Part shown: positions 1 through 40,789 of the stretch, one piece after another
How positions within the stretch are numbered: position 1 is the stretch's first letter
Layout: each line of letters starts with the position of its first letter
Source of the DNA: Actinomycetes bacterium
GTDB lineage: Bacteria > Planctomycetota > Phycisphaerae > JAACET01
NCBI GenBank assembly: GCA_030614915.1
Contig: JAUXAG010000019.1
Span: 1-40,789, forward strand
Direction of reading: 5' to 3'
Length of the DNA stretch: 40,789 nt
Program-made: the position numbers and the translations under genes
The notes under the pieces: generated by a model
What the model saw: only the letters and a program-made list of their open reading frames with translations
Database searches by the model: none
What the model was told of the DNA's origin: nothing

Positions 1-322
1 CCGCGACGCCTGAAATTTTGGTTGCCGCCTAGAAGCGAGGAGGATACGATGCAGGGGGCATTATTGACAACGAACGACGCCAGCGGCGGGCAAAAGGACG
101 GCGGGGCACCCCCAATCGCAGTAAGTCGCAATTGGGGACCCCATCCCCTTCGGGTTGCGAGCAAAATCGGCGTCTGCTGCGTCAGAACTCCTAAGCATAC
201 CATCGGCGTATGCGGCCGTCGTTCTTCCTTGCATCCATCCGATTTTTCTCGCAACGCGGCTCACGTGAGGTTTTGTTAGAGTGCTAAACAGTTGCCGATA
301 AGGCTCAGAGTAAATCCTCTCT
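1..322. other. Intergenic region upstream of the TPR gene
   Basis: I see no convincing gene here. Open frames exist on both strands but have no ribosome binding site and no recognisable domain. A 7-bp perfect inverted repeat (CCCCAAT at 110-116, ATTGGGG at 131-137) with a 14-nt loop could form a weak hairpin. Confidence 0.4.
273..302 (+). promoter_or_regulatory. Possible sigma-70 promoter of the TPR gene
   Basis: TTGTTA (273-278) is followed after 18 nt by GATAAG (297-302), about 20 nt before the first possible start codon. Both hexamers are only partial matches to the consensus, so this is a weak inference. Confidence 0.25.
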
Positions 323-2560
323 GTGAGGCGAAAAAACCGGATGCTCGGCTCAACTAACTTATTCGTGCGAGGTGGTAGTATCATCGTGGCCCTGGCGGTG
401 TTAGCTGGGCCGATAGTGCTCAACGCCTGCGCCGAAGGTATCAGTTCGCCGAATGAATCCGCAGACTTGGCCAATCAGGTTCGACAGCTGGTGGAGATAG
501 GAGAATTCGAGCAGGCCCTGGAGATTGTAGAGGACTTGGCCCAGAAGTATTCCACGCGTCCTTTGGCTGGACGACTGCTGGTCTGGATCCGGGACAAACA
601 AGGTCAAGGCAAACGGGCGGAAGAGGATCTGAAGCGATGGCGGCAGGCCTATCCCAACGACAACGGCATGGCGATTCTACTGGCCTGGTACTATCGCAAG
701 AGTGGCCAGCCGAGAAGGGCCCGGGAAATGCTCATCGAGGCAGTGCAGAAAAACAGGAGGCTCCTGGTTGCTTATCGATCTTTGGCCAGTCTGGAAGCCG
801 AAGAAGGACGAAGAGCCGAGGCGGTTAAATGGCTGGCAAAGATGGTGCAGGCAAGAAAGTCCGCTATAAGCGATGCTCGATGGCGGGTGATTGATATAGC
901 CGGGAGCAAAACAGAGGCAGCTAAACTGCTGAAAGAACTTCGCAGGGAGAAGGGGCTGGCTCGAGAGTTCTCCTTGGCCTGGGCGGTGGCGACCGTGGCG
1001 GAAACGGCCCAGATGACCGACGAGGCAGTTCTGTACTACCGGGGGGCGATCAACCTTCAGCCTCGGTTCGGGCAGCTTTACGTGTACCTGATCAAACTGC
1101 AACTGCGTCAGGGGCGAGCAGACGAGGCGATGGAGTTAATCGGCGAGGCCGAGAAGACCAAGGCGGAGGGGGTAAACTTTTATCAACTGGAAGGATTTGC
1201 GTATCTGCTGAAGGATGATCTGGAATCGGCAATCGTGTCTCTGGAGGCGGCAGTAGGCCTTGAGCCGAGTGACGCTGCGTCCCGTGAGGTACTGGCCAAC
1301 GTGTTGCTGGCGGTGGGTCGTCCGGATGAAGCGGCGAAACACCTGGCGACCGTGGTGGGTGAAGATTCGGCCGAACAGAGCGTGTATAGGCAGCTTATGG
1401 AGGCTTATCTAGCCGATGGGCGGGCCCAGCGGGCTGCGGAGGTTGCCGCCAAGGTCATGGCGAAGCATCGGGTGGGACCGACGACGGCCTTGACGGCGGC
1501 TCAGGTATTTCTGGAGGCCGAGAAGGCCGAACAAGCCATCAAGATACTCGAGAGTGTTTCAGTGCAGCCTAAGCATAAGGGGCTGTGGCAGGTCCTGAGG
1601 ATCGAGGCCCTTCTGGGCGGGGCAAAACAGACTCAGGCCCGGCAAGAGCTGGCAGGTTGGCTTGAAGAGATGCCTACGGTCGATAAACGGGCTGAACTTG
1701 CGGCGCGGATGGCGACGGTACTGGCCCAGACCGGCGAAAAAGCAATGGCTATCGAACTGGCATCGAGGGAACTGACGAGGAATCCGGACCATCGGCTGCT
1801 GAGGGAAACACTGATTCAAGTGCTCCTGGAAAGAGAGGATTACGAGCAGGCCGAAAAACTCATTGCTGATTGGCTGGCTGAAAAAGGCAACGGCGAACTC
1901 AGGCGCCTAAGGGCCATGGTCCTGCTGGCGGAAAAGAATTACGCAGAGGCAGAGCAAGAGCTGCAGGCGCTGATCAAGGAGAATCCGGAGGATGTCCAAA
2001 GCCTGCATCTGCTGGGGGCGGTGTACGACTCGACGGGCCAGAGAGAACGGGCCAACGAACAATACGAGACTATTCTGAAGATTGAACCGAACGACGTCTG
2101 GGCGAACAACAACCTGGGCTATTCGCTGGCAGCGGCCAATGAGCGTCTGGATGATGCCGAGGAGATGATCTGCCTGGCCTTGCGTGGGGCCCCGGCTGAG
2201 GCGGCAATCGTGGACAGCATGGGTTGGGTTCTCTATAAATGGGGGCGCTTCGGACAAGCGGCGGTGTATTTATCGCGGGCTGTTCGTCTGACGGATGAAC
2301 CGGAAGGGGAGTTGCTGGAACATTTGGGAGATGGTTACTACAGACTAAAAGAGAAGTCCAGGGCAGTCGAGGCCTGGAAAGCAGGTTTGCAAGCCGAGCT
2401 GAGCGACAAGCACGGCGATGCAAAAATGGTGAAAAGGTTGCAAAAGAAACTGAAGATGTTAGAATCCAAGCAAAGAGCACCTGTAGCCTGGTCGGTTGTG
2501 GACCAGGCCGAGCAGAAAAAGCCGGTTAGTTCGTCAGCAACGGGGCAAGACGGTAAATAG
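323..2560 (+). CDS. Tetratricopeptide repeat lipoprotein
   Basis: This 745-residue protein consists almost entirely of helical TPR-type repeats; the clearest motifs lie in the C-terminal third (for example around residues 560-660, with repeated pattern A..Y...L...P and 'WANNNLGYSLA'). The N terminus has a basic segment, a hydrophobic core (about residues 19-33) and a lipobox-like LNAC with Cys36, so it is probably a membrane-anchored lipoprotein acting as a protein-interaction scaffold in the periplasm. Partner unknown. The start is uncertain: GTG at 323 gives the length used here, ATG at 341 would remove six residues and still leave the signal; neither has a strong ribosome binding site. It is followed after 8 nt by the YebC gene, so the two are probably cotranscribed. 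Confidence 0.85.
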   Translation: MRRKNRMLGSTNLFVRGGSIIVALAVLAGPIVLNACAEGISSPNESADLANQVRQLVEIGEFEQALEIVEDLAQKYSTRPLAGRLLVWIRDKQGQGKRAEEDLKRWRQAYPNDNGMAILLAWYYRKSGQPRRAREMLIEAVQKNRRLLVAYRSLASLEAEEGRRAEAVKWLAKMVQARKSAISDARWRVIDIAGSKTEAAKLLKELRREKGLAREFSLAWAVATVAETAQMTDEAVLYYRGAINLQPRFGQLYVYLIKLQLRQGRADEAMELIGEAEKTKAEGVNFYQLEGFAYLLKDDLESAIVSLEAAVGLEPSDAASREVLANVLLAVGRPDEAAKHLATVVGEDSAEQSVYRQLMEAYLADGRAQRAAEVAAKVMAKHRVGPTTALTAAQVFLEAEKAEQAIKILESVSVQPKHKGLWQVLRIEALLGGAKQTQARQELAGWLEEMPTVDKRAELAARMATVLAQTGEKAMAIELASRELTRNPDHRLLRETLIQVLLEREDYEQAEKLIADWLAEKGNGELRRLRAMVLLAEKNYAEAEQELQALIKENPEDVQSLHLLGAVYDSTGQRERANEQYETILKIEPNDVWANNNLGYSLAAANERLDDAEEMICLALRGAPAEAAIVDSMGWVLYKWGRFGQAAVYLSRAVRLTDEPEGELLEHLGDGYYRLKEKSRAVEAWKAGLQAELSDKHGDAKMVKRLQKKLKMLESKQRAPVAWSVVDQAEQKKPVSSSATGQDGK

Positions 2561-2568
2561 GATCAGCT

Positions 2569-3327
2569 GTGTCAGGACATTCGCACTGGGCAACAATCCG
2601 TAGAAAGAAGTCGGCGGCGGACGCCAAACGGGGCAAATTGTTCAGCAAGTTGGCCCGTAATATAATGGTGGCAGCGAAGAACGGCGGGGGCGAGCCGGAT
2701 ACGAACCTGGCCCTGCGCTATGCGATAGATAAGGCCAAGGGCGCAAATATGCCCAACGATAATATCGCAAAGGCCATCAAGAAGGGTACCGGTGAACTGG
2801 ACGGCGTGCACTTGGAGGAGATCGTGTACGAAGGATACGGACCGGGGGGAGTGGCGATTCTGTGCGAAGTCCTGACCGATAACCGTAACCGCACGGCCTC
2901 TGAGATTCGGAAGATATTTGAGCTGAAAGGCGGCAGCATGGCAGGGGCCAAGAGCGTGGCCTGGAAATTCGAGAAGAAAGGGCTTTTTGCCATTAGCCGC
3001 GAGGCAGTCGATGAGGAAACGCTGATGGAGATAGTGTTGGAGGCGGGGGCTGAGGACCTGACCAGCGAGCAGAAGAGCTGCGAGGTCACCTGTCCGCCGG
3101 GCAGCTTTGGAGCGGTGAGTGCAGCCTTGGCGGAAAAAGGTATTGTACCAGAGGTGGCTGAAATCAGTATGATCGCCCAGACGACTATCAGTCTGGACGC
3201 CGCAAAATTACGTAAAGTACTTAGCCTGTTAGAAGCGCTGGAAGACCAGGATGACGTTCAGAATGTCTACAGCGATCTGAATATTCCCGAAGAGGTAATG
3301 ACTGAAATCAGCGAGGAGTCGGCCTGA
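2569..3327 (+). CDS. yebC: YebC/PmpR family DNA-binding regulatory protein
   Basis: The 252-residue product has the family's characteristic N terminus (SGHSHWATIRRKKSAADAKR) and the conserved segments NNGG-like 'AAKNGGGEPDTN' and 'GYGPGGVAILCEVLTDNRNR'. Length is normal for the family (about 240-250). Members are cytoplasmic; some are transcription regulators and others have been linked to relief of ribosome stalling, so the exact role cannot be read from sequence. Translation starts at a GTG 8 nt after the TPR gene stop codon. The product is the most confidently assigned housekeeping gene in this part of the window. Confidence 0.95.
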   Translation: MSGHSHWATIRRKKSAADAKRGKLFSKLARNIMVAAKNGGGEPDTNLALRYAIDKAKGANMPNDNIAKAIKKGTGELDGVHLEEIVYEGYGPGGVAILCEVLTDNRNRTASEIRKIFELKGGSMAGAKSVAWKFEKKGLFAISREAVDEETLMEIVLEAGAEDLTSEQKSCEVTCPPGSFGAVSAALAEKGIVPEVAEISMIAQTTISLDAAKLRKVLSLLEALEDQDDVQNVYSDLNIPEEVMTEISEESA

Positions 3328-3435
3328 TAAAAGGTTCCCGGATGCGGTCCGCCGGAAACGACGGCTTGCCTCGGCCGGGGCGATCAGGCCCAAGGCAAGC
3401 CAAGCAAAACTTTTCCCCCAGAGCGATACTAATCG

Positions 3436-5556
3436 ATGAGCCCTTTTTCCCGAGCTTTGAAATATCCCCTCCGCTATAAGCGCTACCTGGTGGTGACAAT
3501 AGTCTGCGTGCTCCTCGGAGCATTGTGCTACGGCGGAGGTATTGGGACCATCTATCCGATACTGAAGCTGATAATCTCACAGGAAGGCCCGCACGGATGG
3601 GCCGACATTCGCATGTCCGAAGATATGATGGGTGTCACGCTCAGATCAAATGTTTTCGCTGCGGGGGTAAAGGTTGAGCTGGACAAGGTAAAGCCCGATT
3701 CGCCGGCTGAGCTAGCCGGTCTGAAAATCAGGGATACCATCCTGGCGGTCGATGGTAATGAAGTTGATTTGCCGAGCTTTGTACGCCTGGTGGCCCAGAT
3801 GAAGGCGTCAGAGGTCATAACGCTTCGCTGGGAAAACGAGCAAGGAACAGAATCTGTCCAGAGCATCGAGTTGAAACAGGCCCGACTGGACGCGCGAATA
3901 ATAGCCGTTCTAACCGATCTTCTCCCCCGTGGCCTGGAGAACCGATTTCTGGCTCTGGCTTACATTCTGGGGCTCTTCTGGTTGATAAACGTGATGCAGT
4001 CTCTGACGCGATTTGTGCAGAGCTATAATGCCGGCATAATGATCGAGCGGGGCCTATTAGAACTGCGTACCAAGGTATATCGCAATGCCCTGAGTCTGCC
4101 CTTGAAGTTTTACGACCTGCAGGGGGGCTCATCTGACGTGGCCAGCAGATTTGTCCAGGATTCGCCGACCATTAAACGTGGGATGAAGGTTCTCTTCACT
4201 CAGGCGATGCTTGAGCCGTTCAAGTTTCTCGCAGCCCTGATCCTGGCACTGTTATGCTCGTGGAAGCTGACCTTAGTGGTCCTGGCGGTGGCCCCGGTGG
4301 TCCTGCTGCTGGTTACCAAACTCGGGAAACTCATGAAGAAGGCGACGCGGCGGTCGCTTCAGGTTTGGGGCAATATTCTGGGCCTACTCAACGAAACACT
4401 AAGCAACATCCGAGTGGTCAAGGCCTACGGAAGCGAAGGATACGAACACCGGCGTTTTTTCCGGGCCAATCGCCAGTTGCTCAAGTACCTCATTCGAATT
4501 GCCCGGGTCGATGCCCTGACCTCACCGACCGTTGCCCTGCTGGGGATTTCCATGGCTACGGTGGGGCTGTTGTTTGCCTGTAAGCTGGCCTTGCCTGCCG
4601 GGCCGGGTATGAAACCGGAGATGGCCCCGGAGACATTGTTCACCTTCTTTGGTGGAATTTTCGGCATGGCTGAGTCCCTACGAAAAATGTCGTCAGTACC
4701 CAACAAGCTCCAGGCCTCCAACGCCGCGGCAGGGAGGGTCTTCGCTTTGCTGGATCAGGAGAAAGAACACGAGGAGCGTGGGGCGCCGGAACTACAACCA
4801 CTGAGCCGACAGATAGAATTTGAAAACGTCAGCTTTAGTTATCCGGGGGCAATCGACCGAGCACTAAAAGAGATTGACTTGGTAGTACCCAAGGGTCAAA
4901 CGGTGGCTCTGGTGGGACCAAACGGGTCGGGCAAGACCACCCTGATATCTCTGCTGCCGCGATTTTTCGACCCAGACACAGGGAGAGTGGTTTTCGACGG
5001 GCAAGACATCCACAAGGTTACCCTGCACTCGCTGCGTAAACAAATGGCTATGGTTACCCAGCAAACGGTGGTATTTGCCGACACAGTGGCGGCCAATATT
5101 GCCTACGGGCGGGTGCGAACCGGGCGGGAAAGAATTATCGAGGCGGCCAAACGAGCCCACGCCCATGAGTTTATCGAGCTGTTACCCCAGGGCTATGACA
5201 CGGTGCTAAGCGAGGGGGGAGAGAATCTGTCCGGCGGACAGCGACAAAGAATCAGCATAGCCCGGGCCATACTGCGCGATCCGGAAATACTGATTCTGGA
5301 CGAGGCCACCAGCAATATTGACGCGGACAGTGAGGCCAAGATCAGTCAAGCCCTGGCAGAATTCACGGTTTCTCGAACGTGCCTGATAGTGGCCCACCGC
5401 TTTGCGACGGTGATGGCGGCTGACTTTATCGCGGTTATGGACCAAGGCAGAATTGTGGCCAGGGGCACTCACGAGCAACTGCTGGCCAGCTGCCCACTTT
5501 ACCATGGGCTATACGAAACGCAATTCGTAACAGGACCGTCAAATAACGAAGGGTAA
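3436..5556 (+). CDS. ABC exporter (MsbA/lipid-type) with PDZ domain in its first extracytoplasmic loop
   Basis: A 706-residue fused permease/ATPase. The first membrane helix (about 16-45) is followed by a roughly 110-residue soluble insert (about 50-160) whose core 'VKPDSPAELAGLKIRDTIL' (85-103) is a typical PDZ carboxylate-loop region. The remaining helices (about 168-410) have the usual exporter layout. The ATPase domain has Walker A GPNGSGKT (494-501), Q-loop near 542, signature LSGGQ (598-602), Walker B ILILDEA (618-624) and switch His654. Substrate is unknown; MsbA-like half-transporters flip lipids or export peptides. The PDZ insert would sit outside the cytoplasm and could bind C termini of envelope proteins or gate a partner, which is my inference. 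The gene ends 1 nt before the end of a convergent small lipoprotein gene. Confidence 0.93.
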   Translation: MSPFSRALKYPLRYKRYLVVTIVCVLLGALCYGGGIGTIYPILKLIISQEGPHGWADIRMSEDMMGVTLRSNVFAAGVKVELDKVKPDSPAELAGLKIRDTILAVDGNEVDLPSFVRLVAQMKASEVITLRWENEQGTESVQSIELKQARLDARIIAVLTDLLPRGLENRFLALAYILGLFWLINVMQSLTRFVQSYNAGIMIERGLLELRTKVYRNALSLPLKFYDLQGGSSDVASRFVQDSPTIKRGMKVLFTQAMLEPFKFLAALILALLCSWKLTLVVLAVAPVVLLLVTKLGKLMKKATRRSLQVWGNILGLLNETLSNIRVVKAYGSEGYEHRRFFRANRQLLKYLIRIARVDALTSPTVALLGISMATVGLLFACKLALPAGPGMKPEMAPETLFTFFGGIFGMAESLRKMSSVPNKLQASNAAAGRVFALLDQEKEHEERGAPELQPLSRQIEFENVSFSYPGAIDRALKEIDLVVPKGQTVALVGPNGSGKTTLISLLPRFFDPDTGRVVFDGQDIHKVTLHSLRKQMAMVTQQTVVFADTVAANIAYGRVRTGRERIIEAAKRAHAHEFIELLPQGYDTVLSEGGENLSGGQRQRISIARAILRDPEILILDEATSNIDADSEAKISQALAEFTVSRTCLIVAHRFATVMAADFIAVMDQGRIVARGTHEQLLASCPLYHGLYETQFVTGPSNNEG

Positions 5557-5557
5557 A

Positions 5558-5719
5558 TTAGTCCTCGGGTATTATTTGCTGATGCACCTGGCGATGGAGC
5601 TCGATGTGTCGTGGCGCTGGAGCTTTTTTTTCACAGCCGACCAAGGCCGCCGAACAAACGGCCAGGACTAAGCACAAAAGCAACGGCCAGAACCAGCTAT
5701 TAAGTCGAAGATCTTCCAT
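5558..5719 (-). CDS. Small lipoprotein, 53 residues
   Basis: On the minus strand an ATG at 5719 opens a 53-codon frame ending with TAA at 5558. It encodes a short polar N terminus (MEDLRLNSW), a 15-18 residue hydrophobic core rich in Leu and Val, then a lipobox LVGC (Cys29) followed by the lysine-rich EKKAPAP and a polar tail ending HQQIIPED. This is the exact architecture of a bacterial lipoprotein signal with a short linker. The ribosome binding site is weak (TTGAG upstream). It converges on the ABC transporter gene with one base between stop codons and is divergent from ispG. Function is unknown; entericidin-like or other short envelope lipoproteins are possible analogues by size only. Confidence 0.6.
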   Translation of the reverse strand: MEDLRLNSWFWPLLLCLVLAVCSAALVGCEKKAPAPRHIELHRQVHQQIIPED

Positions 5720-5747
5720 TTACTCAAGGGTAACAATAAGTCCAGGC

Positions 5748-5776
5748 TTGTCAAGTTCAAGCTGGGCGTTGATAAT
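5748..5776 (+). promoter_or_regulatory. Probable sigma-70 promoter of ispG
   Basis: TTGTCA (5748-5753), a 17-nt spacer, and GATAAT (5771-5776) match the consensus with 5/6 identity in the -10 and 4/6 in the -35. The predicted transcript start would lie about 50 nt before the ispG ATG. Confidence 0.5.
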
Positions 5777-5835
5777 ACGAGCATCCGGAGCAGCTTTCTA
5801 GCACGGTTGGCGTCAGGTGTTGTTAGAGTACCTAA

Positions 5836-6909
5836 ATGTTTCTACGTGAAAATACCAGGGCAGTTTCCGTTGGTTCGGTAACCATTGGCGGGGGAGCGCC
5901 GATATCGGTGCAGTCGATGACCAATGTATTAACGCACCAGAAAGAGGCCTGCCTGCGACAGATCGAGCGTCTGGCGACGGCGGGTGCTGATTTAGTACGC
6001 CTGGCGGTGCCCGGGTCTGAGGATACGGCGGTTCTGAAAGAGCTGGTGGCGCGGAGCCCAGTGCCGTTGATTGCAGACGTTCATTTTCAGTTTGAGCGGG
6101 CCCTGGAGGCGGTGGCAGCCGGCGTGGCGAAGATACGGCTGAACCCGGGCAACATCACTGAGCCAAGCAAAGTCAAGGAGGTGATCCGGGCCTGCGCAGA
6201 TCAGGGGGTGGCGATTCGGGTGGGAGTGAACTCAGGGTCAATCCGGGCCCGGAGCGGGCCAAGCAAAGAAAAAGACCGCCAGGAAACTTTACCGAAACTG
6301 ATGGTGGAGAAGATTTCTGCGTACCTGGATATTTTTTCAGCCTGCGATTTCGAGCAGGTAGTTCTTTCAGCCAAGTGCTCGCAGGTAAGACAAAGCGTCC
6401 AAGTGTATCGAGCCCTGGCCGAACGATTCGAGTTTCCGCTGCACCTGGGCTTTACCGCTGCGGGAGTGCTGGAGACGGGATTAGTAAAGAATTCGCTGGC
6501 CCTGGGTAAGCTGCTGGCCGAGGGTATCGGCGATACGCTGCGGGTATCGCTGACGGCGGATCCGGTGGAAGAGGTCCTGGCGGGCAAAGAGATTCTGTAT
6601 AATCTGGGACTTCGGCAGCGAAAAGAGCCGGAAGTTATTGCCTGTCCGAGCTGCGGCAGATGCCGAGTGGACCTGACCAAAGTGGTGCGGGAGGCGCGGA
6701 TCAGATTGGCCCAGGTGCAGGCGGCGGTGCGCGTGGCCATCATGGGCTGCGAAGTCAACGGCCCGGGAGAAGCAGCCGAGGCCGACTACGCCCTGTGCAT
6801 GGGGCCGAAAAAGGCTCTGCTCTATCGCAATGGTCAGCCGGTGGGGGCAAGCCCGTTCGAGACAATGCTCGACGAACTGATCAAGCTACTCAACGAACGG
6901 AGCGAATAG
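5836..6909 (+). CDS. ispG: (E)-4-hydroxy-3-methylbut-2-enyl-diphosphate synthase
   Basis: IspG (GcpE) converts 2-C-methyl-D-erythritol 2,4-cyclodiphosphate to HMBPP in the non-mevalonate isoprenoid pathway, using a [4Fe-4S] cluster. The 357-residue protein has the TIM-barrel start (IGGGAPISVQSMTN, 17-30; RLAVPG, 55-60; RLNPGNI, 101-107) and the C-terminal cluster ligands: Cys270 and Cys273 in CPSCGRC and Cys305 in MGCEVNGPGEA. Length matches the short bacterial form. It follows a good promoter and has no obvious operon partner; the next gene is on the opposite strand. Confidence 0.97.
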   Translation: MFLRENTRAVSVGSVTIGGGAPISVQSMTNVLTHQKEACLRQIERLATAGADLVRLAVPGSEDTAVLKELVARSPVPLIADVHFQFERALEAVAAGVAKIRLNPGNITEPSKVKEVIRACADQGVAIRVGVNSGSIRARSGPSKEKDRQETLPKLMVEKISAYLDIFSACDFEQVVLSAKCSQVRQSVQVYRALAERFEFPLHLGFTAAGVLETGLVKNSLALGKLLAEGIGDTLRVSLTADPVEEVLAGKEILYNLGLRQRKEPEVIACPSCGRCRVDLTKVVREARIRLAQVQAAVRVAIMGCEVNGPGEAAEADYALCMGPKKALLYRNGQPVGASPFETMLDELIKLLNERSE

Positions 6910-6952
6910 GCCAAACTCACACAAATCAGCCCGCTGAACTCCCCGAGAAGTC

Positions 6953-7399
6953 TTAAGCAGTAGATTGAGTTGGCGGGGCGGCCTGTGCAGGCTGTCGGCC
7001 CAGGGGGATACTGAGGGTCCAGATCAAGACGCCGGCCACCAGGGAAGGTATTCCGTCGCAGAATAAGACAGGCTTCATGGGCAGGCCGACCTTGACGCCC
7101 ACCAGTATGCAGGCCAAGCCAACACATACCAAGGCCAAGGCCAGAGTACGAATCAAGGCCAGGTACTTGGGCGGATCGGCGGCGGCGAGCAAAAAGAGAA
7201 AGCCAACCCAGGCATAGGTAACAGACATGGCTCGAAACATGTAAACGGTGATCGGACTATCGAGGACAGTAGGTAAAGTTACGTTCCAGGTACTCATCCA
7301 GGCTACAATGTTTCGCCAAGGGACAAAGATACCCGCCAGGGAGAACACCAACGTCAAGAGGCCCACAACAATCAGGACGATTCTCAGGAGGGTTTTCAT
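6953..7399 (-). CDS. Four-helix inner membrane protein of unknown function
   Basis: The 148-residue product has four predicted membrane segments (about residues 3-27, 50-72, 80-101, 108-131) and a short proline/alanine-rich tail. The reverse strand shows a strong ribosome binding site (AAGGAG) about 10 nt before the ATG at 7399. I do not recognise a family with confidence; the topology is reminiscent of small DoxX/BphX-like membrane proteins but no diagnostic motif is visible. It converges on ispG. Confidence 0.7.
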   Translation of the reverse strand: MKTLLRIVLIVVGLLTLVFSLAGIFVPWRNIVAWMSTWNVTLPTVLDSPITVYMFRAMSVTYAWVGFLFLLAAADPPKYLALIRTLALALVCVGLACILVGVKVGLPMKPVLFCDGIPSLVAGVLIWTLSIPLGRQPAQAAPPTQSTA

Positions 7400-7857
7400 G
7401 GCCGGACTCCTTTCCTTTGGCCGAGAAATGAGGCGCCGGCATCGAGATCGGCCTGCCTCGACGCCAGTAGCGTCACAGGGGAAGTCTGTGATGAAACAGC
7501 TGGGCTGTCAAGGACGTTTTTGGGCGTTATACTATGCTTATACGCAGGAGGGGATTATTTTGAACGTCCAAGCTGTTGTGGCTATAACGATGGGCCGTTG
7601 AGCAGGTGTGCTAAGCTGTCTGCAACTCTTATCAGCGTTTCGCTAAACTTTGTTGCAGACAGCTAGAGCAGGCGAGCAGTTGAAAGTAGAAAGTAGAAAA
7701 GGCAGCGGAGCTGTTAATGTCGCTTTAGCCCATACTTACAGCTAGGCCGCTCGTCTGCGGTCTCCTTTCTACTATCTCCTCTCTCGCTTATGCACTGCTC
7801 AAACATTATTGGGTTCAGCTTAAGCCGAATATGCTGGGCGAGGTGAAGATCAGGCCC
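7400..7857. other. Intergenic region with a long perfect inverted repeat
   Basis: No gene is supported in this 458-nt stretch. It contains the 13-bp inverted repeat at 7614-7664 and a purine-rich run (7680-7700) whose complement partly recurs near 7770-7780. Confidence 0.4.
7614..7664. repeat. Perfect 13-bp inverted repeat with nested stem
   Basis: AGCTGTCTGCAAC (7614-7626) and GTTGCAGACAGCT (7652-7664) are perfectly complementary. The 25-nt loop holds a second small stem, AGCG/CGCT around TTT. No T-tract follows, so it is not a standard terminator; it could be a structured RNA, a protein site or a REP-like element. Confidence 0.6.
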
Positions 7858-7887
7858 TTGACGCGCAGCCCAAATTGGGGGTATATT
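7858..7887 (+). promoter_or_regulatory. Promoter of tRNA-Pro
   Basis: TTGACG (7858-7863) and TATATT (7882-7887) are each 5/6 matches to the sigma-70 hexamers, with an 18-nt spacer, and place the transcript start about 27 nt upstream of the tRNA. Confidence 0.6.
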
Positions 7888-7920
7888 CATGCGAGCCAGA
7901 TGATTGAGCGCAAGTTCTTT

Positions 7921-7996
7921 CGGGGCGTAGCTCAGCTTGGTTTAGAGTGCTTGACTGGGGGTCAAGAGGTCGCTGGTTCAAATCCAGTCGCCCCGA
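7921..7996 (+). tRNA. tRNA-Pro (anticodon GGG)
   Basis: The acceptor stem CGGGGCG (7921-7927) pairs with CGCCCCG (7989-7995), with A as discriminator. The anticodon stem CTTGA/TCAAG encloses the loop CTGGGGG, giving anticodon GGG, and the T-arm contains GGTTCAAATCC. CCA is not encoded. The 3' part from the anticodon loop onward is duplicated exactly at 27131-27174. Confidence 0.95.
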
Positions 7997-7998
7997 TT
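7955..7998 (+). repeat. 44-bp direct repeat, left copy (att-like, 3' part of tRNA-Pro)
   Basis: From the anticodon loop through two bases beyond the tRNA, this sequence is identical to 27131-27174. Direct repeats of a tRNA 3' end are the usual mark left by tyrosine-recombinase integration, so this is a candidate attachment site that retains the intact tRNA. Confidence 0.65.
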
Positions 7999-8149
7999 AG
8001 TATTCACCCGGAGACCGCTCTACCGGCCATGAAGTCAATGCTTGCCTCCTCTCCGTGCAGACGACCGGGAAGGGATTCTGTCAGTAACTATTGCCATTCT
8101 ACGGTGCATTCTTACGCCAAGGGCCAACTACCATATCCTCAAATACACA

Positions 8150-8167
8150 CCAAAAACGGGCTTTTGG
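8150..8167 (+). terminator. Weak hairpin, possible terminator
   Basis: CCAAAA and TTTTGG form a perfect 6-bp stem around ACGGGC and are followed by six T residues about 7 nt later. The A/T-rich stem makes this a weak candidate. Confidence 0.22.
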
Positions 8168-8192
8168 CTCGCATTTTTTCCTATCCGCACGG

Positions 8193-8214
8193 CCAGCCGT
8201 GTGTTCAAAGTATA
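8193..8214. repeat. 22-bp direct repeat, left copy
   Basis: Identical to 13474-13495, in the same orientation. Both copies lie shortly downstream (on the minus strand) of a PEP-CTERM tail coding sequence. Confidence 0.7.
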
Positions 8215-8333
8215 ACTTAATACGCGCCTTGTAGTAACTGGCACGGGCACAAAGAGCTACGACGTGCTTCAAAGGGAAGGGGCCAGTCATCCAAGCCAGC
8301 CCTTTTGACGAATAGCAGCATTTTTTATCAGGA

Positions 8334-8921
8334 TTAGTCCCACCGCCGACGCTTCAGCAGGGCCAAACCGCCCAGCAACAGCAGCCCCAGCGTGGCGGGT
8401 TCGGGTAGAGGGCCATGCACTGGTCCAAAACCCGTGCCTACAGGCAATTCCCACCCCGTGATGTGACCAACAGTCTCCGGCGGCACCGTTTCCACCATGA
8501 GCCAACCCACATCCTCAGAGCTCCACGGATGGTCGTAGCCAAATATAGCAGAATGCGTAGCATAGTCGGTATCTTCGGTCCACCAGCGGACTCTACCCTC
8601 CGTCAAGCAATAGCATGGCCCTGGAGAGACGCTTCCATGTGGAGTTTTTGTTCCATGGGCATGAGCCATCCCCTCGGACTCAACAGCGAAGTTCCAGTTT
8701 TCAGGTATCAGTATATTTGTGTAGTTATCACTATTCAAATCATTGGTTCCCAGCGTGAATAACATTAGCAGAAGTCCCCCAGTTACGTCATAGGCATACT
8801 GTCTGGGCCCACTGCCCCCGCTTTCGGTGCCCACGCAAAGGACCTGCGGAGCATCAGCCCTGGCCAACAATGCTGGACAAACCAGTTGCAACGCAACAGT
8901 AACTAGCAAGATCTTTTTCAT
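8334..8921 (-). CDS. PEP-CTERM sorted secreted protein (copy 1)
   Basis: The 195-residue protein has a Sec signal (MKKILLVTVALQLVCPALL, cleavage near ARA-DA) and a C-terminal PEP-CTERM signal: PLPEPATLGL, a hydrophobic helix, then the basic end KRRRWD. Such tails are recognised by an exosortase, which is not in this window. The mature domain is rich in Trp and His (GMAHAHGTKTPHGS, GRVRWWTED) and has paired Cys in 'GPCYCLT'; I do not recognise a family. The ATG at 8921 is chosen rather than the in-frame ATG two codons earlier because a GGAG ribosome binding site fits it and the paralogue at 8954-9559 has only this start. It is the last gene of a three-gene tandem family. Confidence 0.88.
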   Translation of the reverse strand: MKKILLVTVALQLVCPALLARADAPQVLCVGTESGGSGPRQYAYDVTGGLLLMLFTLGTNDLNSDNYTNILIPENWNFAVESEGMAHAHGTKTPHGSVSPGPCYCLTEGRVRWWTEDTDYATHSAIFGYDHPWSSEDVGWLMVETVPPETVGHITGWELPVGTGFGPVHGPLPEPATLGLLLLGGLALLKRRRWD

Positions 8922-8944
8922 TGCCATCTCCTATACTTTGCCAC

Positions 8945-8960
8945 CCTGCAATCTCAGGCC
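8945..8960. repeat. 16-bp junction repeat of the PEP-CTERM array, copy 1
   Basis: CCTGCAATCTCAGGCC occurs here, at 9583-9598 and at 10284-10299. It contains the stop codon of the upstream paralogue and lies 24 nt before the start of the next, so it marks the boundary of a tandem duplication unit. Confidence 0.75.
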
Positions 8961-9559
8961 AGCCTATGCCTACGCCTCAGCAGGGCCAAACCGCCCATCA
9001 GCATCAGGCCCAGCGTGGCGGGTTCGGGTAGAGGGCCATGCACTGGTCCGAAACCTGTGCCCACGGGCGCTTGCCAGTGCTCGTAGAATTCCGGCGGCCA
9101 AGGCATCCACGTGGTGGGCGTTGACAAACCCCAACCCACATCCTCAGAGAACCACGGATGATCGTAGCCGAAGGTAAAAGAACCCACGGCATTAGTTACA
9201 TCTTCCGTCCACCAGCGGACCCTACCGTAGGTCAAGCAATAGCATGGTCCTAGAGAGATGCTTCCATGTGGAGTTTTTGTTCCATGGGCATGAGCCATCC
9301 CCACTTGCTCAATAGCGAAGTTCCAGTTTTCAGGTATCAACAAATTTGTGTAGTTATCGCTATTCAAATCATTGGTTCCCACCATGAATTCTGTGATGGC
9401 GAATCCGTCGGCATCTACCTCATAGGCGTACTGTCTAGGCCCACTGCCACCGTTTTCGCTGCCTGTGCACAGGACCTGTGGGGGCGCAACATCAGCCCTG
9501 GCCAACAATGCTGGACAAACCAGTTGCAACGCAACAGTAACTAGCAAGATCTTTTTCAT
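8954..9559 (-). CDS. PEP-CTERM sorted secreted protein (copy 2)
   Basis: A 201-residue paralogue of the neighbouring gene, with the same signal peptide (MKKILLVTVALQLVCPALLA), the same internal blocks (NSDNYTN.LIPENWNFA, GMAHAHGTKTPHGS, GPCYCLT.GRVRWWTED, FGYDHPW.SEDVGW) and the PEP-CTERM signal PLPEPATLGL followed by a hydrophobic helix and RRRHRLA. The ribosome binding site GGAG precedes the ATG at 9559. It is separated from copy 1 by 32 nt of conserved junction sequence, which shows a recent tandem duplication. Predicted to be exported and attached or processed by an exosortase system; the role in the extracellular matrix is inference from the sorting tail. Confidence 0.88.
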   Translation of the reverse strand: MKKILLVTVALQLVCPALLARADVAPPQVLCTGSENGGSGPRQYAYEVDADGFAITEFMVGTNDLNSDNYTNLLIPENWNFAIEQVGMAHAHGTKTPHGSISLGPCYCLTYGRVRWWTEDVTNAVGSFTFGYDHPWFSEDVGWGLSTPTTWMPWPPEFYEHWQAPVGTGFGPVHGPLPEPATLGLMLMGGLALLRRRHRLA

Positions 9560-9582
9560 TGCTATCTCCTACACTTTGCCAC

Positions 9583-9598
9583 CCTGCAATCTCAGGCC
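9583..9598. repeat. 16-bp junction repeat of the PEP-CTERM array, copy 2
   Basis: Identical to 8945-8960 and 10284-10299; includes the stop codon of copy 3. Confidence 0.75.
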
Positions 9599-10140
9599 AA
9601 CCAATACCTGCGCCTCAGCAGAATCAGCCTACCTAGCAACACCAACCCCAGCGTGGCCGGCTCAGGAACCACCTCGAATTCAAGCGGCTGGCTATAGTAT
9701 GTATAGTTGCCCGGGGGCTCACCAATTTGCTCTTGCAGGGCACCTACCACACTATGTGTCCCAATGCTCAGATCATAGCCGTAAGTAGACGGCCCAACGG
9801 TATATTCCCAATCATGGTCCAAGTCCCAGTTGTAGGAACTCACCGCCCCAATGGTCACTTCCGTTAGCACTTGGAGGAATATCTTATCCGATGACCAATC
9901 ATAAACGTTGTCCATAATGTATGAAGCTTGCAAAGTATCACCGAATTGCAGCGTCACTTCGTAATCATTCGGATTATAGGCCGTCACCGAAACTGTGATA
10001 TCCTCTCCGAGCGAATACGACGGCTCGTCCGTGGCTACGCTAAGCTCGATTTCTGCCGCTTCAACCGAGTTGGCCGATACTACAAACACCATTACAACCA
10101 TCAAGATCAGGTTCCTCATCACGTCTGCGTTGCACTTCAT
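9592..10140 (-). CDS. PEP-CTERM protein with BsuPI-like domain (copy 3)
   Basis: From the ATG at 10140 (strong AGGAGG ribosome binding site) the gene encodes 182 residues. A Sec signal (hydrophobic core about 10-25, ending VEA-AE) precedes a domain that resembles the BsuPI intracellular proteinase inhibitor fold: an opening strand with 'EPSYSLGEDITVSVTAYNP', then VTLQFGD, DWSSDKIFLQ and a late 'LSIGTHSVVG'. The match is from memory of the family pattern. The C terminus is a PEP-CTERM tail (VVPEPATLGL, helix, RRRYWLA). The mature domain is unrelated to copies 1 and 2, but the tail and flanking junction are homologous. The frame stays open upstream to 10395, but that extension runs through a decayed copy of a PEP-CTERM tail and is not likely to be translated. 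Confidence 0.82.
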   Translation of the reverse strand: MKCNADVMRNLILMVVMVFVVSANSVEAAEIELSVATDEPSYSLGEDITVSVTAYNPNDYEVTLQFGDTLQASYIMDNVYDWSSDKIFLQVLTEVTIGAVSSYNWDLDHDWEYTVGPSTYGYDLSIGTHSVVGALQEQIGEPPGNYTYYSQPLEFEVVPEPATLGLVLLGRLILLRRRYWLA

Positions 10141-10274
10141 TTCCAGCCTCCTTTCTGCCTGTTCTTCGCAGGCACTTTTTGGACCTGACCTGCCGATCTC
10201 CGTGCCAACAATCCCGGCAATAACTGTCACAACATCTGTAGGATTCGGATTCTCTCTCTTCTCTCTCCTCCATA

Positions 10275-10396
10275 CTTTGGCATCCTGCAATCTCAGGCCG
10301 ATTTTCACCTGCCCCTCAGCAGGATCAGCTGCCCTCAGTAGAGGTCCCGCTCTCCCTGGCTCGGGGCCCCGGCTCAGGAACCACCTCGAATTCAAG
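10275..10396 (-). pseudogene. Decayed PEP-CTERM gene 3' end (fourth copy)
   Basis: This segment aligns with the 3' end of copy 3 (about 9574-9684): it shares the 16-bp junction repeat and an exact 26-bp block (10371-10396 versus 9659-9684) that encodes the residues LEFEVVPEP in copy 3. In between, small insertions and substitutions destroy the reading frame, and there is no body of a gene upstream. It is a remnant of a fourth member of the tandem family. Confidence 0.65.
10284..10299. repeat. 16-bp junction repeat of the PEP-CTERM array, copy 3
   Basis: Identical to 8945-8960 and 9583-9598; here it lies within the decayed fourth copy, 144 nt upstream of the copy 3 start. Confidence 0.75.
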
Positions 10397-10455
10397 GGGT
10401 TAATCCACTAATCCGTCTTTGTGTTACGCTTTTTTTGCGACAATTTCAAAAAAAC

Positions 10456-10484
10456 TGTAACAGACTGCTCAATTTGTGGATAAT
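10456..10484 (+). promoter_or_regulatory. Possible promoter of the sigma-sensor fusion gene
   Basis: GATAAT (10479-10484) is a good -10 hexamer; TGTAAC (10456-10461) lies 17 nt upstream but is a poor -35. The start codon is only 11 nt after the -10 element, so the transcript would be almost leaderless. Confidence 0.25.
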
Positions 10485-10495
10485 ACTAGGTAGAA

Positions 10496-12475
10496 GTGAG
10501 TCGTATTGATGATAGCAGTTGTCTCAAGCTGATCAAACAGGCCCAGCTTGGCGATCGGGCAAGTGTCGAGCGCTTGGCGGGTCTGCTCAGGCCTAAGGTC
10601 TGCGCGTACATCTATCGGCTCACGCTGGACCATCACTTGGCTGAGGACCTTTCCCAGGAAACCCTGCTGGAGCTGGTTAAGTCTTTTTCTTTCAGGAAGT
10701 TAACGTTTGAATCTGCCGGAATGTTTAGTTCATGGCTGTTTCGTACGGCATTGGGTAAGGTTCAGCATCATTTCAGGGACCAAGGCAAACGCATAATGGC
10801 AATGTCCGCAATCGACAACGATCGCTTATCCCGCGTCATGTCCAGCGATCATACGGATGGGCTAACCGCCTTGATGCGCAAGGAGTTGTCCACTGCTGTA
10901 TTCCAAGCTATCAGCGAGCTGAAGCTCAGTTACCGAAACGTTCTGGCCCTGCGGTGCTTTGAGCAGATGTCATATTCTGAGATTGCGGCTGTGATGGATT
11001 GCAGCGAACTCCACGTCAGGGTGTTGGTCTTCCGGGCAAAACGTTCGCTTACGCGGCAATTATCACGCCAAGGCTTCAGTAAAGCATTATTCCTGACGGC
11101 ATTGGGATTGTTTGGCCGAATCACCGCTCCCGCCGAGGCCTCGGCAGGCATCACCGTAACGGCCGCTACTGTCAAGGTAGGCCTGGCTGGCACGCTCGCC
11201 GGGACCGTTGGCACGACGATCGGCATAGCTGCTGTTACTGCTGTAGTTGCCACAGCTCTTGTCGTAGGCGGAATTACAGCTCTATCCAACGATAAGCCTC
11301 CCAAACGGTCTGAAGTAAGAAGTATTCGTTATGTTCACCACAGCCCCCATCCGGACCGTGCCAAAGCCGTAGAAAACATAAGTGGAGCTATCCGCGAGTC
11401 GCGGTTTTATTTTCCAGATGGAATTGACGGCCCTGTTTCCAGACGTAATCAGGCCTGGACCCCAAACCGGAAATTTCAATTCCAGGATTGGTTGCAGAGT
11501 GGCCAGGGTAGTTATGAGTACCAGCCACCAAGACATGTTATAATCCATAATTGTAATGGCGTTTATCCAGAGCAAACCTTGATTCTGCCTTCGGACCCGT
11601 CTGATTTCCGTGCCTTTGTTCACGAGGTAGAAGGTAGGAGAACGGCAGATATTACTACCTATGATGAAGAAACAGGCCTGCCTCTGAGAACACTAGATGT
11701 CATGTTTGACAATATAGAAGACTCTTACGTGAAATTCGAATACAACACATTGGACCAAGCGGATTTCCAGCACGCCTGGCCTTCAGATGTTATTGTAATA
11801 GATCAGCGAGATGCCATGCACAAGCGAGGCTGGACTTATTTCCGCATTGCAGGCCAAATCAATAATGAACAAATCTCGGGCTACGGCCAGATTCCTTTTA
11901 TCTATGACGCCCTGCGGGAGCATCCCCCTTGGTTGAGATTGAATATAGGCGACAGACTACAAATTGCTGATATCCCTTCGGGGGCGCGTTTAGCTAATTC
12001 CGATGGAACGGTAATTGCGGCTTTGCCCTCAGGCAGTTTCTTCAGAGGATTGCCTCAGCCTTGGATGGGAATACACACCCTCGACATTGTACGCAGAAAC
12101 GCTGCCAAACACAGACTGTGGTTTGAAACGAGACTATTGGACAAGATTGCGCAGCATCCGTTCTATAAAAGGGCAGAAGTTACGGTGTATAATGTTCGGC
12201 AAGGTATAGATCTAAGATTAACATATCTCATTGACATGCAGAGAGACGTCGTTGAAAGCATACGCATAGCGTCATCTTCTGGTGGTGGGATCGAAGCGCG
12301 GGGTGTGATCAGATTTGAGTATCTTGAGGATGTTGAACAGGTGACTGACGAATTTATTGAGCCGATCGAACTAATATTTTCAGAAGTGTCACCCAAGAAG
12401 AACATGGTCTCGTTTTGGCTAATGGAGTTGGCCCAGGGCGCACTTGGCCAGCCAGGGAACAACTCAGCGAATTAA
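10496..12475 (+). CDS. ECF sigma factor fused to a membrane helix and extracytoplasmic domain
   Basis: A 659-residue fusion. Residues about 15-95 form sigma region 2 (ALGDRA-type start, DLSQETLLELVKSF at 51-64, WLFRTALGKV near 80-89) and about 135-192 region 4 (LKLSYRNVLALRCFEQMSYSEIAA... with helix-turn-helix at 157-182). A Gly/Ala/Val-rich membrane helix follows (about 236-263), then about 395 residues with no recognised domain, probably outside the cytoplasm. Ordinary ECF factors are near 190 residues and use a separate anti-sigma; here the regulator is apparently in cis, a layout known from Planctomycetota. It starts at GTG 10496 and is divergent from the PEP-CTERM genes, so it may control them (inference). 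Confidence 0.85.
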   Translation: MSRIDDSSCLKLIKQAQLGDRASVERLAGLLRPKVCAYIYRLTLDHHLAEDLSQETLLELVKSFSFRKLTFESAGMFSSWLFRTALGKVQHHFRDQGKRIMAMSAIDNDRLSRVMSSDHTDGLTALMRKELSTAVFQAISELKLSYRNVLALRCFEQMSYSEIAAVMDCSELHVRVLVFRAKRSLTRQLSRQGFSKALFLTALGLFGRITAPAEASAGITVTAATVKVGLAGTLAGTVGTTIGIAAVTAVVATALVVGGITALSNDKPPKRSEVRSIRYVHHSPHPDRAKAVENISGAIRESRFYFPDGIDGPVSRRNQAWTPNRKFQFQDWLQSGQGSYEYQPPRHVIIHNCNGVYPEQTLILPSDPSDFRAFVHEVEGRRTADITTYDEETGLPLRTLDVMFDNIEDSYVKFEYNTLDQADFQHAWPSDVIVIDQRDAMHKRGWTYFRIAGQINNEQISGYGQIPFIYDALREHPPWLRLNIGDRLQIADIPSGARLANSDGTVIAALPSGSFFRGLPQPWMGIHTLDIVRRNAAKHRLWFETRLLDKIAQHPFYKRAEVTVYNVRQGIDLRLTYLIDMQRDVVESIRIASSSGGGIEARGVIRFEYLEDVEQVTDEFIEPIELIFSEVSPKKNMVSFWLMELAQGALGQPGNNSAN

Positions 12476-12557
12476 GAAACGATTTGTTTGTGCCCGGATT
12501 GCTTTTTGGGGGGTTGGGAAGTGGCAAAAGGGGGCCATAGCCGCTCAGAGAGAAAAA

Positions 12558-13376
12558 ATGGTCAGAAATGATACACGGTTTGCACCGCTAGAATTGCCTG
12601 CAGGGGGGAAATGTGAACGCACTGCGTTCACACTTGTGGAACTATTGGTGGTCGTGGCCATAATTGTCTTGCTGGTGAGCATCATGCTGTCGAGCCTAAA
12701 CCGGGCCCGCGAGCAAGCCCAGCAGACGGTCTGTCTCCATAATCTGAAACAATGGTCCGTGGCCTTGGCCCTTTACGACAACCAGAACGGAGGCCTTCCA
12801 ACTTTCTTTGAATCTGATAATACGGCTGATGTTACTTACACGATCGGTCCATATCTCGGCTATAACTTTTATGACTTCTGCGGTCCGGGTGTTCTGGGCC
12901 CGGGCGCCCTAGATATCGCACCCTTGGTTGGACCACCCATATGGCATTGCCCCACGGCCCCGGACAACCCTTATGGGTACGGCATGAATTACCCCAATGT
13001 CTTTGGTTATGCTGACAGAGACGTTCTGCCAGAGGGTCATAAGCCCTGGCGGATACATGAGATCCCCAGGCCTGCGGAGACTATCGCGATGGGAGACTCT
13101 CAGGTGTATAGGTTTCTATACGCACCCTACGGGCCTACTACCACGTGGGAACCAGATCTGGATTATGACGGTGATAGTATCAATGATACGAATTCGGGGA
13201 TATTAGCCTACTTGGCGGGGATTCACGGTTACGGAATACCCTACAATAATATCGCGCCTCGGCATGGGGATCGAATTGCTAATTGTGCATTCCTTGACGG
13301 CCACGCCGAAGGTATGCACATCAACGAACTGATGGACCCAGACCGGCGGCTCTGGGGCGAGGACCTTTGGGAGTAA
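12558..13376 (+). CDS. Prepilin-type protein with N-terminal methylation motif and H-X-DG C-terminal motif
   Basis: From the ATG at 12558 the product has 272 residues. Residues 22-45 are a type IV prepilin/pseudopilin signal, TAFTLVELLVVVAI, with Phe as +1 and Glu at +5; the residue before the cleavage site is Ala rather than the usual Gly. The C terminus has 'RHGDRIANCAFLDGHAEG', the H-X-DG motif of DUF1559-like Planctomycetota proteins, here with ten residues between His and Asp-Gly where nine are usual. These proteins occur in large numbers in this phylum and are thought to be exported through pseudopilin machinery. The frame extends 38 codons upstream, but the extension has no signal or conserved feature. 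A perfect palindrome lies over the signal coding region. Confidence 0.83.
   Translation: MVRNDTRFAPLELPAGGKCERTAFTLVELLVVVAIIVLLVSIMLSSLNRAREQAQQTVCLHNLKQWSVALALYDNQNGGLPTFFESDNTADVTYTIGPYLGYNFYDFCGPGVLGPGALDIAPLVGPPIWHCPTAPDNPYGYGMNYPNVFGYADRDVLPEGHKPWRIHEIPRPAETIAMGDSQVYRFLYAPYGPTTTWEPDLDYDGDSINDTNSGILAYLAGIHGYGIPYNNIAPRHGDRIANCAFLDGHAEGMHINELMDPDRRLWGEDLWE
12612..12632. repeat. 21-bp near-perfect palindrome inside the prepilin gene
   Basis: TGTGAACGCA (12612-12621) and TGCGTTCACA (12623-12632) are perfectly complementary with a single central base. It overlaps the codons for the prepilin cleavage site. Confidence 0.7.
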
Positions 13377-13473
13377 AGGCCGCTCGCCGTTGGGCAGATT
13401 GGACCGTTATGGCTGAAAGGGCGGAAGGCAACCATCAAGCCCTATTCCGCCTATTCCCATCCCATCTGCACTA

Positions 13474-13495
13474 CCAGCCGTGTGTTCAAAGTATA
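13474..13495. repeat. 22-bp direct repeat, right copy
   Basis: Identical to 8193-8214. It lies about 40 nt from a decayed PEP-CTERM tail (13537-13581), the same relation the left copy has to an intact PEP-CTERM gene. Confidence 0.7.
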
Positions 13496-13536
13496 GATTA
13501 ATAATAACTCATCACAACTGACGCTCTAACCGAAAA

Positions 13537-13581
13537 TCACGGCGCCCGCCTACCCCTCAACAGTACCAAACCGCTAATCAG
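13537..13581 (-). pseudogene. Remnant of a PEP-CTERM tail
   Basis: On the minus strand this encodes LISGLVLLRGRRAP and a stop. A 34-nt core is 28/34 identical to the tail coding sequence of PEP-CTERM copy 2 (LMGGLALLRRR). It overlaps the end of the upstream secreted-protein gene in another frame, so no protein in the window uses it. No PEP motif precedes it. Confidence 0.5.
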
Positions 13582-15319
13582 CGGCACCCGCAGCGGCGTC
13601 GCTCTGTGTGCCGCCAAACGAGCTTACGAGACTTCTGACGGTTTCGGCGGGCACAACGATGTCCACTCGTAAGGCACTGTCTTCGGCCGAGGCGCTGAAA
13701 GAAATGAGGGGAGCATCGCTGACTTGGCCGGGAGCTGCAGCGGGCATACCACCAGCGCCGGCCATCGTGGCAAACATTCCAATCATGGGAACAACTTGGG
13801 TAAGGTCCAAGTGAGCCTCGGCGAATCTGTTGGCCGGGAGCTTGGCCGCAGCCTGGATGATCCTGGGATCATCGGCCAGGACCGAGCCATTGCCCTGGGC
13901 AACGTTGATTGCCCGCTCCATCCGGCCGGCACCGCCCATGACAAACAGTACCTGCTTTTCGTTGGGGGCAGCCAGACGGAAGGTCATATCCGGTCCGTAC
14001 ATCATGGGCAAGACCTGCATTTGCTGAACCATCATGGGATCGAGCTCGACGCCGGGTTCGGGCGGAGTTATCTGCATCTTATAAGTATCGATATCCACAC
14101 CGGAGTAGTTCTCGGCTGCGCTGGTATAAATAAAATCAAGGGGCATACCGTAGGCCTTGGTCCACATGGCGTCTGTAGTAGTCTCTTTTTTTGATAGTTC
14201 TTTGTAAAGGGCAACGTCGGAGACATCACAGCGGGCGACCATATTGAGCATCCCGGTCATAGGACTGCCGAAATTGAAGGTAAAAGCCATGCCGGAGATC
14301 AAGGCGGCGCTGGCATTGGCGTCGGTAGTCATCTGCTGGAGTTGCTCGGTGGAGAACTTCTCCTTGAAGCTTGGCAGATTGGCGAACCTCTCCAGGAAGG
14401 AGTCTCCCAAACTTTTCATATTCTCAGGGACTATGCTGGCTCCGGCGGCCAAGAGAAAAGGTCCTGCGGGCAAGGCATTGTAGGTAGGTGCAGGCAGGCC
14501 CGCTTGAGCGTTCAGATAAGCTGCGGCCTGGGTGTCGACTTTGAACAGGACCCTTTCGGTCAGGACGGCGCCCTGGGCGTTTATATCCAGGGTCAGGGTT
14601 AGCTTGTCGGTCTGCTCAACGAGAGACTGGGCCAAATCCATATAGACTGAGAACATGTCCATGGCCGTGGCCATCTGAGGCATTTGGGCGGCTACGGCAG
14701 CCATCTGGGCGTTCATCTGGGCCTGAAGCGTATTAAGCGTCCGGATCATAAACGGGGCGGCACCTTGGAGATCACCGGCCAGAACGATCTGGCCTTTGTC
14801 GAAGGCTTGCCTGGCAGCGGGTATGATCTGAGGGGGGCCCTGGCCGGACAGCACGGCTACGGCGTGATCCGCTTTGGGGGAAAAGACTACAAAGCCGTTC
14901 TTGACGGCGACGTAGCCATTGCCGCCTTTGACCACTCCGGGGGGTAATTCTTCGTCGGTGTCCTGGGGCTTGGCCTGGTGAGCTTTGAAGATGGCCTGGG
15001 CATCGGCGGCACTAAAGAGCAGGGCTATCGGTGGTTCTGCAAATTTTTCAGGGTCCAGGAGAATAATCGCGGCCGGACCATTCAAATTAACCTGGCCGAG
15101 ATTCTCTTGAACGGCTGATAACGGGTTTTCCTCCGGTAGGTGCAAGCCTGTAGCCTCAACGAAGAGCATAATGTTATCGTAACTGGCCTGCAGGTTTTTG
15201 GTGGCGATGAAGCCGAAGGCATCGGCCGGGACGGCTGAGAGAATGTCCGGCTGAGCTGTAGCGGCTGTGCATATAAGCAACAAACAAAGGACAGTCGAGA
15301 TTGTCAGTGTGGCTTTCAT
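13574..15319 (-). CDS. Secreted protein resembling DUF3352, cotranscribed with the M56 receptor
   Basis: The 581-residue protein begins with a Sec signal (MKATLTISTVLCLLLICTAA, cleavage near TAQ-P). The mature part has the repeated hydrophobic-strand pattern of DUF3352-type proteins, opening with 'SAVPADAFGFIATKN' and a methionine/alanine-rich helix near 220-250; family assignment is tentative. The ATG at 15319 has a good ribosome binding site (AGGAG, 6-nt spacing); an in-frame ATG at 15364 overlaps the M56 stop codon but would bury the signal peptide. The stop codon lies inside a remnant of a PEP-CTERM tail in another frame, which suggests the 3' end of this gene was made by a rearrangement. 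It is the third gene of the blaI operon, so it may be what the sensor responds to or controls. Confidence 0.72.
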   Translation of the reverse strand: MKATLTISTVLCLLLICTAATAQPDILSAVPADAFGFIATKNLQASYDNIMLFVEATGLHLPEENPLSAVQENLGQVNLNGPAAIILLDPEKFAEPPIALLFSAADAQAIFKAHQAKPQDTDEELPPGVVKGGNGYVAVKNGFVVFSPKADHAVAVLSGQGPPQIIPAARQAFDKGQIVLAGDLQGAAPFMIRTLNTLQAQMNAQMAAVAAQMPQMATAMDMFSVYMDLAQSLVEQTDKLTLTLDINAQGAVLTERVLFKVDTQAAAYLNAQAGLPAPTYNALPAGPFLLAAGASIVPENMKSLGDSFLERFANLPSFKEKFSTEQLQQMTTDANASAALISGMAFTFNFGSPMTGMLNMVARCDVSDVALYKELSKKETTTDAMWTKAYGMPLDFIYTSAAENYSGVDIDTYKMQITPPEPGVELDPMMVQQMQVLPMMYGPDMTFRLAAPNEKQVLFVMGGAGRMERAINVAQGNGSVLADDPRIIQAAAKLPANRFAEAHLDLTQVVPMIGMFATMAGAGGMPAAAPGQVSDAPLISFSASAEDSALRVDIVVPAETVRSLVSSFGGTQSDAAAGAAD

Positions 15320-15360
15320 AGGATACTCCTGGATTTTTATGAGTTCGTTACATTTGTCTA

Positions 15361-18300
15361 TCATTTAGCCCGCTCTGGAGTGGACAGATCTGCTATAAAG
15401 GATCGCATCGACCGCAGTGACCGCATCAGCCTTAACGACTCTGTCAAAGTAACAACTTGTTCGTTCTCAGAGGGTGCAAGATTTACACTTATCCAGACGT
15501 AATCGGGCTTGCTGATATAAAAGCAGACTTCATCCGCTGGCGCGTCTGTCCAGCTGAACTGTCCCTGGGGGTTCGTATTAGTGCTCCAGCTGATGGTCCG
15601 GTAATTCCGCCAGCTGATGGCCATTACCCTGACGTCGGCGATCGGCCTGTCCTGGGTATCGACAACACGCCCACGGATGGTCTGTCCCTTCTCCAGTACG
15701 AAGCGAAGCGGCTCCATGTCTTGGTGGACCTGCACATTCAGCAACTCGGGGGCAAAGCCAGCCTTTTGGGCGGTTAGAATCGCTTCGCCCGGCCTGGCAT
15801 TGGCAAGGCGAAAGTGTCCTCGCTCGTCCGTGCTGGTTTGTGAGAACGCAGCACGCCGGCGGTCGCGCCCTTGCCTAACGCTGGCCCCGCCGACGGGTTT
15901 GCCTTCTGTATCGAGGACTTGTCCCACAACCTCCAGCCCCCGCCTTAGTATCATCACTGCGGTTCGGTCTCGAAGTTTCTCCATTGGGGGGACCTCGCTG
16001 GAACCATAGTAAGAGTCACTGATATAGTCAGGATGAGAAAGCCCTATGTGTGACAGATCCAGGTTGTCCGGCAAGGGAGGTGTGTGCCATCGACCTTTGG
16101 AGTCGGTCAAAACATTGACACTTCTAACTTGACGGATGCCCGGCGGCCACGGTCCGGCAATATGCACGGCCACGGCTGCACCTTCTACCGGCTGGCCCTG
16201 CTGATTCTTCACCAGACCTCCATAACGGACTGCCGCTCTTAGCGTCACCTGCTCCGGCAGTGGTCCAGCGAAACGCCGGCCGCCAGTCTCGACAGTGGCC
16301 AAGCCCTGCTTGGATATTCGCAACATGTGTCTTCCGGAGACGTTCGCTAAAGGAGTAAGCCTAGCTCGGCCGTCTTTCCCCGTTATAGCTGAGCGCGACC
16401 AGTTGATCTGCTCAGGATCTACGACCACAGTGGCACCTTCCACCGGCTTGCCATCGCTATCAACTGCCCGGATTGATATGGGGTTATCCTCCGGAATCGG
16501 CTCTCTACTTTCAGCATCCTCCGGGGCCTCAAACCGCAAGCCTATCAGTTCGAACTCTCCGGGTGTCTGCTTGCCACAGAAGACACCCAAGGCCATGCCA
16601 GTGATGTGACCCTCAGGGCCTAGCTCCCGCAGATCCTTTTTCAGGCGGTGTATCTTTCCATCTGCTGTGAGCGAACTACAGGAAAATGGCGCTACTCCGC
16701 CACTATTTGGCCCCCTGGTATCATCAAGCCAAAGAACATAATCGCCAACTGAGGGCGCGTTACGTGCACGATAGGTCAGGACAACAATGGGATAATGCTC
16801 CGGATCGATTGGCACTGTGAAATAATAGATCCACACGTGCCAGTGCTCCGGCTCAATCACCGAAAAACGAGGGTGGGCACCACTTACATCCATCGCCACC
16901 GCTTCAGTGTTCAACCAGCGACCCCAACTACCGGCCCAGCCAACAGAATTCCACAGCAACTTAGGGTCAATCACCACGGCTCGTTCCGGCGATACCCCAA
17001 AGATCTCTTGCTTGGCATCGTCGGCTACCTTCGTGGCGGGCTGGGGCGATTCGGTTGACGCTGATTTGGCGCGCGGGGCGGAAGATATTTTCAGGTTGTC
17101 GAAGCGGATATCGTACTCGTATCCGGCCTTGGGTGTCTGGAAGGCCACAATCGCCTTATTAACGCGGCCAAGAGGTTCTTCCAAATTCAGAGTGTCCACC
17201 AGAACGTCGTTGACGTAATAATCTATTTGCTTTCGGTTCTCGCGCACGTACATTCGCATGGTAATGAATTCGGTATCTTCCTTGCCCACATCGGGGTATG
17301 TACGCCTTCCCTTCTCCAACCACCATTTAACCTTCAACCACATCGTGTGGACCTGATACCAACCTTTGGGTCCGCCGGAGCCCATAAACCACAGCATTGG
17401 ACGGTGGAGCTGCCATTGGTAAAGGATCATCGGGCGGCCTGTCTGGCCTTCGGGATACAGGCCCATGAATACCAACCCGTAGTCCTCGCGTTTGGGCAGT
17501 TTGAAATCGATCGAGGCGTCAAGGCTGCCGCCAAGGTCGTTCACCGGAACAAAGGTGCCCTCGCCGCCCCACTCGGTATCCGTGGTTTTGCCCCAAACTC
17601 GCAGTTCGCCGATCTGCACGCCGACGTTCATGCCCTCTTCACTGTGTACTATGTCCAAACCTGCATCGGTGTCGAATGTATAATGGACCTCTGCTGCAAC
17701 GTTCTTTCCCGGCTGCGTGGCGGGGCCTTCGCGAACCATAATGACGGCCTCTTTGGATTCACCCTTGGCCATCGGCAACAGCAGTGCAGCCGTTATTAAG
17801 ACAATGGCCAAGCCGAGCAGGCCGAGCTTGGCGGTTTTGGGCAATGGTCGGCTGATGATGTGCTTTATCCGCTGGGTAAGGGCCTTCTTGGATTCGACTA
17901 CGCCGATCAGACGCAAGCTCAGGGCTGGCCGAGCAAGGGATAGCCGGGCAACCGCGAGCAGTGTGTCGGGGTACTGCTCGTGCTTCTCGCCCATGGCTAC
18001 CAACACCATCTCGTCAACGGCCTGTTCGCGAACCCGCCGGATAACCGCATTGGCCAGCCAGAGCAAGGGATTGTAGAAGTAAACAATCTGCAAGAGGGTC
18101 TGGGCCAGATTGACCCATAGATCACGACGCTTGATGTGGGCCAGCTCGTGCAGTAGCACCGCAGATAGATGCTGTGAATCCAATTGCTCCGGCATGTGCT
18201 GCGGAATGAGAATCATCGGTCGAAACAATCCGCAAACGGCTGGGCTGGTGGCGTTGGGTGAAATCTTCAGACTGATCGACTTCTTGATGGCCAATCGATT

Positions 18301-18909
18301 GCGGCAGTCTTCCAATAGGGCTAAGAGGGGGGCATCTGCATCGCTGGACTGGGCAATAAGGCCCCTGACAAAAAGCAGCCGCTGAATCAGCAGAAGAACC
18401 ATCGCGGCTACTACAGCCAGCCAGATAAGCAAGGCTATAGCCGTCCAGGTTATGGGAATAGCTGGTGGTAAAACCTCAGGAACTGGTTCAACCGGTCTCG
18501 GAGCTGGTAGAACTTCCTGATCTGGCATTTCCGTGATTGGCTCTACATGAATTGGTGCCACGGCTACATCGGGAGGTTCGGCCGGTGTAAAGACTGGTAA
18601 GATTCCAGCCGGCCCCCCCTCTGCAACCGGCTGGTCCCAACTAATCGCGGTTTGGCTGGGCAGGTTGAGAAAATTCCCGCCGACCCAATAGCCGATGCCC
18701 GTGGGCGCAGATAACGTGGTCGGCAGAACGAGTTTGACCAGGATCAATAGCAACAGCCAATAGCGAAATACCGCCCGGGGCTTTCTGCGGAGCATCAGGT
18801 TCAGACCCAGCAGAATAAGGATAAGCAGGCTGGACTGAATCAGCATCGGCAGGGCAAATATGACGAATGAACGCCCAATCGAGTTGAGTTGGGTAATTAC
18901 GGCATCCAT
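15361..18909 (-). CDS. BlaR1/MecR1-type M56 metallopeptidase receptor with large extracytoplasmic carboxypeptidase-regulatory-like region
   Basis: A 1182-residue sensor. Membrane helices lie at about 15-40, 48-66, 152-180 and 361-382. Between the third and fourth is the cytoplasmic M56 zinc protease domain with HELAH (254-258) and the downstream acidic segment REQAVDE (294-300). The C-terminal 800 residues face outward: first a lectin/LamG-like beta region (about 395-600), then a second beta region, then about four Ig-like carboxypeptidase-regulatory repeats (DSDGKPVEGATV, NQQGQPVEGAAV, DTEGKPVGGASV, DTQDRPIADVRV). There is no penicillin-binding sensor domain, so the ligand is not a beta-lactam recognised in the usual way; a polysaccharide or cell-surface ligand fits better. 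It starts 37 nt after blaI with a GGGGAT ribosome binding site. Confidence 0.88.
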   Translation of the reverse strand: MDAVITQLNSIGRSFVIFALPMLIQSSLLILILLGLNLMLRRKPRAVFRYWLLLLILVKLVLPTTLSAPTGIGYWVGGNFLNLPSQTAISWDQPVAEGGPAGILPVFTPAEPPDVAVAPIHVEPITEMPDQEVLPAPRPVEPVPEVLPPAIPITWTAIALLIWLAVVAAMVLLLIQRLLFVRGLIAQSSDADAPLLALLEDCRNRLAIKKSISLKISPNATSPAVCGLFRPMILIPQHMPEQLDSQHLSAVLLHELAHIKRRDLWVNLAQTLLQIVYFYNPLLWLANAVIRRVREQAVDEMVLVAMGEKHEQYPDTLLAVARLSLARPALSLRLIGVVESKKALTQRIKHIISRPLPKTAKLGLLGLAIVLITAALLLPMAKGESKEAVIMVREGPATQPGKNVAAEVHYTFDTDAGLDIVHSEEGMNVGVQIGELRVWGKTTDTEWGGEGTFVPVNDLGGSLDASIDFKLPKREDYGLVFMGLYPEGQTGRPMILYQWQLHRPMLWFMGSGGPKGWYQVHTMWLKVKWWLEKGRRTYPDVGKEDTEFITMRMYVRENRKQIDYYVNDVLVDTLNLEEPLGRVNKAIVAFQTPKAGYEYDIRFDNLKISSAPRAKSASTESPQPATKVADDAKQEIFGVSPERAVVIDPKLLWNSVGWAGSWGRWLNTEAVAMDVSGAHPRFSVIEPEHWHVWIYYFTVPIDPEHYPIVVLTYRARNAPSVGDYVLWLDDTRGPNSGGVAPFSCSSLTADGKIHRLKKDLRELGPEGHITGMALGVFCGKQTPGEFELIGLRFEAPEDAESREPIPEDNPISIRAVDSDGKPVEGATVVVDPEQINWSRSAITGKDGRARLTPLANVSGRHMLRISKQGLATVETGGRRFAGPLPEQVTLRAAVRYGGLVKNQQGQPVEGAAVAVHIAGPWPPGIRQVRSVNVLTDSKGRWHTPPLPDNLDLSHIGLSHPDYISDSYYGSSEVPPMEKLRDRTAVMILRRGLEVVGQVLDTEGKPVGGASVRQGRDRRRAAFSQTSTDERGHFRLANARPGEAILTAQKAGFAPELLNVQVHQDMEPLRFVLEKGQTIRGRVVDTQDRPIADVRVMAISWRNYRTISWSTNTNPQGQFSWTDAPADEVCFYISKPDYVWISVNLAPSENEQVVTLTESLRLMRSLRSMRSFIADLSTPERAK

Positions 18910-18946
18910 GAGATATCCCCTATATTAGCTTGGCGAAGAGTTCCAG

Positions 18947-19348
18947 CTATCGTTTCTTGGCCTTGGAGGCCTGCTTGCGTTTCTGCCTGATTAGACTCTC
19001 CAACTGGCTCAATTGTTCCTGGCTCAGATCATTACTGTCGAGCAGGAACTGCATCATCGGGGTAAGGGCCCCGTTGAAAGCCTGCTTGATGGCGAGGGTC
19101 AGTTCGCCCTTGCGGGCCTGGGAAAGGGTTATTGCCGGGCGATACAGGTACAGGTTGCGGATTCTCTCGGCTTTGAGTAGGCCTTTTGTGACCATGCGGT
19201 CCATCAGGGTCTTGACGGTGCTGTAGGTCCAGCCAATTTGCTTCTGAAGCTTTTCCTGAACCGTTGGGGCTGGGACAGGCTCCAGCTTCCAGACTACTTG
19301 CATTATGGCCCATTCGCCTTTGGTTAGCTTACGATGTGACTTTTTCAT
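18947..19348 (-). CDS. blaI: BlaI/MecI/CopY-family transcriptional repressor
   Basis: The 133-residue protein has the winged-helix pattern of the family: KLTKGEWAIMQVVWK at the N terminus, TVQEKLQKQIGWTYSTVKTL as recognition region (about 30-48) and a C-terminal dimerisation helix ending in a lysine-rich tail. BlaI repressors bind an inverted repeat at their own promoter and are cut when the partner M56 receptor is activated. The partner gene follows directly, and a 24-bp dyad overlaps the predicted promoter at 19377-19405. The ribosome binding site AAGGAG precedes the ATG. Confidence 0.92.
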   Translation of the reverse strand: MKKSHRKLTKGEWAIMQVVWKLEPVPAPTVQEKLQKQIGWTYSTVKTLMDRMVTKGLLKAERIRNLYLYRPAITLSQARKGELTLAIKQAFNGALTPMMQFLLDSNDLSQEQLSQLESLIRQKRKQASKAKKR

Positions 19349-19376
19349 AAGGTTCTCCTTGTGTTGACCAGGCCCA

Positions 19377-19405
19377 ATGGTACTCTACCTATGTAAAGAC
19401 TACAA
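19377..19405 (-). promoter_or_regulatory. Promoter of the blaI operon with overlapping BlaI operator
   Basis: On the minus strand TTGTAG (complement of 19400-19405) and TACCAT (complement of 19377-19382) are spaced by 17 nt. A 24-bp imperfect dyad at 19380-19403 (half-sites GTAgTCT and AGAgTAC, 7 of 12 positions symmetrical) covers the whole spacer, where a repressor would block polymerase. An A/T-rich tract lies just upstream. Confidence 0.5.
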
Positions 19406-19545
19406 GGAAAAAATTAAAAATATTTTGCCTTTTCCAGCCTTTTGGTTAGCTCTATGAAAATAATGAACTTATGGATGCCTGCCCGATTCTACTTCTCAGC
19501 AGCTTAGCTTCTCGCCATTCACCTCCAAACTCGCAGCCATCCTCT

Positions 19546-19573
19546 CCGCTCGGCGTTGAGGCACGGGGGGGAT
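19546..19573. repeat. G-rich direct repeat, copy A
   Basis: A roughly 27-bp sequence of the form CCGYTCGGCGTTGAGGCACG followed by a G run. Copies B (26189-26217) and C (26651-26678) share the core in the same orientation. It lies just beyond the 3' end of the pseudopilin operon. Confidence 0.65.
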
Positions 19574-19616
19574 GGGGGCAGGTGCAGGCTCTCTACACGC
19601 CAACCCACGAACCGGG

Positions 19617-20000
19617 TCAGCGAGTTGTGATCAGGTAATTGCGGGTGCGTTCTAGTTTCATTTTATTACGGCCGCATTGGGTATCGATTTGCACCCTTAG
19701 GCCTTTCTCCCTGGCTTTCAACCGAGCAACCTTTAGATTCCCGGCAGGAATCCCCAGCCGCTCGACATCGAGTTGAATTCCTTCGCTGGGCTCCGAATCG
19801 CCCAACTTGTCTTGATTTTGCCTCGCCCAGCCCAGACCGCTGGCCGAGAGATTCCGGTTGCAGGCTTGCAGGTAAGCGAGGTCCGAGTCGAACATCAGGG
19901 TATCGGACGTATCGGCCAGCACGAACACCGCCGCACCCACCAGAGCCACGGCTGCTACGGCCAAAATGATCGCAAAACCACTTCGCTGGGCCTGCTTCAT
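19617..20000 (-). CDS. Pseudopilin-like membrane protein (PilX/GspK position)
   Basis: This 127-residue protein begins MKQAQRSGFAIILAVAAVAL: a short basic leader, Gly-Phe at the expected prepilin cleavage site and one long hydrophobic helix, but the +5 residue is Ile-Leu rather than Glu. Lack of Glu5 is typical of GspK/PilX-type tip pseudopilins. The soluble part is small and not recognised; it contains two Cys (CNRN and TQCG). Its ATG shares one base with the stop codon of the preceding gene (TAATG), indicating translational coupling. It is the last gene of the operon. Confidence 0.68.
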   Translation of the reverse strand: MKQAQRSGFAIILAVAAVALVGAAVFVLADTSDTLMFDSDLAYLQACNRNLSASGLGWARQNQDKLGDSEPSEGIQLDVERLGIPAGNLKVARLKAREKGLRVQIDTQCGRNKMKLERTRNYLITTR

Positions 20001-20518
20001 TATTTCTCCCGCCTACCTGGCATACTGGCCAAATAAAACACCTGGGTATTGACCAGCTTGTCCTCGGTCTTATCCTGCTTGCGATACTCCACCGCCCGGC
20101 GCACTTCAACAGCATAGACAAAGCCGGAACTCTCCCACCTGTGAAAACTCACCTTGGCCTTACCCACCGGCCAGGTATAGCTTTGCCCCGCTGCATCAGA
20201 AGCCTCTGCCCGGAGTTCTTTGCGAACGATTTCATCTTCGGCCACTTCGTAGCTCACAATCGCCTCGGGCAGCTCTATAAACAGTAGCTTTTCGCCAGCC
20301 GCCTTGCCCGCGTGGGATTCTGGCAGGGACTTGGCTGCGTCGATGTCCCCTTGCAGCCGCTCCAGCATGCCGGAAACCACTCTGCTCGCCTGAGCCACGC
20401 CCTGCAACCTGGGCACATCTCCCACAGTTGTCCGGAGGGTTATCCCAAACAACAAAGTCACCACCCCCAGCACGGCAAGCAATCCGACTAACTCTATCAA
20501 CGATGTCCCCCGACGCAT
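20000..20518 (-). CDS. Pseudopilin (GspJ-like)
   Basis: The 172-residue product starts MRRGTSLIELVGLLAVLGVV: the cleavage site is Gly4/Thr5 and Glu lies at +5 of the mature helix, as in type II secretion and type IV pilus minor pilins. The ATG at 20518 has a clear AAGGAGA ribosome binding site; a longer frame to 20626 overlaps the upstream gene and lacks a signal near its N terminus. Position in the operon and length fit GspJ, but the fold cannot be confirmed by eye. Confidence 0.78.
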   Translation of the reverse strand: MRRGTSLIELVGLLAVLGVVTLLFGITLRTTVGDVPRLQGVAQASRVVSGMLERLQGDIDAAKSLPESHAGKAAGEKLLFIELPEAIVSYEVAEDEIVRKELRAEASDAAGQSYTWPVGKAKVSFHRWESSGFVYAVEVRRAVEYRKQDKTEDKLVNTQVFYLASMPGRREK

Positions 20519-20520
20519 GG

Positions 20521-20931
20521 CTATTTCTCCTTTTGGTTCGATATGTACCTGGCCAATTCGACCTTCACTTCTTTGCCTTTCGCCTGCCCGCTGGCGGTAA
20601 CCGTCACCAGTGCCAGGCCCTGCCAATCTCCTTGCCCGGCGGCTCGCTCAACCTGGACCTGGATACCTGGCCACAGCCGCTCCACTTCTTCATTGGCAAT
20701 CGGACTTCCTCCGGCGGCTATACTGTCCAGCTGCCCTTGCCCAGCGGTTATACAGCGCATCCTCGTCCACTGTATGGCATTGAACTTCGCCAGCTGGTAC
20801 TGAATCTGCCCTAGCGCCATCAGCAGAATCCCTAGGATGCCCACGGCCACCACCAGCTCTATCATGATCCAGCCGCCCCGCGGCTTCCCACCACTGCCAC
20901 GTGCTCTGTTGTTCAATCCTCTCGCTTTCAT
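20521..20931 (-). CDS. Pseudopilin (GspI-like)
   Basis: A 136-residue protein with a basic leader of about 20 residues (NNRARGSGGKPRG), then GWIMIELVVAVGILGILLMA: Gly at -1, Trp at +1 in place of the usual Phe, Glu at +5. The soluble domain is short, consistent with the small minor pseudopilin GspI. It ends 2 nt before the GspJ-like gene and starts 17 nt after the second F gene. Confidence 0.78.
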   Translation of the reverse strand: MKARGLNNRARGSGGKPRGGWIMIELVVAVGILGILLMALGQIQYQLAKFNAIQWTRMRCITAGQGQLDSIAAGGSPIANEEVERLWPGIQVQVERAAGQGDWQGLALVTVTASGQAKGKEVKVELARYISNQKEK

Positions 20932-20948
20932 ATCAGCACCTCAGTGGC

Positions 20949-22400
20949 CTACGGAATTACCCCATCTATGGCATGGTGGATCATGCCAATCAGCGGGACG
21001 AACATCGCATAGACTACCAGCCCTACCAATAGGCCCATTACAATTGTCACGCACGGCCAAAAGATGTACCTCGCCAGATTGGTTATGTAGCTGTAATGGG
21101 AACGGTAGAACGATTCCAGGCTCTGAAGGATAGCCGGCGTGTTCCCCTGGTTCACCTTCTGGTCAAAGGCCCAGACCAGAGTTGAACCCACTCGGTTTTT
21201 CCGGGCCGCCTCAGCTACGTCCTGGCCGCCCTGGACCTGATCCAGCCACCGCCTCAGCCGCCGCCGGTAACACGCATTGGCGTCAAGCTCCGCCGCCCCG
21301 GCAATCGCCTGGTCCACAGTGCTCCCGGCATTTATCGATAAACGCAAAAACGATACCGTCTGCAGAAGTGAAAAATTCCGCTCGAACCATCGCAGCACTG
21401 GAAAGTGCCACTTGAAAAAATCACCGATTCGAGAAACAGCATACGCTCGTTCCGGCCTGCGCGGGCGAAACTTCAAATACAGTGCCGACGGCACTACCAC
21501 CAGGATCAGAATCGCCAGCACAGCAAAGAGCAAACTAAAGTACTCATTAGAAAGCAAAAACACCCCTCGCGTAATTGCCGGCAGCGGTTGGCCTAGATCC
21601 TTGTAGATAGACTCGAATTCTGGGAGGACGAAAACCATCATCCCACCCATAAAGGAGAAGACCACCAGAATCAAAACCACCGGATAGGCTAGGTTAACCG
21701 GCTGGAACTTTCGCGCCTCGCGGCTTTTTTCGGACAGTTGGGCCTCGATACCCGCCACAGCCTGGGGTACTTGCTGAATTTTCTCGGCCTCGGTGATCAT
21801 AGCCAGGGCATATCCCGGGCATTTGGGATAACCACGCCTCAGCGATTTACTCAGCGGATACCCCTCCGTCAGCCAGTGCGATATCCGCTGCATGATTCGA
21901 CGACGTTTTCCATTTTGGCCTCCGGCCGCCGACTCCAGCGCTGCCGCCAGCGGAAGGTTTTGGCGCATGCTGGCCCCAATAGTGGAAAATACATGCGTTG
22001 TTGTGGTGTCTCGGGAGATGAGGTTATAACGTACCACCATCATGGCTGCCATTGCCAATAAGAAAAAACCGTAAGGCCCGAATACAGCAAGCCCAATGAA
22101 CAGATACACCCCTATTACCAGAATGTAAAACAAAGTCTTGGCAAAGCCCCATGCCCGCGAAGGTTTTTCAAGCCTGAGCCTGGTCTCAAGTCTGGGCTCG
22201 GCCATTATCGCTGACACCAGAGTAGCCAGGGCAATCAGTGAAGCCATAATCACGGCCACAATGTTGTCTATTCCTCCGACCAGGACTGCACCGACAGCCA
22301 AGGGACAGCTCAGCAGGGCAAGTCCCGGACGAAGGCGGGCCAGCACAGCGAACACCGCTGCAAGGCAACCTCCCAAAAGAACAATCATATACTCTGACAT
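20949..22400 (-). CDS. Type II secretion/type IV pilus platform protein, GspF family, with extra N-terminal membrane segments
   Basis: A 483-residue inner membrane protein. The N-terminal third has about four extra hydrophobic segments (about 5-22, 28-60, 86-110, 112-125) not present in standard GspF. The rest has the two GspF half-repeats: a cytoplasmic helical part (TIGASMRQNLPLAAALESAA, about 142-161), the helix near 230-255 followed by VFVLPEFESIYKDLG, and a second repeat ending in the helices near 455-478. It is one of two F-like genes in the operon, which is unusual because most systems have one. Confidence 0.85.
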   Translation of the reverse strand: MSEYMIVLLGGCLAAVFAVLARLRPGLALLSCPLAVGAVLVGGIDNIVAVIMASLIALATLVSAIMAEPRLETRLRLEKPSRAWGFAKTLFYILVIGVYLFIGLAVFGPYGFFLLAMAAMMVVRYNLISRDTTTTHVFSTIGASMRQNLPLAAALESAAGGQNGKRRRIMQRISHWLTEGYPLSKSLRRGYPKCPGYALAMITEAEKIQQVPQAVAGIEAQLSEKSREARKFQPVNLAYPVVLILVVFSFMGGMMVFVLPEFESIYKDLGQPLPAITRGVFLLSNEYFSLLFAVLAILILVVVPSALYLKFRPRRPERAYAVSRIGDFFKWHFPVLRWFERNFSLLQTVSFLRLSINAGSTVDQAIAGAAELDANACYRRRLRRWLDQVQGGQDVAEAARKNRVGSTLVWAFDQKVNQGNTPAILQSLESFYRSHYSYITNLARYIFWPCVTIVMGLLVGLVVYAMFVPLIGMIHHAIDGVIP

Positions 22401-22422
22401 ATTACTGTTTCCCTTGACCTAT

Positions 22423-23625
22423 CTAACCAATAGCGCCCGAGGCCCCTTCAATCATCTTAGGAAGCGGCAGGAACACGGCCGTAACCGCTAGGCCGATAAT
22501 CCCCCCGACTATAATCAGCATTACTGGCAGCAGCAGGGCCTGAAGCCTCGATTGCTGCGTCCGGGTCTGTTGAGAGTACATGTCCGAGAGGCTGAACAGA
22601 TTGTCCTCCAGCTCGTTGCGCTGATACCCCAATTGCATGGAGTAGAAAAACAGCGGGGGTATTACGCTGCAAAGCTGACCAGCCTCCACGATGTTCTGTC
22701 CCTGTTCGATCTGGGCAGCTACTAGCTCGCACTGGGTTTTGACCTGTTCACTTCCGGTGGCCCCGGCGCTTAGACGAAAACAGCTGGGCATATCACAGCC
22801 GGCCCCAACCAGCAGGCCCATGGCGTCGGCCAGTTTGCACATCAGACCCCGGTGATACACCCTGCCCAGCACTGGAACCCTCATATAGAGATATTCTTTG
22901 AATCGCCTGCCTGCCGGAAAGCTCGACAGGGCTCCTGTCAGAACAATCAAGCCAGCGACAATTGCGCCCACACCTATCCAGAAGGGAACCACATAATCCG
23001 TAGCGGCCATGATAGCTTTCGTCAGGACCGGCAACTGCGAACCCATATCCTCAAATATCACCATGATCTGTGGTATTACAAACGTAAAGACCCCTGTCAG
23101 GATCACCGCAGCTAAGCCCAAGACCACCAGTGGATAAGTGATAGCCTCAAATACGATCCGCCGAGTCTGATTGCTCATCTCCAGATGGTGGTTGAGGCTG
23201 GTGAGCATCTCGCTGAGCCGTCCGGTCTTTACCCCCGCCTTTATAATCTGGCTGTACAATGGTGGAAAAAACTTCTGCCGCTTTTCCAGGGCCTCTTCGA
23301 TGCTCGTCCCCGCTTGGAGGTCATCCGCAAACTCCACAATAAGCTTGCGCATCGACCTTGACTCGATATCCGCTGCCACTTCGCGCAGTCCCCTTTCCAG
23401 CGGAATTCCTGCTTTAGTGATCGAGGCCAACTGCTGATTGAAAAGCAGGAACTCGTTTCTTCCAATCCGACTGCGCGGCCTGGGAACCTTGGCCTTCTCA
23501 AGGATGTTCACCCTAAGCTGCATCTCGGTGAGCATCTCGTTAGCCTGCTCCCCCGAAGCCGCCTCCACCGTGCCCTTCATTAGCCTACCTGCCGGGGTCA
23601 ACGCCTGGTATTCGAATGTCGCCAT
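22423..23625 (-). CDS. GspF/PilC family platform protein
   Basis: A 400-residue protein of ordinary GspF length. It opens with the family's typical MATFEYQALTPAGRLMKGTV and has both helical half-domains, each with the F-protein pattern (FNQQLASITKAGIPLERGL, and LADAMGLLVGAGCDMPSCF), separated by membrane helices near 170-195 and 215-235 and closed by one near 370-390. In assembled systems this protein couples the cytoplasmic ATPase to pseudopilin extraction from the membrane. It lies 22 nt after the E gene and has an AAGGA ribosome binding site. Confidence 0.93.
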   Translation of the reverse strand: MATFEYQALTPAGRLMKGTVEAASGEQANEMLTEMQLRVNILEKAKVPRPRSRIGRNEFLLFNQQLASITKAGIPLERGLREVAADIESRSMRKLIVEFADDLQAGTSIEEALEKRQKFFPPLYSQIIKAGVKTGRLSEMLTSLNHHLEMSNQTRRIVFEAITYPLVVLGLAAVILTGVFTFVIPQIMVIFEDMGSQLPVLTKAIMAATDYVVPFWIGVGAIVAGLIVLTGALSSFPAGRRFKEYLYMRVPVLGRVYHRGLMCKLADAMGLLVGAGCDMPSCFRLSAGATGSEQVKTQCELVAAQIEQGQNIVEAGQLCSVIPPLFFYSMQLGYQRNELEDNLFSLSDMYSQQTRTQQSRLQALLLPVMLIIVGGIIGLAVTAVFLPLPKMIEGASGAIG

Positions 23626-23647
23626 GTCTTATCCTTTACTCAGAATG

Positions 23648-24832
23648 TTACAAAGCCCGCCCGCAGGCCTTGCCCATTTCTTCCTGCGTGGTTACACCCT
23701 TACCGAGCAATCGCTGACCATCCTGGGCCAAGTCAATATGACCTTTGCTTGAGAGGATAGTCTCGAGCTCTTCCAGGTCCGCCTTTGCCAGCACCGCCTT
23801 GCGCAGTTGGCTGTCCAACTGCATCATCTCCGAGATGAGTACCCTGCCTCTAAAGCCCGTCTGGAGACATTTCTCACAGCCGCCGGCTCGGTAATAGCCT
23901 GTCTGCTTATCAAGCTCCTTGCAATGCCCGCAGAGCTTCCGCAGCAGTCTTTGATTTAGCACCGCACAGATACTGGAAGTTACCTGGTACGGTTCAATGC
24001 CCATCTCCAGCAGCCTCAGTAGCGCTCCCGCCGGGGAGCCGCTGTGCATCGTACTCATCAGCAGATGCCCGGTGAGTCCCGCTTCAACAGCGATCCGGGC
24101 CGTCTCGGCATCACGAATCTCCCCGATCATCAGCACTTCGGGGTCCTGGCGCAGCAGCGAGCGAAGGGCCGTTGGAAAGGTCATTTGCCCATGCGGAGGA
24201 ATCTGCACCTGGCTGACCGATTCGATCCGCCTTTCAACCGGGTCCTCTAAGGCTACGATGCTTTTGCCAGGAAAGCGGCGCACAATATGGCGCAGAATAG
24301 CAGCCAGCGTCGTGCTCTTACCACTGCCGGCCGGCCCGGTCAGCAGCAGCACCCCCTGACTGGCACAGGCGATCTGCTTCAATGCCGCTAGGATTGTCTC
24401 GCCGAATCCAAGCTGATCCAGTTCAGTCAAGGCTGGCTCTTCGTAGAACAGCCGAACCACCGCCCGCTGCCCGTGTATGGTCGGAAACACTGCCACCCGC
24501 CGCTCGACCACCCTTGTGCCCGAGCTGTCAAGCAGTTCCATCCGTCCTTCTTGCGGAACATCATTGCGATAAGTCAGCAGCCCAGCCATCACCTTGAGCC
24601 TGGCCACAATATTCTCAGCCAAGCCGTTCGGCAGCTCCTCCATGGTTTTGAGCACTCCGTCCAGACGGAACCTGATTTGCATTCCTTTGCCGGTAGGTTC
24701 GAAGTGCACATCGCTGGCCCGCGATTCCGTGGCCCGCCCCAGCAGCTCGCTCACCAATGAAACCGCATCGTAGACCTTTGGCCCTGTGTCCTGTCCGCCT
24801 TGCACTGAACTGTCTTTTTTCACTTTACTCAT
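23648..24832 (-). CDS. GspE/PilB-type secretion ATPase
   Basis: A hexameric AAA-type traffic ATPase of 394 residues from the ATG at 24832 (a GTG at 24886 would add 18). Visible motifs: N2-domain ASDVHFEP (39-46), Walker A GPAGSGKST (166-174), Asp box ALEDPVE (194-200), Walker B VLMIGEIRDAET (233-244), His box GLTGHLLMSTMHS (252-264), and a tetra-Cys zinc motif C301-x2-C304 ... C319-x2-C322. The long N1 domain of PilB/GspE is missing, so this is the short form. It is the first gene of a six-gene operon E-F-F-I-J-X. No secretin (GspD) or GspG major pseudopilin gene is present nearby. Confidence 0.93.
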   Translation of the reverse strand: MSKVKKDSSVQGGQDTGPKVYDAVSLVSELLGRATESRASDVHFEPTGKGMQIRFRLDGVLKTMEELPNGLAENIVARLKVMAGLLTYRNDVPQEGRMELLDSSGTRVVERRVAVFPTIHGQRAVVRLFYEEPALTELDQLGFGETILAALKQIACASQGVLLLTGPAGSGKSTTLAAILRHIVRRFPGKSIVALEDPVERRIESVSQVQIPPHGQMTFPTALRSLLRQDPEVLMIGEIRDAETARIAVEAGLTGHLLMSTMHSGSPAGALLRLLEMGIEPYQVTSSICAVLNQRLLRKLCGHCKELDKQTGYYRAGGCEKCLQTGFRGRVLISEMMQLDSQLRKAVLAKADLEELETILSSKGHIDLAQDGQRLLGKGVTTQEEMGKACGRAL

Positions 24833-24960
24833 ACCCCGGACCCTCTGCCCCAATCTGCGACCCCCCTCCAATAGGACGCTCGACACGCCGAAACATTATC
24901 CCTAAAAAGCCTCTATCCAGACATTTTTCCCAGAATTTCCTTCTCCTGAGGCAAAATTTG

Positions 24961-24990
24961 TGATAACATATTCTGCAGTTGTGCGTCGTA
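24961..24990 (+). promoter_or_regulatory. Possible ECF-type autoregulated promoter
   Basis: TGATAAC (24961-24967), a 16-nt spacer and CGTCGTA (24984-24990) resemble the AAC/CGTC bipartite sites used by many ECF sigma factors. It lies 39 nt upstream of an ECF sigma gene, in the shared intergenic region with the pseudopilin operon on the other strand. Confidence 0.35.
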
Positions 24991-25029
24991 TATTTTAGAG
25001 TGCACCTAGTAAAGCGGTAACAGGCTCCC

Positions 25030-25599
25030 ATGACGACCAAAGCAGTCAGTTGGGGAATCTGCTGGGACACCGTCGCTGCTGAGTCGGTAGTTGCCAATCA
25101 GCGCTGGGTTCTCTCTGCCATGCAGAAGCACGGACCGGCTCTGGTTACCGTGCTCTGGCGAATTTTGGCAAATGAGCAGGATGTCTGCGATGCATATCAA
25201 GACACCTTTCTGAAGTTGGCCCATTACCAGGATGGTCAAAGACCCCACAAGGTTAAGCCTTTTGTCTTTCGGACCGCTACCAACGTGGCCATCTCCATGC
25301 TCCGGCGGAAGAGGTTACAAATTAAGACCCGTCGGGTCGTCGCCGACCGTGCCCGGCAGAGGCCCCGCTCCGACGGTGTCGCCGATCTGGATGCCAGAGA
25401 ACTACAGGAATTGCTAAGAACCAACATCGCCCGCCTGCCCCACCGCCTCCAAAGCGTGGTGGTCTTGAAGGACTTGGCCGAACTGCCTTACAACCAGGTG
25501 GCCACGGCCTTAGGCATCTCCGTCGGGACGGCTCGCGTCTACAGGTGCAGGGCCATAAGATTGCTCAATACCTGGATGGCTCAAGAGGAAGAAGAATAA
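25030..25599 (+). CDS. ECF-type RNA polymerase sigma factor
   Basis: The 189-residue protein is normal ECF size. Region 2 spans about residues 28-98 (NEQDVCDAYQDTFLKLAHY, then PFVFRTATNVAISMLRRKR) and region 4 about 134-182 (LPHRLQSVVVLKDLAELPYN with helix-turn-helix through VRRCRAIRLL-type end). No extra domain is fused. An anti-sigma gene follows 2 nt after the stop codon and the gene is divergent from the pseudopilin operon, so these two units may form one regulatory circuit (inference). Start is the ATG at 25030; the ribosome binding site is weak. Confidence 0.92.
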   Translation: MTTKAVSWGICWDTVAAESVVANQRWVLSAMQKHGPALVTVLWRILANEQDVCDAYQDTFLKLAHYQDGQRPHKVKPFVFRTATNVAISMLRRKRLQIKTRRVVADRARQRPRSDGVADLDARELQELLRTNIARLPHRLQSVVVLKDLAELPYNQVATALGISVGTARVYRCRAIRLLNTWMAQEEEE

Positions 25600-25601
25600 C
25601 C

Positions 25602-26090
25602 ATGGCTTGGCAAAACAGAAAAAATGATTGCGGACAAATACGCCAATGGCTGGTCGAAACTCTGACCCAGCGGCTGGATATTACCACTGCCTGGCTACAG
25701 CGTCACCTTGCCGCATGCCCCAGGTGCAGACGCCAGATCGCCGGTAACAGCAGGCTCCGCCTGGCTTTGCTGCTGGTAAAGACTCAGCCCCACAGCCGCG
25801 ATCTGCTCATGCAGGCCAATCGCCGGGCCATCAGAATCCTCAAGCGAAACCTTCAGGAGTCAGCCCAGGCCGAAAAACTCCGCCACATTTGTGCTCGACC
25901 CTCGCTACGCGAAAGACTCGGCAAGTACACCCAATCCATTGGCCACGCTGCTGCCTGCCTTCTGGTTTTGCTTTTGCTGAGAATGGGCGTCTTTTCCTCA
26001 CTGACTAAGATCCACGACCAGGGCCAGCAGTTCGTCAAACAATATTACGCCCGCCACCTGGACCAAGATCTCTACGACGATACTATCTAG
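25602..26090 (+). CDS. Membrane-anchored zinc-finger anti-sigma factor
   Basis: From the ATG at 25602 (AGAGGAAG ribosome binding site) the product has 162 residues. Residues 35-42 are HLAACPRC, the H-x3-C-x2-C zinc anti-sigma (ZAS) signature. A single membrane helix lies at about 121-137 (AAACLLVLLLL), with only about 20 residues outside. It would hold the neighbouring sigma factor at the membrane until released by proteolysis or a redox change. The outer part is too short for a ligand-binding domain, so a partner protein probably senses the signal. Confidence 0.85.
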   Translation: MAWQNRKNDCGQIRQWLVETLTQRLDITTAWLQRHLAACPRCRRQIAGNSRLRLALLLVKTQPHSRDLLMQANRRAIRILKRNLQESAQAEKLRHICARPSLRERLGKYTQSIGHAAACLLVLLLLRMGVFSSLTKIHDQGQQFVKQYYARHLDQDLYDDTI

Positions 26091-26188
26091 GCTGAACTAC
26101 CCCACAGGCTGTACAACTTGCTAAGTCAGGATTCCCCGCCTGTTCGCTGCTTCTGCCCCTATTATACCCTACCCCACAGTCAGCCGCT

Positions 26189-26217
26189 CCGCTCGGCGTT
26201 GAGGCACGGGGGGGGAT
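26189..26217. repeat. G-rich direct repeat, copy B
   Basis: Same core as copy A (19546-19573) with one more G in the G run; lies about 100 nt after the anti-sigma gene. Copies A and B flank the pseudopilin/ECF module. Confidence 0.65.
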
Positions 26218-26253
26218 TGAGAATAATGTTAAGCCCAGTATTACGGGGTTCCC

Positions 26254-26526
26254 TCACCAATGGCGGTAAGGATCGTAATTAGGATAATCGCGATTAGGGT
26301 AAGTGTGGTAAGAATCGTAATTAAGATGAATGTTTCCCTGGCAATTCCCAGCGATAGCAATGGCAAATATTACGACTATGAATAGAATGTATTCCAAGAA
26401 TTCTCTATCATAGTTTTCTTTGTGTGGATTAGTTTGTCTTTCATCTACATGAGCTACTCTGGCTGGATAGTCTTCTCCTTCAAAAATACTGTAACAACCA
26501 GTACAGTTTAGTGTAAAAGAGATCAA
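26254..26526 (-). CDS. Small membrane-anchored hypothetical protein, possible lipoprotein with unusual start
   Basis: A 90-codon frame from TTG at 26526. It contains a hydrophobic helix (LEYILFIVVIFAIAIAG, about 44-60) and a Tyr/Pro/Asn-rich tail (YPNRDYPNYDPYRHW). The frame stays open upstream, and ten codons earlier an ATC at 26556 follows an AAGGA sequence with suitable spacing; from there the product would begin ITRKAVVWVTLISFTLNCTGC, a plausible lipoprotein signal with lipobox CTGC. Either ATC is a rare start, or the ATG was lost, or the TTG is used. The region is more A/T-rich than its neighbours and sits between repeat copies B and C. Confidence 0.38.
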   Translation of the reverse strand: MISFTLNCTGCYSIFEGEDYPARVAHVDERQTNPHKENYDREFLEYILFIVVIFAIAIAGNCQGNIHLNYDSYHTYPNRDYPNYDPYRHW

Positions 26527-26556
26527 TGTGACCCAGACTACAGCTTTCCTCGTGAT

Positions 26557-27130
26557 AGATTCCTTTCTAAAGTGATGTGCTCCCTAAGACCTCATCCAGT
26601 CCAGCCACCATCTTACCCGAATTTGCGGGGAGATTCCATCGCCTCCTCCCCGTTCGGCGTTGAGGCACGGGAGGGATGGGGGGCAGATACAAACCTGTAA
26701 CGCCCGTGCTGAGCCGCGAGGGCTTTACCAAAGCTTTGGTGGATACTTGGGCATATCGAAGGGTCGAGGCGATGCTGCGATGGCCTAGAGCCTGCTGGAC
26801 CAGCCGCAGATTCGAGGTCTTAGCCCAGAGCCGGTCGGTCAGAATCTGCCAAGATTCTCGCTTGCTTCCGCCATCTTTCTAAACCCTAACTGAACTGGGG
26901 GGGCCGCATTTAATTTGAGGTTTGTTAAAACGGGTGTGGCCTTTGATCTACCATCTCTGCAAGTTTTCTGGGGGCTGGAGGAGGGGGCAGTTTGTGGCAA
27001 TTTTGTGGCAAATCTGTCTCGGGAATGTTGGAAAAGCGTTGTCGGGGCAGTGTCAGCCCGCTGTCATAAGTCCTTTGGCTACCGATGGAACCGCCTGTTC
27101 TTGCAGAAGTTGCGAAAGACCTGACTTAGC
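26557..27130. other. Long gene-poor region before the right tRNA fragment
   Basis: No gene is supported in 574 nt; short open frames have no ribosome binding site or recognised motif. It contains G-rich repeat copy C and a perfect 14-bp palindrome ACCAAAGCTTTGGT at 26727-26740. An integrase or its remains would be expected here if 27131-27174 is an attachment site, but I could not recognise one in any frame. Confidence 0.4.
26651..26678. repeat. G-rich direct repeat, copy C
   Basis: Shares CGGCGTTGAGGCACGGG with copies A and B, with T for C at the fourth base and an A inside the G run. Confidence 0.6.
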
Positions 27131-27174
27131 CTGGGGGTCAAGAGGTCGCTGGTTCAAATCCAGTCGCCCCGATT
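27131..27174 (+). repeat. 44-bp direct repeat, right copy (tRNA-Pro 3' fragment)
   Basis: Identical to 7955-7998 over 44 bases. The 5' half of the tRNA (acceptor strand, D-arm, 5' side of the anticodon stem) is absent, so it cannot be a functional tRNA. It is 19,176 bp from the left copy, in the same orientation. Confidence 0.75.
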
Positions 27175-27354
27175 TATATAACCCATTCCAACACAAAAGA
27201 TTGCAAGGGTTTTTGTCTTCACGTCAAATCCGATTCGCGAATTAATCGTAATTTCGTTTATGCAGAATTTATACAGGATAGCGTTTTCTGGGCCGCCCCC
27301 TCCCCCGCTTTTGGTCCCCATTCGCAGCCACTATATCCAACTCGGTTTTGTCAA

Positions 27355-28326
27355 ATGCAAAATGGCCAGCTATCTTTTTTGGATGTAACCGTAGCTGCTT
27401 TGCCAACGATACAGCCAGAGGCTGACGTCCAGCAAGTTGCAGTTATTCCACAGGAAAGCGAAATCAGCATAGCCGACTACACGGACGTTTCCGAGGAAAA
27501 GGCCAGCATCGTCGCCATTGTTAAAAGCCTTGAGGGTCAAGTTGAAACGGCCTTTAAGCTAAAGGATGTCTTGGCAACTGAACTTGACGCGACTCGGGAG
27601 AAGCTCACTGAACAAATGACTGCTCACGCCGAGTTAGGGGCCCAGGTACACTCCCTTGAAGCTCAAGCTGCTCTGGCGGAGCGTTTGCGCGAGGATGTCT
27701 CTTATGCCGAGCAGGAGCGGAACAAGTTTGCCAACTTGCTCGCCGAGACTCAGCCCCAACTTGAGCAGGTGACTGAGCAGCGGGACTCACTCCTCGAGGA
27801 ACTCAGCTCCACCAAGGATTATGCCCAGCAGATCGAATCCCAGAAGACAGCCCTTGAGGCCCAGGTATTGAATCTCAAGGATGAGGCCGAAGATACTAAT
27901 CGCCTGCGTGCTGAACTCGACAAGACCATCAAGGCTCGCGGAGATTTCCAAGAGCAGCTACAGAAGCTCTCGAATCGTCTGGAAGCTTCAGAAAAGTCGA
28001 ACGATACGCTTGAGAGCGAATTGGCTGGGGCTCAAGATACCATCGGCAGTTTGCGTGGGGAGAGCGAAGAGCTTCGGGAGAACCTTGAAAGCTCTGGCAG
28101 TCGCACAGCCGATCTGCGTGCTGAACTTGAGCAGCAGCAGTCGATCAACAGCAATCTCCTGGAGGCCAAGACTCGTCTCGAAAGCAAGGCAAAGATGTTA
28201 ACTGCCAACTACGAAACTGCCAAGACTGAGATCGAGGCCCTTAAGAAAGCCTTGCGCTACATACGCAGCGAGGCGACTCGTACCAGCGGGCGCGTCCGCC
28301 AGCGATACCAGCGAGACCTCCAATAG
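27355..28326 (+). CDS. Long coiled-coil protein of unknown function
   Basis: A 323-residue protein. After an N-terminal 50-residue acidic, non-helical segment, residues about 55-305 form an almost uninterrupted heptad pattern rich in Glu, Leu, Gln and Ala (for example LEAQVLNLKDEAEDTNRLRA). It has no signal peptide or membrane helix and ends in a basic segment (RTSGRVRQRYQRDLQ) that could bind nucleic acid or an acidic partner. It could be a structural, SMC-like or cytoskeletal protein. Start is the ATG at 27355; no clear ribosome binding site. It lies outside the repeat-bracketed block. Confidence 0.78.
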   Translation: MQNGQLSFLDVTVAALPTIQPEADVQQVAVIPQESEISIADYTDVSEEKASIVAIVKSLEGQVETAFKLKDVLATELDATREKLTEQMTAHAELGAQVHSLEAQAALAERLREDVSYAEQERNKFANLLAETQPQLEQVTEQRDSLLEELSSTKDYAQQIESQKTALEAQVLNLKDEAEDTNRLRAELDKTIKARGDFQEQLQKLSNRLEASEKSNDTLESELAGAQDTIGSLRGESEELRENLESSGSRTADLRAELEQQQSINSNLLEAKTRLESKAKMLTANYETAKTEIEALKKALRYIRSEATRTSGRVRQRYQRDLQ

Positions 28327-28646
28327 CCGTTGGTGCCGGATAAGAAGTAAAAGAACGACTGTGCCCCGACAGATAGCTGTAGTGATGTGGTTGCCTCAGA
28401 GCTCAGACATTTTTGGTGTTAAGATGGCCAAGTGCATCCCATGCCAGCGTGTTGGTAGCTCCCCGAAAGGCGGATTGCGAAACTGCCTACCGGACAGCAG
28501 GGATGGTTGGGCTTGCAAGCTGTCAGATCCGTTATTAGGGGCAGGTTCCCATCACGAGCCAAGGCTTCAATACCTTTGGGCATAAGGAATTACGGCCGAT
28601 AGGGCGAAAAAGTTGTGGCAAGTTCACTTTTCTTGCTTTTTTTTTC
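28327..28646. other. Intergenic region before the iron regulator
   Basis: No gene is supported; a 74-codon frame here lacks a ribosome binding site and recognisable motifs. A pyrimidine-rich run lies at its end (28628-28650). Confidence 0.4.
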
Positions 28647-28676
28647 TTGTATTGCTTGGTAGGCATACCTAATAAT
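28647..28676 (+). promoter_or_regulatory. Promoter with possible DtxR/MntR-type operator
   Basis: TTGTAT (28647-28652) and AATAAT (28671-28676) form a possible promoter with an 18-nt spacer. A dyad TAGGCATACCTA (28660-28671; TAGG/CCTA arms, 4-nt centre) lies in the spacer and reaches the -10. It resembles the TAGG...CCTA core of DtxR/IdeR boxes and would allow autoregulation of the regulator gene 55 nt downstream. Confidence 0.45.
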
Positions 28677-28730
28677 AGTAGCGTATCCTATTAGAGGTAG
28701 GGGTTCCTATAGCGGGCGGAGACCAGAGCC

Positions 28731-29453
28731 ATGACCAAGCAAATTTGCAGGAAGAAACTCTCAGCCTCGCAGGAAGACTACCTGGAGGCGATTTGGATGC
28801 TGATCTGGAAAGAAGGAGTTGCCCGGGTCCGCGATATAGCTGATTGGCTGGGTGTCTCGATGCCCTCGGTGTCCGGCGCACTAAAAGCGCTTGCCCAACG
28901 CAAACTTGTGGAATACAGCCCGCACAAGTACGTTTCCCTCAGTGATCGCGGGATGGAGTTGGCTGAGAAGATACTTGCTCGCCACAAGATGCTGCGGAAG
29001 TTCCTGACGGACGTGCTGAACTTGGACGAGCAACTTGCCGACGGCAATGCTTGCCGTATCGAGCACGCCGTTGATGAGATCGTTTCACAGCGGCTGGGTT
29101 ACTTCGTCGAATTTGTTGCCCAGAATGCAGGGGCGAGCCAATTGGCCGAGGAATTCAAGGGTTTCTGTCGGCAGCAGGATCCAGCCAAGGGTGACGGCCC
29201 TTCTGGTGCAAAGGAAAATGGCTCTTTGACGTTGGCTGAGATCAAGCCCGGACAGAAGGCAAAGATCGTCAGCATCAACGGCTCGGCGGCGAGAAGTCAA
29301 CGGCTCGCCAAGGCTGGGGTAAGGCGTGATTGTGTAGTACGCGTCATTCGCATGGCTCCACTGGGCGATCCGATTGAAATCGAGGTGGACGGATCTAAAT
29401 TGGCCGTCCGCAAGGCCGAGGCAATAGACATTGAAGTGGAAAAGTTGGAGTGA
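28731..29453 (+). CDS. DtxR/MntR-family metal-dependent regulator with FeoA domain
   Basis: A 240-residue protein. Residues about 10-70 are the winged helix (SQEDYLEAIWMLI, VRDIADWLGVSMPSVSGAL), about 75-140 the metal-binding dimerisation domain (RHKMLRKFLTDVLNL, CRIEHAVDEIV), and about 168-238 an SH3-like FeoA domain (LTLAEIKPGQKAKIVSINGS ... LAVRKAEAIDIEVEKLE). Family members repress iron or manganese uptake when metal is bound. The direct neighbours feoA and feoB and the dyad in its promoter indicate an Fe(II) regulator. The linker between the domains is longer than usual and Gly/Lys-rich. Confidence 0.92.
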   Translation: MTKQICRKKLSASQEDYLEAIWMLIWKEGVARVRDIADWLGVSMPSVSGALKALAQRKLVEYSPHKYVSLSDRGMELAEKILARHKMLRKFLTDVLNLDEQLADGNACRIEHAVDEIVSQRLGYFVEFVAQNAGASQLAEEFKGFCRQQDPAKGDGPSGAKENGSLTLAEIKPGQKAKIVSINGSAARSQRLAKAGVRRDCVVRVIRMAPLGDPIEIEVDGSKLAVRKAEAIDIEVEKLE

Positions 29454-29612
29454 ATCAAGCTGTGGTATTTTTGGAAAGTCAAAACGGGCAATGTGTGAGG
29501 TCTTCAACCGCTTGGAGAACTGCAATGGTTAGCGTAGTGTTGACTAGACGTCGGGGCTGCGAGCCTTCAAATGTTCGAGATGTTCCGGCGTTTAGGAACC
29601 TCCCGCAATCGG

Positions 29613-29640
29613 TTAACAATTGGACTAGCTTTTTTATCCT
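29613..29640 (+). promoter_or_regulatory. Possible promoter of feoAB
   Basis: TTAACA (29613-29618) and TATCCT (29635-29640) with a 16-nt spacer; the transcript would start just before the AAGGAGG ribosome binding site of feoA. A 7-bp inverted pair TTTAGG/CCTAAA (near 29590 and 29638) reaches the -10 and might be a metal-regulator site. Confidence 0.3.
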
Positions 29641-29661
29641 AAACAAGTAAGGAGGCACGTG

Positions 29662-29955
29662 ATGGCTAATGGAGCCACTGGGACTGGACGAGCGGGGTAC
29701 GTAGAGGGAAGTATCTCACTGGCCCAGATGCGTGCGGGTGAGTCAGGGAAGATTGTGAAAATTGATGGGGGGCATGGCTTGCTCCGCAAGCTTGATACCT
29801 TAGGGATTAGAGAAGGAATGAAAGTTACAAAGGTGAGCGGACAGTGGATGAGAGGACCTGTCCTGGTGCAACAGAGTAACACTCAAGCCGCGATGGGATT
29901 CGGAATGGCCAGCAAAATATTCGTGGAGCTTTCCAAAAAAGAGAACAGCAAATGA
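29662..29955 (+). CDS. feoA: Ferrous iron transport protein A
   Basis: A 97-residue SH3-like protein of the FeoA family. It has the characteristic LAQMRAGESGKIVKIDGGHG, LRKLDTLGIREGMKVTKVSG and a closing GMASKIFVEL. A strong GGAGG ribosome binding site ends 6 nt before the ATG at 29662; an overlapping GTG three bases earlier is a worse fit. FeoA binds the cytoplasmic face of FeoB. Its stop codon overlaps the feoB start (ATGA), so the two are translationally coupled. The N terminus has a short non-conserved Gly/Ala-rich extension. Confidence 0.95.
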   Translation: MANGATGTGRAGYVEGSISLAQMRAGESGKIVKIDGGHGLLRKLDTLGIREGMKVTKVSGQWMRGPVLVQQSNTQAAMGFGMASKIFVELSKKENSK

Positions 29956-31664
29956 AAATACTTCTTATGGGGAATCCTAATGTCGGCAAGAGTGTTGTAT
30001 TCAACCGGCTTACCGGCGCAAATGTTATTGCCTCCAACTATGCGGGCACCACGGTTGAATTTACAAAGGGCAAGATGAGGATCGGTGCCGAACGCGCAGA
30101 ACTTATCGATGTGCCTGGAACATATACTTTGCAGCCGACCTGTAAAGCGGAGGAAATCGCCGTCGAGATGCTCAAGGAGCGAACGGACGGGGATGTAATT
30201 ATTAATGTTGTGGAGTCCACAAACCTCGAACGTAGCCTGAATCTGACGCTCCAATTGCTTAAATGCAAAGTTTCTGTTGTTGTGGCGCTGAACTTCTGGG
30301 ATGAAACAAAGCACAAGGGTATCTCGATTGATGATAAGAAATTGGAGGAGATTCTCGGGGTTCCTTGCGTTCCGATCTGTGCCGTAACGGGCGAAGGGGT
30401 TAAGCGGTTGGTAGAAAGAGTCAAAGATGCAAAATCTTCTGCGTATGAATATAAAGATAAAGAGAGGTGGCACGAAGTCGGCAACATTGTGGATAAAGTA
30501 CAAAACGTAGCCCACCGGCATCACACTTGGCTAGAAAAGCTTGCAGACGCCTCAGTTAAACCACTTACCGGCATCCCTATAGCGGTTGTAGTGATGTTTT
30601 TGGCGTTCAAGATTATAGGCTTCATTGGTGAAGGACTCATAGGCTATGTAGGCGAGCCCATTTTTGAAAATCTTTGGGCACCGCTGATGCTCAAGCTTTC
30701 ATCTATTATGGGTTCCGAGGGATTTGTTCATGACCTTGTTATAGGCCAGCTCATAGATGGCGAAATAGATTTTGGCCAGTCTTTCGGCTTGCTAACCACA
30801 GGGCTTTTTGTCCCCCTCGGTGCGGTTTTGCCCTATGTATTTGCGTTTTATCTGGTTTTGTCCTTCTTGGAGGATCTGGGTTATCTTCCCAGACTGGCCG
30901 TTATGGTAGATACCATTATGCACAGACTGGGTTTGCATGGTTTTGCAATAGTGCCTATGATGCTCGGGCTTGGATGTAACGTTCCCGGTGCATTAGCAAC
31001 CAGAATTTTTGAGACCCGAAGAGAGAGATTCATTTCCGCAACCATATTGTCCATTGCCGTGCCTTGTGCAGCGTTACAGGCAATGATCGTGGGGCTGATA
31101 GGAGAGCATGGGCTCAGATATCTGGCGGTTGTTTACGGAACATTATTTGTAGTCTGGATATTGCTTGGCGTTATTTTCAACCGTTTTTTGAAAGGCGAAT
31201 CACCGGAAATATTTTTAGAGGTGCCCCCTTACAGAATTCCCTATATGAGGAGTCTGGGAAAGAAGTTATGGATAAGAATAAGGTGGTTTCTTAAAGAGGC
31301 AATTCCATTTGTGCTGCTTGGAGTGCTTGTTGTAAATTTACTCTACACATTTGGAGTAATCCAATTCGTGGGCAAATTTACTGCACCGGTTGTTACTCGA
31401 GTTTTAGGACTTCCCCAGGAAGCAGTAGGCGCGTTGATAGTAGGTTTCTTGCGTAAAGATGTAGCTGTGGGAATGCTTATTCCGCTGGGCTTGACGATTA
31501 AACAACTGGTAGTAGCATCGGTTGTGTTGGCAATGTATTTTCCGTGCGTAGCCACCTTTACAACGCTTGTCAGGGAACTCGGGTTTGCGGACATGTTCAA
31601 GTCCGCAATCGTTATGATAGTATCCACCCTTGTAGTGGGAGGATTGTTAAACCTCATCCTATAA
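29952..31664 (+). CDS. feoB: Ferrous iron transporter FeoB (short form)
   Basis: A 570-residue Fe(II) transporter with an N-terminal G domain: G1 GNPNVGKS (7-14), G2 with GTT (42-44 region), G3 DVPG (53-56), G4 NFWDE (about 114-118). The membrane part has the Feo core motifs, including LEDLGYLPRLAVMVD and GLGCNVPGALATR with its conserved Cys, and a second gate segment AMYFPCVATFTTLVREL. Most FeoB proteins are about 700-770 residues; the shortening is mostly in the region between G domain and membrane and at the C terminus. It is translated from an ATGA overlap with feoA. The stop TAA is followed in the same frame by a FeoA-like domain. Confidence 0.95.
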   Translation: MKILLMGNPNVGKSVVFNRLTGANVIASNYAGTTVEFTKGKMRIGAERAELIDVPGTYTLQPTCKAEEIAVEMLKERTDGDVIINVVESTNLERSLNLTLQLLKCKVSVVVALNFWDETKHKGISIDDKKLEEILGVPCVPICAVTGEGVKRLVERVKDAKSSAYEYKDKERWHEVGNIVDKVQNVAHRHHTWLEKLADASVKPLTGIPIAVVVMFLAFKIIGFIGEGLIGYVGEPIFENLWAPLMLKLSSIMGSEGFVHDLVIGQLIDGEIDFGQSFGLLTTGLFVPLGAVLPYVFAFYLVLSFLEDLGYLPRLAVMVDTIMHRLGLHGFAIVPMMLGLGCNVPGALATRIFETRRERFISATILSIAVPCAALQAMIVGLIGEHGLRYLAVVYGTLFVVWILLGVIFNRFLKGESPEIFLEVPPYRIPYMRSLGKKLWIRIRWFLKEAIPFVLLGVLVVNLLYTFGVIQFVGKFTAPVVTRVLGLPQEAVGALIVGFLRKDVAVGMLIPLGLTIKQLVVASVVLAMYFPCVATFTTLVRELGFADMFKSAIVMIVSTLVVGGLLNLIL

Positions 31665-31667
31665 TTA

Positions 31668-31988
31668 TTGTTCGCAGCCAATAAGCGAAGTAGCGGCCAG
31701 TCCGCGCGGGTTGCCTATATCAACAGCAGGAGCGACCAGCAGTTGCACAAGATCGACGGCCTGCACATAAGGCCGGGTATAACCGTCACCTTGCACCAAA
31801 AATACCCCGCCTACGTAATTGAATGTGAAGGCGGCAATATCGCCTTGGATGAACAGATAGCTTCCAATATCTGCGTATGGCGAGATCCGGCGCATTTGCA
31901 CGTAGCTGAGGAAGCGGTCAACCAGGCTGGCCGAAAAGGCAGGGGACGACGCAGAAGATTCCGGCAAAGGACACGAGGCGGGGCATAA
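31668..31988 (+). CDS. FeoA-like domain, in frame after feoB; stand-alone gene or remnant
   Basis: The frame continues directly from feoB after TAA (codons TTA TTG). Residues about 12-70 match the C-terminal FeoA-type domain of DtxR-like regulators: ARVAYINSRSDQQLHKIDG, then GITVTLHQKYPAYVIECEGG and IALDEQIASNICVW. The end is highly basic (RKGRGRRRRFRQR). The only in-frame start is TTG at 31668, with no ribosome binding site. It may be translated by coupling to feoB, be a remnant of a regulator that lost its DNA-binding part, or have been fused to FeoB until the stop arose. The region 31989-32193 after it has no gene. Confidence 0.5.
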   Translation: MFAANKRSSGQSARVAYINSRSDQQLHKIDGLHIRPGITVTLHQKYPAYVIECEGGNIALDEQIASNICVWRDPAHLHVAEEAVNQAGRKGRGRRRRFRQRTRGGA

Positions 31989-32193
31989 GAGCGACTTCTC
32001 CACTGCCCGGATAGGTCAAGATGAGCTAAGACTTCTTGTGGCGCGAAGCTACCGCAAAAGCTTCATTGAATTGAACCGCGGGGCTGCTATTTGGGGGTTT
32101 ATCTCTCAGAGAGGCGATCTTGGAATGATTCCTGGGGATGGGCTTGGGTATGCTTGTGGCAGTATCGGGGCAGGCCACCGAGGACGGGGCATG

Positions 32194-33237
32194 TCAAGAT
32201 TCGTTCGCCTTGAATGCTCCGATACTTTCCCAACCCACCAAGCGGAATTGCGTCAAAGTTCGCTGGGTAACAGCGTATGAGATGAACTCCTCCGGCCTCA
32301 TGCCATCAGGCTCATAAGCGTGGACAAACTCGGGTAAAGTTTCAAGTCGCTGGATGACTTCGGGCATGACGGGGACGTCAATTGATTCTTCGCGTGGCGC
32401 GTTTGATTCTAATAGCATTTTCTGATATTTGGGATGGATGGACATTATCAGCTTGCCGCCAGCCAGTCTCTCCATGTGATAGGTTCCCCTAAGAGCCGCC
32501 ACGAGTAAAGTCGCTTCATAGTCGCGCTCTTGGAAAATGGAATAGGCTCTTTTGGTCACAGCCAGGCCGGCCTGGCGTATGTCGGATTCGCTAACGTCGG
32601 CTTTGCGGTCCCAGACGACGTCCCGCAAAAAGTCGTCCAATCTACCAATCATGATCACAGCAAAGCACTGACCGGTTTTTTTGCCATCTCGTTTTGCACG
32701 CTCTAAACCACGGCGATACCTCTCGGCGATGGCAATGACCTGCGGTACGGTGAAACTGACGGTGGCGGTAATGGTAATGCCCTCAGCGGCGCAATCCTCC
32801 AGGATGTCCAAACCAGCCTCCGTTACCGGCAGCTTCACTGCAATGTTGGGCGCCCATGCGTGGAATCGTTTCGCCATTTGGGCCATTGCTTCTCTGTCGG
32901 CGGCCCTGGCCGGGCTTACCTGGGCGCAAACAAAGCCGGACTTTCCCTGGCTGCGTTCGTACTCCGGCAACAACATTGCCGCCACCTTTTGAGTGACAGT
33001 TTTCATCAACTCTTCGGTTCGTTGCTCCGGGTCCAGACCTTCGGGCAAAACCGGAAGAAGAGGTCTCCACTCTTGCGGCCGTGCGTACAAGGCCTTTGCC
33101 ACCAAAACCGGATTTGTGGTTACTCCAACAGCTGAGTTTTCCAACGCTACTCGCAGTTCGTCGAGATCGGCTGAATCGTGCCACCAGTTCGTATGTGTTT
33201 CCCCAGCCAACCATTGCAGATAACTTTGCTCCGCCAT
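32194..33237 (-). CDS. Transaldolase-family protein
   Basis: A 347-residue TIM-barrel aldolase. It has the family's TTNP motif (GVTTNPVLVAKAL, 38-50) and a Schiff-base Lys135 in NIAVKLPVTEAG (131-142), with the acidic helix DSADLDELR near 21-29. Length is between the short fructose-6-phosphate aldolase type (about 220) and classical transaldolases (about 320), and the sequence does not match either closely. As last gene of the five-gene operon it would cleave or transfer a three-carbon unit from the sugar phosphate or ketose formed upstream. A sulfo-transaldolase-like role is conceivable but not shown. Strong AGGAGG ribosome binding site. Confidence 0.85.
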   Translation of the reverse strand: MAEQSYLQWLAGETHTNWWHDSADLDELRVALENSAVGVTTNPVLVAKALYARPQEWRPLLPVLPEGLDPEQRTEELMKTVTQKVAAMLLPEYERSQGKSGFVCAQVSPARAADREAMAQMAKRFHAWAPNIAVKLPVTEAGLDILEDCAAEGITITATVSFTVPQVIAIAERYRRGLERAKRDGKKTGQCFAVIMIGRLDDFLRDVVWDRKADVSESDIRQAGLAVTKRAYSIFQERDYEATLLVAALRGTYHMERLAGGKLIMSIHPKYQKMLLESNAPREESIDVPVMPEVIQRLETLPEFVHAYEPDGMRPEEFISYAVTQRTLTQFRLVGWESIGAFKANES

Positions 33238-33251
33238 CCGGTTTGATCCTC

Positions 33252-34481
33252 CTAGTAGTTCATGCCGCAGCCGATCAACCTGTCGGCGGGGAATTTAGTG
33301 ATAATCTCCTTACCCTCCTGTGTAACGACCACTTCGTCCTCGATTCTGACGCCGTTGTGACCTTCGCCGGCATAGGTCTCCAGGGCAAAGACCATTCCCG
33401 GTTCAAGCACTACGGGATTATCAAGGCTGTAAAGCCGCGAAACGATAGGAAATTCCCAGAGCCCTACGCCTATGCCGTGGCCAAAAGCAAGACCAAAGGC
33501 CTGGGACTCATTTTTAAAGCCCCAATAACTGGAGTCCGGCCAGGCCTTGGCAATATCAGCCGTGGTGGCGCCGGGCTTCACCTTTTCCAGGCCGACAAGT
33601 AGCATCTCGTAACAACGTTTGTGAACGTCTTTTTGCACCTCGCTTGGCTGGCCGCAACAGAAACAGCGATAGTAACAAGTGTGGTAGCCGTTGAACAAAA
33701 GGACAATATCCACAAAGATCAAGTCTCCGGGCTGGATTAGTCGGTCCGAGCTGAGATGAGGGTGAGGATGGGTCCGATTGCCACTAGTTACCTGGACATT
33801 GGGAACCCACTGGGCGCCGAGCTTGTGCATTATGCTTGAAGCGGCAGCCTGAAGATCGTTTTCCTTTACGCCGGGCTGAATAGTTTTGGCAATTTCGTGA
33901 TGTGCTGCATCCACTATAGCTGCCCCGTGCTTGAGACACATAATCTCATCTTCATTTTTGACTGCCCGGGCGTACTGCATCACGGCCTGGCCGTCAGCCA
34001 GCTTAAAGCCGGCCCCCTGCATAGCCAAAATGAGTTGAGATTCGACAATGTCAACGCCAATCTTATCGGTTTTCTTTATGCTGTTTTCCTCAAGAACCAT
34101 GTTAAGGTCGGCTAAGAATTTCTCATAACAGCCCCATTCCATAGGCAAAGCTCCGTGCATTGGAGTGTGGGCAGGATGTGCCCTGTCCGCAATCCAAGGA
34201 CAGCGAAGTTTTTCGGCAGCTACTTCCGAACCGAATCCGAAAATGTAGGGCTTACCCTCGCGCGGGAAAATTGCATATCGGCCCATATTATCGACTTCCG
34301 GGGAGGCCACGGCCGTAGAAGTGGCATAACGCTTATTTCCCGTTTCAAAGAGCAGCAGGCAATTAATATCAAATTGATCCATGTACTTTTTAATTCGAGA
34401 TTCCCTGTAATTGCGCATACGGTCGAAATCTATGCGTTGCTCATAGTCAACCTGCATCATTCCATGTGTACCGAATGGCAT
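33252..34481 (-). CDS. M24-family (prolidase/creatinase-like) protein with a Cys in place of one metal ligand
   Basis: A 409-residue two-domain 'pita-bread' protein. The C-terminal domain shows metal ligands Asp258, His335 (AFGHGIGVGLWEF), Glu368 (FALETYAGEG) and Glu381 (VRIEDEVVVT). The second Asp, always 11 residues after the first in active M24 peptidases, is Cys269 (GYHTCYYRCF). M24 members that are not peptidases include creatinase, ectoine hydrolase and the DMSP lyase DddP, which has related segments; whether this one binds metal is unknown. Placement in a sugar operon favours a non-peptidase role. The start is the ATG at 34481 (GAAAGG ribosome binding site); TTG at 34496 is less likely. 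Confidence 0.85.
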   Translation of the reverse strand: MPFGTHGMMQVDYEQRIDFDRMRNYRESRIKKYMDQFDINCLLLFETGNKRYATSTAVASPEVDNMGRYAIFPREGKPYIFGFGSEVAAEKLRCPWIADRAHPAHTPMHGALPMEWGCYEKFLADLNMVLEENSIKKTDKIGVDIVESQLILAMQGAGFKLADGQAVMQYARAVKNEDEIMCLKHGAAIVDAAHHEIAKTIQPGVKENDLQAAASSIMHKLGAQWVPNVQVTSGNRTHPHPHLSSDRLIQPGDLIFVDIVLLFNGYHTCYYRCFCCGQPSEVQKDVHKRCYEMLLVGLEKVKPGATTADIAKAWPDSSYWGFKNESQAFGLAFGHGIGVGLWEFPIVSRLYSLDNPVVLEPGMVFALETYAGEGHNGVRIEDEVVVTQEGKEIITKFPADRLIGCGMNY

Positions 34482-34504
34482 TTTTTGACCTTTCAATTAG
34501 CGTG

Positions 34505-35290
34505 TTAGTGCATTTCGATGCCGCCGGTGATATTGACGGCCTGTCCGGTCATCATGTTGGTCTTATCCGAGGCCAGAAACACAGCCACGTTGGCAGCGTC
34601 TTGAACGGTCAGATCGCCGGGCACAAGGTATGAGCCCTTGATCTTCTTACGCAGTTCATCCGGCTTGAATCCGAAAAACTCGCTCCGTTCCCGGTAGACC
34701 TTTTCCATCAGGTCCGTGTCCATGGCAGCCGGACACACAGCATTGACATTGATGCCGTGCGGCCCCAGCTCAGCGGCCAGACTCTGAGTCATATTCCACA
34801 CCGCCCCCTTACAGGCGGAATACACCCCGTTGAACTGCTCCCCGGTTTTACCCGCACAAGAGGAGATAATTATGATCTTGCCACTCTTCTGGCGAATCAT
34901 CTGCGGTACTACATACTTGTTGCATAGATAGACTCCCTTGAAGTCCACTCCCACTACGTAGTCGAAACTCTCTTCCGGCAAATCCGACCACGGGCCCTGG
35001 GGACCTACGACACCGGCGTTATTGACCAGAATGTCAATCCGGCCAAAGGTCTTGACCGTCTGGTCCACCATGGCCTGCACCTCGGCACTCTTGGTCACGT
35101 CGGTTCTGACAGCCTTGGCCTCGGCGCCGGTTTTGGCGATCTGCTCCGCCGTTTTGTCAGCCTTACTTTGAGCAATGTCCGCCACGATAATCTTGGCACC
35201 TTCCCCGGCCAGGGCCAGCGCAATGGCCCGCCCCAAGCCTACCGCACCACCCGTGACTATAGCCACCTTGCCCTGCAGTCCCATATCCAT
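34505..35290 (-). CDS. Short-chain dehydrogenase/reductase
   Basis: A 261-residue classical SDR. It has the nucleotide motif TGGAVGLG (13-20), NNAG (90-93), catalytic Ser143 or Ser144 (IISSCAG), Tyr157 and Lys161 (YSACK), and the C-terminal TGQAVNITGG. Asp38 at the end of the second strand (VAD) suggests NAD(H). In this operon it probably oxidises a sugar, polyol or sugar acid hydroxyl; the exact substrate cannot be read. Cysteines in 'SSCAG' and 'SACK' are not usual but not disruptive. Confidence 0.92.
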   Translation of the reverse strand: MDMGLQGKVAIVTGGAVGLGRAIALALAGEGAKIIVADIAQSKADKTAEQIAKTGAEAKAVRTDVTKSAEVQAMVDQTVKTFGRIDILVNNAGVVGPQGPWSDLPEESFDYVVGVDFKGVYLCNKYVVPQMIRQKSGKIIIISSCAGKTGEQFNGVYSACKGAVWNMTQSLAAELGPHGINVNAVCPAAMDTDLMEKVYRERSEFFGFKPDELRKKIKGSYLVPGDLTVQDAANVAVFLASDKTNMMTGQAVNITGGIEMH

Positions 35291-35327
35291 GACTGTATTC
35301 TCCTTTCACTAAGCGACATAGTCCGTT

Positions 35328-36173
35328 CTAGACAAACAAGTATTCTAATTGGTCTCTTAGCACCCGTGCGGTATCCCAAGGGTCCAGCTCCCAGTGTTTT
35401 TCGCTGAACAACTCGCCGGCATACCAACCGTCGAAGCCTGTGGATGCTACGGCGTCCACCCATCGCTTCAGCGGAATGACTCCCTCTCCGGTCCAGACAT
35501 TACGGTCCTGATGGCTGCTGCCGTCGCCCTTGACTGAGTCACACACGTGCACACCCTTGATCAACTTCCTATCAAGCTTGGCTATATCGTCGGGAGTCGT
35601 ACCACTGGTGAAGCAATGCCAGAAATCGATCAGCACGCCGACGTTGTCGGTCCCGGCTGCGTCAATCAGCTCGAGCATCTGTGGTAATGTGTGGATCGGC
35701 GCCCAACTCAAGGCCTCCAGATAGAAGTCGACTTTGTGCTTGCGACCAATACTGGATAATTTGGCAATGTTCGCAGCGGTGATCTTTCGCAGCTGCGGCC
35801 AACTCATACCCATGATGTCCTTGTAGTTGTCGGGGATTCCTTCGCCTATTCCCGGGCCGATTGGTCCGGTCAGAATTTGCACCATAGGGCAGCTCAGTTT
35901 CTCGGCCGCTGCGCACATCTTGTCACATTCGGTCAGCAAAGCCTGGTGATCACTTCCTTCACTGCGTTCGATGTCCTGCACGTATCCCAGGGCCACCACC
36001 GGAAAACCATCCAAGTGAGGTAGCAGGCTCTCAAGGCTGAACCCCTGTTCCAGATAGCGATACAACTTGGCACCGATTATCTCGATGCCGTTATAGCCGG
36101 TTTCCCTGGCAATGCGGATATCGGTCAGGACATTGCAGTAATTCGTGCATGTACCGTTATGGACAATCATCAT
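35328..36173 (-). CDS. Sugar phosphate isomerase/epimerase-like TIM-barrel protein
   Basis: A 281-residue AP-endonuclease-2 type TIM barrel (IolE/IolI/xylose isomerase-like). Metal-site residues appear in the expected order: Glu in YLEALSW (about 153), Asp and His in LIDFWHCF (about 187-190), His in GVHVCDS (about 214) and Glu in YAGELFS (about 253). Such enzymes isomerise or dehydrate ketoses and inosose derivatives. It is the second gene of the operon and differs strongly from its neighbour at 36220-37044, so the two likely act on successive intermediates. Ribosome binding site AGGAG precedes the ATG at 36173. Confidence 0.85.
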   Translation of the reverse strand: MMIVHNGTCTNYCNVLTDIRIARETGYNGIEIIGAKLYRYLEQGFSLESLLPHLDGFPVVALGYVQDIERSEGSDHQALLTECDKMCAAAEKLSCPMVQILTGPIGPGIGEGIPDNYKDIMGMSWPQLRKITAANIAKLSSIGRKHKVDFYLEALSWAPIHTLPQMLELIDAAGTDNVGVLIDFWHCFTSGTTPDDIAKLDRKLIKGVHVCDSVKGDGSSHQDRNVWTGEGVIPLKRWVDAVASTGFDGWYAGELFSEKHWELDPWDTARVLRDQLEYLFV

Positions 36174-36219
36174 AGCTACAAACTCCTGGCGTTGTCTTCA
36201 AAACAAGTTGGGTAAATCG

Positions 36220-37044
36220 TTAGACTGCTGCCTCGATGGCCCGCAAGATATCAATACTCTCTTTTAAGTAGGCCTCCACCGTCTCTTTTGAATCATCGGC
36301 TTTGATGGCCTCAAAAGGATTGGGGCCTGGTGCCTGGGGCTCAAGACCGATGTAACCATCGTAGCCCACTTCTTTAAGGGCCTTGACGATGGGGAAGAAA
36401 TCAATGTGCCCGTGCCCCACTCCCAGACGATTGCTGTCAGAAATATGAAAATTGGCCAGCTTGTCGGCCACTCTTCTGATGGCCCGGCAGGAATCCTCTT
36501 CTTCGATATTCATGTGATAGGTGTCTATCATGATGGCTACATTTTCATGATCCAAGTCAGCCATGAATTGTAATGCCCTGTCGACATTGTAGTATAAACA
36601 GGTTTCGTAGTGGTTGATGACCTCCATGACGAACAACACACCCTGTTTCGCCGCGTAGTCAGCCAGTAAACGCACAGAATCCACCCCCAGCTGCCATTCT
36701 TCTTCGTAACTGCTGATGGCAGCTATTCGACCCACCGCCGTTCCGCAAACCAGCATCTTATTACAGCCGATCTCGTTGGTGATTTGCAGCATCTTCTTGT
36801 TGATTTCGATCGCTTCCTTCCGTTGGGCCTCATCCGGGTGAGACAGATCATGAAACGGAGTCAGATCCATCATCGACGGTTCGATTCCGTACTTATCAAA
36901 TAGGCTTCGCACCTGTTTGGTGTCCTTGAAACGATCCGGTTCCGGTATCAATTCGATGCCGTCGAAGCCGTATTTTTTCAACCTCTGCAGGGTCTGTTCT
37001 AGCGGCTCTCCGCCGAAGATCCACTGGGTCATTGAGTATTTCAT
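36220..37044 (-). CDS. Ketose 3-epimerase-like TIM-barrel protein
   Basis: From the ATG at 37044 (AAGGAGA ribosome binding site) the product has 274 residues, close to D-tagatose/D-psicose 3-epimerases (about 290). The metal-site signature of that group is visible: Glu in FVMEVINHYET (about 146), Asp and His in MIDTYHMNIEE (about 179-182), His in FHISDSNR (about 205), and Glu in IGLEPQ (about 239). Hydroxypyruvate isomerase and inosose-type enzymes share the fold, so the substrate is open. First gene of the minus-strand catabolic operon, divergent from the symporter genes. Confidence 0.85.
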   Translation of the reverse strand: MKYSMTQWIFGGEPLEQTLQRLKKYGFDGIELIPEPDRFKDTKQVRSLFDKYGIEPSMMDLTPFHDLSHPDEAQRKEAIEINKKMLQITNEIGCNKMLVCGTAVGRIAAISSYEEEWQLGVDSVRLLADYAAKQGVLFVMEVINHYETCLYYNVDRALQFMADLDHENVAIMIDTYHMNIEEEDSCRAIRRVADKLANFHISDSNRLGVGHGHIDFFPIVKALKEVGYDGYIGLEPQAPGPNPFEAIKADDSKETVEAYLKESIDILRAIEAAV

Positions 37045-37464
37045 TGGCTTTTGTCTCCTTAGCAATCACTGTGGGAGTTCGGGATTCTGGTTTTGCAGAG
37101 TATATCGGTTCAGCCAAATTGGGACAAGTATGAATTAGAGATTCCATGACAATTGCGGCTCGTGGTTTCGGTTATTTGTCTGATGTGGATTTCCCAGATG
37201 GAATCGCACAAGTACACCATAACCTATCGTGACGTATGCACTTACGTAGAACACCGGCAAAATATGGCGGGTGAAGGAACCAAATTGGGGGCTCCGATAC
37301 AAAATCAGCATCAAAGGGCCAAACCGAAACAAATGCAAGTTGCCTAAATTCACAAATCCGGGTATACAATAAGCGGCTGAAGTGCTTAAGTGAGCAAGGA
37401 AAACGTAAATCTGGGGAAAAATCGCCCCTGTGGTTAGGTCTATTCGTCTTGGGGCACGTAGCTA
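37045..37464. other. Divergent regulatory region between catabolic operon and symporter genes
   Basis: No gene is supported in 420 nt. It must contain the promoters for both directions. The clearest signal is a short dyad at 37232-37247. No regulator gene is present in the locus. Confidence 0.45.
37232..37247. promoter_or_regulatory. Dyad, possible operator
   Basis: ACGTA and TACGT form a 5-bp inverted repeat with a 6-nt centre (ACGTATGCACTTACGT). Size and spacing suit GntR- or LacI-type repressors, but this may be chance. Confidence 0.25.
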
Positions 37465-37555
37465 CAGGCGGACAACTCTTGGTTATAAGAGTAGAGTGTG
37501 GACACAACGGAATTTATTGGAGTGTCTTTTCGTTTGTGGGACACAGTGAACAGGA
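37465..37555 (+). repeat. Duplicated 91-bp leader, copy 1
   Basis: Differs at 6 of 91 positions from 39758-39848; the offset is exactly 2,293 bp, the same as the offset between the two symporter genes. Its first 24 bases read QADNSWL-stop, like the end of the symporter, so it is probably also the fossil 3' end of an earlier upstream copy. Confidence 0.75.
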
Positions 37556-37567
37556 GTGAAATCTGCT

Positions 37568-39781
37568 ATGAGTGTACCATTCATGTCGATTACGGACTGG
37601 GTGATTGTGCTCGTGTCTGTAGTATTGCTGACTTGGTTCAGCCTGAGATCCGCAAAGTACATGCAGGGCGTGGCGGATTTCCTCTCCGCCAACCGCTCTG
37701 CCGGCCGTTATCTGCTCTCAATGGCTCTCCTGGTGGTCGGGATGGGCGCCATCACGATCGTCGGCACATTCGAGATGATTTACAATGTCGGTTTCGCTGC
37801 CAGTTGGTGGGGCTTGCTGGCGATTCCAGCCGGTACAATCATCACATTGACCGGCTGGGTGGCCTACCGGTTTCGTGAGACGCGTTGTCTGACACTAGCC
37901 CAGTTCTTCGAGGTACGCTACAGCCGGAGATTTCGCATTTTCGCCGGCTCAGTTATCTGGTTTTCCGGAATACTTAACTTTGCGATTTTTCCCTACGTAG
38001 CATCGAACTTTTTTGTTTATTTTTGCGGCCTGCCGCCGGAGCTCACCCTGCTCGGGCTGACCATCCCGACCTATTGGCCGATCATGCTGCTAACACTGGG
38101 AATGTCGCTGCTTTACACGACGATCGGCGGGCAAATAACCGTGATGATCACTGACTGTATCCAGGGGATTTTCGTCGGCATCGTCTTTGTCTTCTTGGCC
38201 CTGTTCCTGCTTTCGCAGTTCTCCTGGGCTGATATCACACACTCCCTCAAGGAGTATCCTGAGTACCGTGCCCGGCAGGAGGCGGCTGAGAATTTCGACA
38301 AGGCCCAAGCCGCTTACGACGAGGCTGTTAAGACCAGGGCAGCGGACGTAACTGTGAAGAAGAAGGCTGCGCTCGACGAAGCGCTTGGGGCTCAGACCGA
38401 CGAGCAGATCGCCAAAGCAGCCAAGGGCAAGTCCATGATGAACCCCTTTGACATGGGCGCCGTGGAAAGCTTCAGCATCTGGTTCTTCCTCATCCTGGTG
38501 TTCAACGGTTTCTACGGTCTTATGTCCAATCAAGGCTCTCAGGCGTACCAGAGCTCGGGCACGAGCCCCCACGAGCAGAAGATGAGCGGAATAATCTCGG
38601 TGTGGCGCGGGCTGATCATGTCTGTGACTTTTATCCTCCTGTCCCTCTGCGCCCTGACCTTGCTGACGCACCCGGACTATGTCGAGGCCTCACGCCAAGC
38701 GCGAATGGTTCTCTCGGAACTCAGGGCGGGAGATGTCCCCCAACTGGGCATTCAGCAGCGAGTGGCTGTCGCCCTAGCTTACATTCTGCCTATGGGGCTC
38801 CGCGGGCTCTTCTGCGTGGTCATGATTTTCCTCCTGGTCACCACCCAGGATACCTACATGCACTCCTGGGGCAGCATTTTCATCCAGGACGTGGTCATCC
38901 CATTGCGGAAGAAGCCGTTTACTCCTGCCCAGCATGTAAAGTGGCTCCGCTTGTCGATCATAGGCGTCGGCGCGTTCGCCTTTTTCTTCGCCTGTATTTA
39001 CAAGCCGACCGAGTTTATCCAGATGTATTTGGCGATCACGATTGCCATCGTCGCCGGACTCGGCTGCGCCATCATAGGCGGCCTGTACTGGAAGTACTCC
39101 GGAACGATTGCCGCATACGTCGCTGTGGGTTTAGGGGCAGTGCTCTCAGTCACTCGCATAGTAGTACAGCAATTCACGACCCAGATCGCCGACATGCCCG
39201 ACAAGAACCTCGTCTTTCGGTTTCTTGACTGGGCAAACGGTCTCAACAGCCAGTACGTGTGGTTCTACCTCATGGTCATTTCCATCGGGTTTTTTGTGAT
39301 TCTCTCGTTCCTCGAGGTCCGCAAGCCTTTTGACCTGAACCGTATGCTGCACAGAGGCAAGTATGATGTAAAGGACGAGCACAAGAGAGCACGCGATGCT
39401 GTCAAGAGTGTCTGGTGGAAATTCGTCGGCATTACCCAGGAATTCACCCGCTGGGATAGAATCTTTGCCTACGCCTTGGTTGTCTGGAATCTCGGCTGGC
39501 TGTCTATCTTTGTCATAGCTACCATCATCAACTATACGGTCAAGCCGATTTCCGTCGATTGGTGGAGCAGCTACTGGAAGTTCTGGGTGTGGTTACATGT
39601 TTCTGTCGGCACCATCACCATGTGCTGGTTCACGGTTGGTGCAATTCGCGACCTGAAGCGTCTGTTTACCCGCCTGTCAACCATCAAGCGGGATGACCGC
39701 GACGACGGTCGAATTGTCGGCCATCACCTCGCCGCCGAAGAGGACACTATCGTGGCTCAGGCGGACAACTCTCGGTTATAA
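37568..39781 (+). CDS. Sodium:solute symporter (SSS family), copy 1, with charged helical insert
   Basis: A 737-residue protein with about 14 membrane helices of the SSS family (TM1 from about 8-24, then 50-70, 80-98, 125-150, 165-190, 196-218; further helices after about 295). SSS proteins normally have 450-600 residues; two additions explain the length: a charged Ala/Glu/Lys-rich helical insert of about 65 residues (about 230-295) and a C-terminal extension with two extra helices near 640-690. The solute is probably the substrate of the divergent operon. The ATG at 37568 aligns with the GTG of copy 2; AGGAG lies 11 nt upstream. The last seven residues (QADNSRL) are encoded inside the duplicated leader. 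Confidence 0.9.
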   Translation: MSVPFMSITDWVIVLVSVVLLTWFSLRSAKYMQGVADFLSANRSAGRYLLSMALLVVGMGAITIVGTFEMIYNVGFAASWWGLLAIPAGTIITLTGWVAYRFRETRCLTLAQFFEVRYSRRFRIFAGSVIWFSGILNFAIFPYVASNFFVYFCGLPPELTLLGLTIPTYWPIMLLTLGMSLLYTTIGGQITVMITDCIQGIFVGIVFVFLALFLLSQFSWADITHSLKEYPEYRARQEAAENFDKAQAAYDEAVKTRAADVTVKKKAALDEALGAQTDEQIAKAAKGKSMMNPFDMGAVESFSIWFFLILVFNGFYGLMSNQGSQAYQSSGTSPHEQKMSGIISVWRGLIMSVTFILLSLCALTLLTHPDYVEASRQARMVLSELRAGDVPQLGIQQRVAVALAYILPMGLRGLFCVVMIFLLVTTQDTYMHSWGSIFIQDVVIPLRKKPFTPAQHVKWLRLSIIGVGAFAFFFACIYKPTEFIQMYLAITIAIVAGLGCAIIGGLYWKYSGTIAAYVAVGLGAVLSVTRIVVQQFTTQIADMPDKNLVFRFLDWANGLNSQYVWFYLMVISIGFFVILSFLEVRKPFDLNRMLHRGKYDVKDEHKRARDAVKSVWWKFVGITQEFTRWDRIFAYALVVWNLGWLSIFVIATIINYTVKPISVDWWSSYWKFWVWLHVSVGTITMCWFTVGAIRDLKRLFTRLSTIKRDDRDDGRIVGHHLAAEEDTIVAQADNSRL

Positions 39782-39848
39782 GAGTAGAGTGTGGACGCAA
39801 CGGAGTTTATTGGAGTGTCTTTTTGTTTGTGAAACACAGTGAACAGGA
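39758..39848 (+). repeat. Duplicated 91-bp leader, copy 2
   Basis: 93% identical to 37465-37555. Its first bases are the 3' end of symporter copy 1 and the rest is the leader of copy 2, which marks the junction of the tandem duplication. Confidence 0.8.
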
Positions 39849-39860
39849 TTGGGCTTTGCC

Positions 39861-40789
39861 GTGCACGTAAAACTCATGTCGGTTACAGACTGGGTAATTG
39901 TTATCGCGGCGGTAGGATTACTGACCTGGTTCAGCCTGAGAAACATTAAGTACATGCGTGGCGTGGCCGATTTCCTCTCTGCCAACCGTTCTGCCCGGCG
40001 TTACATGCTGTCATTGGCCACCGCGTGGGCCGGGACGGGTGTAATCTCGACGCTCGGCCACTTCGAGGCTTACTACGATGCTGGTTTTCCCGCGCTTTGG
40101 TGGTCGTGGATGGCGATTCCGGCATGGGGTATCATCACGTTGACCGGCTGGATGATCTACCGCTTTCGTGAGACGCGTTGTCTGACACTAGCCCAGTTCT
40201 TCGAGGTCCGCTACAGCCGGAGATTTCGCATTTTCTCCGGCTCAATCGTCTGGCTTTCCGGACTAATAACCTTTGGGATTTTTCCTTACATAGCATCGAA
40301 TTTCTTTGTTTACTTCTGCGGTCTGCCTCCAAAGTTCGGCCTACTGGGGCTGACCATCCCGACGTACTGGCCCATCATGCTGATAACACTGGGGATGGCC
40401 CTGCTTTACACGATAATCGGCGGGCAAATCACCGTGATGATCACCGACTGCGTCCAAGGCATGTTCTGCTGGATTGCCTATGTCATCCTGTGCCTGTTCC
40501 TGCTTTCGCAGTTTTCCTGGGCCGATATCTCATACTCTCTCAAACAGCAGCCTATGTACCGCGCCCGGCAGGAGGCGGCTGAAAAGGTCGATAAAGCCCA
40601 AGCCGTTTACGCCGAGGCTATTAAGATCGGCGCAGCGGATGTAACTGTGAAGAAGGCTGCGCTCGACGAAGCGATTGGGGCTCAGACCGACGAGCAGATC
40701 GCCAAAGCAGCCAGTGGCAAGTCCATGATGAACCCCTTTGACACGGGCCGCGTGGAAAGCTTCAACATCTGGTTCTACCTCATCATCGT
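39861..40789 (+). CDS. Sodium:solute symporter (SSS family), copy 2, cut by the window end
   Basis: An open frame from GTG 39861 (or ATG 39876) runs through the end of the window, giving at least 309 residues. It is a close paralogue of copy 1: RFRETRCLTLAQFFEVRYSR is identical and the helical insert is conserved with a one-codon deletion in the Lys run. Helices 2-3 (about residues 52-91) are strongly diverged, 18 of 40 identical, against 35 of 40 in the next block, which suggests a different substrate with conserved coupling. Start GTG is chosen by alignment with copy 1. Confidence 0.88.
   Translation, partial: MHVKLMSVTDWVIVIAAVGLLTWFSLRNIKYMRGVADFLSANRSARRYMLSLATAWAGTGVISTLGHFEAYYDAGFPALWWSWMAIPAWGIITLTGWMIYRFRETRCLTLAQFFEVRYSRRFRIFSGSIVWLSGLITFGIFPYIASNFFVYFCGLPPKFGLLGLTIPTYWPIMLITLGMALLYTIIGGQITVMITDCVQGMFCWIAYVILCLFLLSQFSWADISYSLKQQPMYRARQEAAEKVDKAQAVYAEAIKIGAADVTVKKAALDEAIGAQTDEQIAKAASGKSMMNPFDTGRVESFNIWFYLII

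Follow-up and report, generated by a model that had tools for sequence, protein, structure and literature searches.

The closest precedents for the locus described here are IutY and the ECF48, ECF52 and ECF53 groups. IutY of Pseudomonas putida (ECF243) combines a sigma domain, a membrane segment and a periplasmic regulatory domain in one polypeptide of 374 aa; it has a CSS-type anti-sigma domain, responds to the IutA receptor for aerobactin, and is a sigma/anti-sigma hybrid activated by Prc and RseP proteolysis (PMC5411451; PMC8999054). ECF48, ECF52 (SCO4117) and ECF53 of Actinobacteria are ECF sigma factors with a C-terminal extension that carries transmembrane helices and a zinc-finger, likely ZAS, domain. 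SCO4117 also has an extracytoplasmic domain, and proteolytic activation has been proposed for proteins of this kind (PMC8999054). By the time of a 2022 review, IutY was the one ECF sigma factor whose activation through proteolysis of its fused extension had been worked out by experiment (PMC8999054). The PEP-CTERM genes of Proteobacteria are under a dedicated regulator with an upstream DNA motif, the PrsK/PrsR two-component system with sigma-54, and the first description of the system did not settle how PEP-CTERM genes are regulated elsewhere (PMC1569441). Literature searches linking ECF sigma factors to PEP-CTERM or to pseudopilins returned nothing relevant, and no precedent for ECF-sigma control of PEP-CTERM genes was found in the literature searched.

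The window, a 40.8 kb (40,789 nt) stretch of DNA, comes from a planctomycete genome. A sequence-only reading had described PEP-CTERM genes, three of them intact and one decayed, diverging from a sigma factor with a sensor-like C-terminal part, and this arrangement is present (Table 1), the sigma factor being a fusion of an ECF sigma domain, a membrane segment and a C-terminal domain. The fusion is probably a one-piece, envelope-responsive ECF sigma factor that would transcribe its own operon and, in this genus, the divergent PEP-CTERM genes, and that is likely to be freed by proteolysis.

Table 1. Features of the sigma fusion locus, with positions in the window
Feature	Position	Strand	Details
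PEP-CTERM gene 1	8334..8927	-	197 aa; TIGR02595 25.2 bits; gene 2 is its tandem duplicate
PEP-CTERM gene 2	8954..9559	-	201 aa; TIGR02595 26.1 bits; 67% identical relative in congener G001
PEP-CTERM gene 3	9592..10140	-	182 aa; BsuPI-like domain (PF12690, E 3.3e-9) and PEP-CTERM tail; TIGR02595 16.8 bits
Decayed PEP-CTERM tail	10251..10399	-	Frames broken
Predicted ECF promoter toward PEP-CTERM genes	10401..10436	-	AAAAAAAGCGTAAC-N16-GGATTA; GGATTA at 10401-10406
Predicted ECF promoter of sigma operon	10448..10487	+	AAAAAAACTGTAAC-N16-GGATAATACT; family-wide motif
Sigma fusion gene	10496-12475	+	659 aa
ECF sigma domain, residues 1-190	10496..11065	+	PF04542 and PF08281; TIGR02937
Putative transmembrane segment, residues ~233-265	11192..11290	+	From hydropathy alone; Kyte-Doolittle maximum 2.35
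C-terminal domain, residues 272-659 (~390 residues)	11309..12475	+	Alignment, AlphaFold2 and Foldseek
Pseudopilin-type gene	12558..13376	+	272 aa; alternative start TTG 12444; in sigma operon by position

The sigma part of the fusion is matched by Sigma70_r2 (PF04542, E 2e-9, 37.5 against a cut-off of 24), by Sigma70_r4_2 (PF08281, E 3.5e-10, 39.8 against 25.7) and by TIGR02937 (71.8 bits against 42.9). A single hydropathic segment lies between it and the C-terminal domain, which is presumed to be extracytoplasmic. The family set consists of 85 loci from planctomycete genomes, 81 of which have the sigma part; of the remaining four, two are cut by a contig end. In 72 of the 81 homologues with a sigma domain there is a hydrophobic segment behind it. 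Neither the fusion nor any of 82 C-terminal domains of the family has a Pfam match to a FecR or ZAS anti-sigma domain, and none of the 85 loci has a ZAS-type (HxxxCxxC) anti-sigma gene directly adjoining, which agrees with the earlier suggestion that the system works without a separate anti-sigma factor. The fusion differs from IutY in its domain of ~390 aa without a recognised anti-sigma match and in the adjoining genes for a pseudopilin and secreted cargo, and from ECF48, ECF52 and ECF53 in having no zinc-finger domain detectable with Pfam and in belonging to a planctomycete family. Genes for M50 site-2 proteases are present in the genome, but since these proteases are universal they are only a permissive condition for proteolytic release.

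The C-terminal domain has no useful sequence match in the PDB or Pfam, and PADLOC gave no useful match for the proteins of the locus. The alignment of 82 sequences contains invariant residues, and an AlphaFold2 model built from it is a confident fold (pLDDT 89.5, pTM 0.90), where a model built from only 8 sequences reached pLDDT 68. The best high-probability Foldseek matches are to LolA proteins, with prob 0.99-1.00, and to MucB, with prob 0.96, yet these are weak, with a TM-score to target of 0.31-0.41 and identity of 6-12%, so that a likeness to the RseB/MucB and LolA fold is at most tentative. MucB is a periplasmic sensor in a sigma-E-type pathway; it is a separate protein, whereas the domain here is fused to the sigma factor.

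Directly 3' of the sigma gene is a pseudopilin-type gene that was overlooked in the earlier reading. Its product passes the cut-off for the N-methylation motif TIGR02532 (18.3 against 16.3) and is under those for PF07963 (17.6 against 21.2) and GspG (TIGR01710, E 1.4e-7, 31.6 against 88.85); judged by these scores, it is pseudopilin-like and not GspG. A same-strand pseudopilin gene is found downstream of the fusion in 25 of 38 loci, as against upstream in 2 of 38, counts that take no account of shared ancestry and include several loci from one genome. The common order in the relatives is sigma, secreted protein, pseudopilin, with cargo that varies between WD40-like repeats, beta-helix, FG-GAP and dockerin types. 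The fusion family thus has as its recurring partner a pseudopilin encoded in the same direction, most often with a secreted protein ahead of it.

This recurring order with its varying cargo, together with the LolA- and MucB-like match of the sensor fold, points to a possible secretion-feedback circuit, in which the C-terminal domain would sense whether the pseudopilin or secreted protein encoded alongside it has been assembled, and not an outside ligand. The evidence for such a circuit is one of adjacency and the fold match is weak, and the proposal is a tentative one; it would refine the one-piece sigma factor explanation and is not exclusive of it.

A conserved ECF-type promoter is present 5' of the sigma genes of the family, made up of an A-tract, GTWAC, a spacer of N15-17 and a GGCACTTA-like box. 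The motif exceeds 11 bits in 67 of 75 upstream regions, compared with 1-3 in shuffles, and its position relative to the sigma gene is steady, so that this predicted -35/-10 element is consistent with autoregulation. The TGGCAC part was also considered as a sigma-54 element; this was dropped, as TGGCAC lies 15-16 nt downstream of GTWAC, which is the spacing of an ECF -10 box. Further copies of the motif are found 5' of cargo genes, for example of the pseudopilin gene in locus L026 and of secreted protein genes in L072 and L066.

In the window there are two copies of this promoter, back to back between the sigma gene and the PEP-CTERM genes and facing one each, and these are the best two PWM matches in the whole stretch. 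Searched with a strict promoter pattern, the 2.56-Mb genome gives two perfect matches, namely this pair, and none with one mismatch; the pattern was derived from the two sites themselves, and therefore their uniqueness alone is informative. In a congener (G001) the contig with the PEP-CTERM genes and the contig with the sigma gene share an exact 141-nt overlap in head-to-head orientation, and when joined provide a third case of PEP-CTERM neighbours. Both promoter copies are kept there, in this one comparison, and their -10 boxes have changed in parallel, being GGATAA/GGATTA in the window genome and GCATTA/GCATTA in G001. The window genome has a second fusion locus (L022), which likewise faces PEP-CTERM genes, and a shared promoter was looked for at this locus and not found. 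The fusion and PEP-CTERM genes are thus adjacent in three loci of the genus, with the promoter link in two.

The first gene 3' of the minus-strand promoter is PEP-CTERM gene 3, for which a 267-aa mechanical ORF was rejected and the start set at ATG 10140, with AAAGGAGG upstream. All three intact genes exceed the TIGR02595 cut-off of 16 bits, applied in a whole-genome search, while their products score under the cut-off of Pfam PF07589. Genes 1 and 2 are 75% identical (dN 0.17, dS 0.35), and gene 3 is unlike them except for the common tail. In the decayed copy, identity is 97% between 10369-10399 and the gene 3 tail, and 75% between 10251-10329 and the junction of genes 3 and 2. The genome has one exosortase (PF09721, E 6.8e-54, C12:30978-31766), and with this enzyme and sorting signals of 16.8-26.1 bits (TIGR02595) the three products have the features of exosortase substrates.

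It is rather unlikely that the sigma factor controls its own operon only, with the PEP-CTERM genes brought alongside by coincidental gene traffic and the minus-strand element a non-working part of an inverted repeat used in autoregulation. This genome is rich in PEP-CTERM genes, with 45 places above the TIGR02595 cut-off, and almost none of the family's other loci has them alongside; there is no shared site at L022, and the predicted leader from the minus-strand promoter to gene 3 is long, at ~250 nt, and crosses the decayed gene. All of this would fit with coincidence. The minus-strand element, however, is complete, with A-tract, -35, 16-nt spacer and -10, it faces the PEP-CTERM genes, it is unique in the genome save for its plus-strand twin, and it is retained in the congener with a -10 change parallel to that of the sigma-side promoter, all of which speaks against coincidence.

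Across the family, PEP-CTERM neighbours are present in 2 of the 60 loci having at least 3 kb of upstream sequence, counts that ignore shared ancestry and to which one genome supplies several loci, and both cases are the two loci in the window genome. The scan used the HMM without bias correction, as a bias-corrected run missed known copies. It had been proposed that homologues without nearby PEP-CTERM genes would speak against the link, and the other 58 loci are of this kind; on these counts the idea that PEP-CTERM genes generally partner the fusion is rejected. Although 29 of 30 genomes with the fusion have PEP-CTERM genes, co-occurrence at the genome level is uninformative because exosortase is found in 98 of 101 class relatives regardless.

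That the locus is a dedicated PEP-CTERM surface system, with a C-terminal domain that binds and monitors the exported proteins, is improbable in spite of the three adjacent loci and two promoter links in the genus, since the domain is conserved at many loci that have no PEP-CTERM neighbours, 98 of 101 relatives carry exosortase against 5 of 101 that carry the fusion, and genome G064, in which no fusion was detected, has a relative of PEP-CTERM gene 2. The part of the sequence-only reading in which the sigma factor controls the PEP-CTERM genes is plausible at this locus, given the unique back-to-back promoters and the matching -10 changes in G001, and is not supported as a rule for the family. 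Such control is credible but would be specific to the genus. It would differ from that by PrsK/PrsR in using an ECF sigma factor with its own -35/-10 element, predicted for one PEP-CTERM cluster only.

In the favoured reading, that of a one-piece envelope-responsive sigma factor, the 659-aa protein would have sigma2-sigma4 in the cytoplasm, would cross the membrane by a single segment, and would end in a folded domain that presumably lies beyond the cytoplasmic membrane and stands in for a separate anti-sigma factor. A signal would act through a change in this outside domain, most likely leading to proteolytic release of the sigma half, by analogy with IutY. The active sigma factor would then transcribe its own operon from the A-tract/GTWAC/GGNNNNTA promoter, the operon being sigma and pseudopilin here and usually sigma, secreted protein and pseudopilin in the relatives. 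The second, back-to-back promoter copy found in the genus may bring the divergent genes for PEP-CTERM surface proteins under the control of this sigma factor.

A broader proposal, which is possible though speculative, is that these proteins are a planctomycete class of single-protein envelope-sensing sigma factors, each of which would form a self-contained secretion-feedback circuit together with a pseudopilin and a secreted protein of exchangeable type. In this genus a duplicated promoter may have brought exosortase substrates into the circuit, so that PEP-CTERM genes would come under an ECF sigma factor. The locus supplies named promoters, a sigma factor and an operon partner, and both PEP-CTERM regulation outside Proteobacteria and activation through a fused extension are thereby directly testable. 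The family-wide promoter motif permits regulon prediction across many uncultured planctomycetes.

The sequence-only reading placed a tandem array of PEP-CTERM genes divergent from a membrane-tethered sigma factor, and this arrangement is borne out by the sequence, with three intact tails and one broken. Genes 1 and 2 form a tandem duplicate pair, in which 124 of 192 compared codons are identical (dN 0.17, dS 0.35). Across the whole genome there are 45 PEP-CTERM places over the TIGR02595 cut-off and one exosortase.

Features of the two sigma fusion loci in the genome (window positions unless a locus is named)
Feature	Position	Strand	Remarks
PEP-CTERM gene 1	8334-8927	-	Tail above TIGR02595 cut-off (whole-genome search)
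PEP-CTERM gene 2	8954-9559	-	Tail above TIGR02595 cut-off (whole-genome search)
PEP-CTERM gene 3	9592-10140	-	BsuPI-domain protein; tail above TIGR02595 cut-off, as genes 1 and 2
Broken fourth PEP-CTERM tail	10251-10399
Sigma fusion gene	10496-12475		sigma2 and sigma4, hydrophobic segment, C-terminal domain
Pseudopilin-type gene	12558-13376		Directly behind the sigma gene
Second sigma fusion locus (L022)	L022:6128-14482		Four divergent PEP-CTERM genes (last a fragment); ChaN-like protein and pseudopilin downstream

Enrichment of k-mers upstream of 75 sigma genes pointed to a two-block motif, AAAAAAANCGTWAC-N15-17-GGCACTTA, with clade variants. A trained PWM exceeds 11 bits in 67 of the 75 upstream regions, against 1-3 in Markov-shuffled sets, and the motif is steadily placed, mostly 50-90 nt before the start of homology; because the PWM was trained on those same regions, the argument rests on the shuffles and the steady position. 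In the window, two copies of this predicted promoter element lie back to back, at 20.6 bits on the plus strand and 13.7 bits on the minus strand, where shuffled windows have 0-1 matches at 13 bits or more. A strict pattern derived from these two sites themselves has 2 perfect matches in the whole genome, none with one mismatch, and 8 with two mismatches, against 10 of the latter in a reversed control.

In the congener genome G001, the sigma contig starts 391 bases ahead of the sigma ORF, and its first 141 nt are identical, head-to-head, to the end of a contig carrying a gene closely related to PEP-CTERM gene 1, so the divergent pair is conserved in the genus. From the PEP-CTERM start up to the promoters, alignment with the window is poor; the conserved part begins near 10391 and includes both elements. 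G001 keeps both copies, each with a -10 box of GCATTA, compared with GGATAA and GGATTA in the window's genome. The most economical reading of this duplicated, co-varying pair is that the sigma half controls the PEP-CTERM genes of the window, as had been proposed. That control would apply to this cluster and not to the genome's other PEP-CTERM genes, because there is no further instance of the strict element in the genome. A further locus, L060 (DAOVKO010000107.1), titled 'Actinomycetes bacterium', agrees with G001:C170 in match position and identity, and its label looks wrong.

The hydrophobic segment of the fusion is near residues 233-265. Proteolysis would release the sigma half, by analogy with IutY (PMC5411451) and with the release proposed for ECF48/52/53 (PMC8999054). 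For the C-terminal domain, neither Pfam nor the PDB offers a useful relative by sequence. AlphaFold2, using 82 homologues, gave a confident model (pLDDT 89.5, pTM 0.90), for which LolA proteins and MucB are among the few high-probability Foldseek matches; because TM-scores to the target are just 0.31-0.41, a LolA/RseB-like fold is a lead and not an assignment.

The block adjoins a tRNA-Pro gene (7920-7997). Homology with G001 runs from a yebC-like gene through ispG to the tRNA-Pro 3' end and then stops, the sigma module of G001 being on other contigs. The 3' half of the tRNA (7955-7998) recurs 19 kb away as an exact 44-nt copy in direct orientation (27131-27174). Together, the end of homology and this copy suggest that the module is within a tRNA-bounded genomic island. 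No integrase was identified among ten genes scanned there. A 30-nt direct repeat (8193-8222 and 13474-13503), with only two copies in the genome, brackets the PEP-CTERM, sigma, and pseudopilin genes. The same putative island also encodes proteins resembling type II secretion or type IV pilus components, namely one GspE-type ATPase and a pair of GspF-type proteins (20949-24886). Also in the window, an M56 peptidase of BlaR1 type that carries carboxypeptidase-regulatory-like domains (15361-18909) adjoins a BlaI-type repressor (18947-19348), and there is a second ECF sigma gene, of ordinary type (25030-25599).

The genome's second fusion, on contig C28, is 38-39% identical to that of the window. 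Its PEP-CTERM proteins start differently, and a shared promoter was sought at L022 and not found. The two loci may come from one duplicated locus.

Fusion loci came from a class-wide search (79) and from whole genomes; 85 were analysed, many on short contigs, and the sigma part is present in 81. The earlier proposal suggested looking for co-occurrence with PEP-CTERM genes in other genomes: such genes lie within 3 kb upstream at 2 of 60 loci, both in the window's own genome (raw count, phylogeny uncorrected). One further case, at L084, is on the same strand. The pseudopilin-type gene, overlooked in the sequence-only reading, matters because a pseudopilin is what recurs at other fusion loci. Where at least 6.5 kb is available on each side, a same-strand pseudopilin is downstream at 25 of 38 loci and upstream at 2 (raw counts, phylogeny uncorrected), and ahead of it there is usually a large secreted protein, of a type that varies between loci. 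Further copies of the promoter motif precede the pseudopilin in L026 and, at loci L072 and L066, secreted proteins. In general, the role of the fusion family is tied to the pseudopilin and the secreted protein.
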